Below, piece by piece: positions 1 through 64,000 of a DNA stretch of 64,000 nucleotides; positions within the stretch are counted from its first letter, which is position 1, and each line of letters opens with the position of its first letter. The notes beneath the pieces are model-generated. The model was not told where the DNA came from. It was given only the letters and a program-made list of their open reading frames with translations, and did no database searches. The position numbers and the translations under genes were made by a program. Source of the DNA: Terriglobia bacterium (GTDB lineage: Bacteria > Acidobacteriota > Terriglobia > Bryobacterales > Bryobacteraceae); NCBI GenBank assembly GCA_020073305.1, contig JAIQFK010000017.1, forward strand, positions 62,001 through 126,000, read 5' to 3'.

Positions 1-819
1 ATTCGGGATCTAAGCTCATCCGCCGCGCCTATCAGGGCGGTTGGAATCGGCTGTAAAGGGATCATCAACCCGGAAACCACCTGCGTAGAAGTGCTGCCCG
101 GAACGCTGCATTATGTCGAGGGCCAGCTGCTTTCCGAGATCGTGGCTCCGGCGCTGGCGGCAGACGCAACCATAGCGGCCGATAACGATGCGCGGGTAGC
201 GCTTGCCGGAGAAGTCGCCTGGGGCGCGGCCCGGCAATGCCGCAATGTGTTGATGCTGACGCTGGGAACGGGAGTAGGAGGCGGCATTGTCGCCGAGGGC
301 CGCATTCTCCGCGGGGCCACGGGCGTCGCCGGGCACATCGGGCACCTCACCGTGGATCCGGACGGCGTGCTCTGCATTTGCGGAAATCGCGGGTGCCTGG
401 AGACAGTATTTTCAGCGCGGGCGATTGAGAGCGAGGCCTTCGCCGCCGTGCATCGAGGCGTGGATTCGCGATTGCTCGCGTGCCGCTCTAAGCCACCCTC
501 CTGCGCCGAAGTATTCGATCTGGCGCGGCAAGGCGACGTGGTTGCCGGCGACATCATTCGTAGGGCAACCCGCGTTTTGGGCGCGGCCATCGCGGGTCTG
601 GCATTCGTTTTTGATCCCGAAGTTGTGATTCTCGGCGGCCAGATCTCCGAAGCCGGTGAGATGTTGCTGGGGCCCCTGCGCGCCGAGGTTGGAGCGCGCA
701 CCCAGAGTTACCTCCGGCGGGAAATCCCCATCGTGCGCTCCACCCTCGTAGATCCGTCCGGTGTGATCGGCGCGGCGGCTTTGGCCTTGGAGGCTACGAG
801 GCGCAAAGGGACGAATTAA
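1..819 (+). CDS. ROK-family sugar kinase, 5' end missing
   Basis: The frame is open from base 1, so the start lies outside the window; about 272 residues are present. ROK proteins are glucokinase-type sugar kinases or sugar-responsive repressors. Visible hallmarks are the DNDAR segment with the catalytic Asp, the phosphate-binding run GTGVGGGI, and the zinc-type motif made of GHIGH followed by CICGNRGCLE. No helix-turn-helix can be judged because the N terminus is absent; the complete ROK core favours a kinase over a NagC/XylR-type repressor. It ends 9 bases before the convergent TIM-barrel gene, with no strong terminator between them. Family assignment is firm; the sugar is unknown. Confidence 0.9.
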   Translation: MRDLSSSAAPIRAVGIGCKGIINPETTCVEVLPGTLHYVEGQLLSEIVAPALAADATIAADNDARVALAGEVAWGAARQCRNVLMLTLGTGVGGGIVAEGRILRGATGVAGHIGHLTVDPDGVLCICGNRGCLETVFSARAIESEAFAAVHRGVDSRLLACRSKPPSCAEVFDLARQGDVVAGDIIRRATRVLGAAIAGLAFVFDPEVVILGGQISEAGEMLLGPLRAEVGARTQSYLRREIPIVRSTLVDPSGVIGAAALALEATRRKGTN

Positions 820-828
820 CCACGGCTA

Positions 829-1701
829 TCAACCGTGCAGCTTCCGAAATGCCGCGAGGCAGCGGTCGGCGGTGTCCACGGGCGGGTATGCGCTTCCTTC
901 CTGCTCGATCAGATAGAATTCGATGCCGCCGGTGCTCTCTGCTGCATCGAAAATCTTCTTCCAGGGCGCCACTCCTTCGCCCAACAGGACCTTATAGCCC
1001 TTCCCGGCGTCGGGTGACCAGTCTTTGCAATGCATGGAGACGATGCGGCCGGGATTCTTGTCGATCCAAGCCACCGGGTCGGAACCGGCCTCCAGGCAAG
1101 TCCCCACGTCGAACTGCAGCACGACGTCCTTGACGGTGTTCGCGGCCAGCACTTCAATGGGACGCTTCCCTTCAATCGGCTTGAACTCCGGCTCGTGATT
1201 GTGATATCCGGCGCGAAGCCCCTGCGGCTTCAACTTGTCGGCCGCCGCGTTCAAGCGTTCGGCAACGCCCTTCCAACCATCGAGGTTTGTGGGCACCTTT
1301 CCCGGATGCGCCATCACGATGAGCTTGCTTCCAATGATCTGATTCAGCTCGATGGCTCTGGGAAGGTTTTCGGCGGTGAACGATTGCGCATCGTTATGCG
1401 TCGAAAGACAGCGGATGCCCAGATCATCCAGCAGCTTTCTGACATCTTTGGCCTGAGCGTCCGTCCAGCGGAAATAGGGCGAATAGAACTCGACATCTTC
1501 GTAGCCCAATTTGGCAACGGCCCGGACGGTTCCCGTGAGGTCTTTCTTCAGCTCGTCGCGAACCGAGTAGAGTTCCAGACCTACAGGAATGTGCCGGGCC
1601 TGGGCGGCGGACGCAACGACGGGAGCCGCTGCGGCAACGCCGAGAAACGAACGGCGGGAGATGGAATCGTGGGTAGTCTTCATGAGTGAGTCCTCACTCA
1701 T
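829..1701 (-). CDS. Tat-exported sugar phosphate isomerase/epimerase (TIM barrel)
   Basis: This is a xylose-isomerase-like TIM-barrel protein of the sugar phosphate isomerase/epimerase family. The N terminus carries a twin-arginine signal (SRRSFLG followed by an Ala-rich stretch), so the enzyme is probably periplasmic. Candidate metal ligands lie in YHNHEPEF, QFDVGTC, SMHCKDW and IEQEG, the usual Glu/Asp/His/Glu set. Two starts have good ribosome-binding sites: ATG at 1701 (GAGGTG seven bases upstream, overlapping the preceding permease stop by 8 bases) and ATG at 1683 (GAGG eight bases upstream), which would place RR at residues 9-10. It is the last gene of a lysS-lolC-epimerase run. The substrate cannot be read from sequence. 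Confidence 0.85.
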   Translation of the reverse strand: MSEDSLMKTTHDSISRRSFLGVAAAAPVVASAAQARHIPVGLELYSVRDELKKDLTGTVRAVAKLGYEDVEFYSPYFRWTDAQAKDVRKLLDDLGIRCLSTHNDAQSFTAENLPRAIELNQIIGSKLIVMAHPGKVPTNLDGWKGVAERLNAAADKLKPQGLRAGYHNHEPEFKPIEGKRPIEVLAANTVKDVVLQFDVGTCLEAGSDPVAWIDKNPGRIVSMHCKDWSPDAGKGYKVLLGEGVAPWKKIFDAAESTGGIEFYLIEQEGSAYPPVDTADRCLAAFRKLHG

Positions 1702-2929
1702 ACCGTAGCACCTCGGTGGGGGTGAGCCGGCTGGCGCTCCGCGCCGGATAGATCGTCGCCAGAAAGCTGATCAGGATCGCCACCGCCGCCACCCAGACGC
1801 CGTCCACAAAGCGCGGCTCAAAGGGAACGTAACTCAATGCGTACACCTGCTCGTCCAATTGGATCCAGCGGAACCGGTCCGCAAAATAGCAGAGCGTGTA
1901 GCCGGCCACTAAGCCGATGGCGGTACCCGTGACTCCGATCAGCACACCCTGCATGATGAAGATCCGGCGGATCTGCTCGCGCCGCGCGCCCATCGACATC
2001 AACACGGCGATGTCGCGGTACTTCTCCATCACCATCATGACCAGCGAGATCAAAATGTTGAGCGCCGCCACCAGCAGAATCAGACCAATCGTGATCATGG
2101 TGACGATTCGTTCCATGCGAAACGCGTTGAACAATTGCCGGTTCTGCTGAATCCAGTTGGTCGCGGTGAGCCTTGGCCCGGCAACCTTCTGCGCCTCGAT
2201 GGTGGCTTGAGGAGCCAGATACTTGTCGTCCAGCTTCAGTTCGATCTGGTTCACCAGGTCGGTGAGCGACAGCGCCTCTTGCGCCGCATGGAGCGAGGTG
2301 TACGCCCAGAAATCGTCGTACTGAAAGAAACCGGATTCGAAGATCCCCACCACGCGGAAACGCCGGATACCGGGCCGCACCCCGACCGGCGTCAGATCGC
2401 CCTGCGGGCTGACAACGGTGATCACGCTGTTCAGCATCATGCCGGTATCGCGCGCCAGTCCTGAGCCGAGGATGACGCCGGGAGGCGATCCCGCATCTCT
2501 CAGGCGAGTGAGCGAACCCTCCTTCATATGCCTGAGCATGTCGCTGACCTGGGGCTCCAGATCGACGTCGATACCGAACAGGATTCCCCCTTTCGCATTG
2601 AGCGGGCCGGAAAAGAAAACTCCGCTGGAGACCGACGGCGCCGCACCCACGACATGAGGGATCTTGCTCAGCTTGGCGATGAGCGCCGGCCAGTTTTCAA
2701 TGGCGTCACCCGCCTGCTTCGGTATGACATCGACGTGCGACGTAGCGCCCAGCAGGTTCTTCTGCAGCTCGTTGCTGAAGCCGTTGTTGATCGCCAGCGC
2801 GATGATCAGCGCCATCACCCCCGCCGCCACTCCCACCACCGAGATGGCGGTGACGATCGACACCACGGCTTCCTTGCGCTTGGCACGCAGATAGCGGCGG
2901 GCGACGAAGATCTCGAAGCGCGCGGCCAC
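1694..2929 (-). CDS. LolC/LolE-type ABC transporter permease
   Basis: About 411 residues with the layout of lipoprotein-releasing permeases: one N-terminal membrane helix after RRYLRAKRKE, a large periplasmic MacB-type domain, then three C-terminal helices of the FtsX fold, ending in the usual ARSASRLTPTEVLRYE-type tail. LolC/E proteins work with the LolD ATPase to release lipoproteins from the inner membrane; no ATPase gene is in the window. A longer frame begins at 2965 inside lysS, but GTG at 2929 lies five bases past the lysS stop, has GGAG ten bases upstream and gives the family-typical start before RFEIFVARRYL, so it is preferred. It is probably cotranscribed with lysS. Confidence 0.85.
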   Translation of the reverse strand: MAARFEIFVARRYLRAKRKEAVVSIVTAISVVGVAAGVMALIIALAINNGFSNELQKNLLGATSHVDVIPKQAGDAIENWPALIAKLSKIPHVVGAAPSVSSGVFFSGPLNAKGGILFGIDVDLEPQVSDMLRHMKEGSLTRLRDAGSPPGVILGSGLARDTGMMLNSVITVVSPQGDLTPVGVRPGIRRFRVVGIFESGFFQYDDFWAYTSLHAAQEALSLTDLVNQIELKLDDKYLAPQATIEAQKVAGPRLTATNWIQQNRQLFNAFRMERIVTMITIGLILLVAALNILISLVMMVMEKYRDIAVLMSMGARREQIRRIFIMQGVLIGVTGTAIGLVAGYTLCYFADRFRWIQLDEQVYALSYVPFEPRFVDGVWVAAVAILISFLATIYPARSASRLTPTEVLRYE

Positions 2930-2933
2930 GCTG

Positions 2934-4436
2934 TCAGGGCTCCAGAGCCCGCAAGCGTTCGGCAACGCCGATCTCGCCTTCGGGCCGCAACAGGGGAAAC
3001 AGAATCACATCGCGGATGGTGCGCGAGCCGGTCAGGAGCATGGTGAGGCGGTCGATGCCAATTCCCTCCCCTCCCGTGGGCGGCATGCCGTAACACAGGG
3101 CACGGACATAATCTTCGTCCATCTGGTGCGCTTCTTCGTCGCCGCGCTCGCGCATTCCAATCTGCGTTTCGAAGCGCCGGCGCTGTTCCTGCGGATCGTT
3201 CAACTCGGTGTACGCGTTGCCGATCTCCATCCCGCCGGCAAAAATTTCGAAGCGTTCCACGAGTTCCGGCTCGTCGGCCTTATTCTTCGAGAGAGGCGAG
3301 GTCTCCACGGGGAAATCGTAAATGATGGTCGGCTGACCGAGCTGCGATTCAGCCACCCGCTCGAAGATCTCCGCCAGCGCTTCCCCAGAGCTCGCTTTCG
3401 AAGAATGGCGCTTGAGCCACTGGGGATCCCGTACATTGTCGAGCGTGGGCCGGTCGGCGCCTTCCCAAAACTCGATGACCGCCTCGCGCATGCTGAATCG
3501 CCGCAGGGAGCCGAAATCGAGCCGCGCGCCGTTCCACTCAACCTCAGTGCCCCCGGTCGCATCCAGCGCAACCTGCTTCAGGAGTTCGGCGGAGAGATCC
3601 ATCAAGCCCCGGTAGTCGGTGTAAGCCTGGTAGAACTCGAGCATGGTGAACTCCGGGTTGTACTTGAAACCGAGTCCTTCATTGCGGAAGTTGCGATTGA
3701 TCTCGTAGACGCGTTCCAAACCGCCCACCACCAGCCGTTTCAGATACAACTCCGGCGCGATGCGCAGGTACAGATCAATATCCAGCGCATTATGGTGCGT
3801 GATGAACGGGCGCGCCGTGGCTCCGCCGTAGAGCGGCTGCATCATGGGCGTCTCGACTTCGATGAATCCGCGCTCTTCGAGCTGACGCCGGAACGAGGCA
3901 ATAATCTTGCTTCGCGTGACGAATACTTTGCGCGAGTCGGGATTCGCAATCAGGTCCAGATAGCGCTGCCGGTAGCGCATTTCGACATCTTCCAGGCCGT
4001 GCCACTTCTCCGGCATGGAAAACAGCGTCTTGGAAAGGAATTCCAGGCGTTCGACGTGCACACTCAGCTCGCCGGTCCGGGTGCGGAACAGATAGCCCTC
4101 CGCGCCGACCACATCGCCGATGTCCAGAATCTGAAACAGGCGGAAATCGTTGGCGCTCACGGCATCGCTGCGCACGTAGATTTGCAACTGCTCGCCATTC
4201 TGGGCCAAGTGCGCGAAACCCGCCTTGCCCTTGCTCCGTATAGTCTTCACGCGCCCGGCAATGCGGACTTTCAGTTCGGGCGAAAGTTCTTCGGCAGTCT
4301 TGGAACCGTATTCGGCCACGATCCGCGGGATGGAGTGCGTGAAGTCGAAGCGCTTGCCATAAGCCCGGTGACCCAGCTCTTCGATCTCACGAATCCGCGT
4401 CCAACGCTGCTTGAGCAGCTCGTCTTCGAGGGACAA
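2934..4436 (-). CDS. lysS: Lysine-tRNA ligase, class II
   Basis: This cytoplasmic enzyme charges tRNA-Lys with lysine. The N-terminal OB-fold (roughly residues 45-160) is followed by the class II catalytic domain, with motif 2 in [19 protein letters not shown] and motif 3 in [15 protein letters not shown]. An ATG at 4484 would give 516 residues, but TTG at 4436 is preferred: it has AAAGGAG six bases upstream, gives 500 residues (the normal family length), and leaves the TATAAT at 4464-4469 as a promoter element upstream rather than inside the gene. The permease gene follows almost without a gap. Function is certain; only the start is inferred. Confidence 0.95.
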
Positions 4437-4463
4437 TCCGTTCTCCTTTGCGGGAAGTACGCT

Positions 4464-4471
4464 ATTATAAT
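4464..4471. promoter_or_regulatory. Shared -10 element between lysS and the glycosyltransferase gene
   Basis: The palindrome ATTATAAT reads as a perfect TATAAT on both strands. On the minus strand it sits 28 bases before the preferred lysS TTG; on the plus strand it sits 37 bases before the TTG chosen for the glycosyltransferase. No convincing -35 hexamer was found on either side, so this is a plausible divergent promoter core only. Confidence 0.4.
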
Positions 4472-4507
4472 TCACGCGGTTCACTCACTGATCGAACAAC
4501 GCACCCA

Positions 4508-5236
4508 TTGACCCGCTCCCTGTCCATCATCATCCCCGCTTACAACGAAGAAAAACGCCTGCCAGCCACCCTGAAGCGCATTCAAAGCTACCTGGCTGGC
4601 GCCGGCTGGAAGTTCAGCGAGGTGGTGGTTGTGGACGATGGCTCGCGCGACCGCACGGCTGCGGTGGTGGAAAAGTTCGCCAGGCGCGCGCCCGCCGTCC
4701 GCCTGCTGCGCAATCCCGGGAATCGCGGCAAAGGCTACTCGGTGCGCCACGGAATGCTCGACGCCAAAGGCGAGTGGGCGCTGTTCACCGACGCCGACCT
4801 CTCTTCACCCATCGAAGAGTTGGAAAAGCTGTGGACAAAGGCCCAGGAAGCCCGCGCACAGGTGGCCATCGGCTCGCGCGCCCTGGATCGTTCGCTGATT
4901 GGCGTGCATCAACCCTTGTTCCGTGAAACCGCGGGCAAGCTGTTCAACCTCGCCGTGCGCGTGATGACCGGCCTGCCATTTTGGGACACGCAATGCGGAT
5001 TCAAGCTCTTTGAGAGCCGGGCCGCTCGCGAAATTTTCCGGCGCCAGCAGCTCGAGCGGTTCGGATTTGACGTTGAGGTGCTGTTCATCGCACGCAAGCT
5101 CGGCTACTCGGCCATTGAGGTGCCGGTGCGATGGAACGACGTGGCCGGTACCAAGGTCAGCACGCTGAACGGGCTGTCCGCATTTCTGGATCCTGTGCGC
5201 GTCCGGCTGAATCAGATCAAGGGCAGGTACCGCTGA
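4508..5236 (+). CDS. Family 2 glycosyltransferase, dolichyl-phosphate glucosyltransferase-like
   Basis: About 242 residues with a GT-A fold. SIIIPAYNEEKRL opens the nucleotide-binding domain, VVVVDDGSRDRT supplies the first Asp pair, GNRGKGYSVRHGM is typical of the dolichyl/undecaprenyl-phosphate sugar synthase branch, and FTDADLSSP is the DxD-like metal motif. WDTQCGFKLF and the later ERFGFDVEVLFIARKLG also match that branch. No C-terminal membrane helices are present, so the enzyme is soluble or peripheral. The likely reaction is transfer of a sugar from a nucleotide sugar to a polyprenyl phosphate at the inner membrane. TTG at 4508 was chosen because it directly precedes the conserved start; the open frame reaches 4448. 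The stop overlaps the next ATG as TGATG. Confidence 0.85.
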   Translation: MTRSLSIIIPAYNEEKRLPATLKRIQSYLAGAGWKFSEVVVVDDGSRDRTAAVVEKFARRAPAVRLLRNPGNRGKGYSVRHGMLDAKGEWALFTDADLSSPIEELEKLWTKAQEARAQVAIGSRALDRSLIGVHQPLFRETAGKLFNLAVRVMTGLPFWDTQCGFKLFESRAAREIFRRQQLERFGFDVEVLFIARKLGYSAIEVPVRWNDVAGTKVSTLNGLSAFLDPVRVRLNQIKGRYR

Positions 5237-6171
5237 TGCCCCACTCGATTCCAGGCATTCATCACGTGACCGCCATCGCCGGCGACCCGCAGCAGAACCT
5301 GGATTTCTATACCGGCATTCTCGGGCTGCGGCTGGTGAAACTGACGATTAACTTCGACGATCCCGGCACCTACCATCTCTACTACGGCAACGAGAACGGA
5401 ACGCCCGGCACCATCCTGACGTTCTTTCCCTGGCCAGGAGCCCCCAGAGGCAGGCACGGCACAGGGCAAGCCACTGTGGTTTCTTTCGCCATTCCCGCCG
5501 GCAGCGTGAAATTCTGGGTGGAGCGCCTGCAGGCGAGCCAGATCCGCGTTGATGGACCCTTCCCAAGGTTCGATGAGCAGGTGCTCGCCTTCGCCGATCC
5601 CGACGGGCTGCAACTCGAGCTCATCGAGACGGCGACGGGATTCGAGCCCTGGCGCCAGGGTCCGGTGCCGGCCGAGCACGCGATTCGCGGATTCCACAGC
5701 GTGACCCTCACGGAACCCGGTTGCGAGTCCACTGCGGCCTTCCTGACCGGCGGGATGGGTTTCGGGAAGGCAGGGGAAGCCAGCAACCGTTTTCGGTATT
5801 CCACGGGAGCGGGCAGCACGATTGACCTGCTCAGCGCACCGGAGCTACGGCGCGGGATGGTCGCGGTGGGCACGGTCCATCACGTGGCGTGGCGCACGCC
5901 GGACGACGCGGAGCAGCGGGCCTGGCAGCACGAGCTTGCCACTCGCGGCCACGACGTAACCGCCGTACGCGACCGCAAATATTTCCATTCGATTTATTTC
6001 AATGAACCCGGCGGCGTGCTGTTCGAGATCGCCACCGATCCCCCGGGCCTCACCGTGGATGAGCCGCTCGACGAACTGGGCCGGCGCCTGATGCTGCCGC
6101 CGTGGCTCGAGCCGCAGCGAACGCGCATCGAGGGCGCACTGCCCAGGCTGAAGCTTCCCCTGGCCGGCTAG
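5236..6171 (+). CDS. Ring-cleaving dioxygenase with two VOC domains
   Basis: About 311 residues containing two vicinal-oxygen-chelate (glyoxalase-fold) domains, roughly residues 4-130 and 145-270. Metal-type residues appear in GIHHVTAIAGDP, in LQLELIE, in VHHVAWRTPDD and in VLFEIATDPPG, the layout of extradiol/hydroquinone ring-cleaving dioxygenases of the MhqO/LinE type. Such enzymes open aromatic or quinol rings using Fe(II) and oxygen. The ATG at 5236 overlaps the glycosyltransferase stop and has GGGCAGG upstream; a longer frame from 5131 lies within the upstream gene and is rejected. Family placement is good; the aromatic substrate is unknown. Confidence 0.85.
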   Translation: MPHSIPGIHHVTAIAGDPQQNLDFYTGILGLRLVKLTINFDDPGTYHLYYGNENGTPGTILTFFPWPGAPRGRHGTGQATVVSFAIPAGSVKFWVERLQASQIRVDGPFPRFDEQVLAFADPDGLQLELIETATGFEPWRQGPVPAEHAIRGFHSVTLTEPGCESTAAFLTGGMGFGKAGEASNRFRYSTGAGSTIDLLSAPELRRGMVAVGTVHHVAWRTPDDAEQRAWQHELATRGHDVTAVRDRKYFHSIYFNEPGGVLFEIATDPPGLTVDEPLDELGRRLMLPPWLEPQRTRIEGALPRLKLPLAG

Positions 6172-6182
6172 TGCAACGGCGC

Positions 6183-6869
6183 CTACCGGCGGACGATGAC
6201 TTCGCGCAATTGTTCCCGCGTGAGAAAGAACTTCACCGATTCGAACTGCTGGAACAGCTTTTCCAGGCTGCGGTTATTGAAGATCTGGACGGGCTTGCGC
6301 GTGCCGCGCTGGGTCAGCAGAAGATGCTGCTGGTTTTTGATCCGGAACGAATAAAACGGCACTTGCTGCGCCTTCTCGTCCGAATGGAAATAAGCGAGCA
6401 GGTAGCTCTGGGGCCGCACGATGGTGCGTAGCCGTTCCAGTGTCGCGGTGAGCAGCGCGGGCTTCATGTACTGCAGCACATCCCACACCAGCACGCCATC
6501 GAATTGCTCGTTTTCGAAACTCATTGTCTGGCGCAGGAACTGTTCGATGCGGCCCGGGTTGGCCTGGTCCTCGCCCGCGAAAATGTCGTCCAGACTCCTG
6601 ACGAAATCTTCGGAGTAAATCCGGTGTCCCAAGTTGGTAATGAAGTTGATGTTTTCCTGGCTCGCGCCGGCCAGATCGAGAATCGACAGGCCCGCCTGCC
6701 CGCGGAGATAGGCAAAGAACTGCTCCAGACCCCGGCTCGGCCGCGTGGACACCAGTTCCCTATCGAATAGTTCGGTGGCCGAAGCTGGATGGGGCGTGAG
6801 CACCCCAGCGCCGGGAGATAATGTGGCTCCCGGACGACGGAGCATACTCCGCAATCGTTCCGTGATCAA
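6183..6869 (-). CDS. SAM-dependent methyltransferase-like protein, paired with bactofilin
   Basis: 228 residues with a class I methyltransferase outline: a motif-I-like strand and loop SILDLAGASQENINFI around residues 57-72, and a motif IV-like FDGVLVWDVLQYM. The glycine-rich loop is degenerate (DLAGAS instead of DxGxGxG), so catalysis is not assured. The C-terminal half (about 150-228) is basic and mixed alpha/beta with no motif I recognise. The gene starts 21 bases after the bactofilin stop and is almost certainly cotranscribed with it, which hints at a cell-envelope or cytoskeletal role. It could equally be a catalytically dead methyltransferase fold used as an adaptor. Confidence 0.65.
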   Translation of the reverse strand: MITERLRSMLRRPGATLSPGAGVLTPHPASATELFDRELVSTRPSRGLEQFFAYLRGQAGLSILDLAGASQENINFITNLGHRIYSEDFVRSLDDIFAGEDQANPGRIEQFLRQTMSFENEQFDGVLVWDVLQYMKPALLTATLERLRTIVRPQSYLLAYFHSDEKAQQVPFYSFRIKNQQHLLLTQRGTRKPVQIFNNRSLEKLFQQFESVKFFLTREQLREVIVRR

Positions 6870-6890
6870 CTACCTGGCCTCCCTGCCTGG

Positions 6891-7484
6891 TTAGCGCTTT
6901 ACCTCGGCGGTAAGAGCGGTCCCCTGGGCGTTGGTAACCGGAGGCGGTGTCGACTGCTGCGGCCGTGGCGCCGAGCTTCCGGTTGGCTTACCTGTCTCGG
7001 GCTTAACGATGTCGATGCTGCCCTTGAAATACGCGCCATCCTCAATGATAATGCGCGCCGTCTTGATGTCCCCGACGAGCCGGGCATCCTTGCGGATTTC
7101 CAGTTTGTCGCTGGCATCCACGTTGCCCTGAACGTTGCCGAGGATCACGACCTCGCGCGCCTTCACACTGGAATGCACTTTTCCGTTCGGGCCGATCGTC
7201 AAGCGGTGCTCTTGCAGTTCTATGGTTCCTTCCACGTCACCGTCGACATACAAGTCTTCTTTGCTGTAAATCTGGCCGTTGATCTTCACGGCCTTTCCGA
7301 TGCTAGCCTGACCGCGCGTACTTTCCGGCTCAGGAGTCTTGAAAGGCATGGTGGACAAAGGTGGTGCCTCCTTTTTCGCTTCAATAGGATTTGACGGCGG
7401 AACCGCAGGCCGATTTGCAAGCGGAGCCTCCGGGCGTGGCGCGGGTGGAACGTCTTCCTGGCTGCGTTTGTTAAAAAAACTCAT
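6891..7484 (-). CDS. Bactofilin-family polymer-forming cytoskeletal protein
   Basis: 197 residues. A proline-rich, disordered N terminus (1-55) precedes the right-handed beta-helix core at about 60-160, recognised from repeated hydrophobic/Gly steps such as SIGKAVKINGQIYSKEDLYVDGDVEG, GPNGKVHSSVKAREVVILG and NVDASDKLEIRKDARLVGDI. A Pro/Thr-rich tail follows. Bactofilins polymerise without nucleotide and scaffold cell-wall or polarity proteins at the membrane. ATG at 7484 has GGGAGG about ten bases upstream. A sigma-70-like promoter lies 56 bases upstream of the start, and the methyltransferase-like gene follows. Confidence 0.9.
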   Translation of the reverse strand: MSFFNKRSQEDVPPAPRPEAPLANRPAVPPSNPIEAKKEAPPLSTMPFKTPEPESTRGQASIGKAVKINGQIYSKEDLYVDGDVEGTIELQEHRLTIGPNGKVHSSVKAREVVILGNVQGNVDASDKLEIRKDARLVGDIKTARIIIEDGAYFKGSIDIVKPETGKPTGSSAPRPQQSTPPPVTNAQGTALTAEVKR

Positions 7485-7539
7485 TAAGAGCGGCCCTCCC
7501 GTATAAGGACGACGAAAGCTAAATACTACGTCCTCCTAG

Positions 7540-7567
7540 TCTATAGGGGTTTTCAGAAAAAAGGCAA
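7540..7567 (-). promoter_or_regulatory. Putative sigma-70 promoter of the bactofilin gene
   Basis: On the minus strand TTGCCT (7562-7567) and TATAGA (7540-7545) are separated by 16 bases. An AGGAGGA just downstream (7531-7537) has no start codon within reach and is probably part of the leader. Confidence 0.4.
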
Positions 7568-7624
7568 ACGGTTCATGGGATATAGCCTCATATTCCAGGC
7601 ATAATTCGTGTTCGGCCCGAGCCG

Positions 7625-8218
7625 CTACTTGTGCGAGCCGTCCGGATGGGTGCAGCCGGCAAACTCGCCATGCGGCGGGCCGTCCCATCCAAGCTCTCGC
7701 ATGCCTACTTCGGAGCTGTAGAACGCACGCGAAACCCACTCCTTCAGCGTACTGAAGTGCTTGTACCCGGTAGATTCGCCGGCGGCCTCGCTGCCCCAGG
7801 TCGCGAGCGAATGCGGATACGCCAGGAGGCGCAGAAGATCAACCTGGCTTTCGGCCGGAAGATAACGAAAAGCCGTGCGATATCGCACCATGCACTCGCC
7901 ATCCAAATACGCCATCGCCTCGAGAAACTCCCGCTGCGTCTCACGGCTTTCCGCCGCCAGCAGGCGGTCGATGAAACGGTTGACCAGGGCTTCCTTGGCG
8001 CCCGGCGTATCGGTCTGGGGAATGATCCGGTCGCTGAGCGCGAGGAGCGTTTCGTTTTGATGATCGTCGAGAAACGACGGTTTCCAGTTGGCGCGCGCCA
8101 TGTCCCTGGACGCATCGTAATCCGGCGGAAATTCGCGCGCCCCGGCGCGCGGGACCGCGCCCGCCGCGATTCCAGCCGCGCCCCACAGCGTTCGACGGAA
8201 AAGCTCTCGGCGATCCAC
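7625..8218 (-). CDS. Gluconate 2-dehydrogenase subunit 3-like protein, Tat-exported
   Basis: 197 residues. The N terminus (MDRRELFRRTLWGAAG) is a twin-arginine signal. The remainder matches the small gamma subunit that accompanies membrane or periplasmic GMC dehydrogenases, including the typical LLALSDRIIPQTDTPGAKEA stretch. In characterised enzymes this subunit helps export and stabilise the flavoprotein subunit. It is divergent from the GMC gene across about 100 bases rather than in the usual same-strand order, so the two are probably driven by facing promoters in that gap. It is likely to be the partner of the flavoprotein. Confidence 0.85.
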   Translation of the reverse strand: MDRRELFRRTLWGAAGIAAGAVPRAGAREFPPDYDASRDMARANWKPSFLDDHQNETLLALSDRIIPQTDTPGAKEALVNRFIDRLLAAESRETQREFLEAMAYLDGECMVRYRTAFRYLPAESQVDLLRLLAYPHSLATWGSEAAGESTGYKHFSTLKEWVSRAFYSSEVGMRELGWDGPPHGEFAGCTHPDGSHK

Positions 8219-8319
8219 GGCGTCTCCCCCGATCCAGAATGGTCATGATACCGGACTTGCTTCCCCCTCCGCCACGGTGTCACCATGTCAATTCATTTCG
8301 CTACCAGGAGTAACGAAAC

Positions 8320-9999
8320 ATGCAGGACTCACGGCCCGAGTTATTCGATGCCATCGTCGTGGGCTCAGGAGCCACCGGTGGATGGGCCGCCAAGCAACTG
8401 TCGGAGGCCGGACTGAAAGTGGCGCTGCTCGAGGCTGGGCGGAATATTTCGCCGAAAGAATTCACCGAGCATATGCCCGGCTACAAGCTGCCCTATCGCG
8501 ACATGTCTCCGGAAATCGCGCGCACGCGGCCGGTTCAAAAGCAGTGCTATGCCTGCATGGAATATAACTACGACTGGTTTGTCGACGATCAGCAGAATCC
8601 TTACAGCACGCCCGCCGGCAAACCGTTTACGTGGCAGCGGCTGCGCATCGTCGGCGGCCGCACGCTGGTCTGGGGCCGCCAAAGCTACCGGCTAAGCGAT
8701 CTGGATTTCAAAGCCGCCAGTCACGACGGATACGGAGAAGACTGGCCCTTTTCCTATTCGGATCTGGCGCCCTACTACGACATCGTCGAGCGGTATGTAG
8801 GCATCAGCGGCGCGCCCGAAGGCAATGGGGCTCTGCCGGACGGGCAGTTTCTGCCGCCCATGCACATGACCTGCGGCGAGGTCCGGTTGCGCGAGCGTGT
8901 GCAAGAGAAATTCAAGCGCACCGTCACCATTGGCCGCGTCGCCATGCTCACCAGGAATCACAACGGGCGGCTGGCGTGCCACTACTGCGGACCCTGCGAG
9001 CGCGGCTGCGTCACCCACTCGTATTTCAGCAGCCCCTTCACCACGGTTGCCGACGCGCTCAAGAGCGGCAACTGCAAGCTGGTCACCAACGCGGTGGTCA
9101 GCCACGTCGACATGGACCCCTCTGCCAACAAGGCCGCCGGCGTGACCTATGTCGACCGTGTTTCGCACAAGACGTACCAAGTGCGGGCGCGCACCGTTAT
9201 TCTCTGCGCCCAAGCGCTGGAATCGACGCGCATTTTGTTGAACTCGAAGAATCCGGAGTATGCTTCCGGACTTGCGAATTCGAGCGGCGCGCTAGGTCGC
9301 TATCTCATGGACCACGCGGTGGGCGCGGGAGCGGCCGGCGAGATGCCGGAATTCCTCACGAAATCCAGCGCCAGCGAACCGCAGCGCAACAATGGCATTT
9401 ATGTGGTTCGCTTCCGCAACGTGCTCAACGGGGAGCGTCATCCCCGCTTCATCCGCGGTTACGGATACCAGGGTGGCGCCGCCATGGGCTTCCAGTTCGG
9501 CGCCGAGGGTTTCGGCGCGTCGTACAAAGCGGCCGTGCGCCGCGGCGTTTACGGAGTTCAACTCGGTGCGTTTGGCGAATCACTCGCCCGTTGGGACAAT
9601 GTCTGCGAGATCGACCCTAACCTGAAGGACGCCTGGGGCATTCCCGCACTGCGAATCACCATGACCCACGGAACGAACGAAGCCGCCCTCATGGAGGATG
9701 CCGCCATTTCCGCCGCCGAAATGCTGGAAGCCGCCGGCGCGAAGAATATCAAGATCAACACCGAAGTCAGCGAGCCCGGCATGGCCATCCACGAGGTGGG
9801 CACCACACGTATGGGCAACGATCCCAAGAAATCGGTCCTGAACGCCTGGAACCAGACGCACGACGTGAAAAATCTCTTCGTCATGGATGGAGCGTGTTTT
9901 GTGTCTTCCGCGTGTCAAAATCCGACTCTCACTATGATGGCAATCACGGTGCGAGCTTGCGATCATCTGATGGAGAGATTCAAGAGGAATGAGGTCTAG
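8320..9999 (+). CDS. GMC-family FAD sugar/alcohol dehydrogenase
   Basis: 559 residues, usual for the family. The FAD-binding Rossmann motif is IVVGSGATGGWAAKQL near residue 9. The C-terminal GMC domain carries the active-site His in HEVGTTRMG and the Asn in QNPTLTMMAI. A cysteine-rich insert (HYCGPCERGC, about residues 222-231) resembles the region that holds an Fe-S cluster in some GMC dehydrogenases, which would allow electron transfer to a cytochrome rather than to oxygen; this is inference. No signal peptide is visible, so export would depend on the Tat signal of subunit 3. The lactonase gene begins nine bases after its stop. The exact sugar is unknown. Confidence 0.88.
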   Translation: MQDSRPELFDAIVVGSGATGGWAAKQLSEAGLKVALLEAGRNISPKEFTEHMPGYKLPYRDMSPEIARTRPVQKQCYACMEYNYDWFVDDQQNPYSTPAGKPFTWQRLRIVGGRTLVWGRQSYRLSDLDFKAASHDGYGEDWPFSYSDLAPYYDIVERYVGISGAPEGNGALPDGQFLPPMHMTCGEVRLRERVQEKFKRTVTIGRVAMLTRNHNGRLACHYCGPCERGCVTHSYFSSPFTTVADALKSGNCKLVTNAVVSHVDMDPSANKAAGVTYVDRVSHKTYQVRARTVILCAQALESTRILLNSKNPEYASGLANSSGALGRYLMDHAVGAGAAGEMPEFLTKSSASEPQRNNGIYVVRFRNVLNGERHPRFIRGYGYQGGAAMGFQFGAEGFGASYKAAVRRGVYGVQLGAFGESLARWDNVCEIDPNLKDAWGIPALRITMTHGTNEAALMEDAAISAAEMLEAAGAKNIKINTEVSEPGMAIHEVGTTRMGNDPKKSVLNAWNQTHDVKNLFVMDGACFVSSACQNPTLTMMAITVRACDHLMERFKRNEV

Positions 10000-10008
10000 T
10001 TACGACAA

Positions 10009-11175
10009 ATGAAAAAGTTCTATGCAGGTTTGGCTCTGGTTGCGCCACTCGTTTTGTTGGCGGGCGCTCGGGGTGCGGAAGCTACGCCGAAGGGTGAATA
10101 CATCGCCTACATAGGCACCTACACGGAGAAGAACAGCAAAGGCATTTATGCGTTCCGGTTTGATGCCGCTACCGGGAAGCTGACACCGCTCGGCTTGGCG
10201 GCGGAAATCGCCAGCCCCTCGTACCTGGCGATCCATCCCGATCAGCAGTTTCTGTACGCGGTCAACGAGGTCCGCAATTCCGGAGGCCAGAAAGACGGCG
10301 CGGTCAGCGCGTTTTCGATCGACCGCAATACGGGCAAACTCACCTTCCTGAACCAGGTTTCTTCGCGCGGCCCCGGGCCGTGTCATCTGAGCCTGGATAA
10401 GACCGGCAAGAATTTGCTGGTCGCCAATTATGATGGTGGAAGCGTGGCGGTCTTTCCCGTGGAACCCGACGGACACCTGCGTGATGCTTCCGCGTTCGTT
10501 CAGCATACCGGTTCGAGCGTCAACAAGGAGCGTCAGGAAGCGCCGCACGCGCACTGCATCTTCCCTTCCCCGGACAATCGCTTTGCTCTCGCGGCCGACC
10601 TCGGTTTAGACAAAGTGATGATCTATCGTTTCGACGCCGCTCACGGGACGCTTAGCGCCAACAATCCTCCATTCGGGAAGACACCTCCCGGAGCTGGGCC
10701 GCGCCACTTCGCCTTTCACCCCAACGGCAAGTACGTCTACGTCATTAATGAAATTCAGTGCACGCTATCCACGTTTGTCTATGACGCCGCGCGCGGCGCG
10801 TTGCGATTGAAGGACACCGTGTCGACCCTGGCCAAGGGCTCCAACGTCACCCCCAATGACAGCACGGCCGAAATCGAGGTGCATCCATCCGGCAAGTTCG
10901 TTTACGGTTCCAATCGCGGCCACGACAGCATCGCCGTGTTTGCCGTCGATCCCGCCGAGGGCACGCTCAACCAGGTTGAAATCGTATCCACGATGGGAAG
11001 GACCCCGCGCGGTTTCGGCATCGATCCAACCGGCTACTTTTTGATTGCCGCGAACCAGGCCTCCGACAGCCTGGTTGTATTCCGCATCAATCAGGACACC
11101 GGACGGCTCACACCGACCGGACAGAAACTCGATGCCTACACGCCGGTATCGGTAGAGTTCGTGCCGGTGAAATAG
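10009..11175 (+). CDS. Secreted lactonase, 6-phosphogluconolactonase-type beta-propeller
   Basis: 388 residues. A signal peptide (residues 1-24, hydrophobic core LALVAPLVLLAGA) is followed by a seven-bladed propeller of the lactonase family, with repeated blades such as YIGTYTEKNSKGIYAFRFDAATGKL, SRGPGPCHLSLDKTGKNLL and GPRHFAFHPNGKYVYVINE. Enzymes of this fold hydrolyse sugar lactones. The predicted periplasmic site and the nine-base gap from the GMC dehydrogenase suggest it opens the lactone that the dehydrogenase makes. A phosphorylated substrate is unlikely outside the cytoplasm, so the pgl name is not applied. Confidence 0.85.
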   Translation: MKKFYAGLALVAPLVLLAGARGAEATPKGEYIAYIGTYTEKNSKGIYAFRFDAATGKLTPLGLAAEIASPSYLAIHPDQQFLYAVNEVRNSGGQKDGAVSAFSIDRNTGKLTFLNQVSSRGPGPCHLSLDKTGKNLLVANYDGGSVAVFPVEPDGHLRDASAFVQHTGSSVNKERQEAPHAHCIFPSPDNRFALAADLGLDKVMIYRFDAAHGTLSANNPPFGKTPPGAGPRHFAFHPNGKYVYVINEIQCTLSTFVYDAARGALRLKDTVSTLAKGSNVTPNDSTAEIEVHPSGKFVYGSNRGHDSIAVFAVDPAEGTLNQVEIVSTMGRTPRGFGIDPTGYFLIAANQASDSLVVFRINQDTGRLTPTGQKLDAYTPVSVEFVPVK

Positions 11176-11211
11176 CACGCTGGATCATCGGACGTATATA
11201 CTATTCTTTCT

Positions 11212-11565
11212 ATGCGCTACCTCGTCGCGTTGTACGTTCTCTCGGTCGCCGCACTGGGAGTTCTGGCTCAGGAGAAAAAGCCGCCGCTCAAACTGGTGTT
11301 CGAAGCCAAGAACGGCAACGTTACCTTCGATCATGCCGCTCATGTTAAACGCGAGAAGAACAACTGCAAGGTCTGTCACGACAAGTTGTTCCCGCAAGAA
11401 AAAGCTCCGCTGAATTTCAAGGCCGGCATGCACAAGCCCGCGGAGGCCAACCACACGTCGTGTGGAGCCTGTCACGCTGCCACTCCTGCCAGCCAGGAGG
11501 CAGGCGGGCACGCATTCGAAACCAAGGGCAACTGCACTAAGTGCCACGTGAAGGCCGCGGCCTAA
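11212..11565 (+). CDS. Triheme c-type cytochrome, cytochrome c3/c7-like
   Basis: 117 residues with a signal peptide cut near residue 19. Three CxxCH haem sites are present: CKVCH, CGACH and CTKCH, with extra His residues (FDHAAH, MHK, GGHAF) able to act as distal ligands, as in the c3/c7 cytochromes. It is a periplasmic electron carrier and may accept electrons from the GMC dehydrogenase encoded just upstream; that link is inferred from position. TATACT at 11197-11202 lies ten bases before the ATG and no Shine-Dalgarno is present, so the mRNA could be nearly leaderless. Confidence 0.88.
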   Translation: MRYLVALYVLSVAALGVLAQEKKPPLKLVFEAKNGNVTFDHAAHVKREKNNCKVCHDKLFPQEKAPLNFKAGMHKPAEANHTSCGACHAATPASQEAGGHAFETKGNCTKCHVKAAA

Positions 11566-11606
11566 ACTCGCGCATCCGCCGCATTTTCCACCGCGGACGC
11601 GCGAGT
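11566..11606. terminator. Bidirectional terminator-like hairpin between convergent genes
   Basis: Directly after the cytochrome stop, ACTCGCGC (11566-11573) pairs with GCGCGAGT (11599-11606); after one mismatch TCCGC (11575-11579) pairs with GCGGA (11593-11597) around a 13-base loop. There is no long T-run on either side. Its place between two convergent genes supports a terminator role. Confidence 0.5.
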
Positions 11607-11623
11607 CTCGAGTTGCTCTACGC

Positions 11624-13462
11624 CTACTGGGCGGCGACCGAGATGAACGCGTTGGCCTGCGACTGCACTCCCCCTACCTTCGCAACCACCGCGGCATCGC
11701 CGGCGGGCAGGCCCGTCGGGACCACCACGTTGAATTGAAAAAGCCCTGCCTCGGTTAGCCCGGCAAAGTCGACCTGCGCCTGCGCGCCGCCGATGGTGAT
11801 GATCGGCGTGGTTACCAGTTTTAGGGCTGAGGTGAGGAGCTGTCCGTTCGGAGCCGGCGGATCCGTTACGCCGAATCCGTTGCCGTACAGCACGATGGTT
11901 TCTCCCGCCTGCGCCGGCGTGGTCGTCGCCCCGTTAATAAGCTTGGGCGGGCCCACCAGCGAGACATTGTCGGAGTGCGTCGCGGCGATGTACTTCGTAT
12001 TGCTGAACAGGAAGAACGACGGTGCCACGGGTTGCGCGCTGACGGTCACCGGCGCGCTGGTCAGTCCATTATTGGTCGTCTGCACCTGCACCGGCCCGGG
12101 TGCAAGATCAGCCGGAACCAGGAAATTGATCTGCGACGGGCTGATAAATTCCACATAGGCGGGCGTCCCATTCAGCGTAACCGTCACATTGTCCAGCTTG
12201 GTGGGCAAGGCGTTGTTGACGAAATCGGCGCCGGCCCAAGCGCGGGTCGTAGCCGAGAGTCCTCCACCAATGATGCTCACCCATGTATTGGGCGCGAAGG
12301 TGCCCGAAAAACTCGCCGCATTCTCCACTTTGTCCGCGGTAAAGGACGGCGCAGCCTGAATGCTGCCAAACAGACCATGGGATTCAAGCGCCTCGCCGTT
12401 CGGGCCTGGAATTCCCGCCGTAAAGTACAAAGTCGCCTTGTCTCCGCCGCGGCCGCCGTTTCCAAACATGAGGCTCCACAGCCCCTGGATCACAATCGGG
12501 TTCCCCGTCGTGTCGTTCAATGTCCCTAGCAACGCCCCAGTGGTCGGATCGAAGGCATGAATCAAGCCATCGCCGAAGTTGCCGACCAGCAGCATGCCGG
12601 CGAAATCTCCGAAGGTATTCGGTGCGATGGCCAATCCCCACGGGGAGTTGAGCGGGCTTTGCAAACCTCCTGTGATCAAGGTGTTCAGCAGCGCGCCGTT
12701 CATGTCGTAGACCGCGATGTAGCCGTTGCCGGGGCCCGCCACGTCGTCCATCCTATCGGAATCCTGCTTCGCGTACGTCACGTAGAGCTTGCCGTTCCAA
12801 GTCATGATATTGAACGGCGCAAAACCGGAGGGAACCAGCGGATCGAAGAACGCTCCGGTTAACGAAACGGCACTGAGATCCGCGGCCCACACATTGACAA
12901 CCCCGTTGTGAAAATCAGCCGCGTAGAGCCGCGGGGCATCCGAAGTGCCTCCGATAGTACACCCCTTATAAACGGCGTTGGATGCGGATTGATTACTGAG
13001 AATCGTCCCCGTGGTCGCGGGCGAGTTCCATCCCACGATGGTGCCGTCCTCAGTACAGAATATGAACGTAGGCGCCTTGCCGCCAGACGGCGCAAAAGCC
13101 TGGGGCGTGTTGAATAGAACGCCGGTTGGCGCTCCGCCGCCGGTTGGATCCGAGGGGGAAGGGATCTTCACCACGAGCGGAATCGCGGTACCGCTGCCGT
13201 CATACAGTGTGGAAGTCGCGGAGTGGTTGTTGCTGATCCAGAAAGGGCTCGACGTACTGAATCCGATACCCCATGGATTGACCAGGTTGGGGTCGACATG
13301 ATCGGCCATGTTGGGCAGATCGGAAACCAGGTTGTGAACCAGGTAGCTATTCGCAGCAGCGAGAGAACCGGCAAGGACGGCAGCCAGCAGGCCGCCTCGT
13401 ATCCATGCCGCAAGGTTCGCTCGCAGGCGGTGACGTAAGTACGCACTTGTTGATTTTGTCAT
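11624..13462 (-). CDS. Secreted TIGR03118-type beta-propeller with TIGR03437-like C-terminal domain
   Basis: About 612 residues. A signal or anchor segment (residues 18-35) is followed by a TIGR03118-type region opening YLVHNLVSDLPNMADHVDP and NLVNPWGIGFS. The last 230 residues (from NAASFSGTFAPNTWVSIIGG) are a TIGR03437-like Ig/IPT module, common in Solibacter-like genomes. The protein is probably extracellular or on the outer surface; its ligand is unknown. ATG at 13462 has GGAGC nine bases upstream and gives a clean signal peptide, so it is preferred over the longer frame from 13564. It is convergent with the cytochrome gene and has no obvious operon partner. Confidence 0.8.
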   Translation of the reverse strand: MTKSTSAYLRHRLRANLAAWIRGGLLAAVLAGSLAAANSYLVHNLVSDLPNMADHVDPNLVNPWGIGFSTSSPFWISNNHSATSTLYDGSGTAIPLVVKIPSPSDPTGGGAPTGVLFNTPQAFAPSGGKAPTFIFCTEDGTIVGWNSPATTGTILSNQSASNAVYKGCTIGGTSDAPRLYAADFHNGVVNVWAADLSAVSLTGAFFDPLVPSGFAPFNIMTWNGKLYVTYAKQDSDRMDDVAGPGNGYIAVYDMNGALLNTLITGGLQSPLNSPWGLAIAPNTFGDFAGMLLVGNFGDGLIHAFDPTTGALLGTLNDTTGNPIVIQGLWSLMFGNGGRGGDKATLYFTAGIPGPNGEALESHGLFGSIQAAPSFTADKVENAASFSGTFAPNTWVSIIGGGLSATTRAWAGADFVNNALPTKLDNVTVTLNGTPAYVEFISPSQINFLVPADLAPGPVQVQTTNNGLTSAPVTVSAQPVAPSFFLFSNTKYIAATHSDNVSLVGPPKLINGATTTPAQAGETIVLYGNGFGVTDPPAPNGQLLTSALKLVTTPIITIGGAQAQVDFAGLTEAGLFQFNVVVPTGLPAGDAAVVAKVGGVQSQANAFISVAAQ

Positions 13463-13620
13463 AGGTGGGTAGCTCCAGCAGGTCAAAAACACAGCGTACG
13501 CGATCGCTTCCGAAAAACTTGTAAACAAAATGCAAATTTTAGGCGCTAGTGGGCGAGCGCTCACAAACGGAACCCCCGTAGTGAGACCGCCCTCACAATG
13601 GCGTCGAGGGCTTTGATGTC

Positions 13621-14427
13621 TTACTTGGTGTGAAACTTCACAATCGCGCGGCCGAGCTGGATTTCATCGCCCCATTCGAGCTTCACGCCGCGCGCATCCC
13701 TGTGCACTTCCCGGCTCAAACCGTCGCGGATGATCCACAGGCCGCAGTTGCCGGCGGCATGCTTGGCTTGCCTGTGCCAGCGGTCGTTGTAAAGCCGGTA
13801 CTCGCCGGTTTTCCTGGAGTAAAGAATGTGCGCGTGCTCTCGCGACACCGTGCAATTGATTTCGTTCTCTTCCGTAAATGCGAGGTCATTGCGTCGGGAT
13901 GGGCCTTGCGCGCGATACACTTCAACCGTCCTGCCGATATTCGTCCGCTCCTTGTTCAGTAGGACCTCGGGCGGCATGGCCGTGCCCCGCACCACCGTCA
14001 GCCTGGCGGTTCTTCGCGGCGCAGGAGCCGTCTGCCGCCTGGGCCGCGACTCGGTTTCAACCCGGAGCCAGTCTTCTTTTGAGCCCGGCAGTTCTCCGCT
14101 GGCAGAGAACTCGACTTCGAGATCCTCTGGAAACCGGAAGTTCGACCGGGCGAGGCTCTTTCGAATCTCCTGTTCGAAATAGCCTTTGAGAAAATCGCCT
14201 TGCAGAAATGCGGCCTCGTCCTCGTTAGCCCCCAGGACATAAATCCTGACCAGGTTGTACGGAAAGACGGTTCGCCCGCCCACCCGATGGCCCTTTTTCA
14301 GAAGCTGCTCCAGCACAGCCAGCCGGATCTCCGCCAGTTCGGGAGCTTCGTTGGACGCCATGGTGGCATCAAAGGGAGCCTCGAAAATCGTTTTGCCCAA
14401 TCTTTCCATCAAGTCGGAAAGGCTCAT
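13621..14427 (-). CDS. FHA-domain protein with DUF3662-like N terminus
   Basis: 268 residues. Residues 1-125 resemble the DUF3662-type N-terminal domain of actinobacterial FhaA. A linker rich in Arg and Pro follows, then a C-terminal FHA domain with IGR near residue 166 and the phosphothreonine-binding SREHAHI. The usual conserved Asn after that block is not clear. FHA domains bind phosphothreonine peptides made by Hanks-type kinases. The ATG lies three bases after the SEDS-transpeptidase stop with GAGGTGA as binding site, so it closes the kinase/cell-wall operon. It probably reads the phosphorylation state set by the upstream kinase and phosphatase; that is inference from context. Confidence 0.85.
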   Translation of the reverse strand: MSLSDLMERLGKTIFEAPFDATMASNEAPELAEIRLAVLEQLLKKGHRVGGRTVFPYNLVRIYVLGANEDEAAFLQGDFLKGYFEQEIRKSLARSNFRFPEDLEVEFSASGELPGSKEDWLRVETESRPRRQTAPAPRRTARLTVVRGTAMPPEVLLNKERTNIGRTVEVYRAQGPSRRNDLAFTEENEINCTVSREHAHILYSRKTGEYRLYNDRWHRQAKHAAGNCGLWIIRDGLSREVHRDARGVKLEWGDEIQLGRAIVKFHTK

Positions 14428-14430
14428 CCC

Positions 14431-17400
14431 TCACCTCTTCTGAAGCTGGCTGGTTGTTGGTGTGGAGCCGGAAATGATGCCCAGATCGGATGCCGCTTCG
14501 GCGATCTCCCGTGCTATCGGCGCCGCCAAGCTGCCGCCGTAGCCACCGTGCTCCACCAGAACCGCAAATGCGATCCGCCGCTCTCCGTCGTAAGGCGCGA
14601 AGCCCGCAAACCAGGAGTGTGGCTGCCCTTCCCCGAGTTGCGCGGTGCCGGTTTTGCCCGCGATGCTGACCTGCGCGCCTTTCATCGCGCGGCGCGCCGT
14701 ACCGTTCGTGACCACCGACCGCATGGCATCGGCAAGGAAAGCCGCAACCTCCGGAGGCACGATGTGCTCCGGAGCCTCGGTTCGCCCGCTGTTTTCGTCG
14801 AGCGTCCAGCGGCCCTGGGGTGCGACGCCAACGTCCGCAATGGTCGCCGCAACCCGCGCCATCCTGAAGGGAGTCGCCAGAATCGGCCCCTGCCCGTAAG
14901 ACGCAAAAGGCATCATGGCTTTCAATTCGACAGGGTCGGCATCCGGGAATGCCAACAAGCGCAGCGTGTCACGCAATGCGGCGGGGCCCACCTCGCTGAC
15001 GCCGAGTTGCGCGAAATAAGCGTTGCAGGAAACCGTGATCGCCTGCCTCATATCCAGAGTGCCGTGCGGCGGGTCGCCCACGTCGTCGCGGATAATTCGC
15101 CGCCAGCCGGGAATCACGGTGCCGCCCCGCCCACCGAACGACCGGCACTGGAAGGTCTTGTGGACCAGCTTCGGGTCGATGCGCAGCGCCGCGATCGCGG
15201 TCACCAGCTTGAACGTCGACCCCGGTGGATACTGCCCATAACGCGCGCGATCCAGCAGTTCGTCGGGCGTGCCCCGTTCATTGCGCGCCGGGGCGGGAAG
15301 GCTGACCATGGCCAATACGTCGCCCGACTGCGCGTCCATCACGATCACCGCGCCCTTCTCGCGTTTCGCCGCCTTCAGCCGGCGCGCGAGAATCTCAGTC
15401 GCGCGAAGTTGCAGGCGAAGATCGAGTGAAGTTCGTACGTCGCGATTGCGGCGGCGTAGCCGCTCGATGGCCGCATTGCCTGGCTGGTGCCGGTATCGAA
15501 CCAGCGGCGCGAGTTCGCCATAATCCCGGTAGCCTTGCAACTTTTCATTGGAATCGTGTTCGACGAGCGATGCGTTGCCCGCGTGAAAATTCTCGCCCGT
15601 ACGCCAGTCGCCAAGAAAGTGCGCCGTCAGCTCGCCGAAGGGATAGTGGCGGCTGTCGAGTGGAGAGCAGATTTCGTTGACAGAGACGCCCAACTGCTCG
15701 TATTGGCCTTGGTAGCGCTCGAGTTCATTCCAACTGCTGGTGGCCAGCAGCAGGCCGTTGCGGTCGTAGATGTTTCCGCGTGGAATCTCCCTCGCCAGCG
15801 ACATCAGGCGTGGATTGTGTTGCGCACGCTTGACGCCGTCACTCTCGAAAATCCGCACGTCGCGCGCGATAAATTCCTGATCGCGAGCCACCTGAAAATA
15901 CACCGCGCGGCCGGCCAGAATCAGTGCGCAAGCTCCTAGCGTCCACGCCAGGTAACGCATGGGCCGTCCGAACGGTTCCCCGATCTCCGGCCGGTGCGCC
16001 TGATTCGACACCGAAAGAATCACGGCGAACAGGAAAAAATTCGCCAACATGGCGGTGTTGCCAAAACTCAGAAACGGGGACACCACGCCCGAAAGCGGAA
16101 TCGCGCCCAGCACGCCGCCCGAGATCAGCAGCATCTCCAGAGCAAACAGGCTCGCGAGGCCAACGGTGAGAAACAGCGCGTACTCATCCGCCGCCGCGCG
16201 CGCGATCCGGAACGAACGGCGCACCAGAAATGCAAACAGCAGGCCAATGGTGGCGACGCCTAGGAAGCCCCACTCCTCTCCGATGGCTGGCAGGACAAGG
16301 TCGGTGTGGCCGGCGGGAATAACGGAAGGATCGCCCCAGCCGGGACCCGAACCCCACAGTCCCCCCGTGGCGAGCGCCCAGAAAGAGTGCGCCAGTTGAT
16401 CGCCGCCGGTGACATCGTTGTCCCAAGGGGAAACCCACATCGACACGCGAGCCACCACGGTCTCCGGATGGCCGAGTTGGTATCCGATGGTGACGCCCGC
16501 GACCAGCAGCAGGACACCGGTAACAGCAAGGCCCGCGCGGCCTCTGGCCACGGCAAACATCACCATGAAGAGGAAACCGGTGACCAGCGCTGGACCGAGA
16601 TCTTTCAACAAAAAAAAGAGCAGCAGCGCGCACGCCACACCGCACATCACCGGCAGTGCGTGAGAAAAGCGCGGCAGATTGAGCCAGCGCAGGATGCCGG
16701 GCGCCAGCCGCTTCTCGCGCAGTTCCCTCAGCCGCTCCCAGCGGGTGGAAAAATATCCGGCCATGAACAGAACCAGCAGCACCTTGATCACTTCCACCGG
16801 CTGAAACGGTCCGAGGTTCACCTTCGAATCGCTTCCCGTGGGGCCCGACCCCAACGCCAGCAGCAGCACGAACAGCAGAAAGCTCGCCAGCAGGGGCGTG
16901 TAAATCCAGCGCGAAAATCGGCGATAGTCAAAAAAACGGAACAGCGGCAGCAGCAGAAGGGCGCAGCCCAGCGCCACACCCCAGGCGAACTTGCCGAACT
17001 CGAGCGTGTCGCGCAACGGATCGCGCAAGCTGACCGCCAGGATGAGCCCGATTCCGGTTAGCAGATGCAAAGCCGGCAGGATGGCCGGGTCGCCCGAAAA
17101 GGCCCTGCGCCGCCATGCGAAGTGGACTATGTAGAAACTCGCGAGATACAGCGCCACCCACCCCACGAATTGCAGCAGGAATTCGCGCGGCGTCCGAACC
17201 ACCAACCCCGGCTTGACCTTCGCGAGCGGCAAGAGCGCGATGCGAGGTTCACGCTTCTGCCGTTGCTGATTGCCGATCTGCTGCTGGAGCCGGTCACGAA
17301 GCGCGTGCCAGCGCGGCTCGCTCTCGATTTCCTGCCGGCTGAGGCGAAGACGCGCCAGCGCCCCGACATTCGGCAGCGGACGGTGCTTCTCCAGGTAAGT

Positions 17401-17700
17401 CACGACCTTTTCCGCCGCCATTTCGCGCTCGGCGGAATCAGAGAAAACCTGCAAAAAGGGAAGCAACTCCTCCGGGTCGCTCACCGCGTTCAGATTGAGC
17501 AACTCTTTCCGTTCCAGACGCGCCCATAGTTCGTGGAAGTTCGATGTCTTGGCGAGGAGAACGAGAGCCAGCCCCGCGCACACCATCAACGACGCACCGA
17601 TCAGCCACGGCAGCTCGCGGCGGCGCTCGGGCGGCACACTCCGTTCGAACGATCCGATTTGAACGATGGCCCGCTGCTCCCAGCTCTTGGTTACCGCCAT
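14431..17700 (-). CDS. SEDS glycosyltransferase fused to class B penicillin-binding transpeptidase (RodA/FtsW-PBP)
   Basis: 1,089 residues joining two enzymes of septal or lateral wall synthesis. A first membrane helix (about 31-50) is followed by an unusual hydrophilic segment (51-170), then the multi-helix SEDS region (about 173-570) with FQPVEVIK (299-306) and the loop IPAGHTDLVL, whose D467 aligns with the catalytic Asp of RodA. After a further helix (583-602) comes a PBP region starting at REIPRGNIYDRNG (637-649) and a transpeptidase with S828-T-F-K831, S891-C-N893 and K1016-T-G-T. All key residues are kept, so both polymerisation and crosslinking should be active. It overlaps the kinase stop by ten bases, giving coupled translation. 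RodA and PbpA are separate genes in most bacteria. Confidence 0.93.
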   Translation of the reverse strand: MAVTKSWEQRAIVQIGSFERSVPPERRRELPWLIGASLMVCAGLALVLLAKTSNFHELWARLERKELLNLNAVSDPEELLPFLQVFSDSAEREMAAEKVVTYLEKHRPLPNVGALARLRLSRQEIESEPRWHALRDRLQQQIGNQQRQKREPRIALLPLAKVKPGLVVRTPREFLLQFVGWVALYLASFYIVHFAWRRRAFSGDPAILPALHLLTGIGLILAVSLRDPLRDTLEFGKFAWGVALGCALLLLPLFRFFDYRRFSRWIYTPLLASFLLFVLLLALGSGPTGSDSKVNLGPFQPVEVIKVLLVLFMAGYFSTRWERLRELREKRLAPGILRWLNLPRFSHALPVMCGVACALLLFFLLKDLGPALVTGFLFMVMFAVARGRAGLAVTGVLLLVAGVTIGYQLGHPETVVARVSMWVSPWDNDVTGGDQLAHSFWALATGGLWGSGPGWGDPSVIPAGHTDLVLPAIGEEWGFLGVATIGLLFAFLVRRSFRIARAAADEYALFLTVGLASLFALEMLLISGGVLGAIPLSGVVSPFLSFGNTAMLANFFLFAVILSVSNQAHRPEIGEPFGRPMRYLAWTLGACALILAGRAVYFQVARDQEFIARDVRIFESDGVKRAQHNPRLMSLAREIPRGNIYDRNGLLLATSSWNELERYQGQYEQLGVSVNEICSPLDSRHYPFGELTAHFLGDWRTGENFHAGNASLVEHDSNEKLQGYRDYGELAPLVRYRHQPGNAAIERLRRRNRDVRTSLDLRLQLRATEILARRLKAAKREKGAVIVMDAQSGDVLAMVSLPAPARNERGTPDELLDRARYGQYPPGSTFKLVTAIAALRIDPKLVHKTFQCRSFGGRGGTVIPGWRRIIRDDVGDPPHGTLDMRQAITVSCNAYFAQLGVSEVGPAALRDTLRLLAFPDADPVELKAMMPFASYGQGPILATPFRMARVAATIADVGVAPQGRWTLDENSGRTEAPEHIVPPEVAAFLADAMRSVVTNGTARRAMKGAQVSIAGKTGTAQLGEGQPHSWFAGFAPYDGERRIAFAVLVEHGGYGGSLAAPIAREIAEAASDLGIISGSTPTTSQLQKR

Positions 17701-19574
17701 GAACGCGGCCTCCGTGCCATCAGCTTTCGGGGAGTGGCGGCCTTGTGATCCTGCGCCTCAAGAAGCTGCTGGCGCGCGCGGTCGCGATACAGCCGGTTCA
17801 GATTGGCGCTCACATTGGAGAATCCGCCGATGGGCTCGTACAGGTTGCGTGCCCGCTCCAGGTCGCCCTGCGCCAGCGAAAGGTATTTCGCGGACTCGCC
17901 GCTCTTGCCTTGTTGCGCTCTCCGGGCGTGTTGCAGCTCCTGCTCCGCGCGGAGCAGATACCCATCCGCCTCTTCCTCGAATTCGCGCGGTCCGAGCTTG
18001 AAACCCAATCGCTCGGCTTCGGAGAGTTCCGCAAGCGTGCGGCCGACATTTCGATAAGCGTAAACTTCCAACCGTGCCAGGCCCAGGTGAGGATCCGGAG
18101 ACCGTGGAAGATACGATACGGCCTCTTCAAAACTCGCCTTCGCCCGCGCTGCGGTCTGCTCCGTTTGCGGATGCTCGAGGAGAGCCATGTAACCATTCGT
18201 CAGCGCGAGCTTTCCCTTCACCGCGGGATCGGCGCCATCCAACTCGGCGGCGTGCTCGAGGCAGACCTCTGCTTTCTGCCAATCGAAATCGCCGGGCGAA
18301 GGATCGGAGCTGTTCCGGTACCGCTCGATCACGTCATCGGCTGCAGCCAGCAAGCTCGACCGCAGCGGCGGGCTCAGCCAGCCCACGGGAGAAAAACGGC
18401 CCAGTGGAAAATTGCGCCGCTCCAGCGTCTGATATAGGCTCCAGTCCGCATTGACATCGGCGATGCCGCGGCGTGTGTAGTCGTGAGGCGCTCGAAGCGG
18501 CTTGCTCTCGCTCCAGAACCGATAGGCGTAGGCCGACTCGATGTAGATGAGAGAACCGACCACCGCGCCGATCGCTACCGCGGCAACCGGTACCAGCACC
18601 TTCTCCAGATACCGCCTGAGATTGTGAGGCGGCCTGAGTGATGCCGCCGGCGTGGGCGCCGGCTCGCGATCCTTTTCCACTGTGGGGTTCACTTCCCACG
18701 CGCGCTGCTTCTCCGTTTCCGCGAGCGTCTGGCGCCCGTCGAGAAACAACCGGAGATCCTGCTCCATCGCCGATGCGGCAGTATAGCGATTCTCCATCTC
18801 TCCGGCGAGGCTCTTCCGGATTACGGCCTTGAGGCTGGCGGGACAGCTCTCCGGCAGCGCGCGCGGAGGCCGTTTGGAGCGGATCAGCTCTTCCAGCTTC
18901 TGCGTGCTCTGCGCCTGGTACGGCGGAAAACCCGCCACCATTTCGTAGAGAGTCGCACCCAGCGCCCACAAGTCGGAATGCGGATCCACCTGTGCGCGCA
19001 GCAGCCGCTCGGGAGAGCAATAACTGGGGCTGCCCAGGTTATGGTAGGTCAGGTGATGCGTGAAGGTGATGGCTTTCGAAATTCCGAAGTCCAAAAGGCG
19101 CACCGCACCATCCGGACAAATCTGAATATTCGACGGTTTGATGTCGCCATGGACCACGGCGCGTTTCCGCCCGTCGATCTCGATTTGAAACGAATGGAGT
19201 TTATCGAGCTGGCTGCACACTTCCGCGGCGTATCGCGCGGATTCGACCGGGTCCATGCGGCGCGCCGCCTGTAGCATTTCGGCCAGCGTCTTTCCCTCCA
19301 CGTACTGCATGGCCACGAAGTAGCAGCCGTTCATTTCCCCGCAGTCGTAGATCTCGAGGAACCGCGCGTCCACCTCGTGCAGCTGTTTCTGGATTTGCGC
19401 CCCGCGCCGCTCCGCCTCGAGCACCACCTGGGTCCAAGGGTCCCCGGATTGTTCAACGATCTTCAGAACCGCGTGGCGGCTTTCGGCCGTGTCCAGGGCC
19501 AGGTAGACATCGCTCATCCCCCGGCCGAGCTTCGAGATGATCTCGTACCGGCCAAACTGCTTGAAATGCAACAC
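17691..19574 (-). CDS. Membrane-anchored Hanks-type Ser/Thr protein kinase
   Basis: 627 residues. The cytoplasmic kinase domain (about 9-280) has the glycine loop GRGMSDVY, lysine K38, catalytic HGDIKPSN (D144, N149; HGD replaces HRD), DFG at 162-164 and SPE at 187-189, so it should be active. HGD rather than HRD means it is a non-RD kinase. After a Pro-rich linker a single helix spans about 326-344. The outer part (345-627) has no PASTA repeats; it is helical and Ala/Leu/Glu-rich with TPR-like spacing. The start is GTG at 19574 with AGGG eight bases upstream. It overlaps the SEDS-PBP start and lies next to a PP2C phosphatase and FHA genes, so a role in controlling wall synthesis is likely. 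Confidence 0.92.
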   Translation of the reverse strand: MLHFKQFGRYEIISKLGRGMSDVYLALDTAESRHAVLKIVEQSGDPWTQVVLEAERRGAQIQKQLHEVDARFLEIYDCGEMNGCYFVAMQYVEGKTLAEMLQAARRMDPVESARYAAEVCSQLDKLHSFQIEIDGRKRAVVHGDIKPSNIQICPDGAVRLLDFGISKAITFTHHLTYHNLGSPSYCSPERLLRAQVDPHSDLWALGATLYEMVAGFPPYQAQSTQKLEELIRSKRPPRALPESCPASLKAVIRKSLAGEMENRYTAASAMEQDLRLFLDGRQTLAETEKQRAWEVNPTVEKDREPAPTPAASLRPPHNLRRYLEKVLVPVAAVAIGAVVGSLIYIESAYAYRFWSESKPLRAPHDYTRRGIADVNADWSLYQTLERRNFPLGRFSPVGWLSPPLRSSLLAAADDVIERYRNSSDPSPGDFDWQKAEVCLEHAAELDGADPAVKGKLALTNGYMALLEHPQTEQTAARAKASFEEAVSYLPRSPDPHLGLARLEVYAYRNVGRTLAELSEAERLGFKLGPREFEEEADGYLLRAEQELQHARRAQQGKSGESAKYLSLAQGDLERARNLYEPIGGFSNVSANLNRLYRDRARQQLLEAQDHKAATPRKLMARRPRSWR

Positions 19575-19671
19575 GCTCCGGACCCTACCCTATCTGCGCC
19601 AATGCCTTGTCAGACGGTGGTGCGGAAGGCTTGTGGCGCGATTCCGGCTCCTCCCCGTGTCCCATATATCC

Positions 19672-19717
19672 CACACGTTCGAACCGTGTGAACTTGTGAC
19701 GCGGCGCACGCGTGCGC
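19672..19717. other. Two inverted repeats in the phosphatase-kinase gap
   Basis: The 192-base gap between the phosphatase and kinase genes holds CACACG/CGTGTG (19672-19677 and 19685-19690, seven-base loop) and a perfect 14-base palindrome GCGCACGCGTGCGC (19704-19717). Just downstream on the minus strand is a TATAT run. They may form an operator or an attenuating structure before the kinase gene; nothing else is seen in this gap. Confidence 0.35.
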
Positions 19718-19766
19718 GGGTTTCGATCATTGAGCGCCTTTAATTAACGCCCGCCCGTTGCAAGTG

Positions 19767-20642
19767 TTACGCACGGCCGTCCAGCAGACGTCCCAGACGG
19801 TTCAGCATTCTCCTCCACCAGCTCTTGATCTCGCGAGCCTGCGTGACGGAGTGCCTCGCCCTGGCCTCCGACATGGCCTCGGATTCGCTTCCCAGAAACT
19901 CCGGCCCTGCCACGAAAATGACGCTGATATTGTCCTTCCCGCCCTGCCGGTTCGCTTCCGCCACCAGCTCCCGCGCCGTAATTTCAGGATCACCACAATA
20001 TCGTTCGACCACGGAGCTGATTACAGCCGAGGTCAGCATGTCACTCAGGCCATCGGTGCACAGCAGAAGGGCCGCGCCGGGCCGGAAGGGGAATGATTTG
20101 ATCTGGATGAATTCCTCTTCATTCGCTTCGCGAGGCTTTGATCCGACATCGCGAAAGACTTCGTTGCGTCTGGGATGGCTCATCGCTGCGGCCTCGGTCA
20201 GCTCGCCCTGCTCCTCCCATTCCCCAACCGGCGAATGATCGGACGTCAGTTTGCGCAGGGTGCCATTCCAGACCAGGTAAAGCCGGGAATCCCCCACATG
20301 GCCCAACGTGATCTGGTCTTCGTGCGCGACGGCAAGCGTGAGCACGCACGCCATGCCGCGGCATTCTTCGCGCTCCTGCGCCAGGCGGTAAATCTCGTTA
20401 TTGGCCAGCGTGATGGCCTGGCGCACACGCTCGGCAGGGTCCCCGTCAGAACTCTCCAGATGCTTGGGGATCACCTGGATCGCGGTTTCGGCAGCCAGTT
20501 CGCCGGCCGCGCGACCACCCATGCCGTCCACCACCAGGAAGACGCCGGCCGCGTCATCAGCATAAACGCGGTCTTCATTATTGGGGCGCAGAATGCCCGG
20601 ATCGCTGGCGGCGGCCGAACGCCAGCCGATGGCGGCGGGCAT
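19767..20642 (-). CDS. PP2C-family Ser/Thr protein phosphatase, PstP-like
   Basis: About 291 residues of the bacterial PP2C (PPM) fold that removes phosphate from Ser/Thr residues using two metal ions. All metal and phosphate motifs are present: NNEDRVYAD, VDGMGGRAAGE, GHVGDSRLYL, CTDGLSDML and GGKDNISVIF. No membrane helix follows the catalytic domain, unlike mycobacterial PstP; the tail (about 245-291) is charged. ATG at 20642 is preferred over GTG at 20687 because it starts ten residues before the conserved core and five bases after the stop of a small membrane ORF. Its neighbours are FHA and kinase genes, so the kinase and its substrates are the probable targets. Confidence 0.93.
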   Translation of the reverse strand: MPAAIGWRSAAASDPGILRPNNEDRVYADDAAGVFLVVDGMGGRAAGELAAETAIQVIPKHLESSDGDPAERVRQAITLANNEIYRLAQEREECRGMACVLTLAVAHEDQITLGHVGDSRLYLVWNGTLRKLTSDHSPVGEWEEQGELTEAAAMSHPRRNEVFRDVGSKPREANEEEFIQIKSFPFRPGAALLLCTDGLSDMLTSAVISSVVERYCGDPEITARELVAEANRQGGKDNISVIFVAGPEFLGSESEAMSEARARHSVTQAREIKSWWRRMLNRLGRLLDGRA

Positions 20643-20647
20643 AGCGC

Positions 20648-20731
20648 TCAGCCCCGCTTCGCCCGGTGGGCGAAGACCAAACCGCACGCAAACAGAAAGA
20701 ACAGCGACACGACCGGGATATGGAGACTCAT
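20648..20731 (-). CDS. Predicted 27-residue single-span membrane peptide
   Basis: This short frame runs ATG to TGA and encodes 27 residues: a start MSLHIP, a hydrophobic helix (about residues 7-21, VVSLFFLFACGLVFA) and a basic end HRAKRG, which predicts an outside-to-inside orientation. The ATG overlaps the upstream FHA stop as ATGA, and the stop is followed five bases later by the phosphatase ATG, the pattern of a translationally coupled gene. The spacing and the clean membrane-helix pattern argue against chance, but no homologue is known to me. It might anchor or modulate the neighbouring phosphatase or kinase; that is speculation. Confidence 0.5.
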   Translation of the reverse strand: MSLHIPVVSLFFLFACGLVFAHRAKRG

Positions 20732-21534
20732 TTCCTGGATTCGAAGGAGAGCGTGAGCACCTCGGCCACGCCGATCTGCGCGCGGTCGGGCAGCGCCTCT
20801 TCTACCCCTTTCTTCAGCCGCTTGCCATCCAGCCAGGTTCCATTGACGCTCTTGTCTACGATGCGGAAACGCCCGGTAGCGGGATCGCGTTTGAGCGCCA
20901 GATGCTCACGCGACACTTCGTCGTTGGTGTAGAGTGCCAGGTCCATGGGCAGATCGTCCCCGCCGCGCCCGATCCGGACGTCGTTCTGAGAAACCAAATA
21001 AAGCTGGGGCCCGGAATCGTCCTCGTAACGGATCTCGGCGTACACCGAATCGCCGGCTCTGCGCGTGATGGCCGCCGGGCGCGGGCTCGTGACCGAAGGC
21101 TCGCGGTCCATCAGCGTCGTCTTGGTGCCGCGAAATCCCGGCTGCGCGGTTTCGTTCAGCTCCGAATGAATCTCGACGTCGCCCAGCGGAACCGTGTTCT
21201 CAATATCCGGCAGAAATTCAAGAGTCCAGTCTCTGGCAGCGATTTTGAACTCTTTGGGTTGGCGGTCGGGACGTTTCCATCGCCACATGGACGGCCGGCT
21301 GTTCAACTGCGCCACGCGTGCGCACAGCACCTTTTTCGCATCCTCGACGATCAGGTCGAACACACCCTCCAGCCGGGCATAGTCATCCGGGTGAAGATAC
21401 AGGCTGAAGACGCAGGGAAGCAGAACGCTGTAGCCCATCTCGAACCGGCCAAGTTCCATATTCCGGATCAGCTCGGAAATGATGGCCTGCCCGCTGAGTT
21501 TCGCCTCTGCCGGCTTGGTGTCGTTCTGCGGCAT
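20728..21534 (-). CDS. FHA-domain protein with FhaA-like N terminus
   Basis: 268 residues. The N-terminal 130 residues form a mixed domain (ISELIRNMELGRFEMGYSVLLP) comparable with the N-terminal domain of FhaA-type proteins. A linker leads to a complete FHA domain at about 180-265 with IGRGGDDL, EVSREHLAL and KSVNGTWLDG, so all phosphothreonine-contact motifs (G-R, S-R-x-H, N-G) are intact. ATG at 21534 has a strong AGGAGGGG site seven bases upstream. It is the first gene of the locus after a terminator-like hairpin, so the locus promoter should lie in the 133 bases before it. It likely binds phosphorylated partners made by the kinase encoded downstream. Confidence 0.87.
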   Translation of the reverse strand: MPQNDTKPAEAKLSGQAIISELIRNMELGRFEMGYSVLLPCVFSLYLHPDDYARLEGVFDLIVEDAKKVLCARVAQLNSRPSMWRWKRPDRQPKEFKIAARDWTLEFLPDIENTVPLGDVEIHSELNETAQPGFRGTKTTLMDREPSVTSPRPAAITRRAGDSVYAEIRYEDDSGPQLYLVSQNDVRIGRGGDDLPMDLALYTNDEVSREHLALKRDPATGRFRIVDKSVNGTWLDGKRLKKGVEEALPDRAQIGVAEVLTLSFESRK

Positions 21535-21629
21535 CCACCCCTCCTGAGCTTCGACGTACGCAAACGGGCCTGGTTTCGTTCCTTACGGAGTGCTGCCGGT
21601 GAGATCTGGATGAAAGGGATTTAATGGAA

Positions 21630-21668
21630 AGTTCGGAACGCTACTAGAGGTTGTTGCGCGTCCGAACT
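21630..21668 (-). terminator. Hairpin terminator candidate after the DUF308-like gene
   Basis: AGTTCGGA and TCCGAACT (21661-21668 and 21630-21637) form an 8-bp stem extended by CGC/GCG with one bulged base, starting at the stop codon of the membrane-protein gene. Only a three-base T stretch follows, so it is a weak intrinsic terminator at best. Confidence 0.4.
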
Positions 21669-22276
21669 CAGCGGGTGGGCAACGCGCTGCCCGCCATGCG
21701 ATGGATGGCCCCCCGCAGGCTGTTCAGGCGCAGGCCCAGCCCCAGCATGCAGATTGCGCTGAAACCGAAGTAAGAGCCAAACCAAAGAAAGTCCGCGTGT
21801 GCACCCGGTCCCGGTTTGATCCAGAGAAACACCAAAGCAAACCCAACCGAGGCCGCGCCGGCCAACCCAAGAAACCACTTGTCCGGCACATGACGCCGCA
21901 GGGTTCGCGCGGTTGCCAATTCGAAAATACCGATGCTCAATGCCATCACGACGAGCAGGAGCGCGATGGTACGGAAGCTAATTCTAAAGCCGAAAATGCC
22001 GTTAAGAATCAGTCCGAGCGCGCTCAGCGCAAGACCATTCAGCACCAGAAGCCAACATTTGCCCTTTGCGGACCTCCAAATGCCGGCTGCAATGGTGCAG
22101 GCGCCTGCCGCCAATGCGAGCCTACCCAGAAATACAACTGTGCCTTGCACCGCGAATTTGCGCAAAGCCAGGGATCCATCCGGGTCCTGCATAAAAAAGT
22201 TCGTGGCCGAATAGATCGCGTCAAGAACGCCGCACAATGCCAGCAACCACCAGTTCTTCATCAGCGTTTGGATCAT
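21668..22276 (-). CDS. DUF308/HdeD-like multi-pass membrane protein
   Basis: 202 residues with about six predicted membrane helices. The opening LMKNWWLLALCGVLDAIYS and the repeated two-helix units resemble the HdeD/DUF308 family, small inner-membrane proteins linked to acid stress in enterobacteria but of unknown function elsewhere. The similarity is judged by eye and is moderate. It is separated from the FHA gene downstream by a hairpin, so it is probably not part of the kinase operon. Confidence 0.6.
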   Translation of the reverse strand: MIQTLMKNWWLLALCGVLDAIYSATNFFMQDPDGSLALRKFAVQGTVVFLGRLALAAGACTIAAGIWRSAKGKCWLLVLNGLALSALGLILNGIFGFRISFRTIALLLVVMALSIGIFELATARTLRRHVPDKWFLGLAGAASVGFALVFLWIKPGPGAHADFLWFGSYFGFSAICMLGLGLRLNSLRGAIHRMAGSALPTR

Positions 22277-22373
22277 GCGACCTCCAGACGGCGAACCAGC
22301 CCGGCCTGAGGGCGTGAGGCCCCTTCCGTGATCTTAGCACCAGCGATTGACAGGCGAAAACGCCGGCAGCACC

Positions 22374-23843
22374 TCAGGCGAGAATGTCCTGGATGACCGT
22401 TCCGGAGACGTCGGTGAGCCGGAAGTCGCGGCCGCTGTAGCGATACGTCAGTTTCGTGTGATCGATGCCCATGAGATGCAGGATGGTGGCGTGCAGATCG
22501 TGGACGTGGACCGGCTTTTCGGCGACTTTGAAGCCGAAATCGTCGGTCGCGCCGTAAATCGTTCCGCCCTTGATGCCGCCGCCCGCCAGCCACATGGTGA
22601 AGCCGAAGGGGTTGTGATCGCGCCCGCTCTGGCTGCCGCCCGCACCGGACCCGATTTCCTGAACCGGCGTGCGCCCGAACTCCGATCCGCAGACCACCAG
22701 CGTGTCTTTGAACAGGCCTCGTGATTTCAGATCCTTGATCACGGCGGCGAAGGGCTGATCGGAATCCTTAGCGTTCTTGCGATGCGATTGAATGTCGGAG
22801 TGGGCATCCCAGGGATCACCCTTTCCGTAATAAACCTGCACCATGCGAACGCCTCGTTCCGCCAGGCGCACCGCGATCAGGCAGCCGCGCGCCGTGCTGC
22901 CGGGGCCATAGAGCTTCAATGTCGCTTCGCTTTCCTTCCGGATGTCGAACACATCGGGCGCCTCGGTCTGCATCCGGTAGGCGATTTCCATGGACTGGAT
23001 TGCGGCATCCAGTTGCGGGTCTTTCACCTTCTCCCGGTCCATCTGGATGCGATCCAGCTTTTCCAGCAGATCCAGTTCGCGGCGCTGCTCCGGAAGCGTG
23101 AACTTTTCATTGTGGATGAACGAAATCAGCTTCTGGGGATCGAACTCTTTGCCCACCAGCTTGCCGTCCACCTGCTTTTCGACTTTGTCGGAGATGTACG
23201 TTCCCTGGTGCACTGCCGGGAGGAAGGCGTTGTTCCAGAGCGGTGGCCCGACGGTAGTGGGCACATCGGGACAAAGCACCACGAAGCCCGGCAGGCTCTT
23301 GTTCTCGGTTCCCAAACCGTACGTCAGCCACGATCCCAGCGACGGCCTCCCCACCTGGCTGTGGCCGGTGTTCATCATGAGCATGGAGGGTTCGTGATTC
23401 GGAATGTCGGTGTAGATGGAGCGGATGAAGCAGATATCGTCCGCACACTCGCCCACATGCGGAAACAGCTCGCTGACTTCCATGCCGACCTGCCCGTACT
23501 TCTTGAACTGGAACGGCGACCGCATCAGCGAGCCGGTCTTGCGTTCCGTGGCGATGGATCCGCCGGGCAGCGGCTTCCCGTGATACTTGTCGAGCATGGG
23601 CTTAGGATCGAAGCTGTCGACCTGGGAGAGGCCGCCGTTCATGAACAGGAAGATGACGCGCTTGGCCTTGGCGGGATGGTCGAGCTTGCGAACTTCGATC
23701 GAGCCGTCTTTGGTTTCGATGGCGCCGGCCTTAGCCAGCGATTCGCCTACCAGGCTTGCAAAAGCCAGCATGCCGAAACCATTGCCGATGCGGCAGAGCG
23801 CATCGCGCCGTGTAACGGGCCTGGGAGCGTTATGCGGGAACAT
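22374..23843 (-). CDS. DUF1501 domain protein, Tat-exported
   Basis: About 489 residues of the DUF1501 family (alkaline-phosphatase/sulfatase fold), with typical FLFMNGGLSQVDSFDPKP near the start, GGDPWDAHSDIQ-like GKGDPWDAHSD, and FGRTPVQEIGSGAGG near the end. A twin-arginine-like signal (VTRRDALCRIG) is present. DUF1501 proteins are nearly always encoded next to DUF1549/DUF1553 proteins in Planctomycetes, Verrucomicrobia and Acidobacteria, and are thought to act together outside the cytoplasm on an unknown polymer or ester. ATG at 23843 has GAGG six bases upstream and overlaps the partner gene's stop region by pairing closely with it; the longer frame from 23909 is rejected. Confidence 0.9.
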   Translation of the reverse strand: MFPHNAPRPVTRRDALCRIGNGFGMLAFASLVGESLAKAGAIETKDGSIEVRKLDHPAKAKRVIFLFMNGGLSQVDSFDPKPMLDKYHGKPLPGGSIATERKTGSLMRSPFQFKKYGQVGMEVSELFPHVGECADDICFIRSIYTDIPNHEPSMLMMNTGHSQVGRPSLGSWLTYGLGTENKSLPGFVVLCPDVPTTVGPPLWNNAFLPAVHQGTYISDKVEKQVDGKLVGKEFDPQKLISFIHNEKFTLPEQRRELDLLEKLDRIQMDREKVKDPQLDAAIQSMEIAYRMQTEAPDVFDIRKESEATLKLYGPGSTARGCLIAVRLAERGVRMVQVYYGKGDPWDAHSDIQSHRKNAKDSDQPFAAVIKDLKSRGLFKDTLVVCGSEFGRTPVQEIGSGAGGSQSGRDHNPFGFTMWLAGGGIKGGTIYGATDDFGFKVAEKPVHVHDLHATILHLMGIDHTKLTYRYSGRDFRLTDVSGTVIQDILA

Positions 23844-23851
23844 GGAATCCC

Positions 23852-26800
23852 TCAATTGACATACAAGAACTCTCCGGAACTCAGCAGGATTTTTGCGTAG
23901 CGGCCCCACGCGGTGGGCGGCAATAGCTTGGCTTCATCCTCCGGCTTCGACGCACCAGGGGTGACGCCGCCCATCATGCCATCCGGCGTGTAGACATCGG
24001 ACTTCGGCTTTTGCCCGCCGCCTGCGCGCATGGCGTCAGCTTTGGGCTTGGCGTCTTTGGCTGTCTTCTGCTCGGAGTCTTTCTTCGCCTGGGCCTGCTT
24101 GCGTTCTTCAAACTCCTGCATGGGTTCGCGTTTCAAATATTCGAGACCCGCTTTCAACTCGTCGTCACTGGGCGCGCGTCCCAACACGATGCCGTACGCT
24201 TTGCGGATGCGCGCGGCACTGTCCGGCTCCGATGCGACACGCTTCGCGAGCAACTCGGCCTGTTGCCCGGCGAAATCGCTGTTCATGAAGAACAACCGCT
24301 GCAGCGGCACATTCGTCGTGAAACGCTTTTCGGCCGACATGTTCGGAGGCGGAAAATCGAATAACTGTAGATATTCGTCCAGCCGGTAACGGCTCACTTT
24401 GCCATAAACCGTCCGGCGATTGTAGGCTGGCGTCAGCGCCGAAGATGGCCCATACATTTTCGCGTCGAGCGCTCCGGAAACGAACAGCAGCGAATCGCGG
24501 ATCTGTTCGGCATCCATGCGCCGCCGGTTGGCGCGCCAATACAGACGGTTGCCGGAATCCTTCTCGAAGTTCGTCTGCGAATAATCGTTACTCAACTGGT
24601 AAACGGCGCTGAGCAGAATCTCGCGGTGCAGTTTCTTGACCGACAGGCCGTTGGCGACGAAGAAGTGCGCCAGGTATTCGAGCAGCTCGGGATTCGTCGG
24701 CCTCTCGCCGGTCATGCCGAAGTTGCTGGGCGAATCGACGAGGCCCGTGCCGAAATGGCTTTTCCAGATGCGGTTCACAATCACGCGCGTGGAGATGGGC
24801 TGCTTCAGGATGGCCTCGGCCAGCTCCATGCGGCCGCTGCCTTTCGAGAACGGCTGGGGGCCGTTCTCGCCCAGAACTGACAGGAACCCGCGCGGAACTT
24901 CGTCACCCAGGTTAAATGGATTCCCGCGCAAGCTAACTTTCAGATTGACCGGCTTCTCGGCGTCACGCGCGCCGTGCACGTAAGGGTACTGTGACGGCAT
25001 GGCCTTCTTGCGTGCTTCAATGTCTGCTCGCAGTCCCGCAATATAGCCACGCCGCTCAGCGCTCAATTGCCGCTCGAGCCCCCAGTCCTCGAATGCGAGA
25101 AGACCGGGCCGGATGTGGGGCAGATCAAAGACCTGGAACGGGTCAAATCCTTCCTGCAGGTCATGCTCGAACACATCGGTCCAGAGCTTCGCTTTTTGCT
25201 CCGGCAGTGCTTTCAACTCCAGGCCGCAACCGGGGCAGAAATCGTCGTTGGTCACGAAGTCGCTCGGAAGCTTGGCCCGCTTCTTCTTTTTGGTTCCGGG
25301 AAGCGCCTTGGCCGCGATGATGTCGTTCTCTTCCTTCAGCTCCTTCTGCTCGAACATGACGTCGAGCAACAGCGCCTGAAACTCATCCCCGAGTGTTTTG
25401 GCTTCCTCCGCGGTTCCCCCACGCTTGATCATTTCCTGCCACTTCGTCAGGAAGGGATAGAACTTCGGCGGCTTGACCAGGAACTTGAGCCAGCGATCGA
25501 ACAGCTCATAGTCCAGCTTCTGATCTTGCACCACCCAGAACGCTTCTTCTTTCGGCTCGCCCAGAACTTTCCACGCCGCGTGCATGTAGCGGGAAGACTG
25601 CAGGGCAAGCGACTCGGCCAATTGCTCGCTTTCCTTCGTCAGGAATTCCTCCAGCAGCTTCTCTTTGTTTTCGATTTGCTTTTCTTGAGCCTTGTACTCG
25701 TCGACAACGGCCTTGGGCGCCAGGGGATACTCGTAGTACACGGTATTGGCGAACACTCCCGCCATGGCGTAATAGTCCTTGGTGGGAATGGGATCGTACT
25801 TATGATCGTGGCAGCGCGCACAACCCACCGTTAAACCGAGGAAGCCACGCGAGATCACATCCACGCGGTCGTGGCGCTCATCGGCGCGCGTGATTTCGAC
25901 CGCGCCATTGTCATAGAACCACGGGCCCAGACCCAGGAAGCCCAAACCCGGCAGCATCTTCACGCGGACTTTCTCATCCAGAGAATCCGCCGCCAGTTGC
26001 GCTTTCACGAAAAGATCGTATGGCAGATCATCATTAAAAGCTCTGATGACCCAGTCCCGGTAAAGGTAAGCGCACGGATAGGGATTGTAGCCGCGGCGCA
26101 TGGGGTCGAGACTGCGGTAATCGTCTTCGCCGTAGCGGGCAACGTCCAGCCACATGCGGCCCCAGCGCTCGCCATACTGCGGCGAGGACAGCAGGCGATC
26201 GATCACCTTGGCGAAAGCGTCGGGCGCAGTGTCTTTCTGAAAGGCTTCGGTCTCTTCAAACGTCGGCGGCAGGCCGGTGAGATCGAGCGTGACTCGCCGC
26301 AGCAGCGTGCGGCGGTCGGCCGGCTTTACCGGGGAGACGCCTTCCTTCTCGATCCTCGCCAGAACGAAACGATCGATATCCGTCTTAGGCCACGACGCAT
26401 CTTTGACCGCGGGAACCGCGGGATCGCGGATCGGCTGGAACGACCAGAAAGTACGCTGCTCAGGACGGATTACATAGATTCCCGATTTCGCCGCGGCCAC
26501 TGGAGGCAACTCGGGCCACACGGCGCCCGCTCGTACCCACTCAACCAGAACGTCGACCTCTTCCTTTTTGAGCTTGCCTCCCTTGGGCATTTTCAGTTCG
26601 CCGGTCTGGCGGACGGCCTGGATGAGCAGGCTCTTGTCCGGGTCGCCGGGCATGATCGAAGGCCCGGACTGGCCACCCTTCAGCATGGCCGCGCGCGAGT
26701 CCAGACGAAGACCCGCGAGTTGCGAATTGGTGTGACAGGCGTAACAGTTAGTGGCGAGGATGGGCCGCACTTTACTTTCGAAAAAGTCGGGTGCGGTAGC

Positions 26801-26872
26801 TCCAGTCTGCGCCGGTGCGGAAGCGAGCCAAACCAGCAGAAGCCCCGCGAGCAGTTTCAGACCGGCTGGCAA
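23852..26872 (-). CDS. PSCyt1/DUF1549/DUF1553 secreted protein
   Basis: 1,006 residues. A signal peptide (1-25) is followed by a planctomycete-type cytochrome c domain with CYACH at 43-47 and the typical LRLDSRAAMLKGGQSGP. DUF1549 follows (about 160-380; TDIDRFVLARIEKEG, LTGLPPTFEE and a CARCHDHKYDPIPTKDYY segment), a charged central region with a CPGC pair, and C-terminal DUF1553 (about 640-930; GERPTNPELLEYLAHFFV). The tail is Lys/Ala/Gln-rich. It is the standard partner of DUF1501 and ends nine bases before that gene's start. The catalytic role of these pairs is not established. Confidence 0.9.
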   Translation of the reverse strand: MPAGLKLLAGLLLVWLASAPAQTGATAPDFFESKVRPILATNCYACHTNSQLAGLRLDSRAAMLKGGQSGPSIMPGDPDKSLLIQAVRQTGELKMPKGGKLKKEEVDVLVEWVRAGAVWPELPPVAAAKSGIYVIRPEQRTFWSFQPIRDPAVPAVKDASWPKTDIDRFVLARIEKEGVSPVKPADRRTLLRRVTLDLTGLPPTFEETEAFQKDTAPDAFAKVIDRLLSSPQYGERWGRMWLDVARYGEDDYRSLDPMRRGYNPYPCAYLYRDWVIRAFNDDLPYDLFVKAQLAADSLDEKVRVKMLPGLGFLGLGPWFYDNGAVEITRADERHDRVDVISRGFLGLTVGCARCHDHKYDPIPTKDYYAMAGVFANTVYYEYPLAPKAVVDEYKAQEKQIENKEKLLEEFLTKESEQLAESLALQSSRYMHAAWKVLGEPKEEAFWVVQDQKLDYELFDRWLKFLVKPPKFYPFLTKWQEMIKRGGTAEEAKTLGDEFQALLLDVMFEQKELKEENDIIAAKALPGTKKKKRAKLPSDFVTNDDFCPGCGLELKALPEQKAKLWTDVFEHDLQEGFDPFQVFDLPHIRPGLLAFEDWGLERQLSAERRGYIAGLRADIEARKKAMPSQYPYVHGARDAEKPVNLKVSLRGNPFNLGDEVPRGFLSVLGENGPQPFSKGSGRMELAEAILKQPISTRVIVNRIWKSHFGTGLVDSPSNFGMTGERPTNPELLEYLAHFFVANGLSVKKLHREILLSAVYQLSNDYSQTNFEKDSGNRLYWRANRRRMDAEQIRDSLLFVSGALDAKMYGPSSALTPAYNRRTVYGKVSRYRLDEYLQLFDFPPPNMSAEKRFTTNVPLQRLFFMNSDFAGQQAELLAKRVASEPDSAARIRKAYGIVLGRAPSDDELKAGLEYLKREPMQEFEERKQAQAKKDSEQKTAKDAKPKADAMRAGGGQKPKSDVYTPDGMMGGVTPGASKPEDEAKLLPPTAWGRYAKILLSSGEFLYVN

Positions 26873-26930
26873 CGTGTGTACCTCTGGACTAGTTTAATCG
26901 TTTTCGATCTCCCCCCGCCAATTCCCCGAT

Positions 26931-29900
26931 TCAGAACTCATACCGCAGAGCAAATTGCATCACACGCGGAGGCATGGTGTCGGTAAACTCCCCAAATGTC
27001 GAGGGCGAGTGCAGCGCCAGGCTGGGTTTGATGAAGTTGACATTATTAAAGGCATTGAACGCCTCCGCCCGGAACTGCAGCCGGTGGCCCTCCCAAGGCA
27101 GCTTGAACGACTTCGCCACGGCGATATCAAAGTTCGTCATTGGCGCCAGGCGGAGCGCCGCACGGGCGCCGGTCTGGCCGGGATATTGATCGGCAAATGA
27201 ATTCACAGCGTCCGTGCTTGCGAACAAGCCGGGATTGCCGTTGCTATCGATGCCCTGCTTCTCTTTGAAAGTGCCAACCGGAATGCCGAGCGAGTTCTGC
27301 CAGTAGTTCGTGTTCCAGGTATAGTTCCCCTGCACGACGGTGGGCAGGCCGCTGTGATAGCGCATGATGCTCGATACCTGCCAGCCGCCCACGACCTGGT
27401 CCAGCCACGCCGGCGCGCCCTTCAGCAGCATCTTGTTGCGCCCGAATGGAAGTTCGTAGATCACATTGGCGTTGATGTTGTGCCGGATATCGAAATCGGA
27501 AGAGCCGCGGAATTGGCCTGGATCATAGACGTTCTGAATTACTGCGCCATCCTGTTTCGCGCTCCCCTCCGCCGCCGAGGCATTGTCGATGGAGTGCGAA
27601 AGAGTGTAGTTGAAATCGAAAGCCAGCCCGCTCCGGTAAGCCCGGCGAATGGAGAGCGTGGCGCCGTGAAACTCGGCGGTTCCCGCATTCATCCAAGTGG
27701 GCAGTGAACTACCTTGCCGCGCGAAGAACGTGTAGCAGCCGGTGCGGCTGGCGCACGTCCCCGCCGGCGTGTTGAACGCCGAGGGGATGCGGTCTAGCGC
27801 GTGCAGAATGTCCAGATAGCTCCCGCCGTATACGCCATAAATTCCGTAATAGTAGTTGGCCGACGCGCTACCCGGAAAGTAGAAGTTGGCCAGCGCGGGA
27901 AACATGCTTTCCACGAACGGATTCGCCGGCACCAGCGAGGGATTGCCTTGCACGGCGTCGGGAGTTACTCCGGTGTTATAGAGTTGCCGCACTGCAGTTG
28001 CACTCTGCAACCAGGTTTCACCCGACACCGGGTCCTTGAATCGCTCGAGCGGTGTATAGACGTCGCCCTGCAACAGCAGCTTGTGCGAAAGGCGGCCGAC
28101 GTACCCGATCTCCATCGTCAGCTTGCCCGGCAATTCGCGCGCGAAGCTGGCATTCAGCAGATAGGAGTAGGGAGCCTTCAGGTCCGGCGAGATCCCCAGG
28201 GTCTCGCCCACAATGGCCGCGATGTCCGGCGGCACGTAGGGGAATCCGCCTTGCGGGGGAGCCGGCTGAGCCGGCTCACTGCCGTTGTAGCGAGGCGCCG
28301 TAGTGAAGTTGTAGGAGATCGGATTGCCCAGCGTCGTCGCCAGGCCCTGCGAGCCGAATTGATCGAACTGGGTGATCAGGTCGCTCCCAAACCGGTCATA
28401 AACCATGGCGGCCCCTGCACGAAAGACGCCGCCTTTTCCGAAGATCTTTCCCATCAGACCGCCTGGATTGACCGGGCTGTACGCCAGGGAGAAGCGCGGC
28501 GCGAAATTGTTGTTATCCGGACCGTACCAACTAGCCTGGTGATTCACCGGCCCATTCAAGTTGTACGAAATCTGTGCGTTGGGCATAGCGTTGGCCGGAA
28601 CGCCCTGCGACTGCAGATAGTTCCGTTCCGCAAAGAACTGATTCAGCCCGATGTTGGGCGCCACCTGCAGCCCGCTGGCCTCGTAGGGCGGGCGCGAGTT
28701 GCTGTAGCGCACACCGAAGGTGAGCGTCAGGTCCTGCCGGACGCGAAAGTTGTCTCCCACGTATCCCTCATACTCATGGAGCACAAAGTTGCGTTTTTGC
28801 GCTGAGCCTTGCTGCAAGACCGATCCGTCCCGCAAAAACTGGTAGGTGATGGCGGTGGAATCCACCACGCCCAGCAGCAAGCCGATGGCAGAAGCGGCGG
28901 AAGCGGGATCGGCCAGAGCGAGGCTGGAATTCCCGCTGCGCTGCTGGATGAACTTCGTGATGTCGGTCTGAATGTCTTCACCAAGTCCAACGGCGACGTT
29001 AGTAGTGAAACCATAGTCGGCGAACGATTGAGCGTACGAAAACCTATCGTTGTTCATGAGCCGGACATTCACGCCGGTCGTGACCGTGTGCTTTCCTTTG
29101 GTCCAGGTGAGGTCGTCGATGAAGTGGGACACCGGCAGGATGCGGCCATTCCCTCGGGCGCTGTAGTTATAAAGCTGGCTCAGGTCATTGAGCGTCAGAC
29201 TGACCCCCAGCGGCCCGGATTGCTCGAAGCCCTGGCGCGTGAATCCGAAATTGAACACGTTGATCAGGTTCGGCTTGAGAACGGCTGTGTACAGTGCCGA
29301 GATGCCCTTACTGTTATCCAGGTAAAGCGGCGCCGCCTGCCCTGGGAACTGAGCCAGATACTGATCCAGATTTCGCGTGGCGTTCGACAGCGTGCCGCGA
29401 ATTGAGAGCGTGTGCTTCGCGGCGCCGTCGAGCACGAAATCCATCTTGCCGACGTAAGCGCGGTCGTCGCGCTGATTGGGAGCGTTAAAGCGAAAGCCCG
29501 TAAAGTTCAGGCCGCTATCGGCGCCGTAGGGAGCGTCGTTGCCGGCCGGATAATGCTTCAAAAGGTCGAGAAAACCCTGATTCAGGCCGATGTGCAGCGG
29601 GTCCACCTGCTTGATCTCCGCCGTATTGAGTGTCTGGATCGAGCCATCGGAAGCCGCGAACGTCAGGACGCCATTTTTCAGGCTTTCACTGGGCACTGCG
29701 CGCTCTTGAGCGGTGCCGCTGGCGTCCAGGCGGCGTTCGTAGTTGAAGAAGAAGAACACACGGTCTTTGATGACTCGTCCCCCGAGCGACGCGCCGAACT
29801 GATTCCGCACCAGCGGCTGGCGGGGTACATCGCTGCGATTGTTGAACCAGGTATTGGCGGCGGTGAGTGTATTGCGGTTGAACTCGTAGGCTGAGCCGTG

Positions 29901-30671
29901 GAAGTCATTCGTGCCGCTCTTGGTAACCAGCGACACCTGCCCGCCAGAGGATCGTCCTTCATTTGCGCCTTCGCCGCCAACCGTCACTCGGAACTCTTGC
30001 ACGGAATCGAGCGGAATGGGCAGCACGGAATTGAAACCCGGATTCGACGTAGCCCCATTGGCGTTCGAACCCTGGCCATCATTGACGCCGCCGGCAATCC
30101 CGGAGTTCTGATTGTCATTGACGTCCACGCCGTCGAGCGTGACGTTGTTCTGATCGCGGCGCGCCCCAAGCACTTCACCGTTGGGCGTTACACCGGGTTG
30201 CAGGCTCAGTAGCTCGACGACATTCCGCGTCAGCAAAGGAAGCTGGCGGATCTGAGTCTCGGTGAAGGCATTCCCCACTGATGCGTCGACGGTGTTAATG
30301 GTGGACGCTTCAGCGGTGACGTTCACTAACTCGGTCGTCGTGCCGATCTCCATGCGGAGATCCAGCGTCGCCGGTGTACTCACCAGCAACTTGACGCCGT
30401 TCTGCCGCGCGGTCGCGAACCCCGGCTTCTCCGCGGTCACGTTGTAGGTACCCGGTGCGATTTGGACAAACTGATATTCACCGACGGGGCTGCTGACTGC
30501 CTGGCGCGTGGAACCGTTCTCCGCATTCGTCAGGGTGACGATCGCTTGCGGGATGGCCGCGGATTGCGAGTCCGTTACGGTGCCTCGCAACGAAGTAGTC
30601 GCTTGTGAATACGCGTTGCTTGCCGAGAGCAATGCAACCGCGGCGATCGCCGCGAAAGGGGTCCTCATCAC
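26931..30671 (-). CDS. Oar-like TonB-dependent outer-membrane receptor
   Basis: 1,246 residues. A signal peptide (1-22) is followed by a carboxypeptidase-regulatory-like Ig domain (about 25-105; LRGTVTDSQSAAIPQAIVTL), a plug domain (about 110-230) and a large beta barrel ending in the aromatic terminal strand FALRYEF. This is the acidobacterial Oar-like type, which takes up polymers or peptides, or builds the outer surface, and usually lacks a SusD partner; none is present here. ATG at 30671 has AGGAG eight bases upstream. It is transcribed alone after a 265-base divergent gap shared with the beta-propeller gene. Confidence 0.9.
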   Translation of the reverse strand: MMRTPFAAIAAVALLSASNAYSQATTSLRGTVTDSQSAAIPQAIVTLTNAENGSTRQAVSSPVGEYQFVQIAPGTYNVTAEKPGFATARQNGVKLLVSTPATLDLRMEIGTTTELVNVTAEASTINTVDASVGNAFTETQIRQLPLLTRNVVELLSLQPGVTPNGEVLGARRDQNNVTLDGVDVNDNQNSGIAGGVNDGQGSNANGATSNPGFNSVLPIPLDSVQEFRVTVGGEGANEGRSSGGQVSLVTKSGTNDFHGSAYEFNRNTLTAANTWFNNRSDVPRQPLVRNQFGASLGGRVIKDRVFFFFNYERRLDASGTAQERAVPSESLKNGVLTFAASDGSIQTLNTAEIKQVDPLHIGLNQGFLDLLKHYPAGNDAPYGADSGLNFTGFRFNAPNQRDDRAYVGKMDFVLDGAAKHTLSIRGTLSNATRNLDQYLAQFPGQAAPLYLDNSKGISALYTAVLKPNLINVFNFGFTRQGFEQSGPLGVSLTLNDLSQLYNYSARGNGRILPVSHFIDDLTWTKGKHTVTTGVNVRLMNNDRFSYAQSFADYGFTTNVAVGLGEDIQTDITKFIQQRSGNSSLALADPASAASAIGLLLGVVDSTAITYQFLRDGSVLQQGSAQKRNFVLHEYEGYVGDNFRVRQDLTLTFGVRYSNSRPPYEASGLQVAPNIGLNQFFAERNYLQSQGVPANAMPNAQISYNLNGPVNHQASWYGPDNNNFAPRFSLAYSPVNPGGLMGKIFGKGGVFRAGAAMVYDRFGSDLITQFDQFGSQGLATTLGNPISYNFTTAPRYNGSEPAQPAPPQGGFPYVPPDIAAIVGETLGISPDLKAPYSYLLNASFARELPGKLTMEIGYVGRLSHKLLLQGDVYTPLERFKDPVSGETWLQSATAVRQLYNTGVTPDAVQGNPSLVPANPFVESMFPALANFYFPGSASANYYYGIYGVYGGSYLDILHALDRIPSAFNTPAGTCASRTGCYTFFARQGSSLPTWMNAGTAEFHGATLSIRRAYRSGLAFDFNYTLSHSIDNASAAEGSAKQDGAVIQNVYDPGQFRGSSDFDIRHNINANVIYELPFGRNKMLLKGAPAWLDQVVGGWQVSSIMRYHSGLPTVVQGNYTWNTNYWQNSLGIPVGTFKEKQGIDSNGNPGLFASTDAVNSFADQYPGQTGARAALRLAPMTNFDIAVAKSFKLPWEGHRLQFRAEAFNAFNNVNFIKPSLALHSPSTFGEFTDTMPPRVMQFALRYEF

Positions 30672-30883
30672 AATATCTCCTCGTACAAAAGGTTGGTGGG
30701 AGCGTGCCCGTCAAGAGCAACATTGCAAGCACTCGGCGAGGAGTGACTACCGCTTAGAAGTAGGAATAGGGGTATGCGCCTCTCACCCCGGACCGCGCAT
30801 TACTGAAGCCCTGTCCCTTGAGGATCTAAGTATCCCCCAATGTTCGTAAAGCCAGCGGAAAGCTGTCAAGATCTAATTGCGCT

Positions 30884-30900
30884 CATAGAAATTTTCTATG
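30884..30900. promoter_or_regulatory. Perfect 17-base palindrome, possible operator
   Basis: CATAGAAA-T-TTTCTATG is a perfect inverted repeat with a single central base, 37 bases upstream of the GTG of the plus-strand beta-propeller gene and in the divergent gap before the TonB receptor gene. It is AT-rich in GC-rich surroundings and has the size of a dimeric repressor site. No regulator gene is adjacent. The rest of the 265-base gap shows no feature I can name. Confidence 0.35.
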
Positions 30901-30936
30901 GCAGGATCCTGCACTCGGCCGCGGTATCATTTTGTC

Positions 30937-31947
30937 GTGAAGCGTTCCCTCGCAGGCGCAGTGTTCGCGATTGTCTTCGGCTTGGTGCCCGGTTTGCGGA
31001 CCGCCTCGTGCGCCGCTGCGACGCCACCTCAGAAAACCGGCGTCAAGACGCCCGGCGTGCAGATTCCCATGAGCCGGCTGAAGCCGGATGCCGTGTTCGA
31101 GGTGCCCGGCGCTCCCGATTGGATCGCAATCGACGAATCGGTCTGGATTTCCAACAAGCCGAAAGACAGCATCACCCGCATCGACTCGAAAACCAACAAA
31201 GTCGCCGAAATCGTTCCCATCGGGAAGGGGCCGTGCGCTGGCCTGGCACTCGGCTTCGGCAGCCTCTGGATCCCGAATTGCGGTGATCAAACGATAGCTC
31301 GGCTCGATCTGAAAACCGGCAAAATCGTGGCCACGATTGCCACGCCCATTGCCGATTCGGAAGCCACGATCGCGGCCGGTCCGGACAGCATTTGGCTCAT
31401 GACGGATGCTAAGGGCACTCTGGCCCGGTTCGATCCAGCGACCAATAAGTTGGTCGCCGAAGTCTACATCGCGCCGGGATCCTACGCGGCGGCGTTCGGA
31501 GAAGGTGCGTTGTGGATCACGAGCACGGAGAAGAATCTGCTGACTCGGGTGGATCCGCACACCAACCTGGCGGTCGAGACGATTCCCGTGGGCCCGGCGC
31601 CGCGCTTTCTGGCGATTGGGGAGGGCTCCATCTGGACCTTGAATCAGGGGGACGGCAGCGTCTCGCGCATCGATCCGAAGACGAACAAGGTGATCGCGAC
31701 CATCGAGGCCGGCGTGCCCGGCGAAGGCGGCGACATTGCGGTAGGTGAAGGATCGGTGTGGGTCACCTCATTCGACTTCCCGCTCTCGCGCATCGATCCG
31801 GCGTCCAACAAGGTCGTCCAACAGTTTGTGGGCGAGGGCGGCGATGCCGTACGTGTGGGCCTGGGCTCGGTGTGGCTGACGAACCTCAAAGGGCAAAAAC
31901 TCTGGCGCCTCGATCCGCGCAGGATCGAAGCCACACTCGCGGAGTAG
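30937..31947 (+). CDS. Secreted YncE/Vgb-like beta-propeller protein
   Basis: About 336 residues. A signal peptide (residues 1-27) is followed by repeated blades of about 42 residues with the pattern DSxxRIDxKTNKVxxxIPVGxGP, for example ITRIDSKTNKVAEIVPIGKGP, LTRVDPHTNLAVETIPVGPAP and VSRIDPKTNKVIATIEAGVPG. The fold matches YncE-like and virginiamycin-B-lyase-like propellers. No catalytic residues can be identified, so a binding role is as likely as an enzymatic one. GTG at 30937 was chosen because it gives a clean signal peptide; the upstream ATG at 30898 lies within a palindrome. Confidence 0.75.
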   Translation: MKRSLAGAVFAIVFGLVPGLRTASCAAATPPQKTGVKTPGVQIPMSRLKPDAVFEVPGAPDWIAIDESVWISNKPKDSITRIDSKTNKVAEIVPIGKGPCAGLALGFGSLWIPNCGDQTIARLDLKTGKIVATIATPIADSEATIAAGPDSIWLMTDAKGTLARFDPATNKLVAEVYIAPGSYAAAFGEGALWITSTEKNLLTRVDPHTNLAVETIPVGPAPRFLAIGEGSIWTLNQGDGSVSRIDPKTNKVIATIEAGVPGEGGDIAVGEGSVWVTSFDFPLSRIDPASNKVVQQFVGEGGDAVRVGLGSVWLTNLKGQKLWRLDPRRIEATLAE

Positions 31948-31953
31948 CCGGTC

Positions 31954-32649
31954 TCATTCGAGAGATTTGGTCCGGGTGGTGCGCTGACTGGGGTCGGACA
32001 TCAGCGCAACGGCGTAACGGAATCTCGAGAGGCAGCCGCGCATCACCGCCAGGCTCTGGTAGTAGTCGTTATAGCGAATGAGGCCCGTTTCACCTCGCCA
32101 CATGGGAAACATGGCGCACGCCTCCACCCATTTATCGTAGACAGGAGTGATGTCGAGGACCGTGTCGGGTTGGTAGTTAGTCGCGTCTTCCCAGTTGTCC
32201 GCAAAAAAGAGCTTGCCCACGTTGTGCGCCGGGAGCTTTCGAGGCATGGCGTCGAGACCGGCATAGAAGATCGCGTCGCGCACGATCAGAAACGTGTTCT
32301 GGTGGTCTTTGTGCCAGCTCCCCGACCAGTGCGTCACGATGACGTCGGGCTTCTGCCGGCGGATGACGTCGCAAACCGCGAAGTTGGCCTCGTCGTTGGC
32401 GGGAATCTCCGCATCCGGATACGTCAGAAACAGGGCCTCGGCGCCGAGGTGCTTGGCGGCCTTTTCCGCGGCGGCGCGCTGCATTTCGCCGTACTCTTTC
32501 GGTGCGATGGTTCGATGGCCTCTTTCGCCGAGAGACAGGCTCAGGAAAGCACCAGCGCCTCCGTTGTGGATGTGTTGAGCAACGGTCGCGCCCATCGTAA
32601 AGAAAGCGTCTCCAGGGTGCGCGGCAACGGCCAGGATCTTAGTCGGCAT
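31954..32649 (-). CDS. PIG-L/LmbE-family deacetylase
   Basis: 231 residues of the zinc-dependent PIG-L fold that removes acetyl groups from N-acetylglucosamine-type sugars and related molecules. The first motif reads AHPGDAFFTMGA rather than the standard AHPDDE, keeping His and the second Asp; the second zinc motif is HWSGSWHKDHQN with the HxxH pair. The start overlaps the end of the lysoplasmalogenase-like gene by 11 bases, so it is cotranscribed with it. No signal peptide is present. The substrate is unknown. Confidence 0.82.
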   Translation of the reverse strand: MPTKILAVAAHPGDAFFTMGATVAQHIHNGGAGAFLSLSLGERGHRTIAPKEYGEMQRAAAEKAAKHLGAEALFLTYPDAEIPANDEANFAVCDVIRRQKPDVIVTHWSGSWHKDHQNTFLIVRDAIFYAGLDAMPRKLPAHNVGKLFFADNWEDATNYQPDTVLDITPVYDKWVEACAMFPMWRGETGLIRYNDYYQSLAVMRGCLSRFRYAVALMSDPSQRTTRTKSLE

Positions 32650-33304
32650 GCAGCTCGTAATTTACCACTGCCTGCTCGAGAGCGCCGGTCGCTATCAGGT
32701 ATTGAGCGGCGTAATAGGTCCCCCAGACCAGGTAATCTCGCGCTGGGATCTGGCTCTTGAATTTCGCGATGGCGAGCAAAGAATCCGAAGTGAGGAACAA
32801 GAGCGCACCGGCCGAGACGCGCCAGCCGAATTGCGAACGGAGCGCTGTGGTAGTCATCGCCGTAATAGCGCAGATGTATATCGTCACTGGAATTTTCAGC
32901 GAGCCGGTGCTTGGCACGATCCAGATGGAGACCGCAACCGCGTAGACAACGACAGCGGCCAGCAACGAGCTTCGCCTCGTTCCCGGGTTCCGCGAGCCGT
33001 TGCCGGCAAACAGAACCGTATAGATAATGTGCGCCGCCAGGAACGCGCAAAGACCGGCTACGAACAGTCGCTCGGGATCGACGTCGAGAAGGATGTCGCC
33101 GATTGAGGATGCGGCCAGCGCGGCCGTTAACAAGCCTCGGCCAGGAGCGGGCTTCGAGACCCAAGGCAGCGCAGCGAGTAGCGCGATCGAAAGCCCTTTG
33201 ATCACCGGGCTTGCGGCGTACGGAGAAGCGGGCAACGCAAGCAGATAGCTGACGCCGAGTGCGATGGAGAAGGCGCGCAGCAACCAGCCGTAATCGCGGG
33301 TCAT
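32639..33304 (-). CDS. YhhN/TMEM86-family lysoplasmalogenase-like membrane protein
   Basis: About 221 residues with roughly eight hydrophobic helices and the family-specific segments KGLSIALLAALPW, SSIGDILLD and FLTSDSLLAI, whose Asp residues are conserved in YhhN/TMEM86 proteins. Characterised members hydrolyse the vinyl-ether bond of lysoplasmalogens; bacterial members are mostly untested. The ATG at 33304 overlaps the deacetylase stop as ATGA, which fixes the start; the longer frame from 33331 is less likely. Confidence 0.8.
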   Translation of the reverse strand: MTRDYGWLLRAFSIALGVSYLLALPASPYAASPVIKGLSIALLAALPWVSKPAPGRGLLTAALAASSIGDILLDVDPERLFVAGLCAFLAAHIIYTVLFAGNGSRNPGTRRSSLLAAVVVYAVAVSIWIVPSTGSLKIPVTIYICAITAMTTTALRSQFGWRVSAGALLFLTSDSLLAIAKFKSQIPARDYLVWGTYYAAQYLIATGALEQAVVNYELHAD

Positions 33305-34227
33305 TGCCGCCGGGGCCGTTCGCGGATCCACTTGGGTATGCGGGACTCCATGTCTTCCTCCACCGGCTTGCCCATCGCTTCTCCCAGGTGCTCCAGCCAG
33401 GAACCGCCGGGTCCGGTAAAGTTGTCCGGGCGCTGGTAGGCCGGGTCCTTCATGGCTTCTTCCAGGGTCACGAAGCTGTACCGGCGTTTCCGCATGCGTG
33501 CAATTGAGTCCCGCAACGTGACGGAATTTAGTTCGTTGCAGTGGATCAGTAGGATCTGCGGCAATTCGTAACCGAGTAGTTCCCGCGATATTCTCTCCGC
33601 GGACTCAAACCCTGCGTCCACATATTCCAGATATGCTTGCTTGATCTTCTCCGCGGTCTCCGCATCCCCCGCGCGAAGCTTGCGGCCATACGCGCCCGCG
33701 AAAATGTAGTCCTTATAATCGACCGTTATCGGCGCGACGCGATAGTGGTGCTCCGCGAGAAAATCGAGGATCTTCTGGTGAACCTCCGCGGTGGTCCCGG
33801 AATCGAGGAACGGAAAACGAAACCAAATCAGCTTGCGGCCATGGCCCTCGATCAGCGGGCGCATGACGACTTCGCCCTTGATGATGTTGTCTTCGAACTC
33901 CGATAACGGAACCTTGTTCAGACTGGGGTGCGAGTAGGTGTGATTGCCGAGATCGTAACCGGCATCCAGCCATTGAGCGAGCACCGCGGCGCGGCCGTCG
34001 CGCTGGCCATCGACGTTGAGTTGCCGTTCGTTGATGAATATGGTGGCCGGGACCTTTTCCGATACCAGCGAGTTTATCAGCGCGTTGGAGATCCTCTGGA
34101 CATTCGCGAGGTCCTTCAGTTCGTTGACTGCAGGGCCATCGTCGATGGTGATGGCGACGCGGCGTTCCTGAGCGGCGGCGAGCATCGCGAGGACGAGCAC
34201 GGCAAGCCAGGTTCGTGGCATATGCAT
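33301..34227 (-). CDS. Secreted NodB-type polysaccharide deacetylase
   Basis: About 308 residues with a short signal peptide (residues 1-20) and the five-motif NodB fold: ITIDDGP (metal/catalytic Asp), NHTYSHPSL (two zinc His) and RFPFLDSG. It should deacetylate chitin-like, peptidoglycan or other N-acetylated glycans in the periplasm. The ATG at 34227 overlaps the upstream glycosidase stop by one base, and its own stop overlaps the lysoplasmalogenase start, so four genes from 36362 to 31954 form one tightly packed unit. Confidence 0.85.
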   Translation of the reverse strand: MHMPRTWLAVLVLAMLAAAQERRVAITIDDGPAVNELKDLANVQRISNALINSLVSEKVPATIFINERQLNVDGQRDGRAAVLAQWLDAGYDLGNHTYSHPSLNKVPLSEFEDNIIKGEVVMRPLIEGHGRKLIWFRFPFLDSGTTAEVHQKILDFLAEHHYRVAPITVDYKDYIFAGAYGRKLRAGDAETAEKIKQAYLEYVDAGFESAERISRELLGYELPQILLIHCNELNSVTLRDSIARMRKRRYSFVTLEEAMKDPAYQRPDNFTGPGGSWLEHLGEAMGKPVEEDMESRIPKWIRERPRRQ

Positions 34228-36362
34228 CACTGGGCGTTCGCTTCCAGGCGGCCGCGCAGAACGGTAATCGAAGCTTTGGGCAGAGTGAACGTGGCTTCCG
34301 GGCTTCCCGTTACGACATGGGCGACCGGCGGCCCGTCGGGGTCAGGGTGACTGTTCGGCCCGTCGTTCTTCCACACGTACTGCTCGCTGCCGAACGTAAC
34401 CTGAGTGACCGGTCCGGAAAAGGACGCGCTGCTGTGTGTCTTGGAATTCTCGAAAACCAACCGCACCGGATGTGGGCTGGTCTCGTCACGATTGACCAGC
34501 ATCAACGACCAGTTTCCGTCGGGACGATGCACCGCATAGGAGGTAACCAGCACGTCGCCCTCGCTGTCCTGAATGCCGGTTGAAGAGGCGTACATGTGAT
34601 GGACGCCGGAGCGGTGCGCTGCCCATTCCAGATTGATCATATGGGCGGCCCAGTAAAAAGACATGTACCCCTTGATGTTGTAGTCGCGGTCAGAAACGAA
34701 GTTCGACCAGGAAGCGTAGCCCAGGCAGGTGTTCTGAACATCCTGCGGCTGAATGGGCGAATGGTAGTAAGCGGCGCCGCCACCTTCGAAAAACGCGCCG
34801 ATGCTGTCGGCCAGCCACAACCCGCCCCAGATGGTGCTCATGGGGCCTGTGAGCCCTGCGGCGACGCTGCTCTCGGTCACCATGAGCGGCACTTTTTGCG
34901 GCACGCCGTCGTTTCTCCACACCTGCAAAATCTGCTTCATCAGTTTCGGTTCCTGGTACAGAGTCTTCCACGTGATGTTGCAGCGTTCGAAGGGATAGTG
35001 CTCGAAGGAAACAAACGCGAGATCAGAGAGGCGTCCGTGGGCCTTCAGGTAGTCGATGAAGCGCCCCATCCAGGATGTGCGGCCCTGAGCGTCGGGCCAC
35101 ACGCGGATGTCTTCGTTGACACCTTCGAAAACCGGCCCGCCCAGTTTGAGTTTGGGATCGACTTTATGAATCGCCGTTGCCCACTGGAGATACAACGCGC
35201 CATAATCCTCCGGCATGGCATGCTTGCCGTCGGGTTCCTCGCCCATTTCGACATAGCTGATGGGGTAGCCGCGCTTCTCGATGTACGCAATCTGGGCGGC
35301 GGCATCGTCGGGCGTGCCGTAGAGCATGGTGACCGGGATCATCGCGGGCTGGTTGTTGGTCAACCCGCTGGTGAAGAAAATATCGAAGCCGCTGTGCTGC
35401 TGGCCGCCGGTCGCGTTGACATCCGCCGCGGAGTGCCACGGATCAATCGAGGAGGAACAATACTCGGGTGCACGCGCGCCGGTCGCGACATCGACCAAGG
35501 CGCCATTCGCGTCGATGCTGCCGGCATGGATTTCCTCAATGGCGTATCCGACGCAGTTGCGCACATCGTCCGAGCCATGCACGTCGCAGGTGTTCGATGA
35601 TTCCGTCATGAGCACGCGCAGAAACCGGGTGGAGACGGGCGCTTCGGCGAGCTTGAGTGTCACTGTGCCGCCTTTGGCGTTCGTCATCGCGCCCGACGGA
35701 AAGGTCTTCCATTCGCCCTGCGGCCCACTGTCGAAATCGAGCGCGTCCTTACCCACCCAATATTCCACTCGATAGGTTACGGCGTAAGGATTGGCCCAGG
35801 CGATGCGTATGGCGCTGACCGGCTTCTCGGCTCGCAGATCCACGACAACCCATTGCGGGTGCAGAGAGTCGCTTTCGCCCGTGAACTTACTCGTGAGATA
35901 GGGATTACTCTTCCAATAAATAAGGTTGGGACCCTGCACGGGGCGGTCACCACTGGTGGAAAAGCCGCGGTGCGGAAGCGAGTAGGCCAGAATGTAACGA
36001 AGCGGCTGTTTGAGCTCCGTGCTGCCGGTGAAGTACCCGCTCTTGTTCGCCGCGTCGCTCCAGCTTCCGTTCTCGGTCCAGTGCCAGGCCGCCATACGGA
36101 GTTCGGTGTTGTTACGATACGTGATCGGACCCCAGCCTGCCGAGAGGGACTCCTGCACGATGTGCGGCGTGTACACCTTGTCAATGCCGGTGCGAGACAG
36201 GACGTCGATCGAGCTTCCCAGAGCGCTATCAGGATCGAACGAATTGATCTCGTGACCCGGCGTTGCGTCCACGTGAATGGTCGCAACGTCTTGGGCGTAG
36301 CCGCACAGCGTGACGATGAAAACTGCGGCGACCGTCGCGTCTCGAAAAATGCGTCTTGGCAT
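34227..36362 (-). CDS. Secreted glycoside-hydrolase-like protein with discoidin-type domain
   Basis: 711 residues. A signal peptide (1-24) is followed by a region with an F5/8-type (discoidin) carbohydrate-binding look (about 150-275: WVVVDLRAEKPVSAIRIAW and TRFLRVLMTESS). A TIM-barrel-like catalytic region follows, with possible acid/base YVEMGEEPDGKH and nucleophile VPLMVTESSVA, the spacing seen in clan A glycosidases such as GH39/GH30. A beta-sandwich tail closes the protein. The exact GH family cannot be assigned by eye. It is followed by a polysaccharide deacetylase, pointing to breakdown of an acetylated glycan. Confidence 0.7.
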   Translation of the reverse strand: MPRRIFRDATVAAVFIVTLCGYAQDVATIHVDATPGHEINSFDPDSALGSSIDVLSRTGIDKVYTPHIVQESLSAGWGPITYRNNTELRMAAWHWTENGSWSDAANKSGYFTGSTELKQPLRYILAYSLPHRGFSTSGDRPVQGPNLIYWKSNPYLTSKFTGESDSLHPQWVVVDLRAEKPVSAIRIAWANPYAVTYRVEYWVGKDALDFDSGPQGEWKTFPSGAMTNAKGGTVTLKLAEAPVSTRFLRVLMTESSNTCDVHGSDDVRNCVGYAIEEIHAGSIDANGALVDVATGARAPEYCSSSIDPWHSAADVNATGGQQHSGFDIFFTSGLTNNQPAMIPVTMLYGTPDDAAAQIAYIEKRGYPISYVEMGEEPDGKHAMPEDYGALYLQWATAIHKVDPKLKLGGPVFEGVNEDIRVWPDAQGRTSWMGRFIDYLKAHGRLSDLAFVSFEHYPFERCNITWKTLYQEPKLMKQILQVWRNDGVPQKVPLMVTESSVAAGLTGPMSTIWGGLWLADSIGAFFEGGGAAYYHSPIQPQDVQNTCLGYASWSNFVSDRDYNIKGYMSFYWAAHMINLEWAAHRSGVHHMYASSTGIQDSEGDVLVTSYAVHRPDGNWSLMLVNRDETSPHPVRLVFENSKTHSSASFSGPVTQVTFGSEQYVWKNDGPNSHPDPDGPPVAHVVTGSPEATFTLPKASITVLRGRLEANAQ

Positions 36363-36392
36363 TCAGAAGTGGCTCCCGCGCGGATTATATCG

Positions 36393-38027
36393 CTACGACC
36401 CGAGTTCGAGCACCAACTTGTTGACCGATGCCGGCGGAAAGCGATGCGTAAAGGCGGATCCTCGCGCCTCGATGATTTCTTCACGCGCCTGAACGACGCC
36501 GGGATCGGAAAAAGTGTTGTGCGCGTGAATATCCGGGTGCGCCAGCACGCTGAGCTTGCCGGACTTTGCCGTGGCGCCTCGCAGAACAATCTCCGTATCG
36601 AGCGGCCGGCTCGCATCCGTGTTCACCGCCGTCAGGACCAGGGTCTTGCCCTGGATCGAAGCCGAACCGGCAAGCCCGGTGACGCTCCAATTGCGGCCGT
36701 CGTCCCGAGCCGGATGCGCCGGCGCCGCGAACTGCGCGCGCACGGCCTGGGACCCGCGGTGCTCCGCGTACATTCGAAAAACGTGATAGTTCGGCGTCGC
36801 GACGAACTGATCCTCACGGGCGAGGAACAGGCAGTGCAGGTTATTGATTAACTGCGCGACGTTTCCCATGGCTACCTTGTCCGCATGCCGATGAAACGTG
36901 TCGAGAGTCAGGGCGGAGATCAGTGCGTCGCGCATCGTCGGCATCTGGCCGAACAAATAAGCCGGGTGCACTTCCGTTCCGGGGTTGTGCCATGCGCCCC
37001 ATTCATCGACCACGAGCTTGACGCGATGCTGAGCATCGATCTCGCCCATCGCCGCCCAGTGTTCGGTGATCAGAGGCTCCATGCGCGTGGCTTTGGCAAG
37101 CAGGCTGTACCAGTCGTCGACGGTGAAATCGACGGCTTGTCCCTTGCCCGATGTCCCACAGTAGTAGTGCAGCGCAAGACCGTACACTTTGCGCAGCATG
37201 TGCTTGCCTTTTTCCGTGAGCTTGTCGAGGAAACGGCGCGTCCAGTCGATGTCGCCGCCATTGGGACCGGAAGCGATTAGCGCCGGATCCACGCCGAACT
37301 GCGGCAGCCAGGCGGTGTAGCGGCGGAACTCGACGGCGTACTCGTCGGGAGCGAAATCGCCGCCGCAGCCCCAGCTCTCGTTGCCTACGCCCCAAAATCG
37401 AACACCGAAGGGATCTTTGTCGCCCTGGGACGCGCGCAGATCCGCGAGCGAAGTCAGGCCCGCGGGAGAGTTGCAATAGTCGATCCACTCGTAAAAATCT
37501 TTGGGCGGCAGGCTGCGCAGATTCGCGGCGAGGTAAGGCTGAGCGCCGACGAGGCGGCAGAAGCGGACGAATTCGCTTGTGCCGAACCAGTTCGGCTCGT
37601 ATTTTTGCGGGCCATCGGGCGCCTTGACCATGAACGGGTCATTGATCCAGAAATTCGCGCGCCGCGGCCGCTGGCCGCGGGGGCCGACGCCATCGCGCCA
37701 GTTGTAGCTATCGGCGAAACAGCCGCCGGGCCAGCGCACCACGGGCGGCTTGAGAGCGCGCAAGGCTTCTACCAGCGACGAGCGGATGCCACCCATGTTG
37801 GGAATCTTGGAGTTTTCGCCGACCCAGATGCCGTCATACACCACTCCGCCGATGTGTTCTGTGAAGTGGCCGTGCAGATCCGGCGAGATGGTTCCAATGG
37901 GTTCATCGGCAAAGACTTCGATATGCGCCTGGGCGGCTCGCGCGCTGCGCGCGGCTAACAGCCCTGCGCTAAGGGCCAGAAAGTCTCGACGTCGCACTCG
38001 GGTTTCCTCGCTTTCGAGAATTTGCAA
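36393..38027 (-). CDS. Alpha-L-arabinofuranosidase, GH51-like, Tat-exported
   Basis: 544 residues. A twin-arginine signal (RVRRRDFLALSAGLLAA) leads into the GH51 N-terminal strand FADEPIGTISPDLHGHFTEHIG. Further hallmarks are VVRWPGGCFADSYNWRDGVGP, the acid/base segment GVGNESWGCGGDF and the nucleophile segment VVDEWGAWHNPG. A C-terminal beta-sandwich (about 400-544) is present. The enzyme removes arabinofuranosyl side chains from plant polysaccharides. It lies 30 bases upstream of the larger glycosidase gene and may be cotranscribed with it. Confidence 0.9.
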   Translation of the reverse strand: MQILESEETRVRRRDFLALSAGLLAARSARAAQAHIEVFADEPIGTISPDLHGHFTEHIGGVVYDGIWVGENSKIPNMGGIRSSLVEALRALKPPVVRWPGGCFADSYNWRDGVGPRGQRPRRANFWINDPFMVKAPDGPQKYEPNWFGTSEFVRFCRLVGAQPYLAANLRSLPPKDFYEWIDYCNSPAGLTSLADLRASQGDKDPFGVRFWGVGNESWGCGGDFAPDEYAVEFRRYTAWLPQFGVDPALIASGPNGGDIDWTRRFLDKLTEKGKHMLRKVYGLALHYYCGTSGKGQAVDFTVDDWYSLLAKATRMEPLITEHWAAMGEIDAQHRVKLVVDEWGAWHNPGTEVHPAYLFGQMPTMRDALISALTLDTFHRHADKVAMGNVAQLINNLHCLFLAREDQFVATPNYHVFRMYAEHRGSQAVRAQFAAPAHPARDDGRNWSVTGLAGSASIQGKTLVLTAVNTDASRPLDTEIVLRGATAKSGKLSVLAHPDIHAHNTFSDPGVVQAREEIIEARGSAFTHRFPPASVNKLVLELGS

Positions 38028-38081
38028 AACAAAGCCAATTTTGATGTGCCGGGCTTCCGGTTTCCATCTTACAGCGGACGC

Positions 38082-38849
38082 TTATTTGGGCGGCATGCGA
38101 AGCGCTCCGTCGAGGCGGATGGCTTCGCCGTTGAGCATCGTGTTATCAATGATATGCAAGACGAGCTTGGCGAACTCCTCCGGCCGCCCGAACCGTGATG
38201 GGAACGGCACGGATGCGCCGAGGCTGTCCTGAATTGCCTGGGGCATGCCGCTCATCAGCGGGGTTGCGAAGAGTCCAGGTGCGATGGTACACACACGAAT
38301 CCCGAAGGCGGCGAATTCCCGGGCTGCCGGCAGCGTGAGCCCGACGACGCCGGCTTTGGAGGCCGCATAGGCCGCTTGTCCGATTTGCCCGTCGAATGCC
38401 GCGATCGAAGCCGTGAGCACGATGACGCCGCGCTCGCCTTCTGCCAGCACAGGCAGCTTTTCGAGATTGCCGGCAACAAGGCGCATGACGTTCAAGGTGC
38501 CGATCAGGTTCACCTCGACGACGCGGCGAAATGCATCGAGCGCCATGGGACCGCTCTTGCCGACGATCTTGCCCGCGGGGGCGATGCCCGCGCACGTGAC
38601 GAGGATGCGTGCCGGACCCTGAGCGGCTTTGGCGGTTTCCACGGCGCGTTCTGCGCTTTCGGCTTCCGCGACATTGCAGGGCACGAACACGCCGCGGATT
38701 TCGGACGCGACCGCCGCACCCTCTGCCTCATTCAGATCGAAGATGGCGACTTGTGCGCCGGCCGTTGCGAGCACGCGCGCCGCGGCTGCTCCTAATCCTG
38801 AAGCTCCTCCGGTGACGATTGCGGCATGGCCTTTTGCGTCCATTCCCAT
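38082..38849 (-). CDS. Short-chain dehydrogenase/reductase, HSD10-like
   Basis: About 255 residues of a classical SDR. The cofactor motif is TGGASGLG near residue 13, with D in IFDLNEAEG favouring NAD. The catalytic set is the Ser in LTASIAAFDG and the YAASK tetrad (Tyr and Lys). The pattern AYAASKAGVVGLTLPAAREFA and the tail FGRPEEFAKLVLHII match the type II 3-hydroxyacyl-CoA dehydrogenase (HSD17B10) branch. A longer frame from 38999 has no conserved sequence, so ATG at 38849 is used. The aidB-like gene on the same strand fits a fatty-acid or branched acyl-CoA context, but a repeat element separates the two. Confidence 0.88.
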   Translation of the reverse strand: MGMDAKGHAAIVTGGASGLGAAAARVLATAGAQVAIFDLNEAEGAAVASEIRGVFVPCNVAEAESAERAVETAKAAQGPARILVTCAGIAPAGKIVGKSGPMALDAFRRVVEVNLIGTLNVMRLVAGNLEKLPVLAEGERGVIVLTASIAAFDGQIGQAAYAASKAGVVGLTLPAAREFAAFGIRVCTIAPGLFATPLMSGMPQAIQDSLGASVPFPSRFGRPEEFAKLVLHIIDNTMLNGEAIRLDGALRMPPK

Positions 38850-38949
38850 ATCGTAATCATTCGCGGGTCGTGTAGAGGGGACCGTTGGCCGGCATGTCGC
38901 CCAAGGCGACACCCGCGAGAATGAAAATGGGGCAAGGGCTCGTACAAGA

Positions 38950-39028
38950 GGGGACAGGCACCACCGTCCACGACGAGCGTGCTGGTGGTTTGCGGGCAAC
39001 TCGATTAGGGACGGTGGAGCCAGTCCCC
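38950..39028. repeat. 79-bp imperfect hairpin repeat, copy A
   Basis: A 20-base left arm GGGGACAGGCACCACCGTCC and right arm GGACGGTGGAGCCAGTCCCC close a stem with two A-A mismatches. A 28-base variable centre lies between them. The element starts about 100 bases upstream of the SDR start and ends 5 bases beyond the aidB-like stop. The second copy at 40650 has the same length and orientation. It resembles REP-type intergenic elements; no transposase gene is in the window. Confidence 0.75.
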
Positions 39029-39032
39029 GGCG

Positions 39033-40622
39033 CTAGGCTGATGACCAGGCCGCTTGAAGGATCGCGTTGAAATCCGCACCGGGTGGAAGGGTGCCGAACG
39101 CGTGTCCGGAATTCCCTTCGAGCCGGGATGCGCAGAACGCATCGGCCACAGCAGGCGGACTGAAGCGGACGAGCAGAGAGGCCTGCAAGGCCAGTGCCAG
39201 CCGCTCAGCCAGCCGGCGCGCATCGTGCTCGGCCGGGCCGGCTCGAATTCCCGCGGCGAATTTTTCCACCCGCGGATCGCCCGCCAGACGGATCTCCGTG
39301 AGCACGCGTTCCAACGCCTCCGGCTCCTTCGCGATGGCGCGAAGCACATCCAGTGCGATCACGTTGCCAGAGCCTTCCCAGATGGAGTTGAGCGGCGCCT
39401 CGCGATAGAGGCGAGGCATCATGGACTCCTCGACGAAGCCGTTGCCGCCCAGACATTCGAGGGCTTCCGCTACGTGCGCGGATGCGCGCTTCGACACCCA
39501 GTACTTGCCTGCGGCGACCGCCAGCCGCGCGAACGCACGATCTCCTTCATCGAAGGCGCGCGCGAGCCGCAGCATCAACATGGAGGCCGCCTCCGACTCT
39601 ACGGCCAGGTCGGCCAGCACGTTGCGCATCAACGGCTGATCGATCAACACGCGTCCGAATGCATGGCGGTATCGAGCATGGTGCAGCGCTTCGACCAGCG
39701 CCCTACGCATCAAGGCCGCCGAACCGATCACGCAATCGAGGCGCGTGTGATGGACCATCTCGAGGATAGTCGCCACGCCGCGCCCTTCTTCGCCGATCAG
39801 ACGCGCCCAAGCGCCGTCGAACTCCACTTCGCTCGAAGCATTCGAGCGATTTCCCAGCTTCGGTTTCAGCCGCTGCAAGTGAAAGGCATTGCGCCGGCCG
39901 TCAGGCGTCCAGCGCGGCAGGAAGAAGCAGGAAAGCCCGCCTGGCGCCTGCGCCAGCACCAGGAAGGCGTCGCACATGGGCGCCGAGCAAAACCACTTGT
40001 GCCCATGAAGCCGGTACTCGCGATCGCTTCCGCGCTCGGCTCGCGTGGTGTTGGCGCGCACATCCGACCCGCCCTGCTTCTCGGTCATCGCCATGCCGAC
40101 GAGCACGCCGGCTTTCTCCGGCGCCGGGCGGAATGACGGATCGTAGCGTGTCGAGTGAATCCGCGGCTCCCACTCCGCCGCGAGTGCCGGCTCGCGCCGC
40201 AGCACGGGCACCGAAGCGTAGGTCATGGAGATGGGACAAACATGTCCGGCTTCGTTCTGCGATGCCAGCATCGCCAGCGCCGCTCTCGCCACATGGGCGC
40301 CGGGACGCGGGCACGCCCAGGGAAGACTATGGACGCCATGCTCCACCGCGAGCCGCATCACGTGGTGCCACGCGGGGTGGAACTCAACCTCGTCGCGCCT
40401 GTGGCCGTAGCGATCGTGCGTGTGCAGCACCGGCGGATATTCGTTGGCGAGCACGCCCCACTCGACCGCCTCCGCGGTTCCAACTTCCCGGCCGAACGCT
40501 TCCAGCTCGGCGCATGCCCAGTTCGCGCCTTCGCGCACGAGGGCCTCGCGCAACGCACGGTCGGTCGAAAACAGGTTGTAGTCGACGAGCGGAGGAGGCT
40601 GGTTCAGGACTTCATGATTCAC
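39033..40622 (-). CDS. AidB-like acyl-CoA dehydrogenase family flavoprotein
   Basis: 529 residues. The N terminus (NQPPPLVDYNLFSTD, FHPAWHHVMRLAVEHG) follows E. coli AidB closely, and CPISMTYASVPVL and ECLGGNGFVEESMMPRLYRE are the typical flavin/acyl-CoA dehydrogenase blocks. AidB binds FAD and DNA and is induced by alkylation stress, although its true reaction is uncertain; an isovaleryl-CoA-type activity is possible. The gene is bracketed within 30 bases on each side by the two 79-bp repeats, and it is the only gene between them. Confidence 0.85.
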   Translation of the reverse strand: MNHEVLNQPPPLVDYNLFSTDRALREALVREGANWACAELEAFGREVGTAEAVEWGVLANEYPPVLHTHDRYGHRRDEVEFHPAWHHVMRLAVEHGVHSLPWACPRPGAHVARAALAMLASQNEAGHVCPISMTYASVPVLRREPALAAEWEPRIHSTRYDPSFRPAPEKAGVLVGMAMTEKQGGSDVRANTTRAERGSDREYRLHGHKWFCSAPMCDAFLVLAQAPGGLSCFFLPRWTPDGRRNAFHLQRLKPKLGNRSNASSEVEFDGAWARLIGEEGRGVATILEMVHHTRLDCVIGSAALMRRALVEALHHARYRHAFGRVLIDQPLMRNVLADLAVESEAASMLMLRLARAFDEGDRAFARLAVAAGKYWVSKRASAHVAEALECLGGNGFVEESMMPRLYREAPLNSIWEGSGNVIALDVLRAIAKEPEALERVLTEIRLAGDPRVEKFAAGIRAGPAEHDARRLAERLALALQASLLVRFSPPAVADAFCASRLEGNSGHAFGTLPPGADFNAILQAAWSSA

Positions 40623-40649
40623 GGGTGGTCAGTTGCCCTTCGCCGAGGC

Positions 40650-40728
40650 GGGGATAGGCACCACTGTCCACGACTGGCGGTCCGGTCAGGTGTGACTGTT
40701 AGGATTAGGGACAGTGGAGCCAGTCCCC
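40650..40728. repeat. 79-bp imperfect hairpin repeat, copy B
   Basis: The same design as copy A, exactly 1,700 bases away and in the same orientation: left arm GGGGATAGGCACCACTGTCC, right arm GGACAGTGGAGCCAGTCCCC. Position 16 of the stem changes from C-G in copy A to T-A here, a compensatory change. The shared CACGAC and GATTAGG next to the centre are identical; the 28-base centre differs. It lies 28 bases upstream of the aidB-like ATG and 9 bases before the end of the aldo/keto reductase gene. Confidence 0.75.
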
Positions 40729-40736
40729 CGCGGGCG

Positions 40737-41699
40737 CTATGCGTGTGCGCCATCGCAATAGCGCGGCACAGCAGCACGCTGGTTGACGTCGCGCTTCCAG
40801 TTCTCGAGCCGCGGACCCGCCAGGCTCTTCGCGTCTTCGCGGAGTTTGGCCATCTGTTCCTGCGACATGGGTTTGAACTGCTGTGCGATCCGGACATCGT
40901 CTTCGATCTGCCCGACCGTTGTGCAACCGAGCGCCAGGCAATGGATCGGCAGGCTGAGCACGTAGCTGAGGCAATCCTTCAAATGGATCTCCGCGAGCAG
41001 GCCGGCGTTTCCCGTGCTCTTCATGCCTTGAATCCCCATGCCGCGCTCGACGGCCACCGGCAGCACCATTTTTTCGAAGCTCAAGTACGAGGGATCGGCC
41101 GGGTTCAGGGGCATCAGGATCGTGTCGTACTTGTCGTAGTTCTTGAGCATCGCCAAGTGCACTTCCGGATCGTGATGCCCGGTGAAGCCCATGAACCGGC
41201 ACTTGCCGGCCTTCTTCGCGGCCTCGAACGCTTCGATAGCGCCGCCCGGAGCGAAGATCTGCTGGACTTCATCCATGGTGCTGACCTGGTGGATCTGCCA
41301 GAGGTCCAAATAATCGGTCTTGAGCGCCCGCAGCGATTTCTCGAGATCCTCTTCGGCTCCCTTGCGGCTGCGCTGCGGCGACTTCGTGGTGAGAAAGATC
41401 TGCTTGCGAAACGGCGGCAAGACGTCGCCGTAAGCCTCTTCCGACTTGCCGTTCCAATAAATACGAGCGCAGTCGAAATAGTTGATGCCGAGCTCATAGG
41501 CGCGCAGCGTGATCGCCTTGGCGTCTTCATAACTGCACAAGGGGAAGCGGCCGCCAGCCTGGCCGATGATGGTGAGTTTCTCGCCGGTCTTGCCAAACAC
41601 TCGCTTGGGAATATCTCCCGGCGCCACCTTGGCGGCACGGGCCGGGCCGAACGACAACCCCGCTACAGCGGAAGTCGAAATGAATGTCCTGCGTCGCAT
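40737..41699 (-). CDS. Tat-exported aldo/keto reductase
   Basis: About 320 residues. A twin-arginine signal (MRRRTFISTSAVAG) precedes a TIM-barrel aldo/keto reductase with the catalytic Asp/Tyr in YFDCARIYW, Lys in LTTKSPQ and His in WQIHQVS. Such enzymes reduce or oxidise sugar aldehydes and ketones with NADPH, though exported members may use a bound or alternative cofactor. ATG at 41699 has GGGGAGG six bases upstream and gives the clean signal; the longer frame from 41771 is rejected. It is divergent from the enolase-superfamily gene. Confidence 0.87.
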   Translation of the reverse strand: MRRRTFISTSAVAGLSFGPARAAKVAPGDIPKRVFGKTGEKLTIIGQAGGRFPLCSYEDAKAITLRAYELGINYFDCARIYWNGKSEEAYGDVLPPFRKQIFLTTKSPQRSRKGAEEDLEKSLRALKTDYLDLWQIHQVSTMDEVQQIFAPGGAIEAFEAAKKAGKCRFMGFTGHHDPEVHLAMLKNYDKYDTILMPLNPADPSYLSFEKMVLPVAVERGMGIQGMKSTGNAGLLAEIHLKDCLSYVLSLPIHCLALGCTTVGQIEDDVRIAQQFKPMSQEQMAKLREDAKSLAGPRLENWKRDVNQRAAVPRYCDGAHA

Positions 41700-41821
41700 C
41701 TTTTCCTCCCCATCAGAACTGAGGTACCTCCAGCATACTTCCGAAAGATCAGCTTCGCGAGGACGCACCACCCGCGCCTTGACAACCGTGCCGTGGTTTC
41801 AAATAATCGGAGCCGTGTGCC

Positions 41822-43087
41822 ATGCGGCGGCGGAACTTTCTAGCACTCGGTAGCAGCGCCGCGCTGGGACTCCTGGATAGCGTGAGTGCCATGCCGGTTC
41901 CCTTTCAAGACGAAAAGAGCAAGCTGAAAATCACGGGCGTCCGGCTGGTCCACACAAAGCCGAAGCGGCCGGTTCCCTCCTACCAGCCGGCGCCAGGCTC
42001 ATGGTCGACCGGCGGGGTGGAAGTGGCCAACCCCATGTCCGTTTATCCGGAATACAAGGCGCAGCGTTCGCTGTTCATGCCCGACCCCGGAAAGCTGGAA
42101 GGCTTTACGGTCGAGATCACGACCGATAAGGGCGTGAAAGGCTATGGAAGCGGCGGCATCGCCGGAGGTCCGATCGTAACCGGCCACTTCGCCAAGTTGC
42201 TCATCGGCGAAAATCCGTTCAACATCGAGCGGATCTGGGACATCCTCTATCGATCGAGCATGTACTACGGGCAGGCGGGAGTGGTCCCTCACGCCATCAG
42301 CGGCGTGGACCTCGCGCTGTGGGATCTGATCGGCAATGCGCTGGGCATGCCGGTGTACAAGCTGCTGGGCGGCGAGACCAAGCCGCGCATTCCCACGTAC
42401 TGCACGGGCAACGACCTGGAGCAGCACATCCAGTTCGGCTACAAGCGGCTCAAGCTGGCAGTGCCTTACGGCCCGGCCGACGGCCGCGAGGGGCTCAAAA
42501 AGAATGTCGAGCTGGTGAAGCACACGCGCGACTTGCTGGGTCCGGACGGCGACATCATGCTGGATTGCTGGATGGCATTGAACGAGCAGTACACCATTGA
42601 GCTGGCCGAGATGGTGGCGCCACACCGCGTCTACTGGATGGAGGAGTGTCTGCCGCCACACGATTTCGAAGGCTTCGGACGGCTGCGGGAGGCCATCAAA
42701 TCCACGCGCATCGCCACCGGGGAACACGTTTATTTCCGCTACGGCTTCCGGCATCTGTTGGAGCACAACGCGGCGGCCATCTGGCAGCCGGACATTCACT
42801 GGTGCGGCGGCCTGACCGAGTTGCGGCGCATCGCCGCGCTGGGCGCGGCGTACGACATTCCCATCATTCCTCACGCCGGCGGCGTGCAGGACTGCGTGCA
42901 TTTCACCATGGCCACGCCCAACGCGCCCTGGTCGGAGATGTTCATGCCGCCGCCGGGCGGCCCGCCCGAGGTCTACCGGCGTTACGAGGAAGACAACCAG
43001 GTCACCCGCGGCCCCGAAGGCGTCTACATGCGTCCTTCCGAGCGGCCGGGATTCGGCTGGGAAATCGAGGCGGCGCCTCTAACTTAA
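41822..43087 (+). CDS. Enolase-superfamily sugar acid dehydratase, L-rhamnonate dehydratase-like
   Basis: 421 residues with a Tat-like N terminus (MRRRNFLALGSSAALG). The mandelate racemase fold is shown by GVDLALWDLIGNALGMPVYK. The pattern MLDCWM, YWMEECLPPHDF, IATGEHVYF and QPDIHWCGGLTEL supplies the three metal acids and the Asp of the Asp-His pair, and IIPHAGGV the His. These blocks closely match L-rhamnonate dehydratase of E. coli rather than galactonate or gluconate dehydratases. The predicted export is odd because RhmD is cytoplasmic; the N terminus might instead be a poor Tat signal. Substrate is inferred, not proven. Confidence 0.8.
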   Translation: MRRRNFLALGSSAALGLLDSVSAMPVPFQDEKSKLKITGVRLVHTKPKRPVPSYQPAPGSWSTGGVEVANPMSVYPEYKAQRSLFMPDPGKLEGFTVEITTDKGVKGYGSGGIAGGPIVTGHFAKLLIGENPFNIERIWDILYRSSMYYGQAGVVPHAISGVDLALWDLIGNALGMPVYKLLGGETKPRIPTYCTGNDLEQHIQFGYKRLKLAVPYGPADGREGLKKNVELVKHTRDLLGPDGDIMLDCWMALNEQYTIELAEMVAPHRVYWMEECLPPHDFEGFGRLREAIKSTRIATGEHVYFRYGFRHLLEHNAAAIWQPDIHWCGGLTELRRIAALGAAYDIPIIPHAGGVQDCVHFTMATPNAPWSEMFMPPPGGPPEVYRRYEEDNQVTRGPEGVYMRPSERPGFGWEIEAAPLT

Positions 43088-43238
43088 CGCCGTGTTATTC
43101 TTCGAGAGGCGTTTCAGGACGCCACCGTGTCCGCGGGAAGGACTGCGTCCGCCTGAACTTGCTTTTTCCATTTCCAGCTTTCAATGAACTCTTTTCTGCC
43201 CGAGTGAGCGGACACCGGGCGCAACGAAAGGAGCTCAT

Positions 43239-44876
43239 GTGAAACAGAAGTTACCCACCCGCCGGATGCGCGAGCATCCGGATCTGGAACAATTGAAACG
43301 GCAGGCGAGGGAATTGCTGCGGGGGTTTGTCGCCGGCGAGGCGGAGGCCGTCGGAGAGGTTTACGCGCACTACCACGCACCGGACCGATCGAAATTCGCG
43401 CTGCACGACGCGCAACTTGTGATTGCCAGAAGCTACGGCTTCGAGAGCTGGCCCAAACTCAAGGCGTACGTGGATGGCGTCACGGTCCAGCGGGTGGCCG
43501 ATGCCGTACGCACCGACGATCTGGCAAAGGTGCGGGCAATGCTGAAAGCTCGGCCGGAACTCGCCGATTTAGCCATGTCGTACGTCGACGAGCATCGACC
43601 TATCCACTTTGCGGTGATGAAACGGTCGCCGGAGATGGTGCGGCTGCTGATGCGGCATGGAGCGAATGCACGGCAAGGCATCCATCCGCACCGGGACGCG
43701 ACAACAGCGTGGACCATCGCGAAGGAGCGCGGGTACGACGAGATCGTCGCGATTATCGAGGAGGAAGAGCACCGGCGCAGCGCGCCGCAGTGCGCGCCCA
43801 AAACGGAAGTACTCGGCGATGAGGCCGCCCGTGCAGCCGTGGCCGCAGGCGATATCGTTTGGCTGCGCGCGCGCCATGCCGAAGGAACACTGGTCAACCC
43901 GATCCGGTGGAATGGCGGCGGGTTGCTTACCGTCGCGGTGCGGCACACCCAGCCGGACCTGCTGCGGCTGATGCTGGACTTCGGTTTCGATCCGGATGAA
44001 AAGGTCTCGTCGGGCGAAGGCGATTGGGTGGCGTACTCGCAGGGATATCCGCTGTGGCAGTGTGCGGCACTTGGCAGGCGCGAGATGGCTGAGTTGCTGC
44101 TCGAGCGCGGCGCCAATCCCAACGTGCACGTGGATTCGAGCGGCTCGTCGGTACACAGCGCGTACAGCCACAAGCAATGGGACATGGTCGAATTCTTGCG
44201 GCGGCACGGCGGCGTGGTGAGCGCGGATACGGCGGCCATTTACCGCCAGACGGATCTGGCGCGGCAAATGCTGGCGGACGAGGCTCGCGGCACGCTGCCG
44301 GAGGGGATTGTTTCACCTGGCAAGCCGGTGGCAGAGGACCTCCTGCACTTCGGGGCCAGCGGCGGCGATCCCGAGATCGTCCGCATGGCTCTGGAACAAA
44401 TCAACTGGCCGCGAAACGATCCGCGCTGGTTCGGTTCTCTGACCGAGCCACTTTATTTCTGGCATCACATTCCCTGGTTGTATGCGGGAAATCGCGAGTT
44501 CGATCGCGCTACGTATTTGCTCTGCTTCCGCCTCATTCTAGAGCGCTGCGGCCCCAACCTCATCGGAAGCTTTGGGCGGACGGTGCTGCATGAAGTCGCT
44601 GCGATGCGCGAGCACATCAGCGATGACGAAGTGACGCCGTTCGCAACCGCGCTCCTCGATGCCGGCGCGAGAGTGGACATACGTGACGATCTCCTCAAGA
44701 GCACACCGCTTGGTTGGGCGTGCCGGTGGGGCCGAATCGAGCTGGTCAAGCTGCTGCTCGAACGCGGCGCGGATCCGGTGGAGGCGGATGCCGAATCCTG
44801 GGCGACGCCGCAAGCCTGGGCGCAGAGGATGGGAAACGAAGCCGTGCTCGCAGCGCTGCGGGGGCAATCGAGCTGA
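43239..44876 (+). CDS. Ankyrin-repeat protein
   Basis: 545 residues. The first 75 have a helical lead-in typical of an Acidobacteria ankyrin group (HPDLEQLKRQARELLRGF, ARSYGFESWPKLKAYVDGV). Ankyrin repeats follow at about 85-165, 190-300 and 440-540, for example MVRLLMRHGANARQG, MAELLLERGANPNVH and LVKLLLERGADPVEA. No enzymatic domain or signal peptide is seen, so it is a likely cytoplasmic protein-binding scaffold. The start is GTG at 43239 with AAGGAG five bases upstream. The 151 bases before it hold a distant GTGTCCGC/GCGGACAC inverted pair and nothing else clear. Confidence 0.85.
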   Translation: MKQKLPTRRMREHPDLEQLKRQARELLRGFVAGEAEAVGEVYAHYHAPDRSKFALHDAQLVIARSYGFESWPKLKAYVDGVTVQRVADAVRTDDLAKVRAMLKARPELADLAMSYVDEHRPIHFAVMKRSPEMVRLLMRHGANARQGIHPHRDATTAWTIAKERGYDEIVAIIEEEEHRRSAPQCAPKTEVLGDEAARAAVAAGDIVWLRARHAEGTLVNPIRWNGGGLLTVAVRHTQPDLLRLMLDFGFDPDEKVSSGEGDWVAYSQGYPLWQCAALGRREMAELLLERGANPNVHVDSSGSSVHSAYSHKQWDMVEFLRRHGGVVSADTAAIYRQTDLARQMLADEARGTLPEGIVSPGKPVAEDLLHFGASGGDPEIVRMALEQINWPRNDPRWFGSLTEPLYFWHHIPWLYAGNREFDRATYLLCFRLILERCGPNLIGSFGRTVLHEVAAMREHISDDEVTPFATALLDAGARVDIRDDLLKSTPLGWACRWGRIELVKLLLERGADPVEADAESWATPQAWAQRMGNEAVLAALRGQSS

Positions 44877-44887
44877 GTTCAGTCGCG

Positions 44888-45934
44888 TTATAGCTGGTCG
44901 CGTAGCTCTTCGAGCTTGAGCAAATCCGCACGAATTCGAGGCGCCTCCTGCCCAGCCGCGGCGATGAGTTTCTCGATTGTGCCGATCAAGCCATCGAGCC
45001 AGCGCATCGCTTCTTTTTCGAGAGCGGTTATGGACGCGTTCACCACCGCGTCCCACTGGCCGGCCAGCCGCGAAAGGTTCATGAAGACGACGTCAGCCAC
45101 TTTGTGTTCAAAATGCCTTCTTACCACGCCCCCGATCACCCACATCGGCAAGAGGAACGAAAGCAGCTCCCAATTGCGGTCGGTCTCGGCGGCTTTCGAA
45201 GCCAGGGTCAAATACTCGGAGCACTCGCTGAGCAAGGAATCGACTTTGTGGCGCAGGATGGCGGCGCGATGTTCGCCGGCTTCTGCGCGCGCCCGTGACA
45301 GCAACTTCTCATCGATCTCGGTGCGAAGGGATTCGAAGCCTGGCCGGGTCGAAAACGGAAACACCGCGAGGGGCTTGTCCCAGTACCGCGCGAGTTGCTT
45401 TTGCACGAACTCCTGAACCTGAGTGCGCTCGCTGTCGTCCAACACATCAACCTTGGTCAGCAAAAGCGAGATGTGCGGCGTATAGCGGCTCAAATTTCGG
45501 ATCAACTCGATGTCATGTTGAGAAAGGGGCGGGTCCACGCCCACGGCGACCAGAGCCAGGCCGACATTGGGTAACCAGTCGAGCGAAGCCTCCGTGTTGT
45601 GTTCCAAGACACTCTCGAGGCCTGGTGTATCCACGAACCGGATCCCGCGGTATCGCTCCATCGCCGGCAGTTGTACACGAACGCATACCACGCGCCTGGA
45701 GTTTTCGGGGTTCTCGGTTTCGGAAACGAATTCGCTGATGCGCTGCGACTGGATCGCCTGTGTGCTCCCGTCCCTGAACACAACCTCCGCGCGCTCGTCG
45801 GGCCCATACTCGATCTCGGTCCCTACGGTAGTGACCGGGATGGCGCCTACGGGCAGGATTCGCCTGGCCAACAGGTGATTGAGAACGCTGCTTTTCCCGG
45901 CCTTGAAACGTCCGAGTATCGCCACGTTAAGCAT
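44888..45934 (-). CDS. Dynamin-like GTPase, N terminus probably lost to a frameshift
   Basis: 348 residues. GTPase motifs are G1 GRFKAGKSS (residues 8-16), G2 Thr in PVTTVGTE, G3 DTPG and G4 TKVD. A helical region follows, with a short hydrophobic hairpin (LLSFLLPMWVIGG) as in membrane-associated bacterial dynamin-like proteins. The ATG at 45934 sits only about seven residues before G1, has no good ribosome-binding site, and leaves no N-terminal helix. The missing helix is encoded upstream in another frame (45951-46074). The annotated reading frame is intact from the ATG to the stop. Confidence 0.8.
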   Translation of the reverse strand: MLNVAILGRFKAGKSSVLNHLLARRILPVGAIPVTTVGTEIEYGPDERAEVVFRDGSTQAIQSQRISEFVSETENPENSRRVVCVRVQLPAMERYRGIRFVDTPGLESVLEHNTEASLDWLPNVGLALVAVGVDPPLSQHDIELIRNLSRYTPHISLLLTKVDVLDDSERTQVQEFVQKQLARYWDKPLAVFPFSTRPGFESLRTEIDEKLLSRARAEAGEHRAAILRHKVDSLLSECSEYLTLASKAAETDRNWELLSFLLPMWVIGGVVRRHFEHKVADVVFMNLSRLAGQWDAVVNASITALEKEAMRWLDGLIGTIEKLIAAAGQEAPRIRADLLKLEELRDQL

Positions 45935-45950
45935 CTCGTCGCCGGCAAAA

Positions 45951-46074
45951 CTCGGCAGGTCTCCAGGAAGTCATCCAGGGCGGCAATTTGATAACTCTGG
46001 CAGAGTTCGCCGGCTACCTGCAGTGCGTTCCGCGCAGTCTGGGTCGCAACGTGCGGTGTCGTGGCCTCGCTCAT
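45951..46074 (-). pseudogene. N-terminal fragment of the dynamin-like GTPase, out of frame
   Basis: This frame starts with MSEATTPHVATQTARNALQ and ends in QIAALDDFLETCR, the helix expected directly before the GTPase core. The frame continues out of phase past 45950. A single extra T in the TTTT run (AAAA at 45947-45950 on the plus strand) would join it to the GTPase frame as DDFLETCRVFAGDEMLNVAILGRF. A homopolymer indel, either a sequencing error or a real mutation, is the simplest reading. If real, the GTPase would be truncated. Confidence 0.55.
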
Positions 46075-46108
46075 GGCAGAAGTGCCGTCAACAGATCAAT
46101 CCGCGAGC

Positions 46109-46441
46109 TCAACCACCCGCCCTTTCCACACGAATCATCTGCACTTCCGACACGGCCATTAACCCAGTATCCATCATTTCCGCGGCCACCGGCACGAGCC
46201 GCTCGATATTCTCTGCCGTATCGATAATCGTGATCACCACGGGCCGGTCGCTCCGAACCAAATGCGCTTTGTGCATCTCGGCGGTTTCCCCGTAGCCTTC
46301 GAGGCCCAGAAAGACCGAGGCCCCGGCGATCTTTAGCTCCCGGCATTTCGCGACGATCGCCTCGTACAGCGGCTTGCCCTCGAAGCGATCCGATTCCGAG
46401 ATGTGAATGCGCAGGATTTTAGCGGTTTGAATCGGTCGCAT
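46109..46441 (-). CDS. DUF190 protein, fluoride operon
   Basis: 110 residues forming one DUF190 domain (PII-like ferredoxin fold), with the typical KILRIHISESDRFEGKPLYEAIVAKC and GASVFLGLEGYG. Such proteins are regularly encoded beside CrcB fluoride channels but their role is unknown; a trimeric small-molecule sensor is possible from the fold. It overlaps the upstream two-domain DUF190 gene by 23 bases and has GGAGGCG as ribosome-binding site. Confidence 0.85.
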   Translation of the reverse strand: MRPIQTAKILRIHISESDRFEGKPLYEAIVAKCRELKIAGASVFLGLEGYGETAEMHKAHLVRSDRPVVITIIDTAENIERLVPVAAEMMDTGLMAVSEVQMIRVERAGG

Positions 46442-47153
46442 CGGGCGCCTCCGCTACCTTCTGACTTCGAACCATCCGCACAATGTCGGCGTCGGAGATC
46501 ACAATCAGGCCGTCTTCCAGCATGTCCTCAATCGCTGCAGCCGCGGCCATGATTTTTTCCGGACTGTCAATCACCGACAGCATGATGGGCATGTCGCGCG
46601 ATACGTGGAAAAAGCTCTTCTTGTGCTGGTGGCCCTTAGCCCCATAACCGAGAATGCCGCGATACACAGTGGCGCCGGCGATGTCCATCATGCGCAGCTT
46701 CTTCACGATCGCGTCATAGAGTGGCTCGCCGTGCCACTTGTCTGCCTCTCCGATGAACACCCGCAGCAGCTTGGCGTGGCCCGCCTTGCGTTCATGCGGA
46801 AGCTTCGGCTCGGGCCGGGTTGACTTGCGGGCGAGTTTGATGACCGTGGTGTCTTGCACCTCGATGAGCCCGTCGGTGACCATTTCGTAGAGAGTGGGCA
46901 GAATCTCCTCTACCTTTTCGGGCGTTTCGACAAACTCGATTCGGATCGGCAGGTGCTGCGCCAACACCTCAATCTTGGGCGTGTGCAGCATTTGATGCGA
47001 GCCGAATCCTGCATAAGCGCGGGTGGCCGTCGCGCCCGAGACTCCCTTGTGCATGAGAAAGCTCATGATGGAATCGTGCAGCGCCGTCATGTGATGCTGG
47101 GTGTCTTCATTGATGAAGATGGTAACCTTCTTCGCGGGACCCTTTGTCAGCAT
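46419..47153 (-). CDS. Tandem DUF190 protein, fluoride operon
   Basis: 244 residues carrying two DUF190 domains (about 1-110 and 125-235). The blocks KKVTIFINEDTQHH, ATRAYAGFGSHQ and LRVFIGEADKWHGEPLYDAIV, GATVYRGILGYGAKGH are repeated. The gene starts ten bases after crcB, so the fluoride operon encodes three DUF190 units. An internal duplication of this kind probably forms a pseudo-trimer or larger PII-like assembly. A role in fluoride response is inferred from the riboswitch-controlled operon. Confidence 0.85.
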   Translation of the reverse strand: MLTKGPAKKVTIFINEDTQHHMTALHDSIMSFLMHKGVSGATATRAYAGFGSHQMLHTPKIEVLAQHLPIRIEFVETPEKVEEILPTLYEMVTDGLIEVQDTTVIKLARKSTRPEPKLPHERKAGHAKLLRVFIGEADKWHGEPLYDAIVKKLRMMDIAGATVYRGILGYGAKGHQHKKSFFHVSRDMPIMLSVIDSPEKIMAAAAAIEDMLEDGLIVISDADIVRMVRSQKVAEAPDATDSNR

Positions 47154-47163
47154 TCCGCCTCCT

Positions 47164-47544
47164 TTACAGCCAACGCCGAAGGGCGAGCAACGCGCCCAGC
47201 CATACGCCGAGATAGCCGAGCGCCACGCTGCCCGTCAGGTACAGCATACCCATCCAGCGCGCGCCATCGCGAACCGCCTGATAGGTCTCGTACTCGAAGC
47301 TGGAAAACGTCGTGTATCCGCCGAGAATCCCCACCACTAGGAACAGGCGCCAGTTCGGGTGCGGCTGCAACCGCTCTGTGAATAGCGCCATCAGCACCCC
47401 GATCAGGAACGAGCCGGTGATGTTGATGATGAACGTGCCAAGCGGAAACCGCCCGCCGTATTTCGCCATGATCCACGTGCCCGCCACGTAGCGCGCCAAA
47501 CCCCCGAGCCCGGCTCCCGCCAGCACTACCAAGTATCTGTCCAA
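47164..47544 (-). CDS. crcB: CrcB/Fluc fluoride ion channel
   Basis: 126 residues with four membrane helices. The family signatures GLGGLARYV, NITGSFLIGVLM and GYTTFSSFEYE are present; the last contains the Thr/Ser/Phe residues lining the fluoride pore of Fluc channels. The protein exports fluoride as an antiparallel dimer in the inner membrane. The start is TTG with AGGAG ten bases upstream. A fluoride riboswitch precedes the gene by about 80 bases, so expression should rise with fluoride. Confidence 0.93.
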   Translation of the reverse strand: MDRYLVVLAGAGLGGLARYVAGTWIMAKYGGRFPLGTFIINITGSFLIGVLMALFTERLQPHPNWRLFLVVGILGGYTTFSSFEYETYQAVRDGARWMGMLYLTGSVALGYLGVWLGALLALRRWL

Positions 47545-47620
47545 ACGTGATTGTCTCCTCTTGAGTGTGTTTTGTGGTTTGCTGCGAGGGCTGGAACCAA
47601 CACTCCCACAGGAAAAACCA

Positions 47621-47672
47621 CTGTAGGAGTTATTGGCCGTTGTGGACGGCGTTAAGCGAACTCCACCGCTCG
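47621..47672 (-). promoter_or_regulatory. Fluoride riboswitch (crcB motif)
   Basis: The RNA has the crcB-motif architecture: stem P1 AGCG/CGCU (47667-47670 and 47655-47658) enclosing GUGGAGUU; stem P3 GCCGU/ACGGC; and the 3' strand AACUCCUACAG. The loop GGAGUU is perfectly complementary to AACUCC, forming the fluoride-binding pseudoknot. The following CUGUGGGAG can pair with CUCCUACAG and so compete with the pseudoknot, giving a plausible switch. A TATAAA at 47679-47684 would be the promoter -10 element, close to the end of the peroxiredoxin gene. Confidence 0.85.
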
Positions 47673-47702
47673 AACCAATTTATAACAAGGACAGCGTCCC
47701 GT

Positions 47703-48233
47703 CTAGTTCTTGTGGTGCAGGCGGCTGCAGGCGGCCTCGGCGCCGCTCGAGTCGATCGCTGTCTTGCCCTCTTCGATGTACTGGATCTTGCCTTCTTTGT
47801 CGACCACGAACGTCGACCGGTTGGCGATGCCCAACTCGGCAATGAGCACTCCGTAGTCTTTGGCCACTTGCCGCTTGGAGAAGTCGCTCAACAGCGGGAA
47901 GGTCAGCTTATTTTTTTCCGCGAATTCTTTTTGCGACGGGGTGAAATCTTCACTGATGCCGAACACCTGAGTGTCGGCGCCATCGAATTTGGCGATACCA
48001 GCCTGGTACGCCAGCATTTCTTTGGTTCAACCGCCGGTGAACGCCGCCGGAAAGAATGCCAGCACCACATTCTTCTTGTCGCGGAAATCCGACAGCTTGA
48101 CCTGCTGCCCGGTAGTCGAGGGCAACGTAAAATCCGGCGCCTCATCGCCAACTTTCAGTTGAGTCTTCGGCGGGTTCACTTGGCCGAACAGAATTGTCGC
48201 CGTGGCCAGCGCGAGGTAACAAAAATTACACAT
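47703..48233 (-). CDS. Selenocysteine-containing peroxiredoxin, AhpC/TSA-like, with in-frame UGA
   Basis: 176 codons read through one TGA (48027-48029). The N-terminal part has a signal peptide (residues 1-17) and the peroxiredoxin fold [11 protein letters not shown]. The UGA is codon 69 in [14 protein letters not shown], exactly where peroxiredoxins have the peroxidatic Cys of FxPxxFTxxC. The frame continues after it as [19 protein letters not shown] and [16 protein letters not shown], so the gene is intact on both sides. A SECIS-like hairpin follows the UGA. It should reduce peroxides in the periplasm or at the membrane. A Cys near the C terminus ([10 protein letters not shown]) could resolve. 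Alternative: a nonsense mutation, which is less likely. Confidence 0.82.
47997..48026 (-). other. Bacterial SECIS-like element of the peroxiredoxin mRNA
   Basis: Directly after the UGA, ACCA pairs with UGGU and the inner stem CUGG/CCAG carries the loop CGUA. The inner stem begins 12 bases after the UGA, close to the 11-base spacing of E. coli fdhF, and has a G in the apical loop. It lies inside the coding sequence, as bacterial SECIS elements do. Base pairing is seen; SelB binding is inference. Confidence 0.55.
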
Positions 48234-48290
48234 GCATCCTCCTGACTAAGACGAGAGGCTACCATGATTCGCCGCCTCGCGCAAAACCGA

Positions 48291-49262
48291 TCAGAACCCG
48301 ATTTGCAGTTGTGTCAGGAAGACCCCGCTCAGCCGGACCGACGCAGGCTCCTGGCGCACGCCGCCATTCGCCTCGATGCGCACCTTCCGCCAGGGGTAGT
48401 AATTCGCGCCAGCCAGCCAGGTCTGCGTTCTGGCGTTCGCCTTATCTGTATTCGAGGTGTACCAATCGTCGCGAACCAGGCCCTCCCACTTCTTCGACCA
48501 GTGCCACACGGCCAGCGCGTAGCCGCCGCGCCGGTGGGTGTTTCCGTCGCGGCCCCACAAATATTCCGCGTCTACCGTCAACGGCCCGCGGACGTAGCGG
48601 GCCTCGGCGCTTTGGCGGATCTTCTCCTTATGCGCCGGAGCGGAAAAACTCCGGTACATGTCGCCTGCAATCTGCAGGCCGTGCCAAACGTGCGCCACTG
48701 CGCGGGCCGCGGCGGCGTGGTAACGCGGTTGCGGGGAGTTTATCAGCAACTCACCACTGAACACCCCGGCGAAATACTCGATAGAGCGTGACGATCCGAA
48801 AGTGCCCGAAAGCTGAACTCCAGAATCCCGCCCCTGCGTGCCGATGTCGCGCGCTGGAACGAGTGCGTTCACCGCTTTGGCTCGTTCGATTGGCACTTCG
48901 AGATTATCCGCAGTCAGGCTGGACAAACTAAATGGAAGCTTGAACTGACCGGCTGTGAATTTCAACGCTCGCGCCACCTTGAATTCCACCTCCGCGTCCA
49001 GCAGGTTCGGCAGCTTCACAACGTCCCCTTGAATCAGGTAGCTGATTCGTCGCCCCAGTTCGCCGCTCATCAACAGCCGGACTCTCCGGACCTCCAGCCG
49101 GTCCGGCGTGTCGCGGGTATCCGTGAAACGGCCTTGAACGTACCCGCTCAAGTGAAAGACGGAGCCATTACTTGGAGCGGGAGCAGGGCTCTGGGGCTGG
49201 GTGTTGTTGTCGCCCGCCAGCGCACCCAGACACAGAATCGCTGCCACCACCCCGGAGAACAT
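48291..49262 (-). CDS. Phosphate-selective porin-type outer-membrane protein
   Basis: 323 residues with a signal peptide and alternating beta strands. Features of the OprP/OprO-like family are FHLSGYVQGRFTDTRD, RRVRLLMSGELGRRISY and KLPNLLDAEVEFKVARAL near the start, and a C-terminal strand ending QLQIGF. A 16-strand porin for anions is expected, but the phosphate or pyrophosphate specificity cannot be confirmed. It lies 57 bases upstream of the peroxiredoxin gene on the same strand. Confidence 0.8.
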   Translation of the reverse strand: MFSGVVAAILCLGALAGDNNTQPQSPAPAPSNGSVFHLSGYVQGRFTDTRDTPDRLEVRRVRLLMSGELGRRISYLIQGDVVKLPNLLDAEVEFKVARALKFTAGQFKLPFSLSSLTADNLEVPIERAKAVNALVPARDIGTQGRDSGVQLSGTFGSSRSIEYFAGVFSGELLINSPQPRYHAAAARAVAHVWHGLQIAGDMYRSFSAPAHKEKIRQSAEARYVRGPLTVDAEYLWGRDGNTHRRGGYALAVWHWSKKWEGLVRDDWYTSNTDKANARTQTWLAGANYYPWRKVRIEANGGVRQEPASVRLSGVFLTQLQIGF

Positions 49263-49311
49263 CGATCCAGTTTACTTGCGATCTTGTCTGGAGAGCCTGC
49301 GCGCCGCCCGG

Positions 49312-49977
49312 CTATACCGCCCAGGAGCTGTCTTCCACCGCGTTGGCAAGCGTTTGATTGGCTTCGCGGGGGCGCATCATCTCAAGCCGGATGGCATCGG
49401 TCAGAGCGAGCCAGCTCGCCTCAATGATGTCGTCGGAAACGCCGGCGGTGCGCCAGGTATGATCGCCATCGGACCAATCGATCAGCACGCGCACCCTTGC
49501 CGCCGTGCCCGCCTGCGGTTCGAGCATGCGGACGCCGTAGTCGATGAGCTTCACGTTACCAATCGACGCGTACACCGTTGCGAGACACTGGCGCAACGCC
49601 AGGTCAAGCGCGTTCACGGGCCCGTGGCCGGATGCGTTGGCGGTGAGGATTGCGCTCTCGGACTCAATCGTAACCTCGGCGGTAGTCTGTAAACCGTAGG
49701 CCGCGCGCATTCGCGTGGTTACCGCGTAGCCGAGCACCTTGAAGAAGCGCGCGCCGGGTTGTGCCGCTTCGCGCACCAGCAACTCCAGAGTGCCGTCCGC
49801 GCCTTCGAGGTCGTAACCCTCCGCCTCTTTGTCGCGGACGATCTCGAACAGCTCGCGCCGGGCTTCGGCGGAGAGCCGCATCACGGCACCGCAATGAACC
49901 AGTTTGGCAAGCAGATCGCCGGCATCGGCAACACCCGTGAGCTTCTTGGGCTCCTCGACCACACCACTGCGTGACAT
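49312..49977 (-). CDS. Free-standing LeuA/CimA C-terminal regulatory domain
   Basis: 221 residues matching only the C-terminal LeuA_dimer region of citramalate/isopropylmalate synthase, which binds Leu or Ile: DKEAEGYDLEGADGTLELLVREA, then ANASGHGPVNALDLALRQCL and IDYGVRMLEPQAGTAARVRVLID. The N-terminal catalytic TIM barrel (about 300 residues) is absent, and no fragment of it lies upstream. The ATG starts two bases after the ilvE stop. It may be a regulator acting in trans on a synthase encoded elsewhere, or a remnant of a deletion. Confidence 0.8.
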   Translation of the reverse strand: MSRSGVVEEPKKLTGVADAGDLLAKLVHCGAVMRLSAEARRELFEIVRDKEAEGYDLEGADGTLELLVREAAQPGARFFKVLGYAVTTRMRAAYGLQTTAEVTIESESAILTANASGHGPVNALDLALRQCLATVYASIGNVKLIDYGVRMLEPQAGTAARVRVLIDWSDGDHTWRTAGVSDDIIEASWLALTDAIRLEMMRPREANQTLANAVEDSSWAV

Positions 49978-49979
49978 AG

Positions 49980-50939
49980 CTACGCCGCCTTTCCCGCCGC
50001 CACGGACCGGTACACCGGCCAGAGCCAGCGGCGATATGCCGGCATGCGGCCGTGAGTCGCTTCGACGTATAGGGACTTCAACTTCTCCGTAACCGGACCG
50101 ACTACGCCCATCCCTATGGGGCGATGATCGATGCTGATGATGGGTGCTACTTCGACTGCCGTGCCGGTGAAGAACACCTCGTCCGAAACATACAGTTCGC
50201 TGCGGCCGATCGAGCGCTCCACCACTTCCAGCTTCATCTCGTTGCGCGCCAGTTCCATGACGCTCGCGCGCGTGATTCCTTCGAGAATGTTGTCGGTTCC
50301 CGGCGGAGTGAACAGCTTGCCGTTCCGCACCATGAAAAGGTTGCAGGTGGCCCCTTCGGCCACGTGGCCGGTTTCGGTTAGAAAAATCGCCTCATCGTAG
50401 CCATTGTGCCGCGCCTCATCGGTGGCCAGCACGCTGTTCACGTAGGCGCCGCAGATCTTCGCGCGGCCGGGAATGGCTGTGTCCTCAATCCGGCGCCAGG
50501 AGACCACGCCCGCTGTCAGGCCGTGGCGGCTGTCGAAGTAGTCGCCAAACGGCACCACCACCAGCGCGTACGCGTCATTCTCGTCCGGCGCCACTCCGAT
50601 CCTCGCCGACGACTTGTACGCCAGGGGCCGCACATACACATGCGAGCGGAAGCCGTTGAGCCGGCACAATTCCGCGGTCAGCTCGCAGAGTTCCTTGGCG
50701 GAAGGCGGAATTTCAATACGAATGATTCCCGCGTTCCGTTTCCAGCGTTCGAAGTGTTCCATCGGCCGCACCAGAAACAGGTCTTGCTCTTTCTCTTCGT
50801 AGTAGCCGCGGATGCCTTCGAACACTCCGGTGCCGTAATTCAACGCGTGCGTCAGAATGTTGACATTGGCTTCGGCCAGCGGAAGGAATTGGTTGTTGAA
50901 CCAGACGATGGTTTTCCCACTGGGCGACTCGGTGGTCAT
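49980..50939 (-). CDS. ilvE: Branched-chain amino acid aminotransferase
   Basis: About 319 residues of the fold IV PLP aminotransferases: WFNNQFLPLAEANVNILTHALNYGTG and FEGIRGYY near the start, the PLP Lys in GRAKICGAYVNS, and GATCNLFMVRNGKLF with EGITRASVMELA. It converts Val, Leu and Ile to branched 2-oxoacids and back with 2-oxoglutarate. ATG at 50939 overlaps the oxidoreductase stop as ATGA and has GGGAGG seven bases upstream; the longer frame from 51047 is rejected. Confidence 0.92.
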   Translation of the reverse strand: MTTESPSGKTIVWFNNQFLPLAEANVNILTHALNYGTGVFEGIRGYYEEKEQDLFLVRPMEHFERWKRNAGIIRIEIPPSAKELCELTAELCRLNGFRSHVYVRPLAYKSSARIGVAPDENDAYALVVVPFGDYFDSRHGLTAGVVSWRRIEDTAIPGRAKICGAYVNSVLATDEARHNGYDEAIFLTETGHVAEGATCNLFMVRNGKLFTPPGTDNILEGITRASVMELARNEMKLEVVERSIGRSELYVSDEVFFTGTAVEVAPIISIDHRPIGMGVVGPVTEKLKSLYVEATHGRMPAYRRWLWPVYRSVAAGKAA

Positions 50940-52375
50940 ATGGATACCTCCCGGTGAATCACTTCGCGGCCGAACTCGATGGCCCGGCGATTGAGATCCA
51001 GCCAGCGCTCGGATTTCGATAGCCGCGCGAGGGCGCTTGCCACCCACTCGCTTTCGAGCAGACCGGTGGCTTCGAGCATCGCTCCCAGCATCACCATGTT
51101 CCCTGCCCTGGTGTCGCCGATTCGGTCGGCCAGCGCGATAAAAGGCTGCACGATGAACGTGACGTCGGTGCGCATCGCGCCTTCGGGCAACGAGGTTCCG
51201 TTGTAAAAAATCCAGCCGCCAGGTTCGACCGCCGGCAGAAACTTGCGCAGCGAGGGCTCGTTCATCGCCATCAGCACATTCGGCCGGGAGACCAGCGGCG
51301 AATCGATCTCATGATTCGACAGGCGCACGTGGCAGTGCGACGTGCCCGAACGCATCTCCGGACCATACGAGGGCAGCCACGAGACTTCGAGCCCGGCATC
51401 CAGACCCGCTTCGGCGAGAACCTGCCCCAGCATCAGCACGCCCTGGCCGCCGAATCCCGCAACTTTGACGCGCAGATCCACGGTTCGGCGGCACGGCGCT
51501 GCCGGCGCCAGAGCCGGCGGCCGGCCCTCCTTGGCGCTGAAGATTTTCGGGAGTTCGTCGAGCGAGGGCGCCGGCACGGGCGCGGGACGAGGCTGCGCTT
51601 CTTTCGTTTTGTCGCGAAATACACCCAGCGGATACACCTTGGTCAGCTCTTCGCGCACCCACTTCTGCGCGTCCGCCGGCTCCATCTTCCAGATCGTCGG
51701 GCACGGGGAAAGGATCTCGACGAGCGAAAAACCGAGCCCCTGCACCTGGTTCGCGATCGCCTTCCTGACGGCTTTGGCCGCTTGCTGGATCATCTTGTTA
51801 TTGCCCAGCGCCACGCGCTCAATGTAAACGGGCGCTTCGAGCGATGAGAGGACTTCCGATACATGCAGCGGATACCCTTCGGTCCACGGGTTGCGGCCGA
51901 ACGGCGTCGTCGTGGTCTTCTCGCCGAGCGGCGTGGTGGGAGCCATCTGGCCGCCGGTCATGCCGTAGATTGCGTTGTTGAGGAAGAACACCGTGATCGG
52001 CTCGCCCCGGTTGGCGGCATGTAGAATTTCCGCCGTTCCGATAGCCGCCAGATCACCGTCACCTTGATAGCTGAGAACGACTCCATGCGGCAGCGCGCGC
52101 TTCATGGCGGTTGCCACCGCCGGCGCGCGCCCGTGGGCGACCTGCACGTTACCCACGTCGAAGTAATAGTAGGCGAAAACCGAACAACCCACCGGGCTCA
52201 CCAGAATCGTGCGGTCCTGGATGCCCAGCTCGTCGATGGCTTGCGCGATCAGCTTGTGCGCGATGCCGTGCCCACAACCTGGGCAATAGTGAGTCTGGTG
52301 TTGCAGTTCGGCCTTGCGCTCGAAGGAATCGTAGAAGCACTTCGCTCTCTGGTGCAGGATGTCGAACTCAGACAT
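50936..52375 (-). CDS. 2-oxoacid:ferredoxin oxidoreductase, fused beta and gamma subunits
   Basis: About 479 residues. The first part (about 1-285) is the TPP-binding beta subunit with [13 protein letters not shown] and the TPP motif [17 protein letters not shown], followed by [19 protein letters not shown] linker (about 290-345, Pro-rich) joins it to the gamma subunit, with [20 protein letters not shown] and [10 protein letters not shown]. Beta and gamma are usually separate genes in VOR/KOR enzymes, so this is a fusion. The complex oxidises a 2-oxoacid to acyl-CoA and reduces ferredoxin. Overlap with the alpha gene stop and GGAGGTG fix the ATG at 52375. Confidence 0.9.
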
Positions 52376-53459
52376 GGGCCACCTCCGGAGATTGCCCGCG
52401 AACCAGCGAATAGCGCTCGGCAATGTTGCGGATGACCCCGAGCACCTCTTCCGCCGAGGGAACGCTGCCGCCGGCCCGCCCGTAGAACTCCACGGGCTTA
52501 CGGCCATTCACCGCCAGGCGCACGTCTTCGACCATCTTGCCGGTGGAAAGCTCAACCGCCAAAAAAGCCGATGCGGTTCGAGCCAGATCGCCGATCTGTT
52601 CCTTCGGAAAGGGATATAACGTGATCGGACGCATCAGGCCCACCCGCAATCCCTCAGCCCTGGCAAGACGGACCACGGCTTTCAAAATGCGAGCCGCGAT
52701 GCCGTAGCCGACCAGAACCAGATCCGCGTCGCCGGTCTCGACCTGCTCGAATCGCACCACCTCAGCTTCCGCGCGCTCGTACTTGGCGGCCAGCTTGCGG
52801 ACGTGACGCTCCAGCGCATCGGGATCGAGGTAGATGGAGGTGATCAGGTTCTTTCGCGTCTCGGCGGTGGCCCGCACCGCCCAACTGGGAGGCGGCGGCA
52901 GGATTGCGCGCTCCGGAAACTCGACCGGCTCCATCATCTGGCCGATGAAACTGTCTGCCAGTACGAACACCGGATTGCGGTATTGGTCGGCGAGTTCGAA
53001 CGCCAGCGTGGTGAGGTCGCACATTTCCTGCACGGAATCGGGAGCGAGAACCAGAGTGTGGTAGCAGCCGTGGCCCCCGCCCTTCACAACCTGCATGTAA
53101 TCGCCCTGCTCCGGCGCGATGTTGCCCAAGCCTGGCCCGCCGCGCATAATGTCGGCAATTACGCACGGCAACTCCGACCCCGCCAGGTAACTGATGCCTT
53201 CCTGCATGAGGCTGATGCCGGGGCCGCTTGAGGAGGTCATGCACCGCACACCCGCCGAGGCCGCCCCGTAGAGCATGTTCACGGCGGCGGTTTCGCTCTC
53301 CGCTTGCAGAAATGCGCCTCCCGCTTGCGGCATGTAGTAGGCAGCGGCTTCCGAAATCTCGCTGGCCGGCGTGATGGGATAGGCGTAGAAGGCGCGGCAA
53401 CCGGCCAGAATCGCCCCTCTCACCACCGCTTCATTGCCCTTGATCAGTTGTTTTGGCAT
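52368..53459 (-). CDS. 2-oxoacid:ferredoxin oxidoreductase, alpha subunit
   Basis: About 363 residues. [28 protein letters not shown] and [28 protein letters not shown] mark the alpha subunit of the VorB/KorA type, with the C-terminal domain from [12 protein letters not shown]. It forms the catalytic complex with the beta/gamma chain downstream and the ferredoxin upstream. ATG at 53459 has GGAGC seven bases upstream; the longer frame reaching 53588 runs into the ferredoxin gene and is rejected. Confidence 0.92.
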
Positions 53460-53472
53460 CGGCGAAGCTCCT

Positions 53473-53745
53473 TCAAGCGGCCACCAGTTCCGGTTGCGTT
53501 GCGCGGGGCGCCGCGGCTCTTTTGTAAACCGCGATGGCGCCCGGCTCCGGACACGCATAGAAGCACAGGCCGCAGCCATTGCAGCCATGGCCGGCGTATA
53601 CGGCGGGATGGTAGCCGAAGCGGTTGAGCGAATCAGATTGCCGGAGGACGCCCAATGCGCAGGAAATCACACATAAGCCGCAGCCCTTACACTCGTCCGC
53701 GTTGATGGCCACCGAACCTTTATCCGGCCTGGCAATGTCACTCAT
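53473..53745 (-). CDS. 2x[4Fe-4S] ferredoxin subunit of the 2-oxoacid oxidoreductase
   Basis: 90 residues with two [4Fe-4S] motifs, [11 protein letters not shown] and [11 protein letters not shown], each followed by a distal Cys or Pro context as in the delta subunit of POR/VOR enzymes. It should carry electrons from the thiamine centre to free ferredoxin. The gene lies 13 bases before the alpha subunit start and eight bases after the CoA-transferase stop. Confidence 0.92.
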
Positions 53746-53753
53746 GGGTCCTC

Positions 53754-55073
53754 CTAATGGACGAGCGCGGCCCGCGAATCGAGATAATGGGCGCGCTCGG
53801 CAAAATCAAACAGCTCATTGTGGAACTTCGGATCGGCAATCGCGATCAGTGCCTCAGCCCGCTGGCGGATGTTCTTGCCATGCAGGTCCGCGATTCCGTG
53901 CTCGGTGACGACGTAATGCACATCAGCGCGCGTGGTGACCACCCCGGCGCCTGGCTGCAGCATAGGAACAATGCGCGAAACCGTGGCGTCTTTGCCCGAG
54001 GACGGGAGCGCGATGATCGGCTTGCCGCCTTTGGACCGCGCCGCGCCGCGCATGAAATCGAGCTGCCCACCGAACCCGCTGTACGGCTTGAGGCCGATCG
54101 AATCGGCGCAAACCTGCCCGGTGAGGTCGACCTCGATCGCCGAATTGATGGCGATCATCCGGTCATTGTGAGCGATGATGTACGGATCATTGGTGTAGTA
54201 GGTCGGGTGCAGCTCGAAAATCGGGTTTTCGTGCAGGAACGTGAACAAGCGCCTGGTGCCCAGCACGAATCCGACGACGATCTTGCCGCGGTGAATGTTC
54301 TTTCTTTCGCCGGTCAGTACGCCCGCTTCGATCAGGTCGATCACACCGTCGGAGCACATCTCGCTGTGTACCCCGAGCGCTTTGCGATCTCGCAAATACC
54401 GGAGCACCGCGTCCGGGATCGCCCCAATTCCTGTCTGAAGCACCGCGCCATCGGGGATCAATGAAGCCACGTTCGCGGCAATCCGTTCTTCGATCGCCGT
54501 TGCCTGCGGCACGGGCAATTCGAGTAAAGGACGGTCCGTTTCCACGACGGCCGCTACCTTGCTGACGTGCAGAAACGTGTCGCCCAAGGACCTGGGCATC
54601 TGGCGGTTCACTTCCGCAACCACGCTGCGGGCACACTGGGCAGCCGTGAGCGTGCAATCGACGCTCGTGCCCAGGCTCAGAAACCCGTGATCGTCCGGCG
54701 GCCCGGTTTGGATGAACGCCACATCGATGGGAATCTTCCGGAAGCGGAACAGCTCCTCGATTTCGCTCAGAAGAATGGGCGTATAGTCCGCGCGGCCTTC
54801 CGCCACCGCGCCTCGCGTATTCGCTCCCAGGAAAAGCCCGTTATGCCGGAAGTGCCCCTCGTATTCCGGCCGGGTGTAGGCGGCGCTGCCGAAGGTCAGC
54901 ATATGCATGATCTCGACATCGCGAAGTACGGGCGCGCGTTCGAGAAGCGCTTCAACCAGGATTTCCGGTGTCGCGCAGCCTTCGTGGACCCACACCCGAT
55001 CGCCGGAGCGGACTGCCTCCACGGCTCCTCTTGCGGTGGTGACCTTTTGCCGAAATTCGTCCCGCCAGCTCAT
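53754..55073 (-). CDS. Acetyl-CoA hydrolase/transferase family CoA-transferase
   Basis: About 439 residues of the 4-hydroxybutyrate/butyryl-CoA:acetate CoA-transferase family. Blocks include VWVHEGCATPEILVEALLE, LQTGIGAIPDAVLRYL, the CoA-binding/catalytic Glu segment GVHSEMCSDGVIDLIE, and GFGGQLDFMRGAARSKGGKP. It would move CoA between the acyl-CoA made by the oxidoreductase and acetate or another acid, conserving the thioester. ATG at 55073 has GGAGGCG; the longer frame reaching 55118 starts with non-conserved residues. It is the first gene of the minus-strand operon. Confidence 0.9.
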   Translation of the reverse strand: MSWRDEFRQKVTTARGAVEAVRSGDRVWVHEGCATPEILVEALLERAPVLRDVEIMHMLTFGSAAYTRPEYEGHFRHNGLFLGANTRGAVAEGRADYTPILLSEIEELFRFRKIPIDVAFIQTGPPDDHGFLSLGTSVDCTLTAAQCARSVVAEVNRQMPRSLGDTFLHVSKVAAVVETDRPLLELPVPQATAIEERIAANVASLIPDGAVLQTGIGAIPDAVLRYLRDRKALGVHSEMCSDGVIDLIEAGVLTGERKNIHRGKIVVGFVLGTRRLFTFLHENPIFELHPTYYTNDPYIIAHNDRMIAINSAIEVDLTGQVCADSIGLKPYSGFGGQLDFMRGAARSKGGKPIIALPSSGKDATVSRIVPMLQPGAGVVTTRADVHYVVTEHGIADLHGKNIRQRAEALIAIADPKFHNELFDFAERAHYLDSRAALVH

Positions 55074-55098
55074 GACTGGACGCCTCCAAAATCCGGAA

Positions 55099-55114
55099 AG
55101 CAGGTGGCTAGCCA
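55099..55114 (-). promoter_or_regulatory. Possible sigma-54 promoter of the 2-oxoacid operon
   Basis: TGGCTAGCCACCTGCT keeps the -24 GG and -12 GC spacing of the TGGCAC-N5-TTGCW consensus, with changes at three other positions. It lies 25 bases before the CoA-transferase ATG. An AT-rich stretch lies upstream (about 55118-55165). No enhancer-binding protein gene is in the window, so this remains a candidate. Confidence 0.25.
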
Positions 55115-55332
55115 GCAAATCTCAACAATTTAAACTGTTTATTTACAATATGTTAACAGGATAAAGATACAGTGGAATGATGCTGCGGCGTAAAAAGCCC
55201 CACTTCCGGGTGCTGCTATTGACCCAGAATGAATGCGGAGACTGTTCCCGCCTAATGCCAACTTATTAATTTTCGAAGCATTTACGAGTTGGTCGAATAG
55301 GTGCGAACCTTGAAGTTGAGAACACCTTTCCC

Positions 55333-55698
55333 GTGCACGAACTTTCGATAGCCGAAAGCATTCTGGACATTGCGGCGGCAGAGGCGGCAACCCATCATGC
55401 GGCGGCCGTCACGACCATCAAGGTCCGGCTGGGTAATTTCACGGGTGTGGTACGGGAAGCGCTGGAATTCGCATTTGAAATCGCCCGGCAAGGCACGGTG
55501 GCAGCATCCGCCACGCTGGAGATTGAGAGCGTGCCTCTCAGGACCCGCTGCCCTTCGTGTGATATGACAGGCTCATCAGATTTCTGCTTCATCTGCGAGC
55601 GCTGCGGCACGCCACTGGACATCCTTTCCGGCCGCGAGATGCAGGTGGAGTCCATCGAACTGGCTGAAGAGGAGGTCCCATGGATCGCGTCTCGGTAG
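55333..55698 (+). CDS. hypA: Hydrogenase nickel incorporation protein HypA
   Basis: 121 residues. The GTG start gives MHELSIAESILD, whose His2 binds nickel. The zinc site is formed by CPSC and CERCG in the C-terminal half (CPSCDMTGSSDFCFICERCG, with an extra Cys). HypA passes Ni to the large subunit of [NiFe]-hydrogenases together with HypB. It is the first gene of a tight hypABFCDE run and its end overlaps hypB by 19 bases. No clear promoter was found in the AT-rich 260-base divergent gap. Confidence 0.93.
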   Translation: MHELSIAESILDIAAAEAATHHAAAVTTIKVRLGNFTGVVREALEFAFEIARQGTVAASATLEIESVPLRTRCPSCDMTGSSDFCFICERCGTPLDILSGREMQVESIELAEEEVPWIASR

Positions 55699-56363
55699 TT
55701 ACTGACATCCGGCAGGCGAATCAGAACGCCGCCCACGAGAACCGCAAGGTGTTCGACAAGTGCGGGAGCTGTGTCATTAATCTCATGTCGGCTCCGGGCG
55801 CGGGCAAAACGTCCGTGCTCGAAGCGACGATCCGGGAGATCGCGCCATCGTTTAAAGTGGCGGTCATCGAAGGCGACCTGGAGACGACTTTCGATTCGGA
55901 CCGAATCCGCGCCATGGGTGTGCCGGCCCATCAGATCACGACGGGCAGCGTCTGCCACCTGGATGCGCGAATGGTGGCGAAGGCGCTGGCTGTATTTCCT
56001 CCGGACGGCGCTGACTTGGTGGTCATCGAAAACGTAGGCAACCTGGTATGTCCCGCGGAATTCAATCTCGGCGAAGACCTGCGCGTGATGGTTTTTAGCG
56101 TGGTGGAGGGGGCGGATAAGCCCAAGAAATATCCGCTCATGTTCCACACCTCGGATGTTGTGCTCTTGAACAAAATCGATCTGCTGCCGTATTCGGGAGT
56201 CGCGCTCAGCGAGTTGTTGAGGAACGTGGTGGAAGTGAACCCGCGCGCGGCGATCTTTCCCATTTCCTGCCGGACCGGAGAGGGAATGGAGGGCTGGATC
56301 GGCTGGCTGACGCAAGAGCTAAAGACACGAAGCCGCCAGGCGCTATCCACTTTGAAGACGTGA
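55680..56363 (+). CDS. hypB: Hydrogenase nickel incorporation GTPase HypB
   Basis: 227 residues of the SIMIBI GTPase fold. P-loop SAPGAGKTSVLEAT, metal site Cys-His in TGSVCHLDARMV, Walker B-like VVIENVGNLVCP, and G4 LNKIDLLPY. No His-rich N-terminal nickel store is present. It powers Ni insertion into hydrogenase large subunits. The start overlaps hypA, and its stop overlaps the hypF ATG as TGATG. Confidence 0.94.
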   Translation: MDRVSVVTDIRQANQNAAHENRKVFDKCGSCVINLMSAPGAGKTSVLEATIREIAPSFKVAVIEGDLETTFDSDRIRAMGVPAHQITTGSVCHLDARMVAKALAVFPPDGADLVVIENVGNLVCPAEFNLGEDLRVMVFSVVEGADKPKKYPLMFHTSDVVLLNKIDLLPYSGVALSELLRNVVEVNPRAAIFPISCRTGEGMEGWIGWLTQELKTRSRQALSTLKT

Positions 56364-58570
56364 TGCCGGTTGCGGAAACCACGGTGGTGCGTGTGCGGGT
56401 GGCCTTGGGCGGGACCGTGCAAGGCGTGGGGTTTCGCCCGTTCGTGTACCGTCTGGCCAGAGAGTTGGAACTTACCGGCTGGGTGTGCAACTCGAGCGCC
56501 GGCCTCGTGGTGGAAGCCGAGGGCGCTCCGGCGCGGGTGGATCGCTTCCTGGAGCGGCTGGAGGCGGAGATGCCTGCGGCCGCGGTCGTACTGACCCGCG
56601 AGACCGCGATTCTGGCTCCGGCTGGCTTCCGTAATTTTGAAATCCGCTCGTCCGACGAAGAGGCCTCCAAAATCGCCGGCGTGTTGCCGGACCTGGCGAC
56701 CTGCCCGGCGTGCCTCCAGGAACTGAACGATCCGTCCAACCGCCGTTACGGTTATCCTTTCACCAACTGCACGCTCTGCGGGCCGCGGTACACCATCATT
56801 GACGACATCCCATACGACCGCCCGCGCACGACGATGCGCGCATTCGTCATGTGCCCGGAATGCCAGCGCGAGTATACGGATCCGGCGGATCGGCGTTTTC
56901 ACGCGCAGCCGAATGCCTGCCCGCGTTGCGGACCGCGGTTGTGGGTGGAAGAGCCGGGCGCAGGCGAGCCCATCGAGAAAGCGGCTCACATCATCCAGAC
57001 CGGCGGCATCGTGGCGCTGAAGGGAATCGGCGGGTTTCAGTTGCTGGTGGACGCACGGCAGACGGACGCCGTCGCACGTTTGCGCGGGCGCAAGCACCGC
57101 GAAGAAAAACCGCTGGCTGTGATGATGCCGACGCTGGAAATGGTTCGCGCGTACTGCCATGTGTCGGGCGCCGAGGAGCGCCTGCTCACGTCGCGCGCGG
57201 CGCCCATCGTGCTGCTACGCCCGAACGGTGGCTCTGGCATCGCGCCGAATGTGGCGGGGTCTTCTCCGTATCTGGGTGTGATGCTGCCGTACTCGCCTTT
57301 GCATCACCTTCTGATGAGAGAGTGCGATTTTCCGATCGTCGCCACCAGTGGCAACCTGAGCGACGAGCCGATCGCGACCACCAATGAAGAGGCGCGCGCG
57401 CGTCTGGGACAGATCGCGGATCTGTTCGTCATGCACGACCGGCCTATTGCCCGCCCGTGCGATGATTCGGTGGCGCGCGTGGTCCGCGGCCGGGAAAGCG
57501 TGATGCGACGCGCAAGAGGATACGCGCCCTTACCGGTCTACGTGGGGCGCGATCTGCCAGCGGTGCTGGCGGTGGGTGGCCACCTCAAAAATACCGTGGC
57601 CATCGCAGCCGGCCGTCAGGTTTTTTTGAGCCAGCACGTGGGAGACCTGGATACCCCGGAAGCGCGACACGCATTCGAGCGCGCCATTGACGACCTGTGC
57701 CGGCTGTATTGCTTTCGGCCGGAGGTGGTGGCGTGCGATCTGCATCCCGACTATGCGTCGACGCGCTGGGCGCAATCGTGCGGGCTATCGGTGGTCGAGA
57801 TTCAACACCACCAGGCGCACGCGGCTGCTTGCGCCGCCGAAAACGGGATCGAGGGCACGTACCTGGGAGTTTCCTGGGATGGTACCGGTTATGGAATCGA
57901 CGGCACGGTTTGGGGCGGCGAATTTTTTCTTGCAGACGGAGCGAAGTTCGAACGCATCGCTCATTTGCGTCCGTTCCGGCTGCCCGGCGGCGAAGCAGCC
58001 GTGAGAGAGGGCTGGCGCTCGGCCGCCAGCGTGCAATGGGCCGCGCTGGGAGCGGACGCGGTGGGCGATCGTCCGGAACGATCGGTTCTGTTGCGGATGC
58101 TCGAACGCGGAATCAATGCGCCGTGGACGACCAGCGTGGGCCGGCTGTTCGACGCGGTGGCTTCGATGGCGGGCATCGCGCAGGAAAGCCGTTTCGAGGG
58201 GCAAGCGGCGATGCGGCTCGAACGCCAGATCGGGGAGCTTGCCACCGACGAGAGTTATTCGCTGCCCGATGGAGATTGGGCGCCGCTAATCGAGGCCGTG
58301 CACCAGGACGTGACTCGCGGTGAACCGACGGCGCGCATCGCAGCGCGCTTTCATAATGCTCTGGCAAACTGGATTGTGAGCGTTGCGGGGCGCGCCGGCG
58401 TGCCCCAGGTCGCGCTCAGCGGCGGGGTTTTCCAGAATGGATATCTGGTGGAGCGCGCGACGGCGTTGCTCGAAGCGCGCGGATTTCAAGTGTACACGCA
58501 TCAGCGCGTTCCTCCCAACGACGGCGGGATCGCGCTGGGACAGGCCGTGATTGCGGCCTTACGAGGTTGA
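56363..58570 (+). CDS. hypF: Carbamoyltransferase HypF, cyanide-ligand synthesis
   Basis: About 735 residues, normal length. The N-terminal acylphosphatase domain shows GTVQGVGFRPFVYRLA; two zinc fingers follow (CPACLQEL with CTLCGPRYTI, then CPECQREY with CPRCGPRL). A YrdC-like domain spans about 190-375 and a Kae1/TobZ-like carbamoyl transfer domain the rest (VEIQHHQAHAAACAAENG, ALSGGVFQNGYL). HypF moves the carbamoyl group to HypE. GTG at 56360 is also possible, but ATG at 56363 overlaps the hypB stop. Confidence 0.94.
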   Translation: MPVAETTVVRVRVALGGTVQGVGFRPFVYRLARELELTGWVCNSSAGLVVEAEGAPARVDRFLERLEAEMPAAAVVLTRETAILAPAGFRNFEIRSSDEEASKIAGVLPDLATCPACLQELNDPSNRRYGYPFTNCTLCGPRYTIIDDIPYDRPRTTMRAFVMCPECQREYTDPADRRFHAQPNACPRCGPRLWVEEPGAGEPIEKAAHIIQTGGIVALKGIGGFQLLVDARQTDAVARLRGRKHREEKPLAVMMPTLEMVRAYCHVSGAEERLLTSRAAPIVLLRPNGGSGIAPNVAGSSPYLGVMLPYSPLHHLLMRECDFPIVATSGNLSDEPIATTNEEARARLGQIADLFVMHDRPIARPCDDSVARVVRGRESVMRRARGYAPLPVYVGRDLPAVLAVGGHLKNTVAIAAGRQVFLSQHVGDLDTPEARHAFERAIDDLCRLYCFRPEVVACDLHPDYASTRWAQSCGLSVVEIQHHQAHAAACAAENGIEGTYLGVSWDGTGYGIDGTVWGGEFFLADGAKFERIAHLRPFRLPGGEAAVREGWRSAASVQWAALGADAVGDRPERSVLLRMLERGINAPWTTSVGRLFDAVASMAGIAQESRFEGQAAMRLERQIGELATDESYSLPDGDWAPLIEAVHQDVTRGEPTARIAARFHNALANWIVSVAGRAGVPQVALSGGVFQNGYLVERATALLEARGFQVYTHQRVPPNDGGIALGQAVIAALRG

Positions 58571-58573
58571 CTT

Positions 58574-58849
58574 ATGTGTCTGGCAGTACCCGGAAGAGTG
58601 GTCAGCATCATTGAAGAGGCCGGACTCGGCTTGCGCCGGGGCAAAGTCGATTTCGGCGGCGTGCAGAAAGAAATCTGCCTGGCTTACACACCCGAGGCTT
58701 CGGTGGGCAACTATGTGCTGGTTCACGTGGGCTTCGCTTTGAGTGTCGTCGATGAAGACGAAGCTCGCAAGATTTTCGACACATTAACTGAGATGCAGCG
58801 GCTCGAGGAACTCGAAGGCGCGGACGATCTGACGGAGACGGGACCATGA
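58574..58849 (+). CDS. hypC: Hydrogenase assembly chaperone HypC
   Basis: 91 residues starting [10 protein letters not shown]; Cys2 binds iron in the HypC-HypD complex. The OB-like core [21 protein letters not shown] is typical. It starts three bases after the hypF stop and its stop overlaps the hypD ATG as ATGA. Confidence 0.93.
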
Positions 58850-59979
58850 AATTCCTGGACGAGTATCGCGACAGCGCTGCCGCCACGCAGCTCGCGCACT
58901 CCATTCGCAAGACGGTGCACCGCCCCTGGACGCTGATGGAAGTCTGCGGAGGCCAGACGCACACCATCGTCAAGAGCGGGTTGATGGATTTGATTCCGTC
59001 CGAAGTGACGCTGGTCCACGGCCCGGGGTGCCCGGTCTGCGTGACGCCGCTCGAGTTGATTGACAAGGCCATGGCCATCGCCGCGCGGCCGGAGACTATA
59101 TTTTGTTCTTTCGGCGACATGCTCCGGGTGCCAGGCTCCGCGAAGAGCCTGCTCGAAGTCAAGGCGCAGGGCGCGGACGTCCGCATGGTCTACTCGCCGC
59201 TCGATGCGCTGAAGCTTGCTCGCGCTCATCCTTCGCGCGAAGTCGTCTTCTTCGCGGTCGGCTTTGAGACCACCGCGCCCGCGAACGCCATGGCCGTCTG
59301 GCAGGCGGAGCGCGAGGGAATCCGCAATTTCTCCATCCTGGTGGCGCACGTGCTGGTTCCGCCCGCGATGGAAGCCATCTTAAGCTCGGCGAACTGCCGC
59401 ATCCAGGGATTCCTGGCGGCGGGGCACGTGTGCACGGTGATGGGCTGGGAGGAGTACGAGCCGATCAGCCGCCGCTGGCATGTGCCGATCGTGGTGACCG
59501 GCTTTGAGCCGCTGGATCTGCTGGAAGGCGTGCAGATGGCGGTGGCGCAACTGGAGGAGGGGCGCGCCGAGGTCGAAAACCAGTACCGGCGAGCGGTGAA
59601 GCGCGAGGGCAACCGCCCGGCGCAGCAGCGGATCGCGGAGGTGTTCGAGATCGCTCCGCGACAGTGGCGAGGCATCGGCGAGATTCCTGCGAGCGGGCTG
59701 CGATTGCGCGAACGCTACCGGGCCTTCGATGCGGAGCAGCGTTTCGCGGTGGGCGTGACAACGGTTGAGGAATCGAGCGAGTGCATTGCCGGACTGGTTT
59801 TGCAGGGGCTGAAAAAGCCTTTTGAATGCCCGGCCTTTGGCACGCGATGCACGCCGGAAACGCCGCTGGGCGCACCCATGGTTTCCTCCGAAGGAGCGTG
59901 CGCGGCGTATTATCTCTACGGAAGGCACAAGCATGAAAGAAGTGAATCTGAGCTGCCCCGTGCCGCGTCCCGCGGATGA
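58846..59979 (+). CDS. hypD: Hydrogenase assembly protein HypD
   Basis: 377 residues. The motifs [34 protein letters not shown] and [11 protein letters not shown] are all intact, including the Cys pair that holds Fe(CN)2CO. The C-terminal cluster region [28 protein letters not shown] has the conserved Cys residues. The last residues ([17 protein letters not shown]) run 47 bases into hypE and are not part of the usual core. Confidence 0.94.
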
Positions 59980-60979
59980 CATCGTTCTGCTGGCGCACGG
60001 CGGCGGGGGCAAGCTCACCAACCAGCTCATCGAGCGGATCTTTCTTCCCGCTTTTGCGTGCACGCCGCTCGAGGCCCGGCACGATGGCGCGGCGCTCGAT
60101 CTGAACGGGCAACGCCTGGCATTCACCACGGATTCCTACGTGGTGCGGCCGCTCGTGTTTCCCGGCGGGACCATCGGCGACCTGGCGGTGAACGGCACGG
60201 TGAATGACCTCGCCATGTGCGGTGCGCGGCCGCTGTACTTGAGCGCAGGTTTCATCCTGGAAGAAGGACTGCCCCTGGAAACGCTGCGCACGGTGGTGGA
60301 GAGCATGCGCACGGCAGCCGCGAGAGCGGCGGTGCAACTGGTCACTGGCGACACCAAAGTAGTGGACAAGGGTAAAGGCGACGGGATTTTCATCAACACC
60401 GCGGGTATCGGGGTCATCGAGGCCAGCGCCGCAATCAGCCCGGCCGCGGTTTGCGCCGGAGACGCCATCATCGTGAGCGGCGATTTGGGTGCACACGGCG
60501 TGGCCATTCTCTCGGTGCGCGAGGGCCTGGAGTTCGAAGCGCCGGTGGAGAGCGATACGGCGCCGCTTTGGGAGCCGGTCGAGGCGCTTCTCAAAGCTGG
60601 AATCGAAGTGCACTGCCTGCGTGACTTGACGCGCGGCGGATTGTCGTCAGCACTGAATGAAATTGCAGCGGCGGCAAGAGTAGGCATGGAAATTTCCGAG
60701 CGGGCTGTGCCGGTAAGAGAGGTGGTACGCGGGGCGTGCGAGATCCTGGGTCTCGATCCGCTTTACGTGGCGAACGAGGGCCGGTTTGCGGCGATTGTTG
60801 CGGGGCAGGATGCGGAGCGGGCGCTGGAATTGTTGCGCGGTCATCCGATGTGTGCGAGTGCGGCGCGGATCGGCGTAGTCACGGACACGCCGGCCGGTAT
60901 GGTGACGCTCGAAAGCCGCGTCGGCGGGCGCCGCGTACTGGATATGCTGAGCGGGGAGCAATTGCCAAGGATTTGCTAA
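59933..60979 (+). CDS. hypE: Hydrogenase expression/formation protein HypE
   Basis: 348 residues of the PurM-like ATPase fold. [16 protein letters not shown] and [19 protein letters not shown] form the ATP site, and [15 protein letters not shown] follows. The C-terminal end LPRIC places the cyanated Cys at the terminus, as required. ATG at 59933 is within hypD; GGAAGG upstream supports it. With HypF it makes the CN ligand. No hydrogenase structural gene is in the window. Confidence 0.94.
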
Positions 60980-61006
60980 ACGGCCGGGGGCGCACGGCAA
61001 CCCAGA

Positions 61007-62206
61007 TCAGATAGGTCTTTCCGGAAACAGGCCGGGCATCCAGCGAGACGCCAACGACGCGGGGAAGGCGAGGCGGAGCGGGGCCCGTGCACTATCGGAA
61101 ACCAGCACTTCCTTATCAAGCAGAGCCGATACGGTTCTCCGGGCCTGTCGTTCACCAGTTCCCACTACGGTGCCGGCTTCGCCGCGAGGCAACTCGCCGC
61201 GATAGAGGACAGCTTCGAGAATGCTGCCTGATTTGGGAGGAAGGCGCCCCAGCCGGATTTCCTCTTCCACCCACAGCAAAATGCGAGCGCGCAAGCGGTC
61301 GGGCTGAACCAGACTCTCCATAAAGTTCACCTGATCAATGCAGACCGCAAGAAAGAAGCGGGTGAACTCAGCAAGTGCTTCTTCGCTTAAACTGCCACGC
61401 CCGTCGAGATCGTTGCGGCGTGGCAGATCACAGTTGGCGAGAAGCCTTTTGTACTCACTCACGTTGCGGGCAAGGCCGCGGGCAACCGACCAAACGGCGC
61501 CGGTATCCAGCGTGTCCAGCATCATCGCATGAGACATCAGCCGGGCTACGCGACCGTTGCCGTCCAGAAACGGATGTATCCACAACAGGCGGTGGTGAGC
61601 TGCAGCAGTGGAGATGATCGCCTCGGTCTTGCCGGTGTTTTCGTAGATCTGTTCGAAGCACTGCAGGAAGCGGGGCAAGGCCCCCGCGCTGATGGCAATG
61701 TGCGTTCCAACCCGCACCTCGCTTTTGCGCAACTCGCCCGGAACAACCCGTATCCGTTCTTTAGTAGCCGGGTCCTCGCACCACAGAAGATCCTCGGGCA
61801 GCAGTTCGCAAAAGCGCCGATGAATTTCGCAGATGCCGTCAGCCTTGATAGCTCCGCCACCCTTGAGCCCGCCATTATCGATCCATTGTTGGACGGTGAT
61901 ATGCGCCTGGGCTTCGAGTTGCAGGTCGCGTTTGCGGGTATCCTTGCTGTAGTCGTTCTTCATCGCCCGCTCTATGTCCACCGGGTGCGTGTCGTGTCCT
62001 TCGATAAGGTTGGAGTAATAGCAGTTCATCGCCCGCACCATATCGGCAACCGACGCCAGCAGAGAGGGGGGCAGGCTGCGGTGGAATCCGGCGGACTTTT
62101 GGGCTAGGTCGAAAGCAAGGTCGATGAGTGCCCCCCGGTGCCGGGAGCCTTCTCCTATGAGGAGTGGCTCCATAAGAGAGACGAGCTCGCCTCGGTCCGC
62201 TTCCAT
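61007..62206 (-). CDS. Fic-family AMP-transferase with N-terminal inhibitory motif
   Basis: 399 residues. The active site HPFLDGNGRVARL (about residues 216-228) is the full HPFx(D/E)GNGR motif, so transfer of AMP or a related group to a target hydroxyl should be possible. A class II inhibitory helix motif YSNLIEGHDTHP (S-x-x-x-E-G, near residue 64) should obstruct ATP gamma-phosphate binding. The C-terminal region (about 305-399) is a winged-helix-type domain with GTGERQARRTVSALL. No antitoxin gene is adjacent, as expected for class II. The target is unknown. Confidence 0.9.
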   Translation of the reverse strand: MEADRGELVSLMEPLLIGEGSRHRGALIDLAFDLAQKSAGFHRSLPPSLLASVADMVRAMNCYYSNLIEGHDTHPVDIERAMKNDYSKDTRKRDLQLEAQAHITVQQWIDNGGLKGGGAIKADGICEIHRRFCELLPEDLLWCEDPATKERIRVVPGELRKSEVRVGTHIAISAGALPRFLQCFEQIYENTGKTEAIISTAAAHHRLLWIHPFLDGNGRVARLMSHAMMLDTLDTGAVWSVARGLARNVSEYKRLLANCDLPRRNDLDGRGSLSEEALAEFTRFFLAVCIDQVNFMESLVQPDRLRARILLWVEEEIRLGRLPPKSGSILEAVLYRGELPRGEAGTVVGTGERQARRTVSALLDKEVLVSDSARAPLRLAFPASLASRWMPGLFPERPI

Positions 62207-62246
62207 GTCCGATGCTATATCCTCTTGTAATTGTTATACAACTATA

Positions 62247-62275
62247 TGTATATCAAATAGATATGATAGACGCAA
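62247..62275 (-). promoter_or_regulatory. AT-rich promoter of the fic gene with two inverted repeats
   Basis: TTGCGT (62270-62275) and TATACA (62247-62252) are 17 bases apart on the minus strand. The inverted repeats TATCA/TGATA (62251-62255 and 62264-62268) and ATACA/TGTAT (62236-62240 and 62247-62251) flank and overlap the -10 box, consistent with repressor control. The region is notably AT-rich in a GC-rich neighbourhood. Confidence 0.45.
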
Positions 62276-62361
62276 GTTCCTTTAGAATCCACTTCGATGT
62301 CCGTTGTAAAGTCCGCTTAATTGCATCTAAGTCAGAGCTACGGAACAAGCAGGACCCTGGC

Positions 62362-64000
62362 TTACTCGTATCGCAACGCTTGCATGGGGTCGGTGCGGCT
62401 GGCGCGCAGGGCTGGAATGTAGCCGGCCAGACAGCCGACAGCGGCGAGCGCGACCACGGCCAGCGCAATCGTCAGCGGGTCATTCTGGCCGACTCCGAAA
62501 AGCTGGCTCTGCACGTAGCGGGTGAGGGCGAACGAGGCGGCCAGGCCCGCCACCATGCCGATCGAGACCAGCAACACCACCTCGCGCATTACCAGCCAGA
62601 TCACGTCCCCATGAATGGCGCCGAGTGCGATGCGGATGCCGATCTCGCGCGTGCGGCGCTCGACGGTGTAGGCCATCACGCCGTATAGGCCCACCATGGC
62701 CAGTAGCGTGGCCAGGCAGCCGAAGAGGGTCGACAACCCGGCAATCAAGCGTTCGATGAGCAGAGAATTCTCGACCTGCGCGTCCATGGTTCGTATGCCG
62801 TAAATCGGCAGATTGGGGTCCAACTGCCGTACCTGGGACCGCACGGCGGCGAATGCCTGAGTGGGATTCAGAGACGTGCGGAGATAAACGGTCATGTTCC
62901 CGACGTACCGGCTAGCCAAATACGGAACGAACATCTGGACCGGAATTTCGTCTTTGAGGCTCGTGTACTTAATGTCTTTGACGACGCCAATCACCTCCAT
63001 GTCCGTTTTGGTGCCGGGATCCATACCGAATCCGACATGACGGCCTATCGGATTCACGCTTCCGAAAAACTGCCTGGCAAATTTCTGATTGATGATGACG
63101 ACGCGTGGCGAAAAGTCGTCTTTATCGGGCCCGTGCTTGACCTCATCGACATCTTTGAGGGTGAAGTCTCGGCCCGCGGCCAACGGAACGCCGAGCGTGT
63201 TGAAGTAGCCGGGACCGATGGAGTTCATGTAAGGCTCAGGGCCATCACCCTGCTTCGGGGTGAAGCCTTCAACGGTCACCGAGCTGTCCCATTCGTTACC
63301 CTCCAGGATGCGCACCGACGCCAGACCGGCGGACTGAACCCCGGGAATCGCGCTGACCGCGTCGGTAAGCTGGCGGTACAGCAATTTCGCCCGGTCACTG
63401 TCATATCCGTTCAATGACGGGTCGAGATTGAAGGCGATGAGGTGATCCTGCCGGAATCCCGGCCCCAGGCCGTGCAGGTTGCGCAGGCTGCGGATGAACA
63501 GTCCCGCACCGATCAGCAGCAACAACGAGAGCGTGACCTGCGCCGTCACCAGGCCTTTTCGTAACTGAACTTGCCCGCCGCCTCCGAGCACCGCTCCGGC
63601 CTGGTCTTTGAGCGTGGGAGCCAGATTGGGGCGAGTGGACTGCAGCGCGGGCGCCAGGCCGAAGATCAGTCCGGTGAGACACGCAACCGCCGCGGTGAAA
63701 AGCAGGATTCGCAAATCCGGGGCGGTGGAGAGGTTCAACGATGACGAATCCGGCGGCAAAAGGGCCAGGATGGCGCGGTTGGTCCAGGTGGCGAGCGCGA
63801 TTCCGAGAATGCCGCCCGCGCCCGCGAGGAGCAGGCTTTCGACCAGAAGCTGGCGCACAATGCGGAGGCGCCCGGCGCCCAAAGCCAGCCGGATGGCTAC
63901 TTCCTTCTGCCGGGTTGCGGCGCGGGCAATGAGCAGCCCGGCCACGTTGGCGCAGGCGATCAACAGCACGCCGCCGGTCACGGCCATCAGCAGCCAGAGC
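62362..64000 (-). CDS. MacB/ADOP-type ABC transporter permease, 5' part missing
   Basis: The frame is open to the window end; about 545 residues are visible. ACANVAGLLIARAATRQKE and AIRLALGAGRLRIVRQLL form the first FtsX-type unit, a periplasmic MacB-like domain follows (about 205-410; GPGYFNTLGVPLAAGRDF, INQKFARQFFG), and a second FtsX unit closes with VERRTREIGIRIALGA and LRASRTDPMQALRYE. The duplicated layout and the long form are those of the acidobacterial ADOP permeases. A partner ATPase is not visible. Substrate unknown. Confidence 0.88.
   Translation of the reverse strand, partial: LWLLMAVTGGVLLIACANVAGLLIARAATRQKEVAIRLALGAGRLRIVRQLLVESLLLAGAGGILGIALATWTNRAILALLPPDSSSLNLSTAPDLRILLFTAAVACLTGLIFGLAPALQSTRPNLAPTLKDQAGAVLGGGGQVQLRKGLVTAQVTLSLLLLIGAGLFIRSLRNLHGLGPGFRQDHLIAFNLDPSLNGYDSDRAKLLYRQLTDAVSAIPGVQSAGLASVRILEGNEWDSSVTVEGFTPKQGDGPEPYMNSIGPGYFNTLGVPLAAGRDFTLKDVDEVKHGPDKDDFSPRVVIINQKFARQFFGSVNPIGRHVGFGMDPGTKTDMEVIGVVKDIKYTSLKDEIPVQMFVPYLASRYVGNMTVYLRTSLNPTQAFAAVRSQVRQLDPNLPIYGIRTMDAQVENSLLIERLIAGLSTLFGCLATLLAMVGLYGVMAYTVERRTREIGIRIALGAIHGDVIWLVMREVVLLVSIGMVAGLAASFALTRYVQSQLFGVGQNDPLTIALAVVALAAVGCLAGYIPALRASRTDPMQALRYE

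Follow-up and report, generated by a model that had tools for sequence, protein, structure and literature searches.

A predicted selenocysteine peroxiredoxin with an in-frame UGA at the peroxidatic position in a Terriglobia bacterium genome

The interrupted peroxiredoxin frame and its relatives

In the window analyzed here (the whole stretch of 64,000 nucleotides from contig JAIQFK010000017.1 of a Terriglobia bacterium), the reading frame of a peroxiredoxin is interrupted by an in-frame UGA at the place where the catalytic cysteine is expected. The question raised by this locus is whether the UGA is read as selenocysteine (Sec), or whether it marks a damaged gene, the end of a short product or the insertion of some other residue. 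The first-pass annotation had proposed one gene at positions 47703-48233 without naming its strand; the coordinates are correct, and the gene lies on the minus strand (48233-47703), where a single peroxiredoxin frame of 176 aa runs from the start codon ATG (48233-48231) to the stop codon UAG (47705-47703). A Shine-Dalgarno-like sequence AGGAGG (48243-48238) can be read upstream of the ATG at 48233. The sole interruption of the frame is the UGA at codon 69 (48029-48027), and with translation table 11 the gene appears as two ORFs, 48027-48233 (68 aa) and 47703-48017 (104 aa). The earlier suggestion that these two frames are in the same phase and together make a full peroxiredoxin was borne out by a Pfam profile search, in which the read-through protein matched AhpC-TSA (PF00578) with an E value of 1e-39 and Redoxin with an E value of 1.4e-28. 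The protein stays below the cut-off of every one of the 15 NCBIfam models listed for it, and automatic annotation may therefore split such genes.

The UGA stands exactly at the peroxidatic Cys position, within the motif PxxxTxxU (P62-T66-U69), and the P and T of this motif are found at matching places in 118 of 130 family genes. These genes were collected from one bacterial order, in which 257 genomes were searched; matches were obtained in 254 of them, many being probably other peroxiredoxins. Among the matches listed, a family set of 130 genes was fetched (30 loci plus 100 more, L029-L158), and about 20 further listed matches lie outside this set. The codon aligned with codon 69 is TGA in 104 of the 130 fetched genes and TGC or TGT in 26, with no other codon. 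The earlier observation that UGA replaces the catalytic Cys in FTGG-U-TKEM thus agrees both with the motif and with the relatives, all of the non-UGA copies fetched (26 of 26) having Cys at this residue. The 104 UGA copies stem from 103 genomes, the source genome included. In addition, a scan of named genomes gave 36 loci, of which the six nearest (66-81% identity) all belong to MAGs, labelled Acidobacteria, Solibacteraceae, Candidatus Solibacter usitatus, Bryobacterales and Bryobacteraceae.

This distribution bears on the possibility that the UGA is a nonsense mutation or a sequencing error in a Cys peroxiredoxin, so that the locus would be a pseudogene or contain a wrong base. A single base indeed separates UGA from TGC and TGT, which encode Cys, and the source genome (6.98 Mb, 99.89% complete) is a draft assembly in 51 contigs. 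However, the same codon is UGA in 104 of the 130 family genes, and the hairpin described below is conserved at synonymous sites. Furthermore, dN downstream of the UGA is well below dS: it ranges from 0.017 to 0.198 in all but one of 15 pairs of UGA copies, with dS several-fold higher or saturated, as is also the case upstream. The fifteenth pair (L056/L065), whose sequences behind the UGA are of unequal length and were compared ungapped, is out of register and its dN of 0.50 is uninformative. These substitution rates indicate that both parts of the gene, before and after the UGA, are under purifying selection, and we regard a mutation or an error as an explanation of almost negligible probability.

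A further possibility is that the gene in fact yields the short form, either as a 68-aa peptide ending at the UGA or as one of two forms, short and long, between which the UGA would switch depending on selenium. Sec insertion in bacteria competes with termination, which speaks for such a product, but the sequence after the UGA evolves under purifying selection and holds R139 and C169, both invariant in 64 aligned proteins. A functional short form is accordingly very unlikely as the main explanation, while a minor switch role of the UGA is possible.

The neighbors of the gene on the minus strand are a CrcB family gene followed by two DUF190 genes (46109-47544) on one side, and Porin_O_P (48291-49262) on the other. 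When these four neighbors were compared by tblastn with 35 loci around related copies (L030-L058 and L168-L173; 2.1-6.5 kb each), no match was obtained at 1e-3. The neighborhood was rejected as a functional clue, and no operon role is claimed, because the four neighbors were not found at the 35 related loci.

The hairpin downstream of the UGA

A hairpin beginning 12 bases downstream of the UGA had been noted in the first-pass annotation. The hairpin is present, but its start in the minimum-energy fold is 13 bases after the UGA. It occupies positions 48013-47990 of the minus strand and has the structure GGCG-UACCA-[GGC]-UGGUA-(U)-CGCC plus one outer U-A pair (-13.1 kcal/mol), with the apical loop GGC at 48003-48001, a bulged U at 47995 and a UGA-to-loop spacing of 23 nt. 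The bacterial SECIS model, as given in the accessible part of PMC13188914, comprises a loop of 3-9 nt, a stem of at least 4 bp, a G at loop base 1 or 2, a spacing of 16-37 nt and an MFE of -7.5 or lower; the loop, stem, spacing and MFE of the window hairpin all fall within it.

The energy of this hairpin is mildly unusual (z -1.76; 9 of 200 shuffles fold as well), and the RNAalifold consensus contained only 3 pairs. The fold energy of a single sequence is by itself weak evidence for a SECIS, whereas the comparative evidence is strong. Single-sequence energy and RNAalifold were both set aside as proof of a SECIS, being too weak alone, and were replaced by counts of named structures and by synonymous recoding. 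Using a custom script, the published SECIS model was found to fit 94 of the 104 UGA copies versus 2 of the 26 Cys copies, and the four core pairs are formed in 99 of 104 UGA copies versus 1 of 26 Cys copies. The exceptions among the UGA copies are thus 10 that miss the SECIS rule and 5 without one core pair. When the same proteins were recoded with the family's own codon usage (20 runs), a mean of 14 of 104 sequences fitted the model (range 6-22), and the core pairs persisted in 0-7 of 104. The difference between 94 real and, on average, 14 recoded sequences argues that the RNA itself is under selection.

The same constraint can be observed in individual codons behind the UGA, which were compared with codons elsewhere, that is, in the rest of the same open frames with some bases before the start codon included. 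At codon +8, all 103 Gln codons are CAG (412 of 594 elsewhere). At codon +9, Ala is encoded by GCT in 73 of 73 cases (346 of 2516 elsewhere) and Ser by TCT in 19 of 19 (112 of 1461 elsewhere), and at codon +10 GGT makes up 97 of the 103 Gly codons (361 of 1808 elsewhere).

Covariation was analyzed in an alignment of 96 of the 97 distinct stretches of the UGA set (L062 was left out). The covariation value was 0.112 versus 0.041 in shuffled alignments, none of 500 shuffles being as high, and the pair A23-U33 is replaced by U-A in five rows. Further pair types, one of five measures, stayed within the range of the shuffles in the UGA set (56 of 500). Paired cells amount to 74.2% in the UGA copies versus 46.9% in the Cys copies. 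The covariation value of the Cys set, 0.171, likewise exceeds what shuffling gives (10 of 500 as high), and relatedness or remnants of the hairpin could explain this. The mean fold energy differs little between the UGA (-10.9) and the Cys copies (-9.2; p 0.019), and the lower stem pairs in one of two registers, offset by a single base, depending on the copy. Overall, the codon freezing, the covariation and the loss of the structure in Cys copies indicate that the downstream hairpin behaves as a SECIS. The Y-Q-[AS]-G that is conserved after the active site in the Sec form is thus in part an RNA signal.

Selenocysteine machinery and the distribution of Sec and Cys forms

The genes needed for Sec insertion, whose presence had been proposed earlier as a check, were all found in the source genome. 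Profile searches identified selA (508 bits), selB (359 bits, covering positions 1-578 of the 581 model positions) and selD (368 bits, with one in-frame TGA), and a tRNA-Sec was detected with 76.5 bits and called by ARAGORN as tRNA-SeC with the anticodon tca (UCA). These results bear on the possibility that the UGA encodes a residue other than Sec, such as Trp, through reassignment or readthrough. An in-frame UGA alone does not specify the residue; nevertheless, the presence of selA, selB, selC and selD, the SECIS-type hairpin behind the UGA and the Cys at this position in the non-UGA relatives fetched all speak for Sec, and other thioredoxin-fold frames of the genome (L160, L162, L166 and L167) terminate at TGA. 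Decoding as a residue other than Sec is thus highly improbable. Of the two conditions that the first-pass annotation had named as refuting its reading, a genome lacking the Sec genes and homologues with a different residue here, neither was borne out in this genome and the relatives fetched. Judging from these sequence data, we are strongly confident that the gene is a genuine selenocysteine peroxiredoxin, with Sec predicted at the peroxidatic residue 69.

Three further genes of the source genome have an in-frame UGA in a redox or selenium context. One is selD itself (L024, position 1531, G000:C36), in which the in-frame UGA is followed by a 7-bp hairpin with a GGU loop. Another (L159, 1453-1908 of the minus strand, G000:C4) is the second UGA peroxiredoxin of the genome, of the BCP type with TPGU-TTE, and it scores 162.6 bits against the thiol peroxidase model NF006960 (cut-off 140). 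The third (L161, approximately 1102-1968, G000:C5) encodes a Prx-like protein with the UGA in WUPFC (UxxC type), the motif being preceded by hydrophobic stretches as judged by eye. The stretches behind the UGA can fold into hairpins in all three genes, which were folded without shuffle comparison, and we consider the three as further selenoprotein candidates. In the window, positions 60065-60736 gave a weak match to the selD model (44 bits, below the cut-off), and this is probably another AIR-synthase-like protein.

In the order as a whole, selA was found above the cut-off in 206 of 257 genomes; among 14 control genomes only E. coli gave a match. Together with UGA copies in at least 103 of the 257 genomes, this points to selenium-based peroxide defence as a common trait of the order, whose members are common in soil. 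Of the 103 genomes with a UGA copy, 90 have selA and 13 have no selA match at E <= 1e-60; six of these 13 are listed as more than 90% complete (G002, G010, G056, G164, G169 and G172). The missing selA matches in the 13 genomes are likely due to gaps in draft assemblies. As many as 14 of the 23 Cys-only genomes do have selA, and the Cys form is therefore not simply tied to loss of the machinery.

A quick tree was built without the Sec and SECIS columns. On this tree the Sec/Cys label changes 13 times by parsimony, but the well-supported (starred) branches force only 2 changes, and therefore neither the number nor the direction of the switches is claimed. The clearest case of a Sec/Cys switch is the genus g8. 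Genome G046 (98% complete, 4 contigs) gave no match for selA, selB or tRNA-Sec; it has the Cys form (L158), which shares a starred branch with the UGA copies of G047, G050, G052 and G053. Among the six sisters of G046 that were searched, five have selB and tRNA-Sec, while G053 (79% complete) gave a match for neither but has selA. G052, which has a UGA copy and no selA match, was outside the selB and tRNA-Sec search. In some lineages, including the one without detectable Sec machinery, the UGA may have changed to a Cys codon and the hairpin may have decayed.

A Cys copy (TGC) of G083 retains the whole SECIS hairpin (L081, 493-540), and likely represents a recent Sec-to-Cys change. In G060:C135 (16147-17356; L053 and L063), a Sec and a Cys form of the peroxiredoxin are arranged in tandem, about 200 bases apart, and a similar tandem pair is listed for G123:C299. 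The coexistence of Sec and Cys versions of a single enzyme constitutes a natural experiment, which spans one genome without detectable selA, selB and tRNA-Sec and one Cys copy with a SECIS hairpin.

Predicted structure, proposed catalysis and comparison with known peroxiredoxins

The AF2 model of the protein has a pLDDT of 92.7 and places Sec69 in the first turn of a helix formed by residues 67-78. The closest solved fold is that of AhpE (Z 25.9, rmsd 1.4, 151 aligned residues, 40% identity), the next rows being tied with it; by sequence, the best solved relatives are a peroxiredoxin-like protein (2ywn/4g2e) and Mycobacterium tuberculosis AhpE. Arg139 (47819-47817), invariant in the 64-row alignment, is taken here to be the Arg of the peroxiredoxin active site. 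All 130 family members have a Cys close to the C-terminus; in the window it is Cys169 (47729-47727), likewise invariant in the 64 aligned proteins, and located in the last helix of the model (residues 163-175). Sec69 and Cys169 are likely to form the catalytic pair, with Cys169 as the candidate resolving residue. A hydrophobic segment lies N-terminal to the domain in 122 of 130 family members, which is why export is considered likely. In the window this putative export signal comprises approximately residues 1-20 (48233-48174), although its own N-terminus is without the usual positive charge; the protein is probably exported.

Based on these features, the following mechanism can be suggested. 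SelB carrying Sec-tRNA(UCA) would bind the hairpin 13 nt behind the UGA and decode codon 69 as Sec. The enzyme, having an AhpE-like fold, would be exported, and Sec69 would attack peroxide outside the cytoplasm, yielding a selenenic acid. The conserved Cys169 would most likely resolve this acid by forming a selenenylsulfide with it, to be reduced in turn by a thioredoxin-like partner. The complete picture, namely a widespread, exported, AhpE-like selenium peroxidase that acts outside the cytoplasm through a Sec69-Cys169 pair, present in its UGA form in no fewer than 103 of 257 genomes and with a Y-Q-[AS]-G shaped by the SECIS, is put forward tentatively, as a reading that is somewhat less likely than not.

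As for earlier reports, the accessible part of PMC1794560 gives three families and four selenoproteins for Acidobacteria, and lists 12 Sec peroxiredoxins overall, and that of PMC12013277 mentions three known selenoprotein genes in the acidobacterium Occallatibacter riparius. The acidobacterial selenoproteins of either paper may include the present family. No description of the present subfamily was found in the open-licence papers searched, where phrases for periplasmic or exported selenoproteins gave no match.

Among known systems, the best NCBIfam model by score is the BCP/PrxQ thiol peroxidase model NF006960, with 84 bits, under its cut-off of 140. The present family differs from BCP/PrxQ in that, for 126 of its 130 members, the domain contains no further Cys apart from residue 69 and the one near the C-terminus. 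With M. tuberculosis AhpE the protein shares the fold, but AhpE is titled a 1-Cys peroxiredoxin, whereas the present protein has a second Cys that is conserved, and Sec in the place of Cys. Finally, Sec peroxiredoxins with TxxU are an established selenoprotein family, as described in the accessible parts of PMC13188914, which cites the Eubacterium acidaminophilum protein, and of PMC1088965, in line with the first-pass statement that peroxiredoxins are among the bacterial selenoproteins. The score of 60.3 bits against the NCBIfam PrxU equivalog NF040737, below its curated cut-off of 270, suggests that the present gene belongs to a different subfamily of the known Sec peroxiredoxins. It shares with them the AhpC-TSA fold, the PxxxTxxU active site, the UGA at the peroxidatic residue and the SECIS just downstream, and differs from them by its probable export signal and by the Cys in its C-terminal helix.
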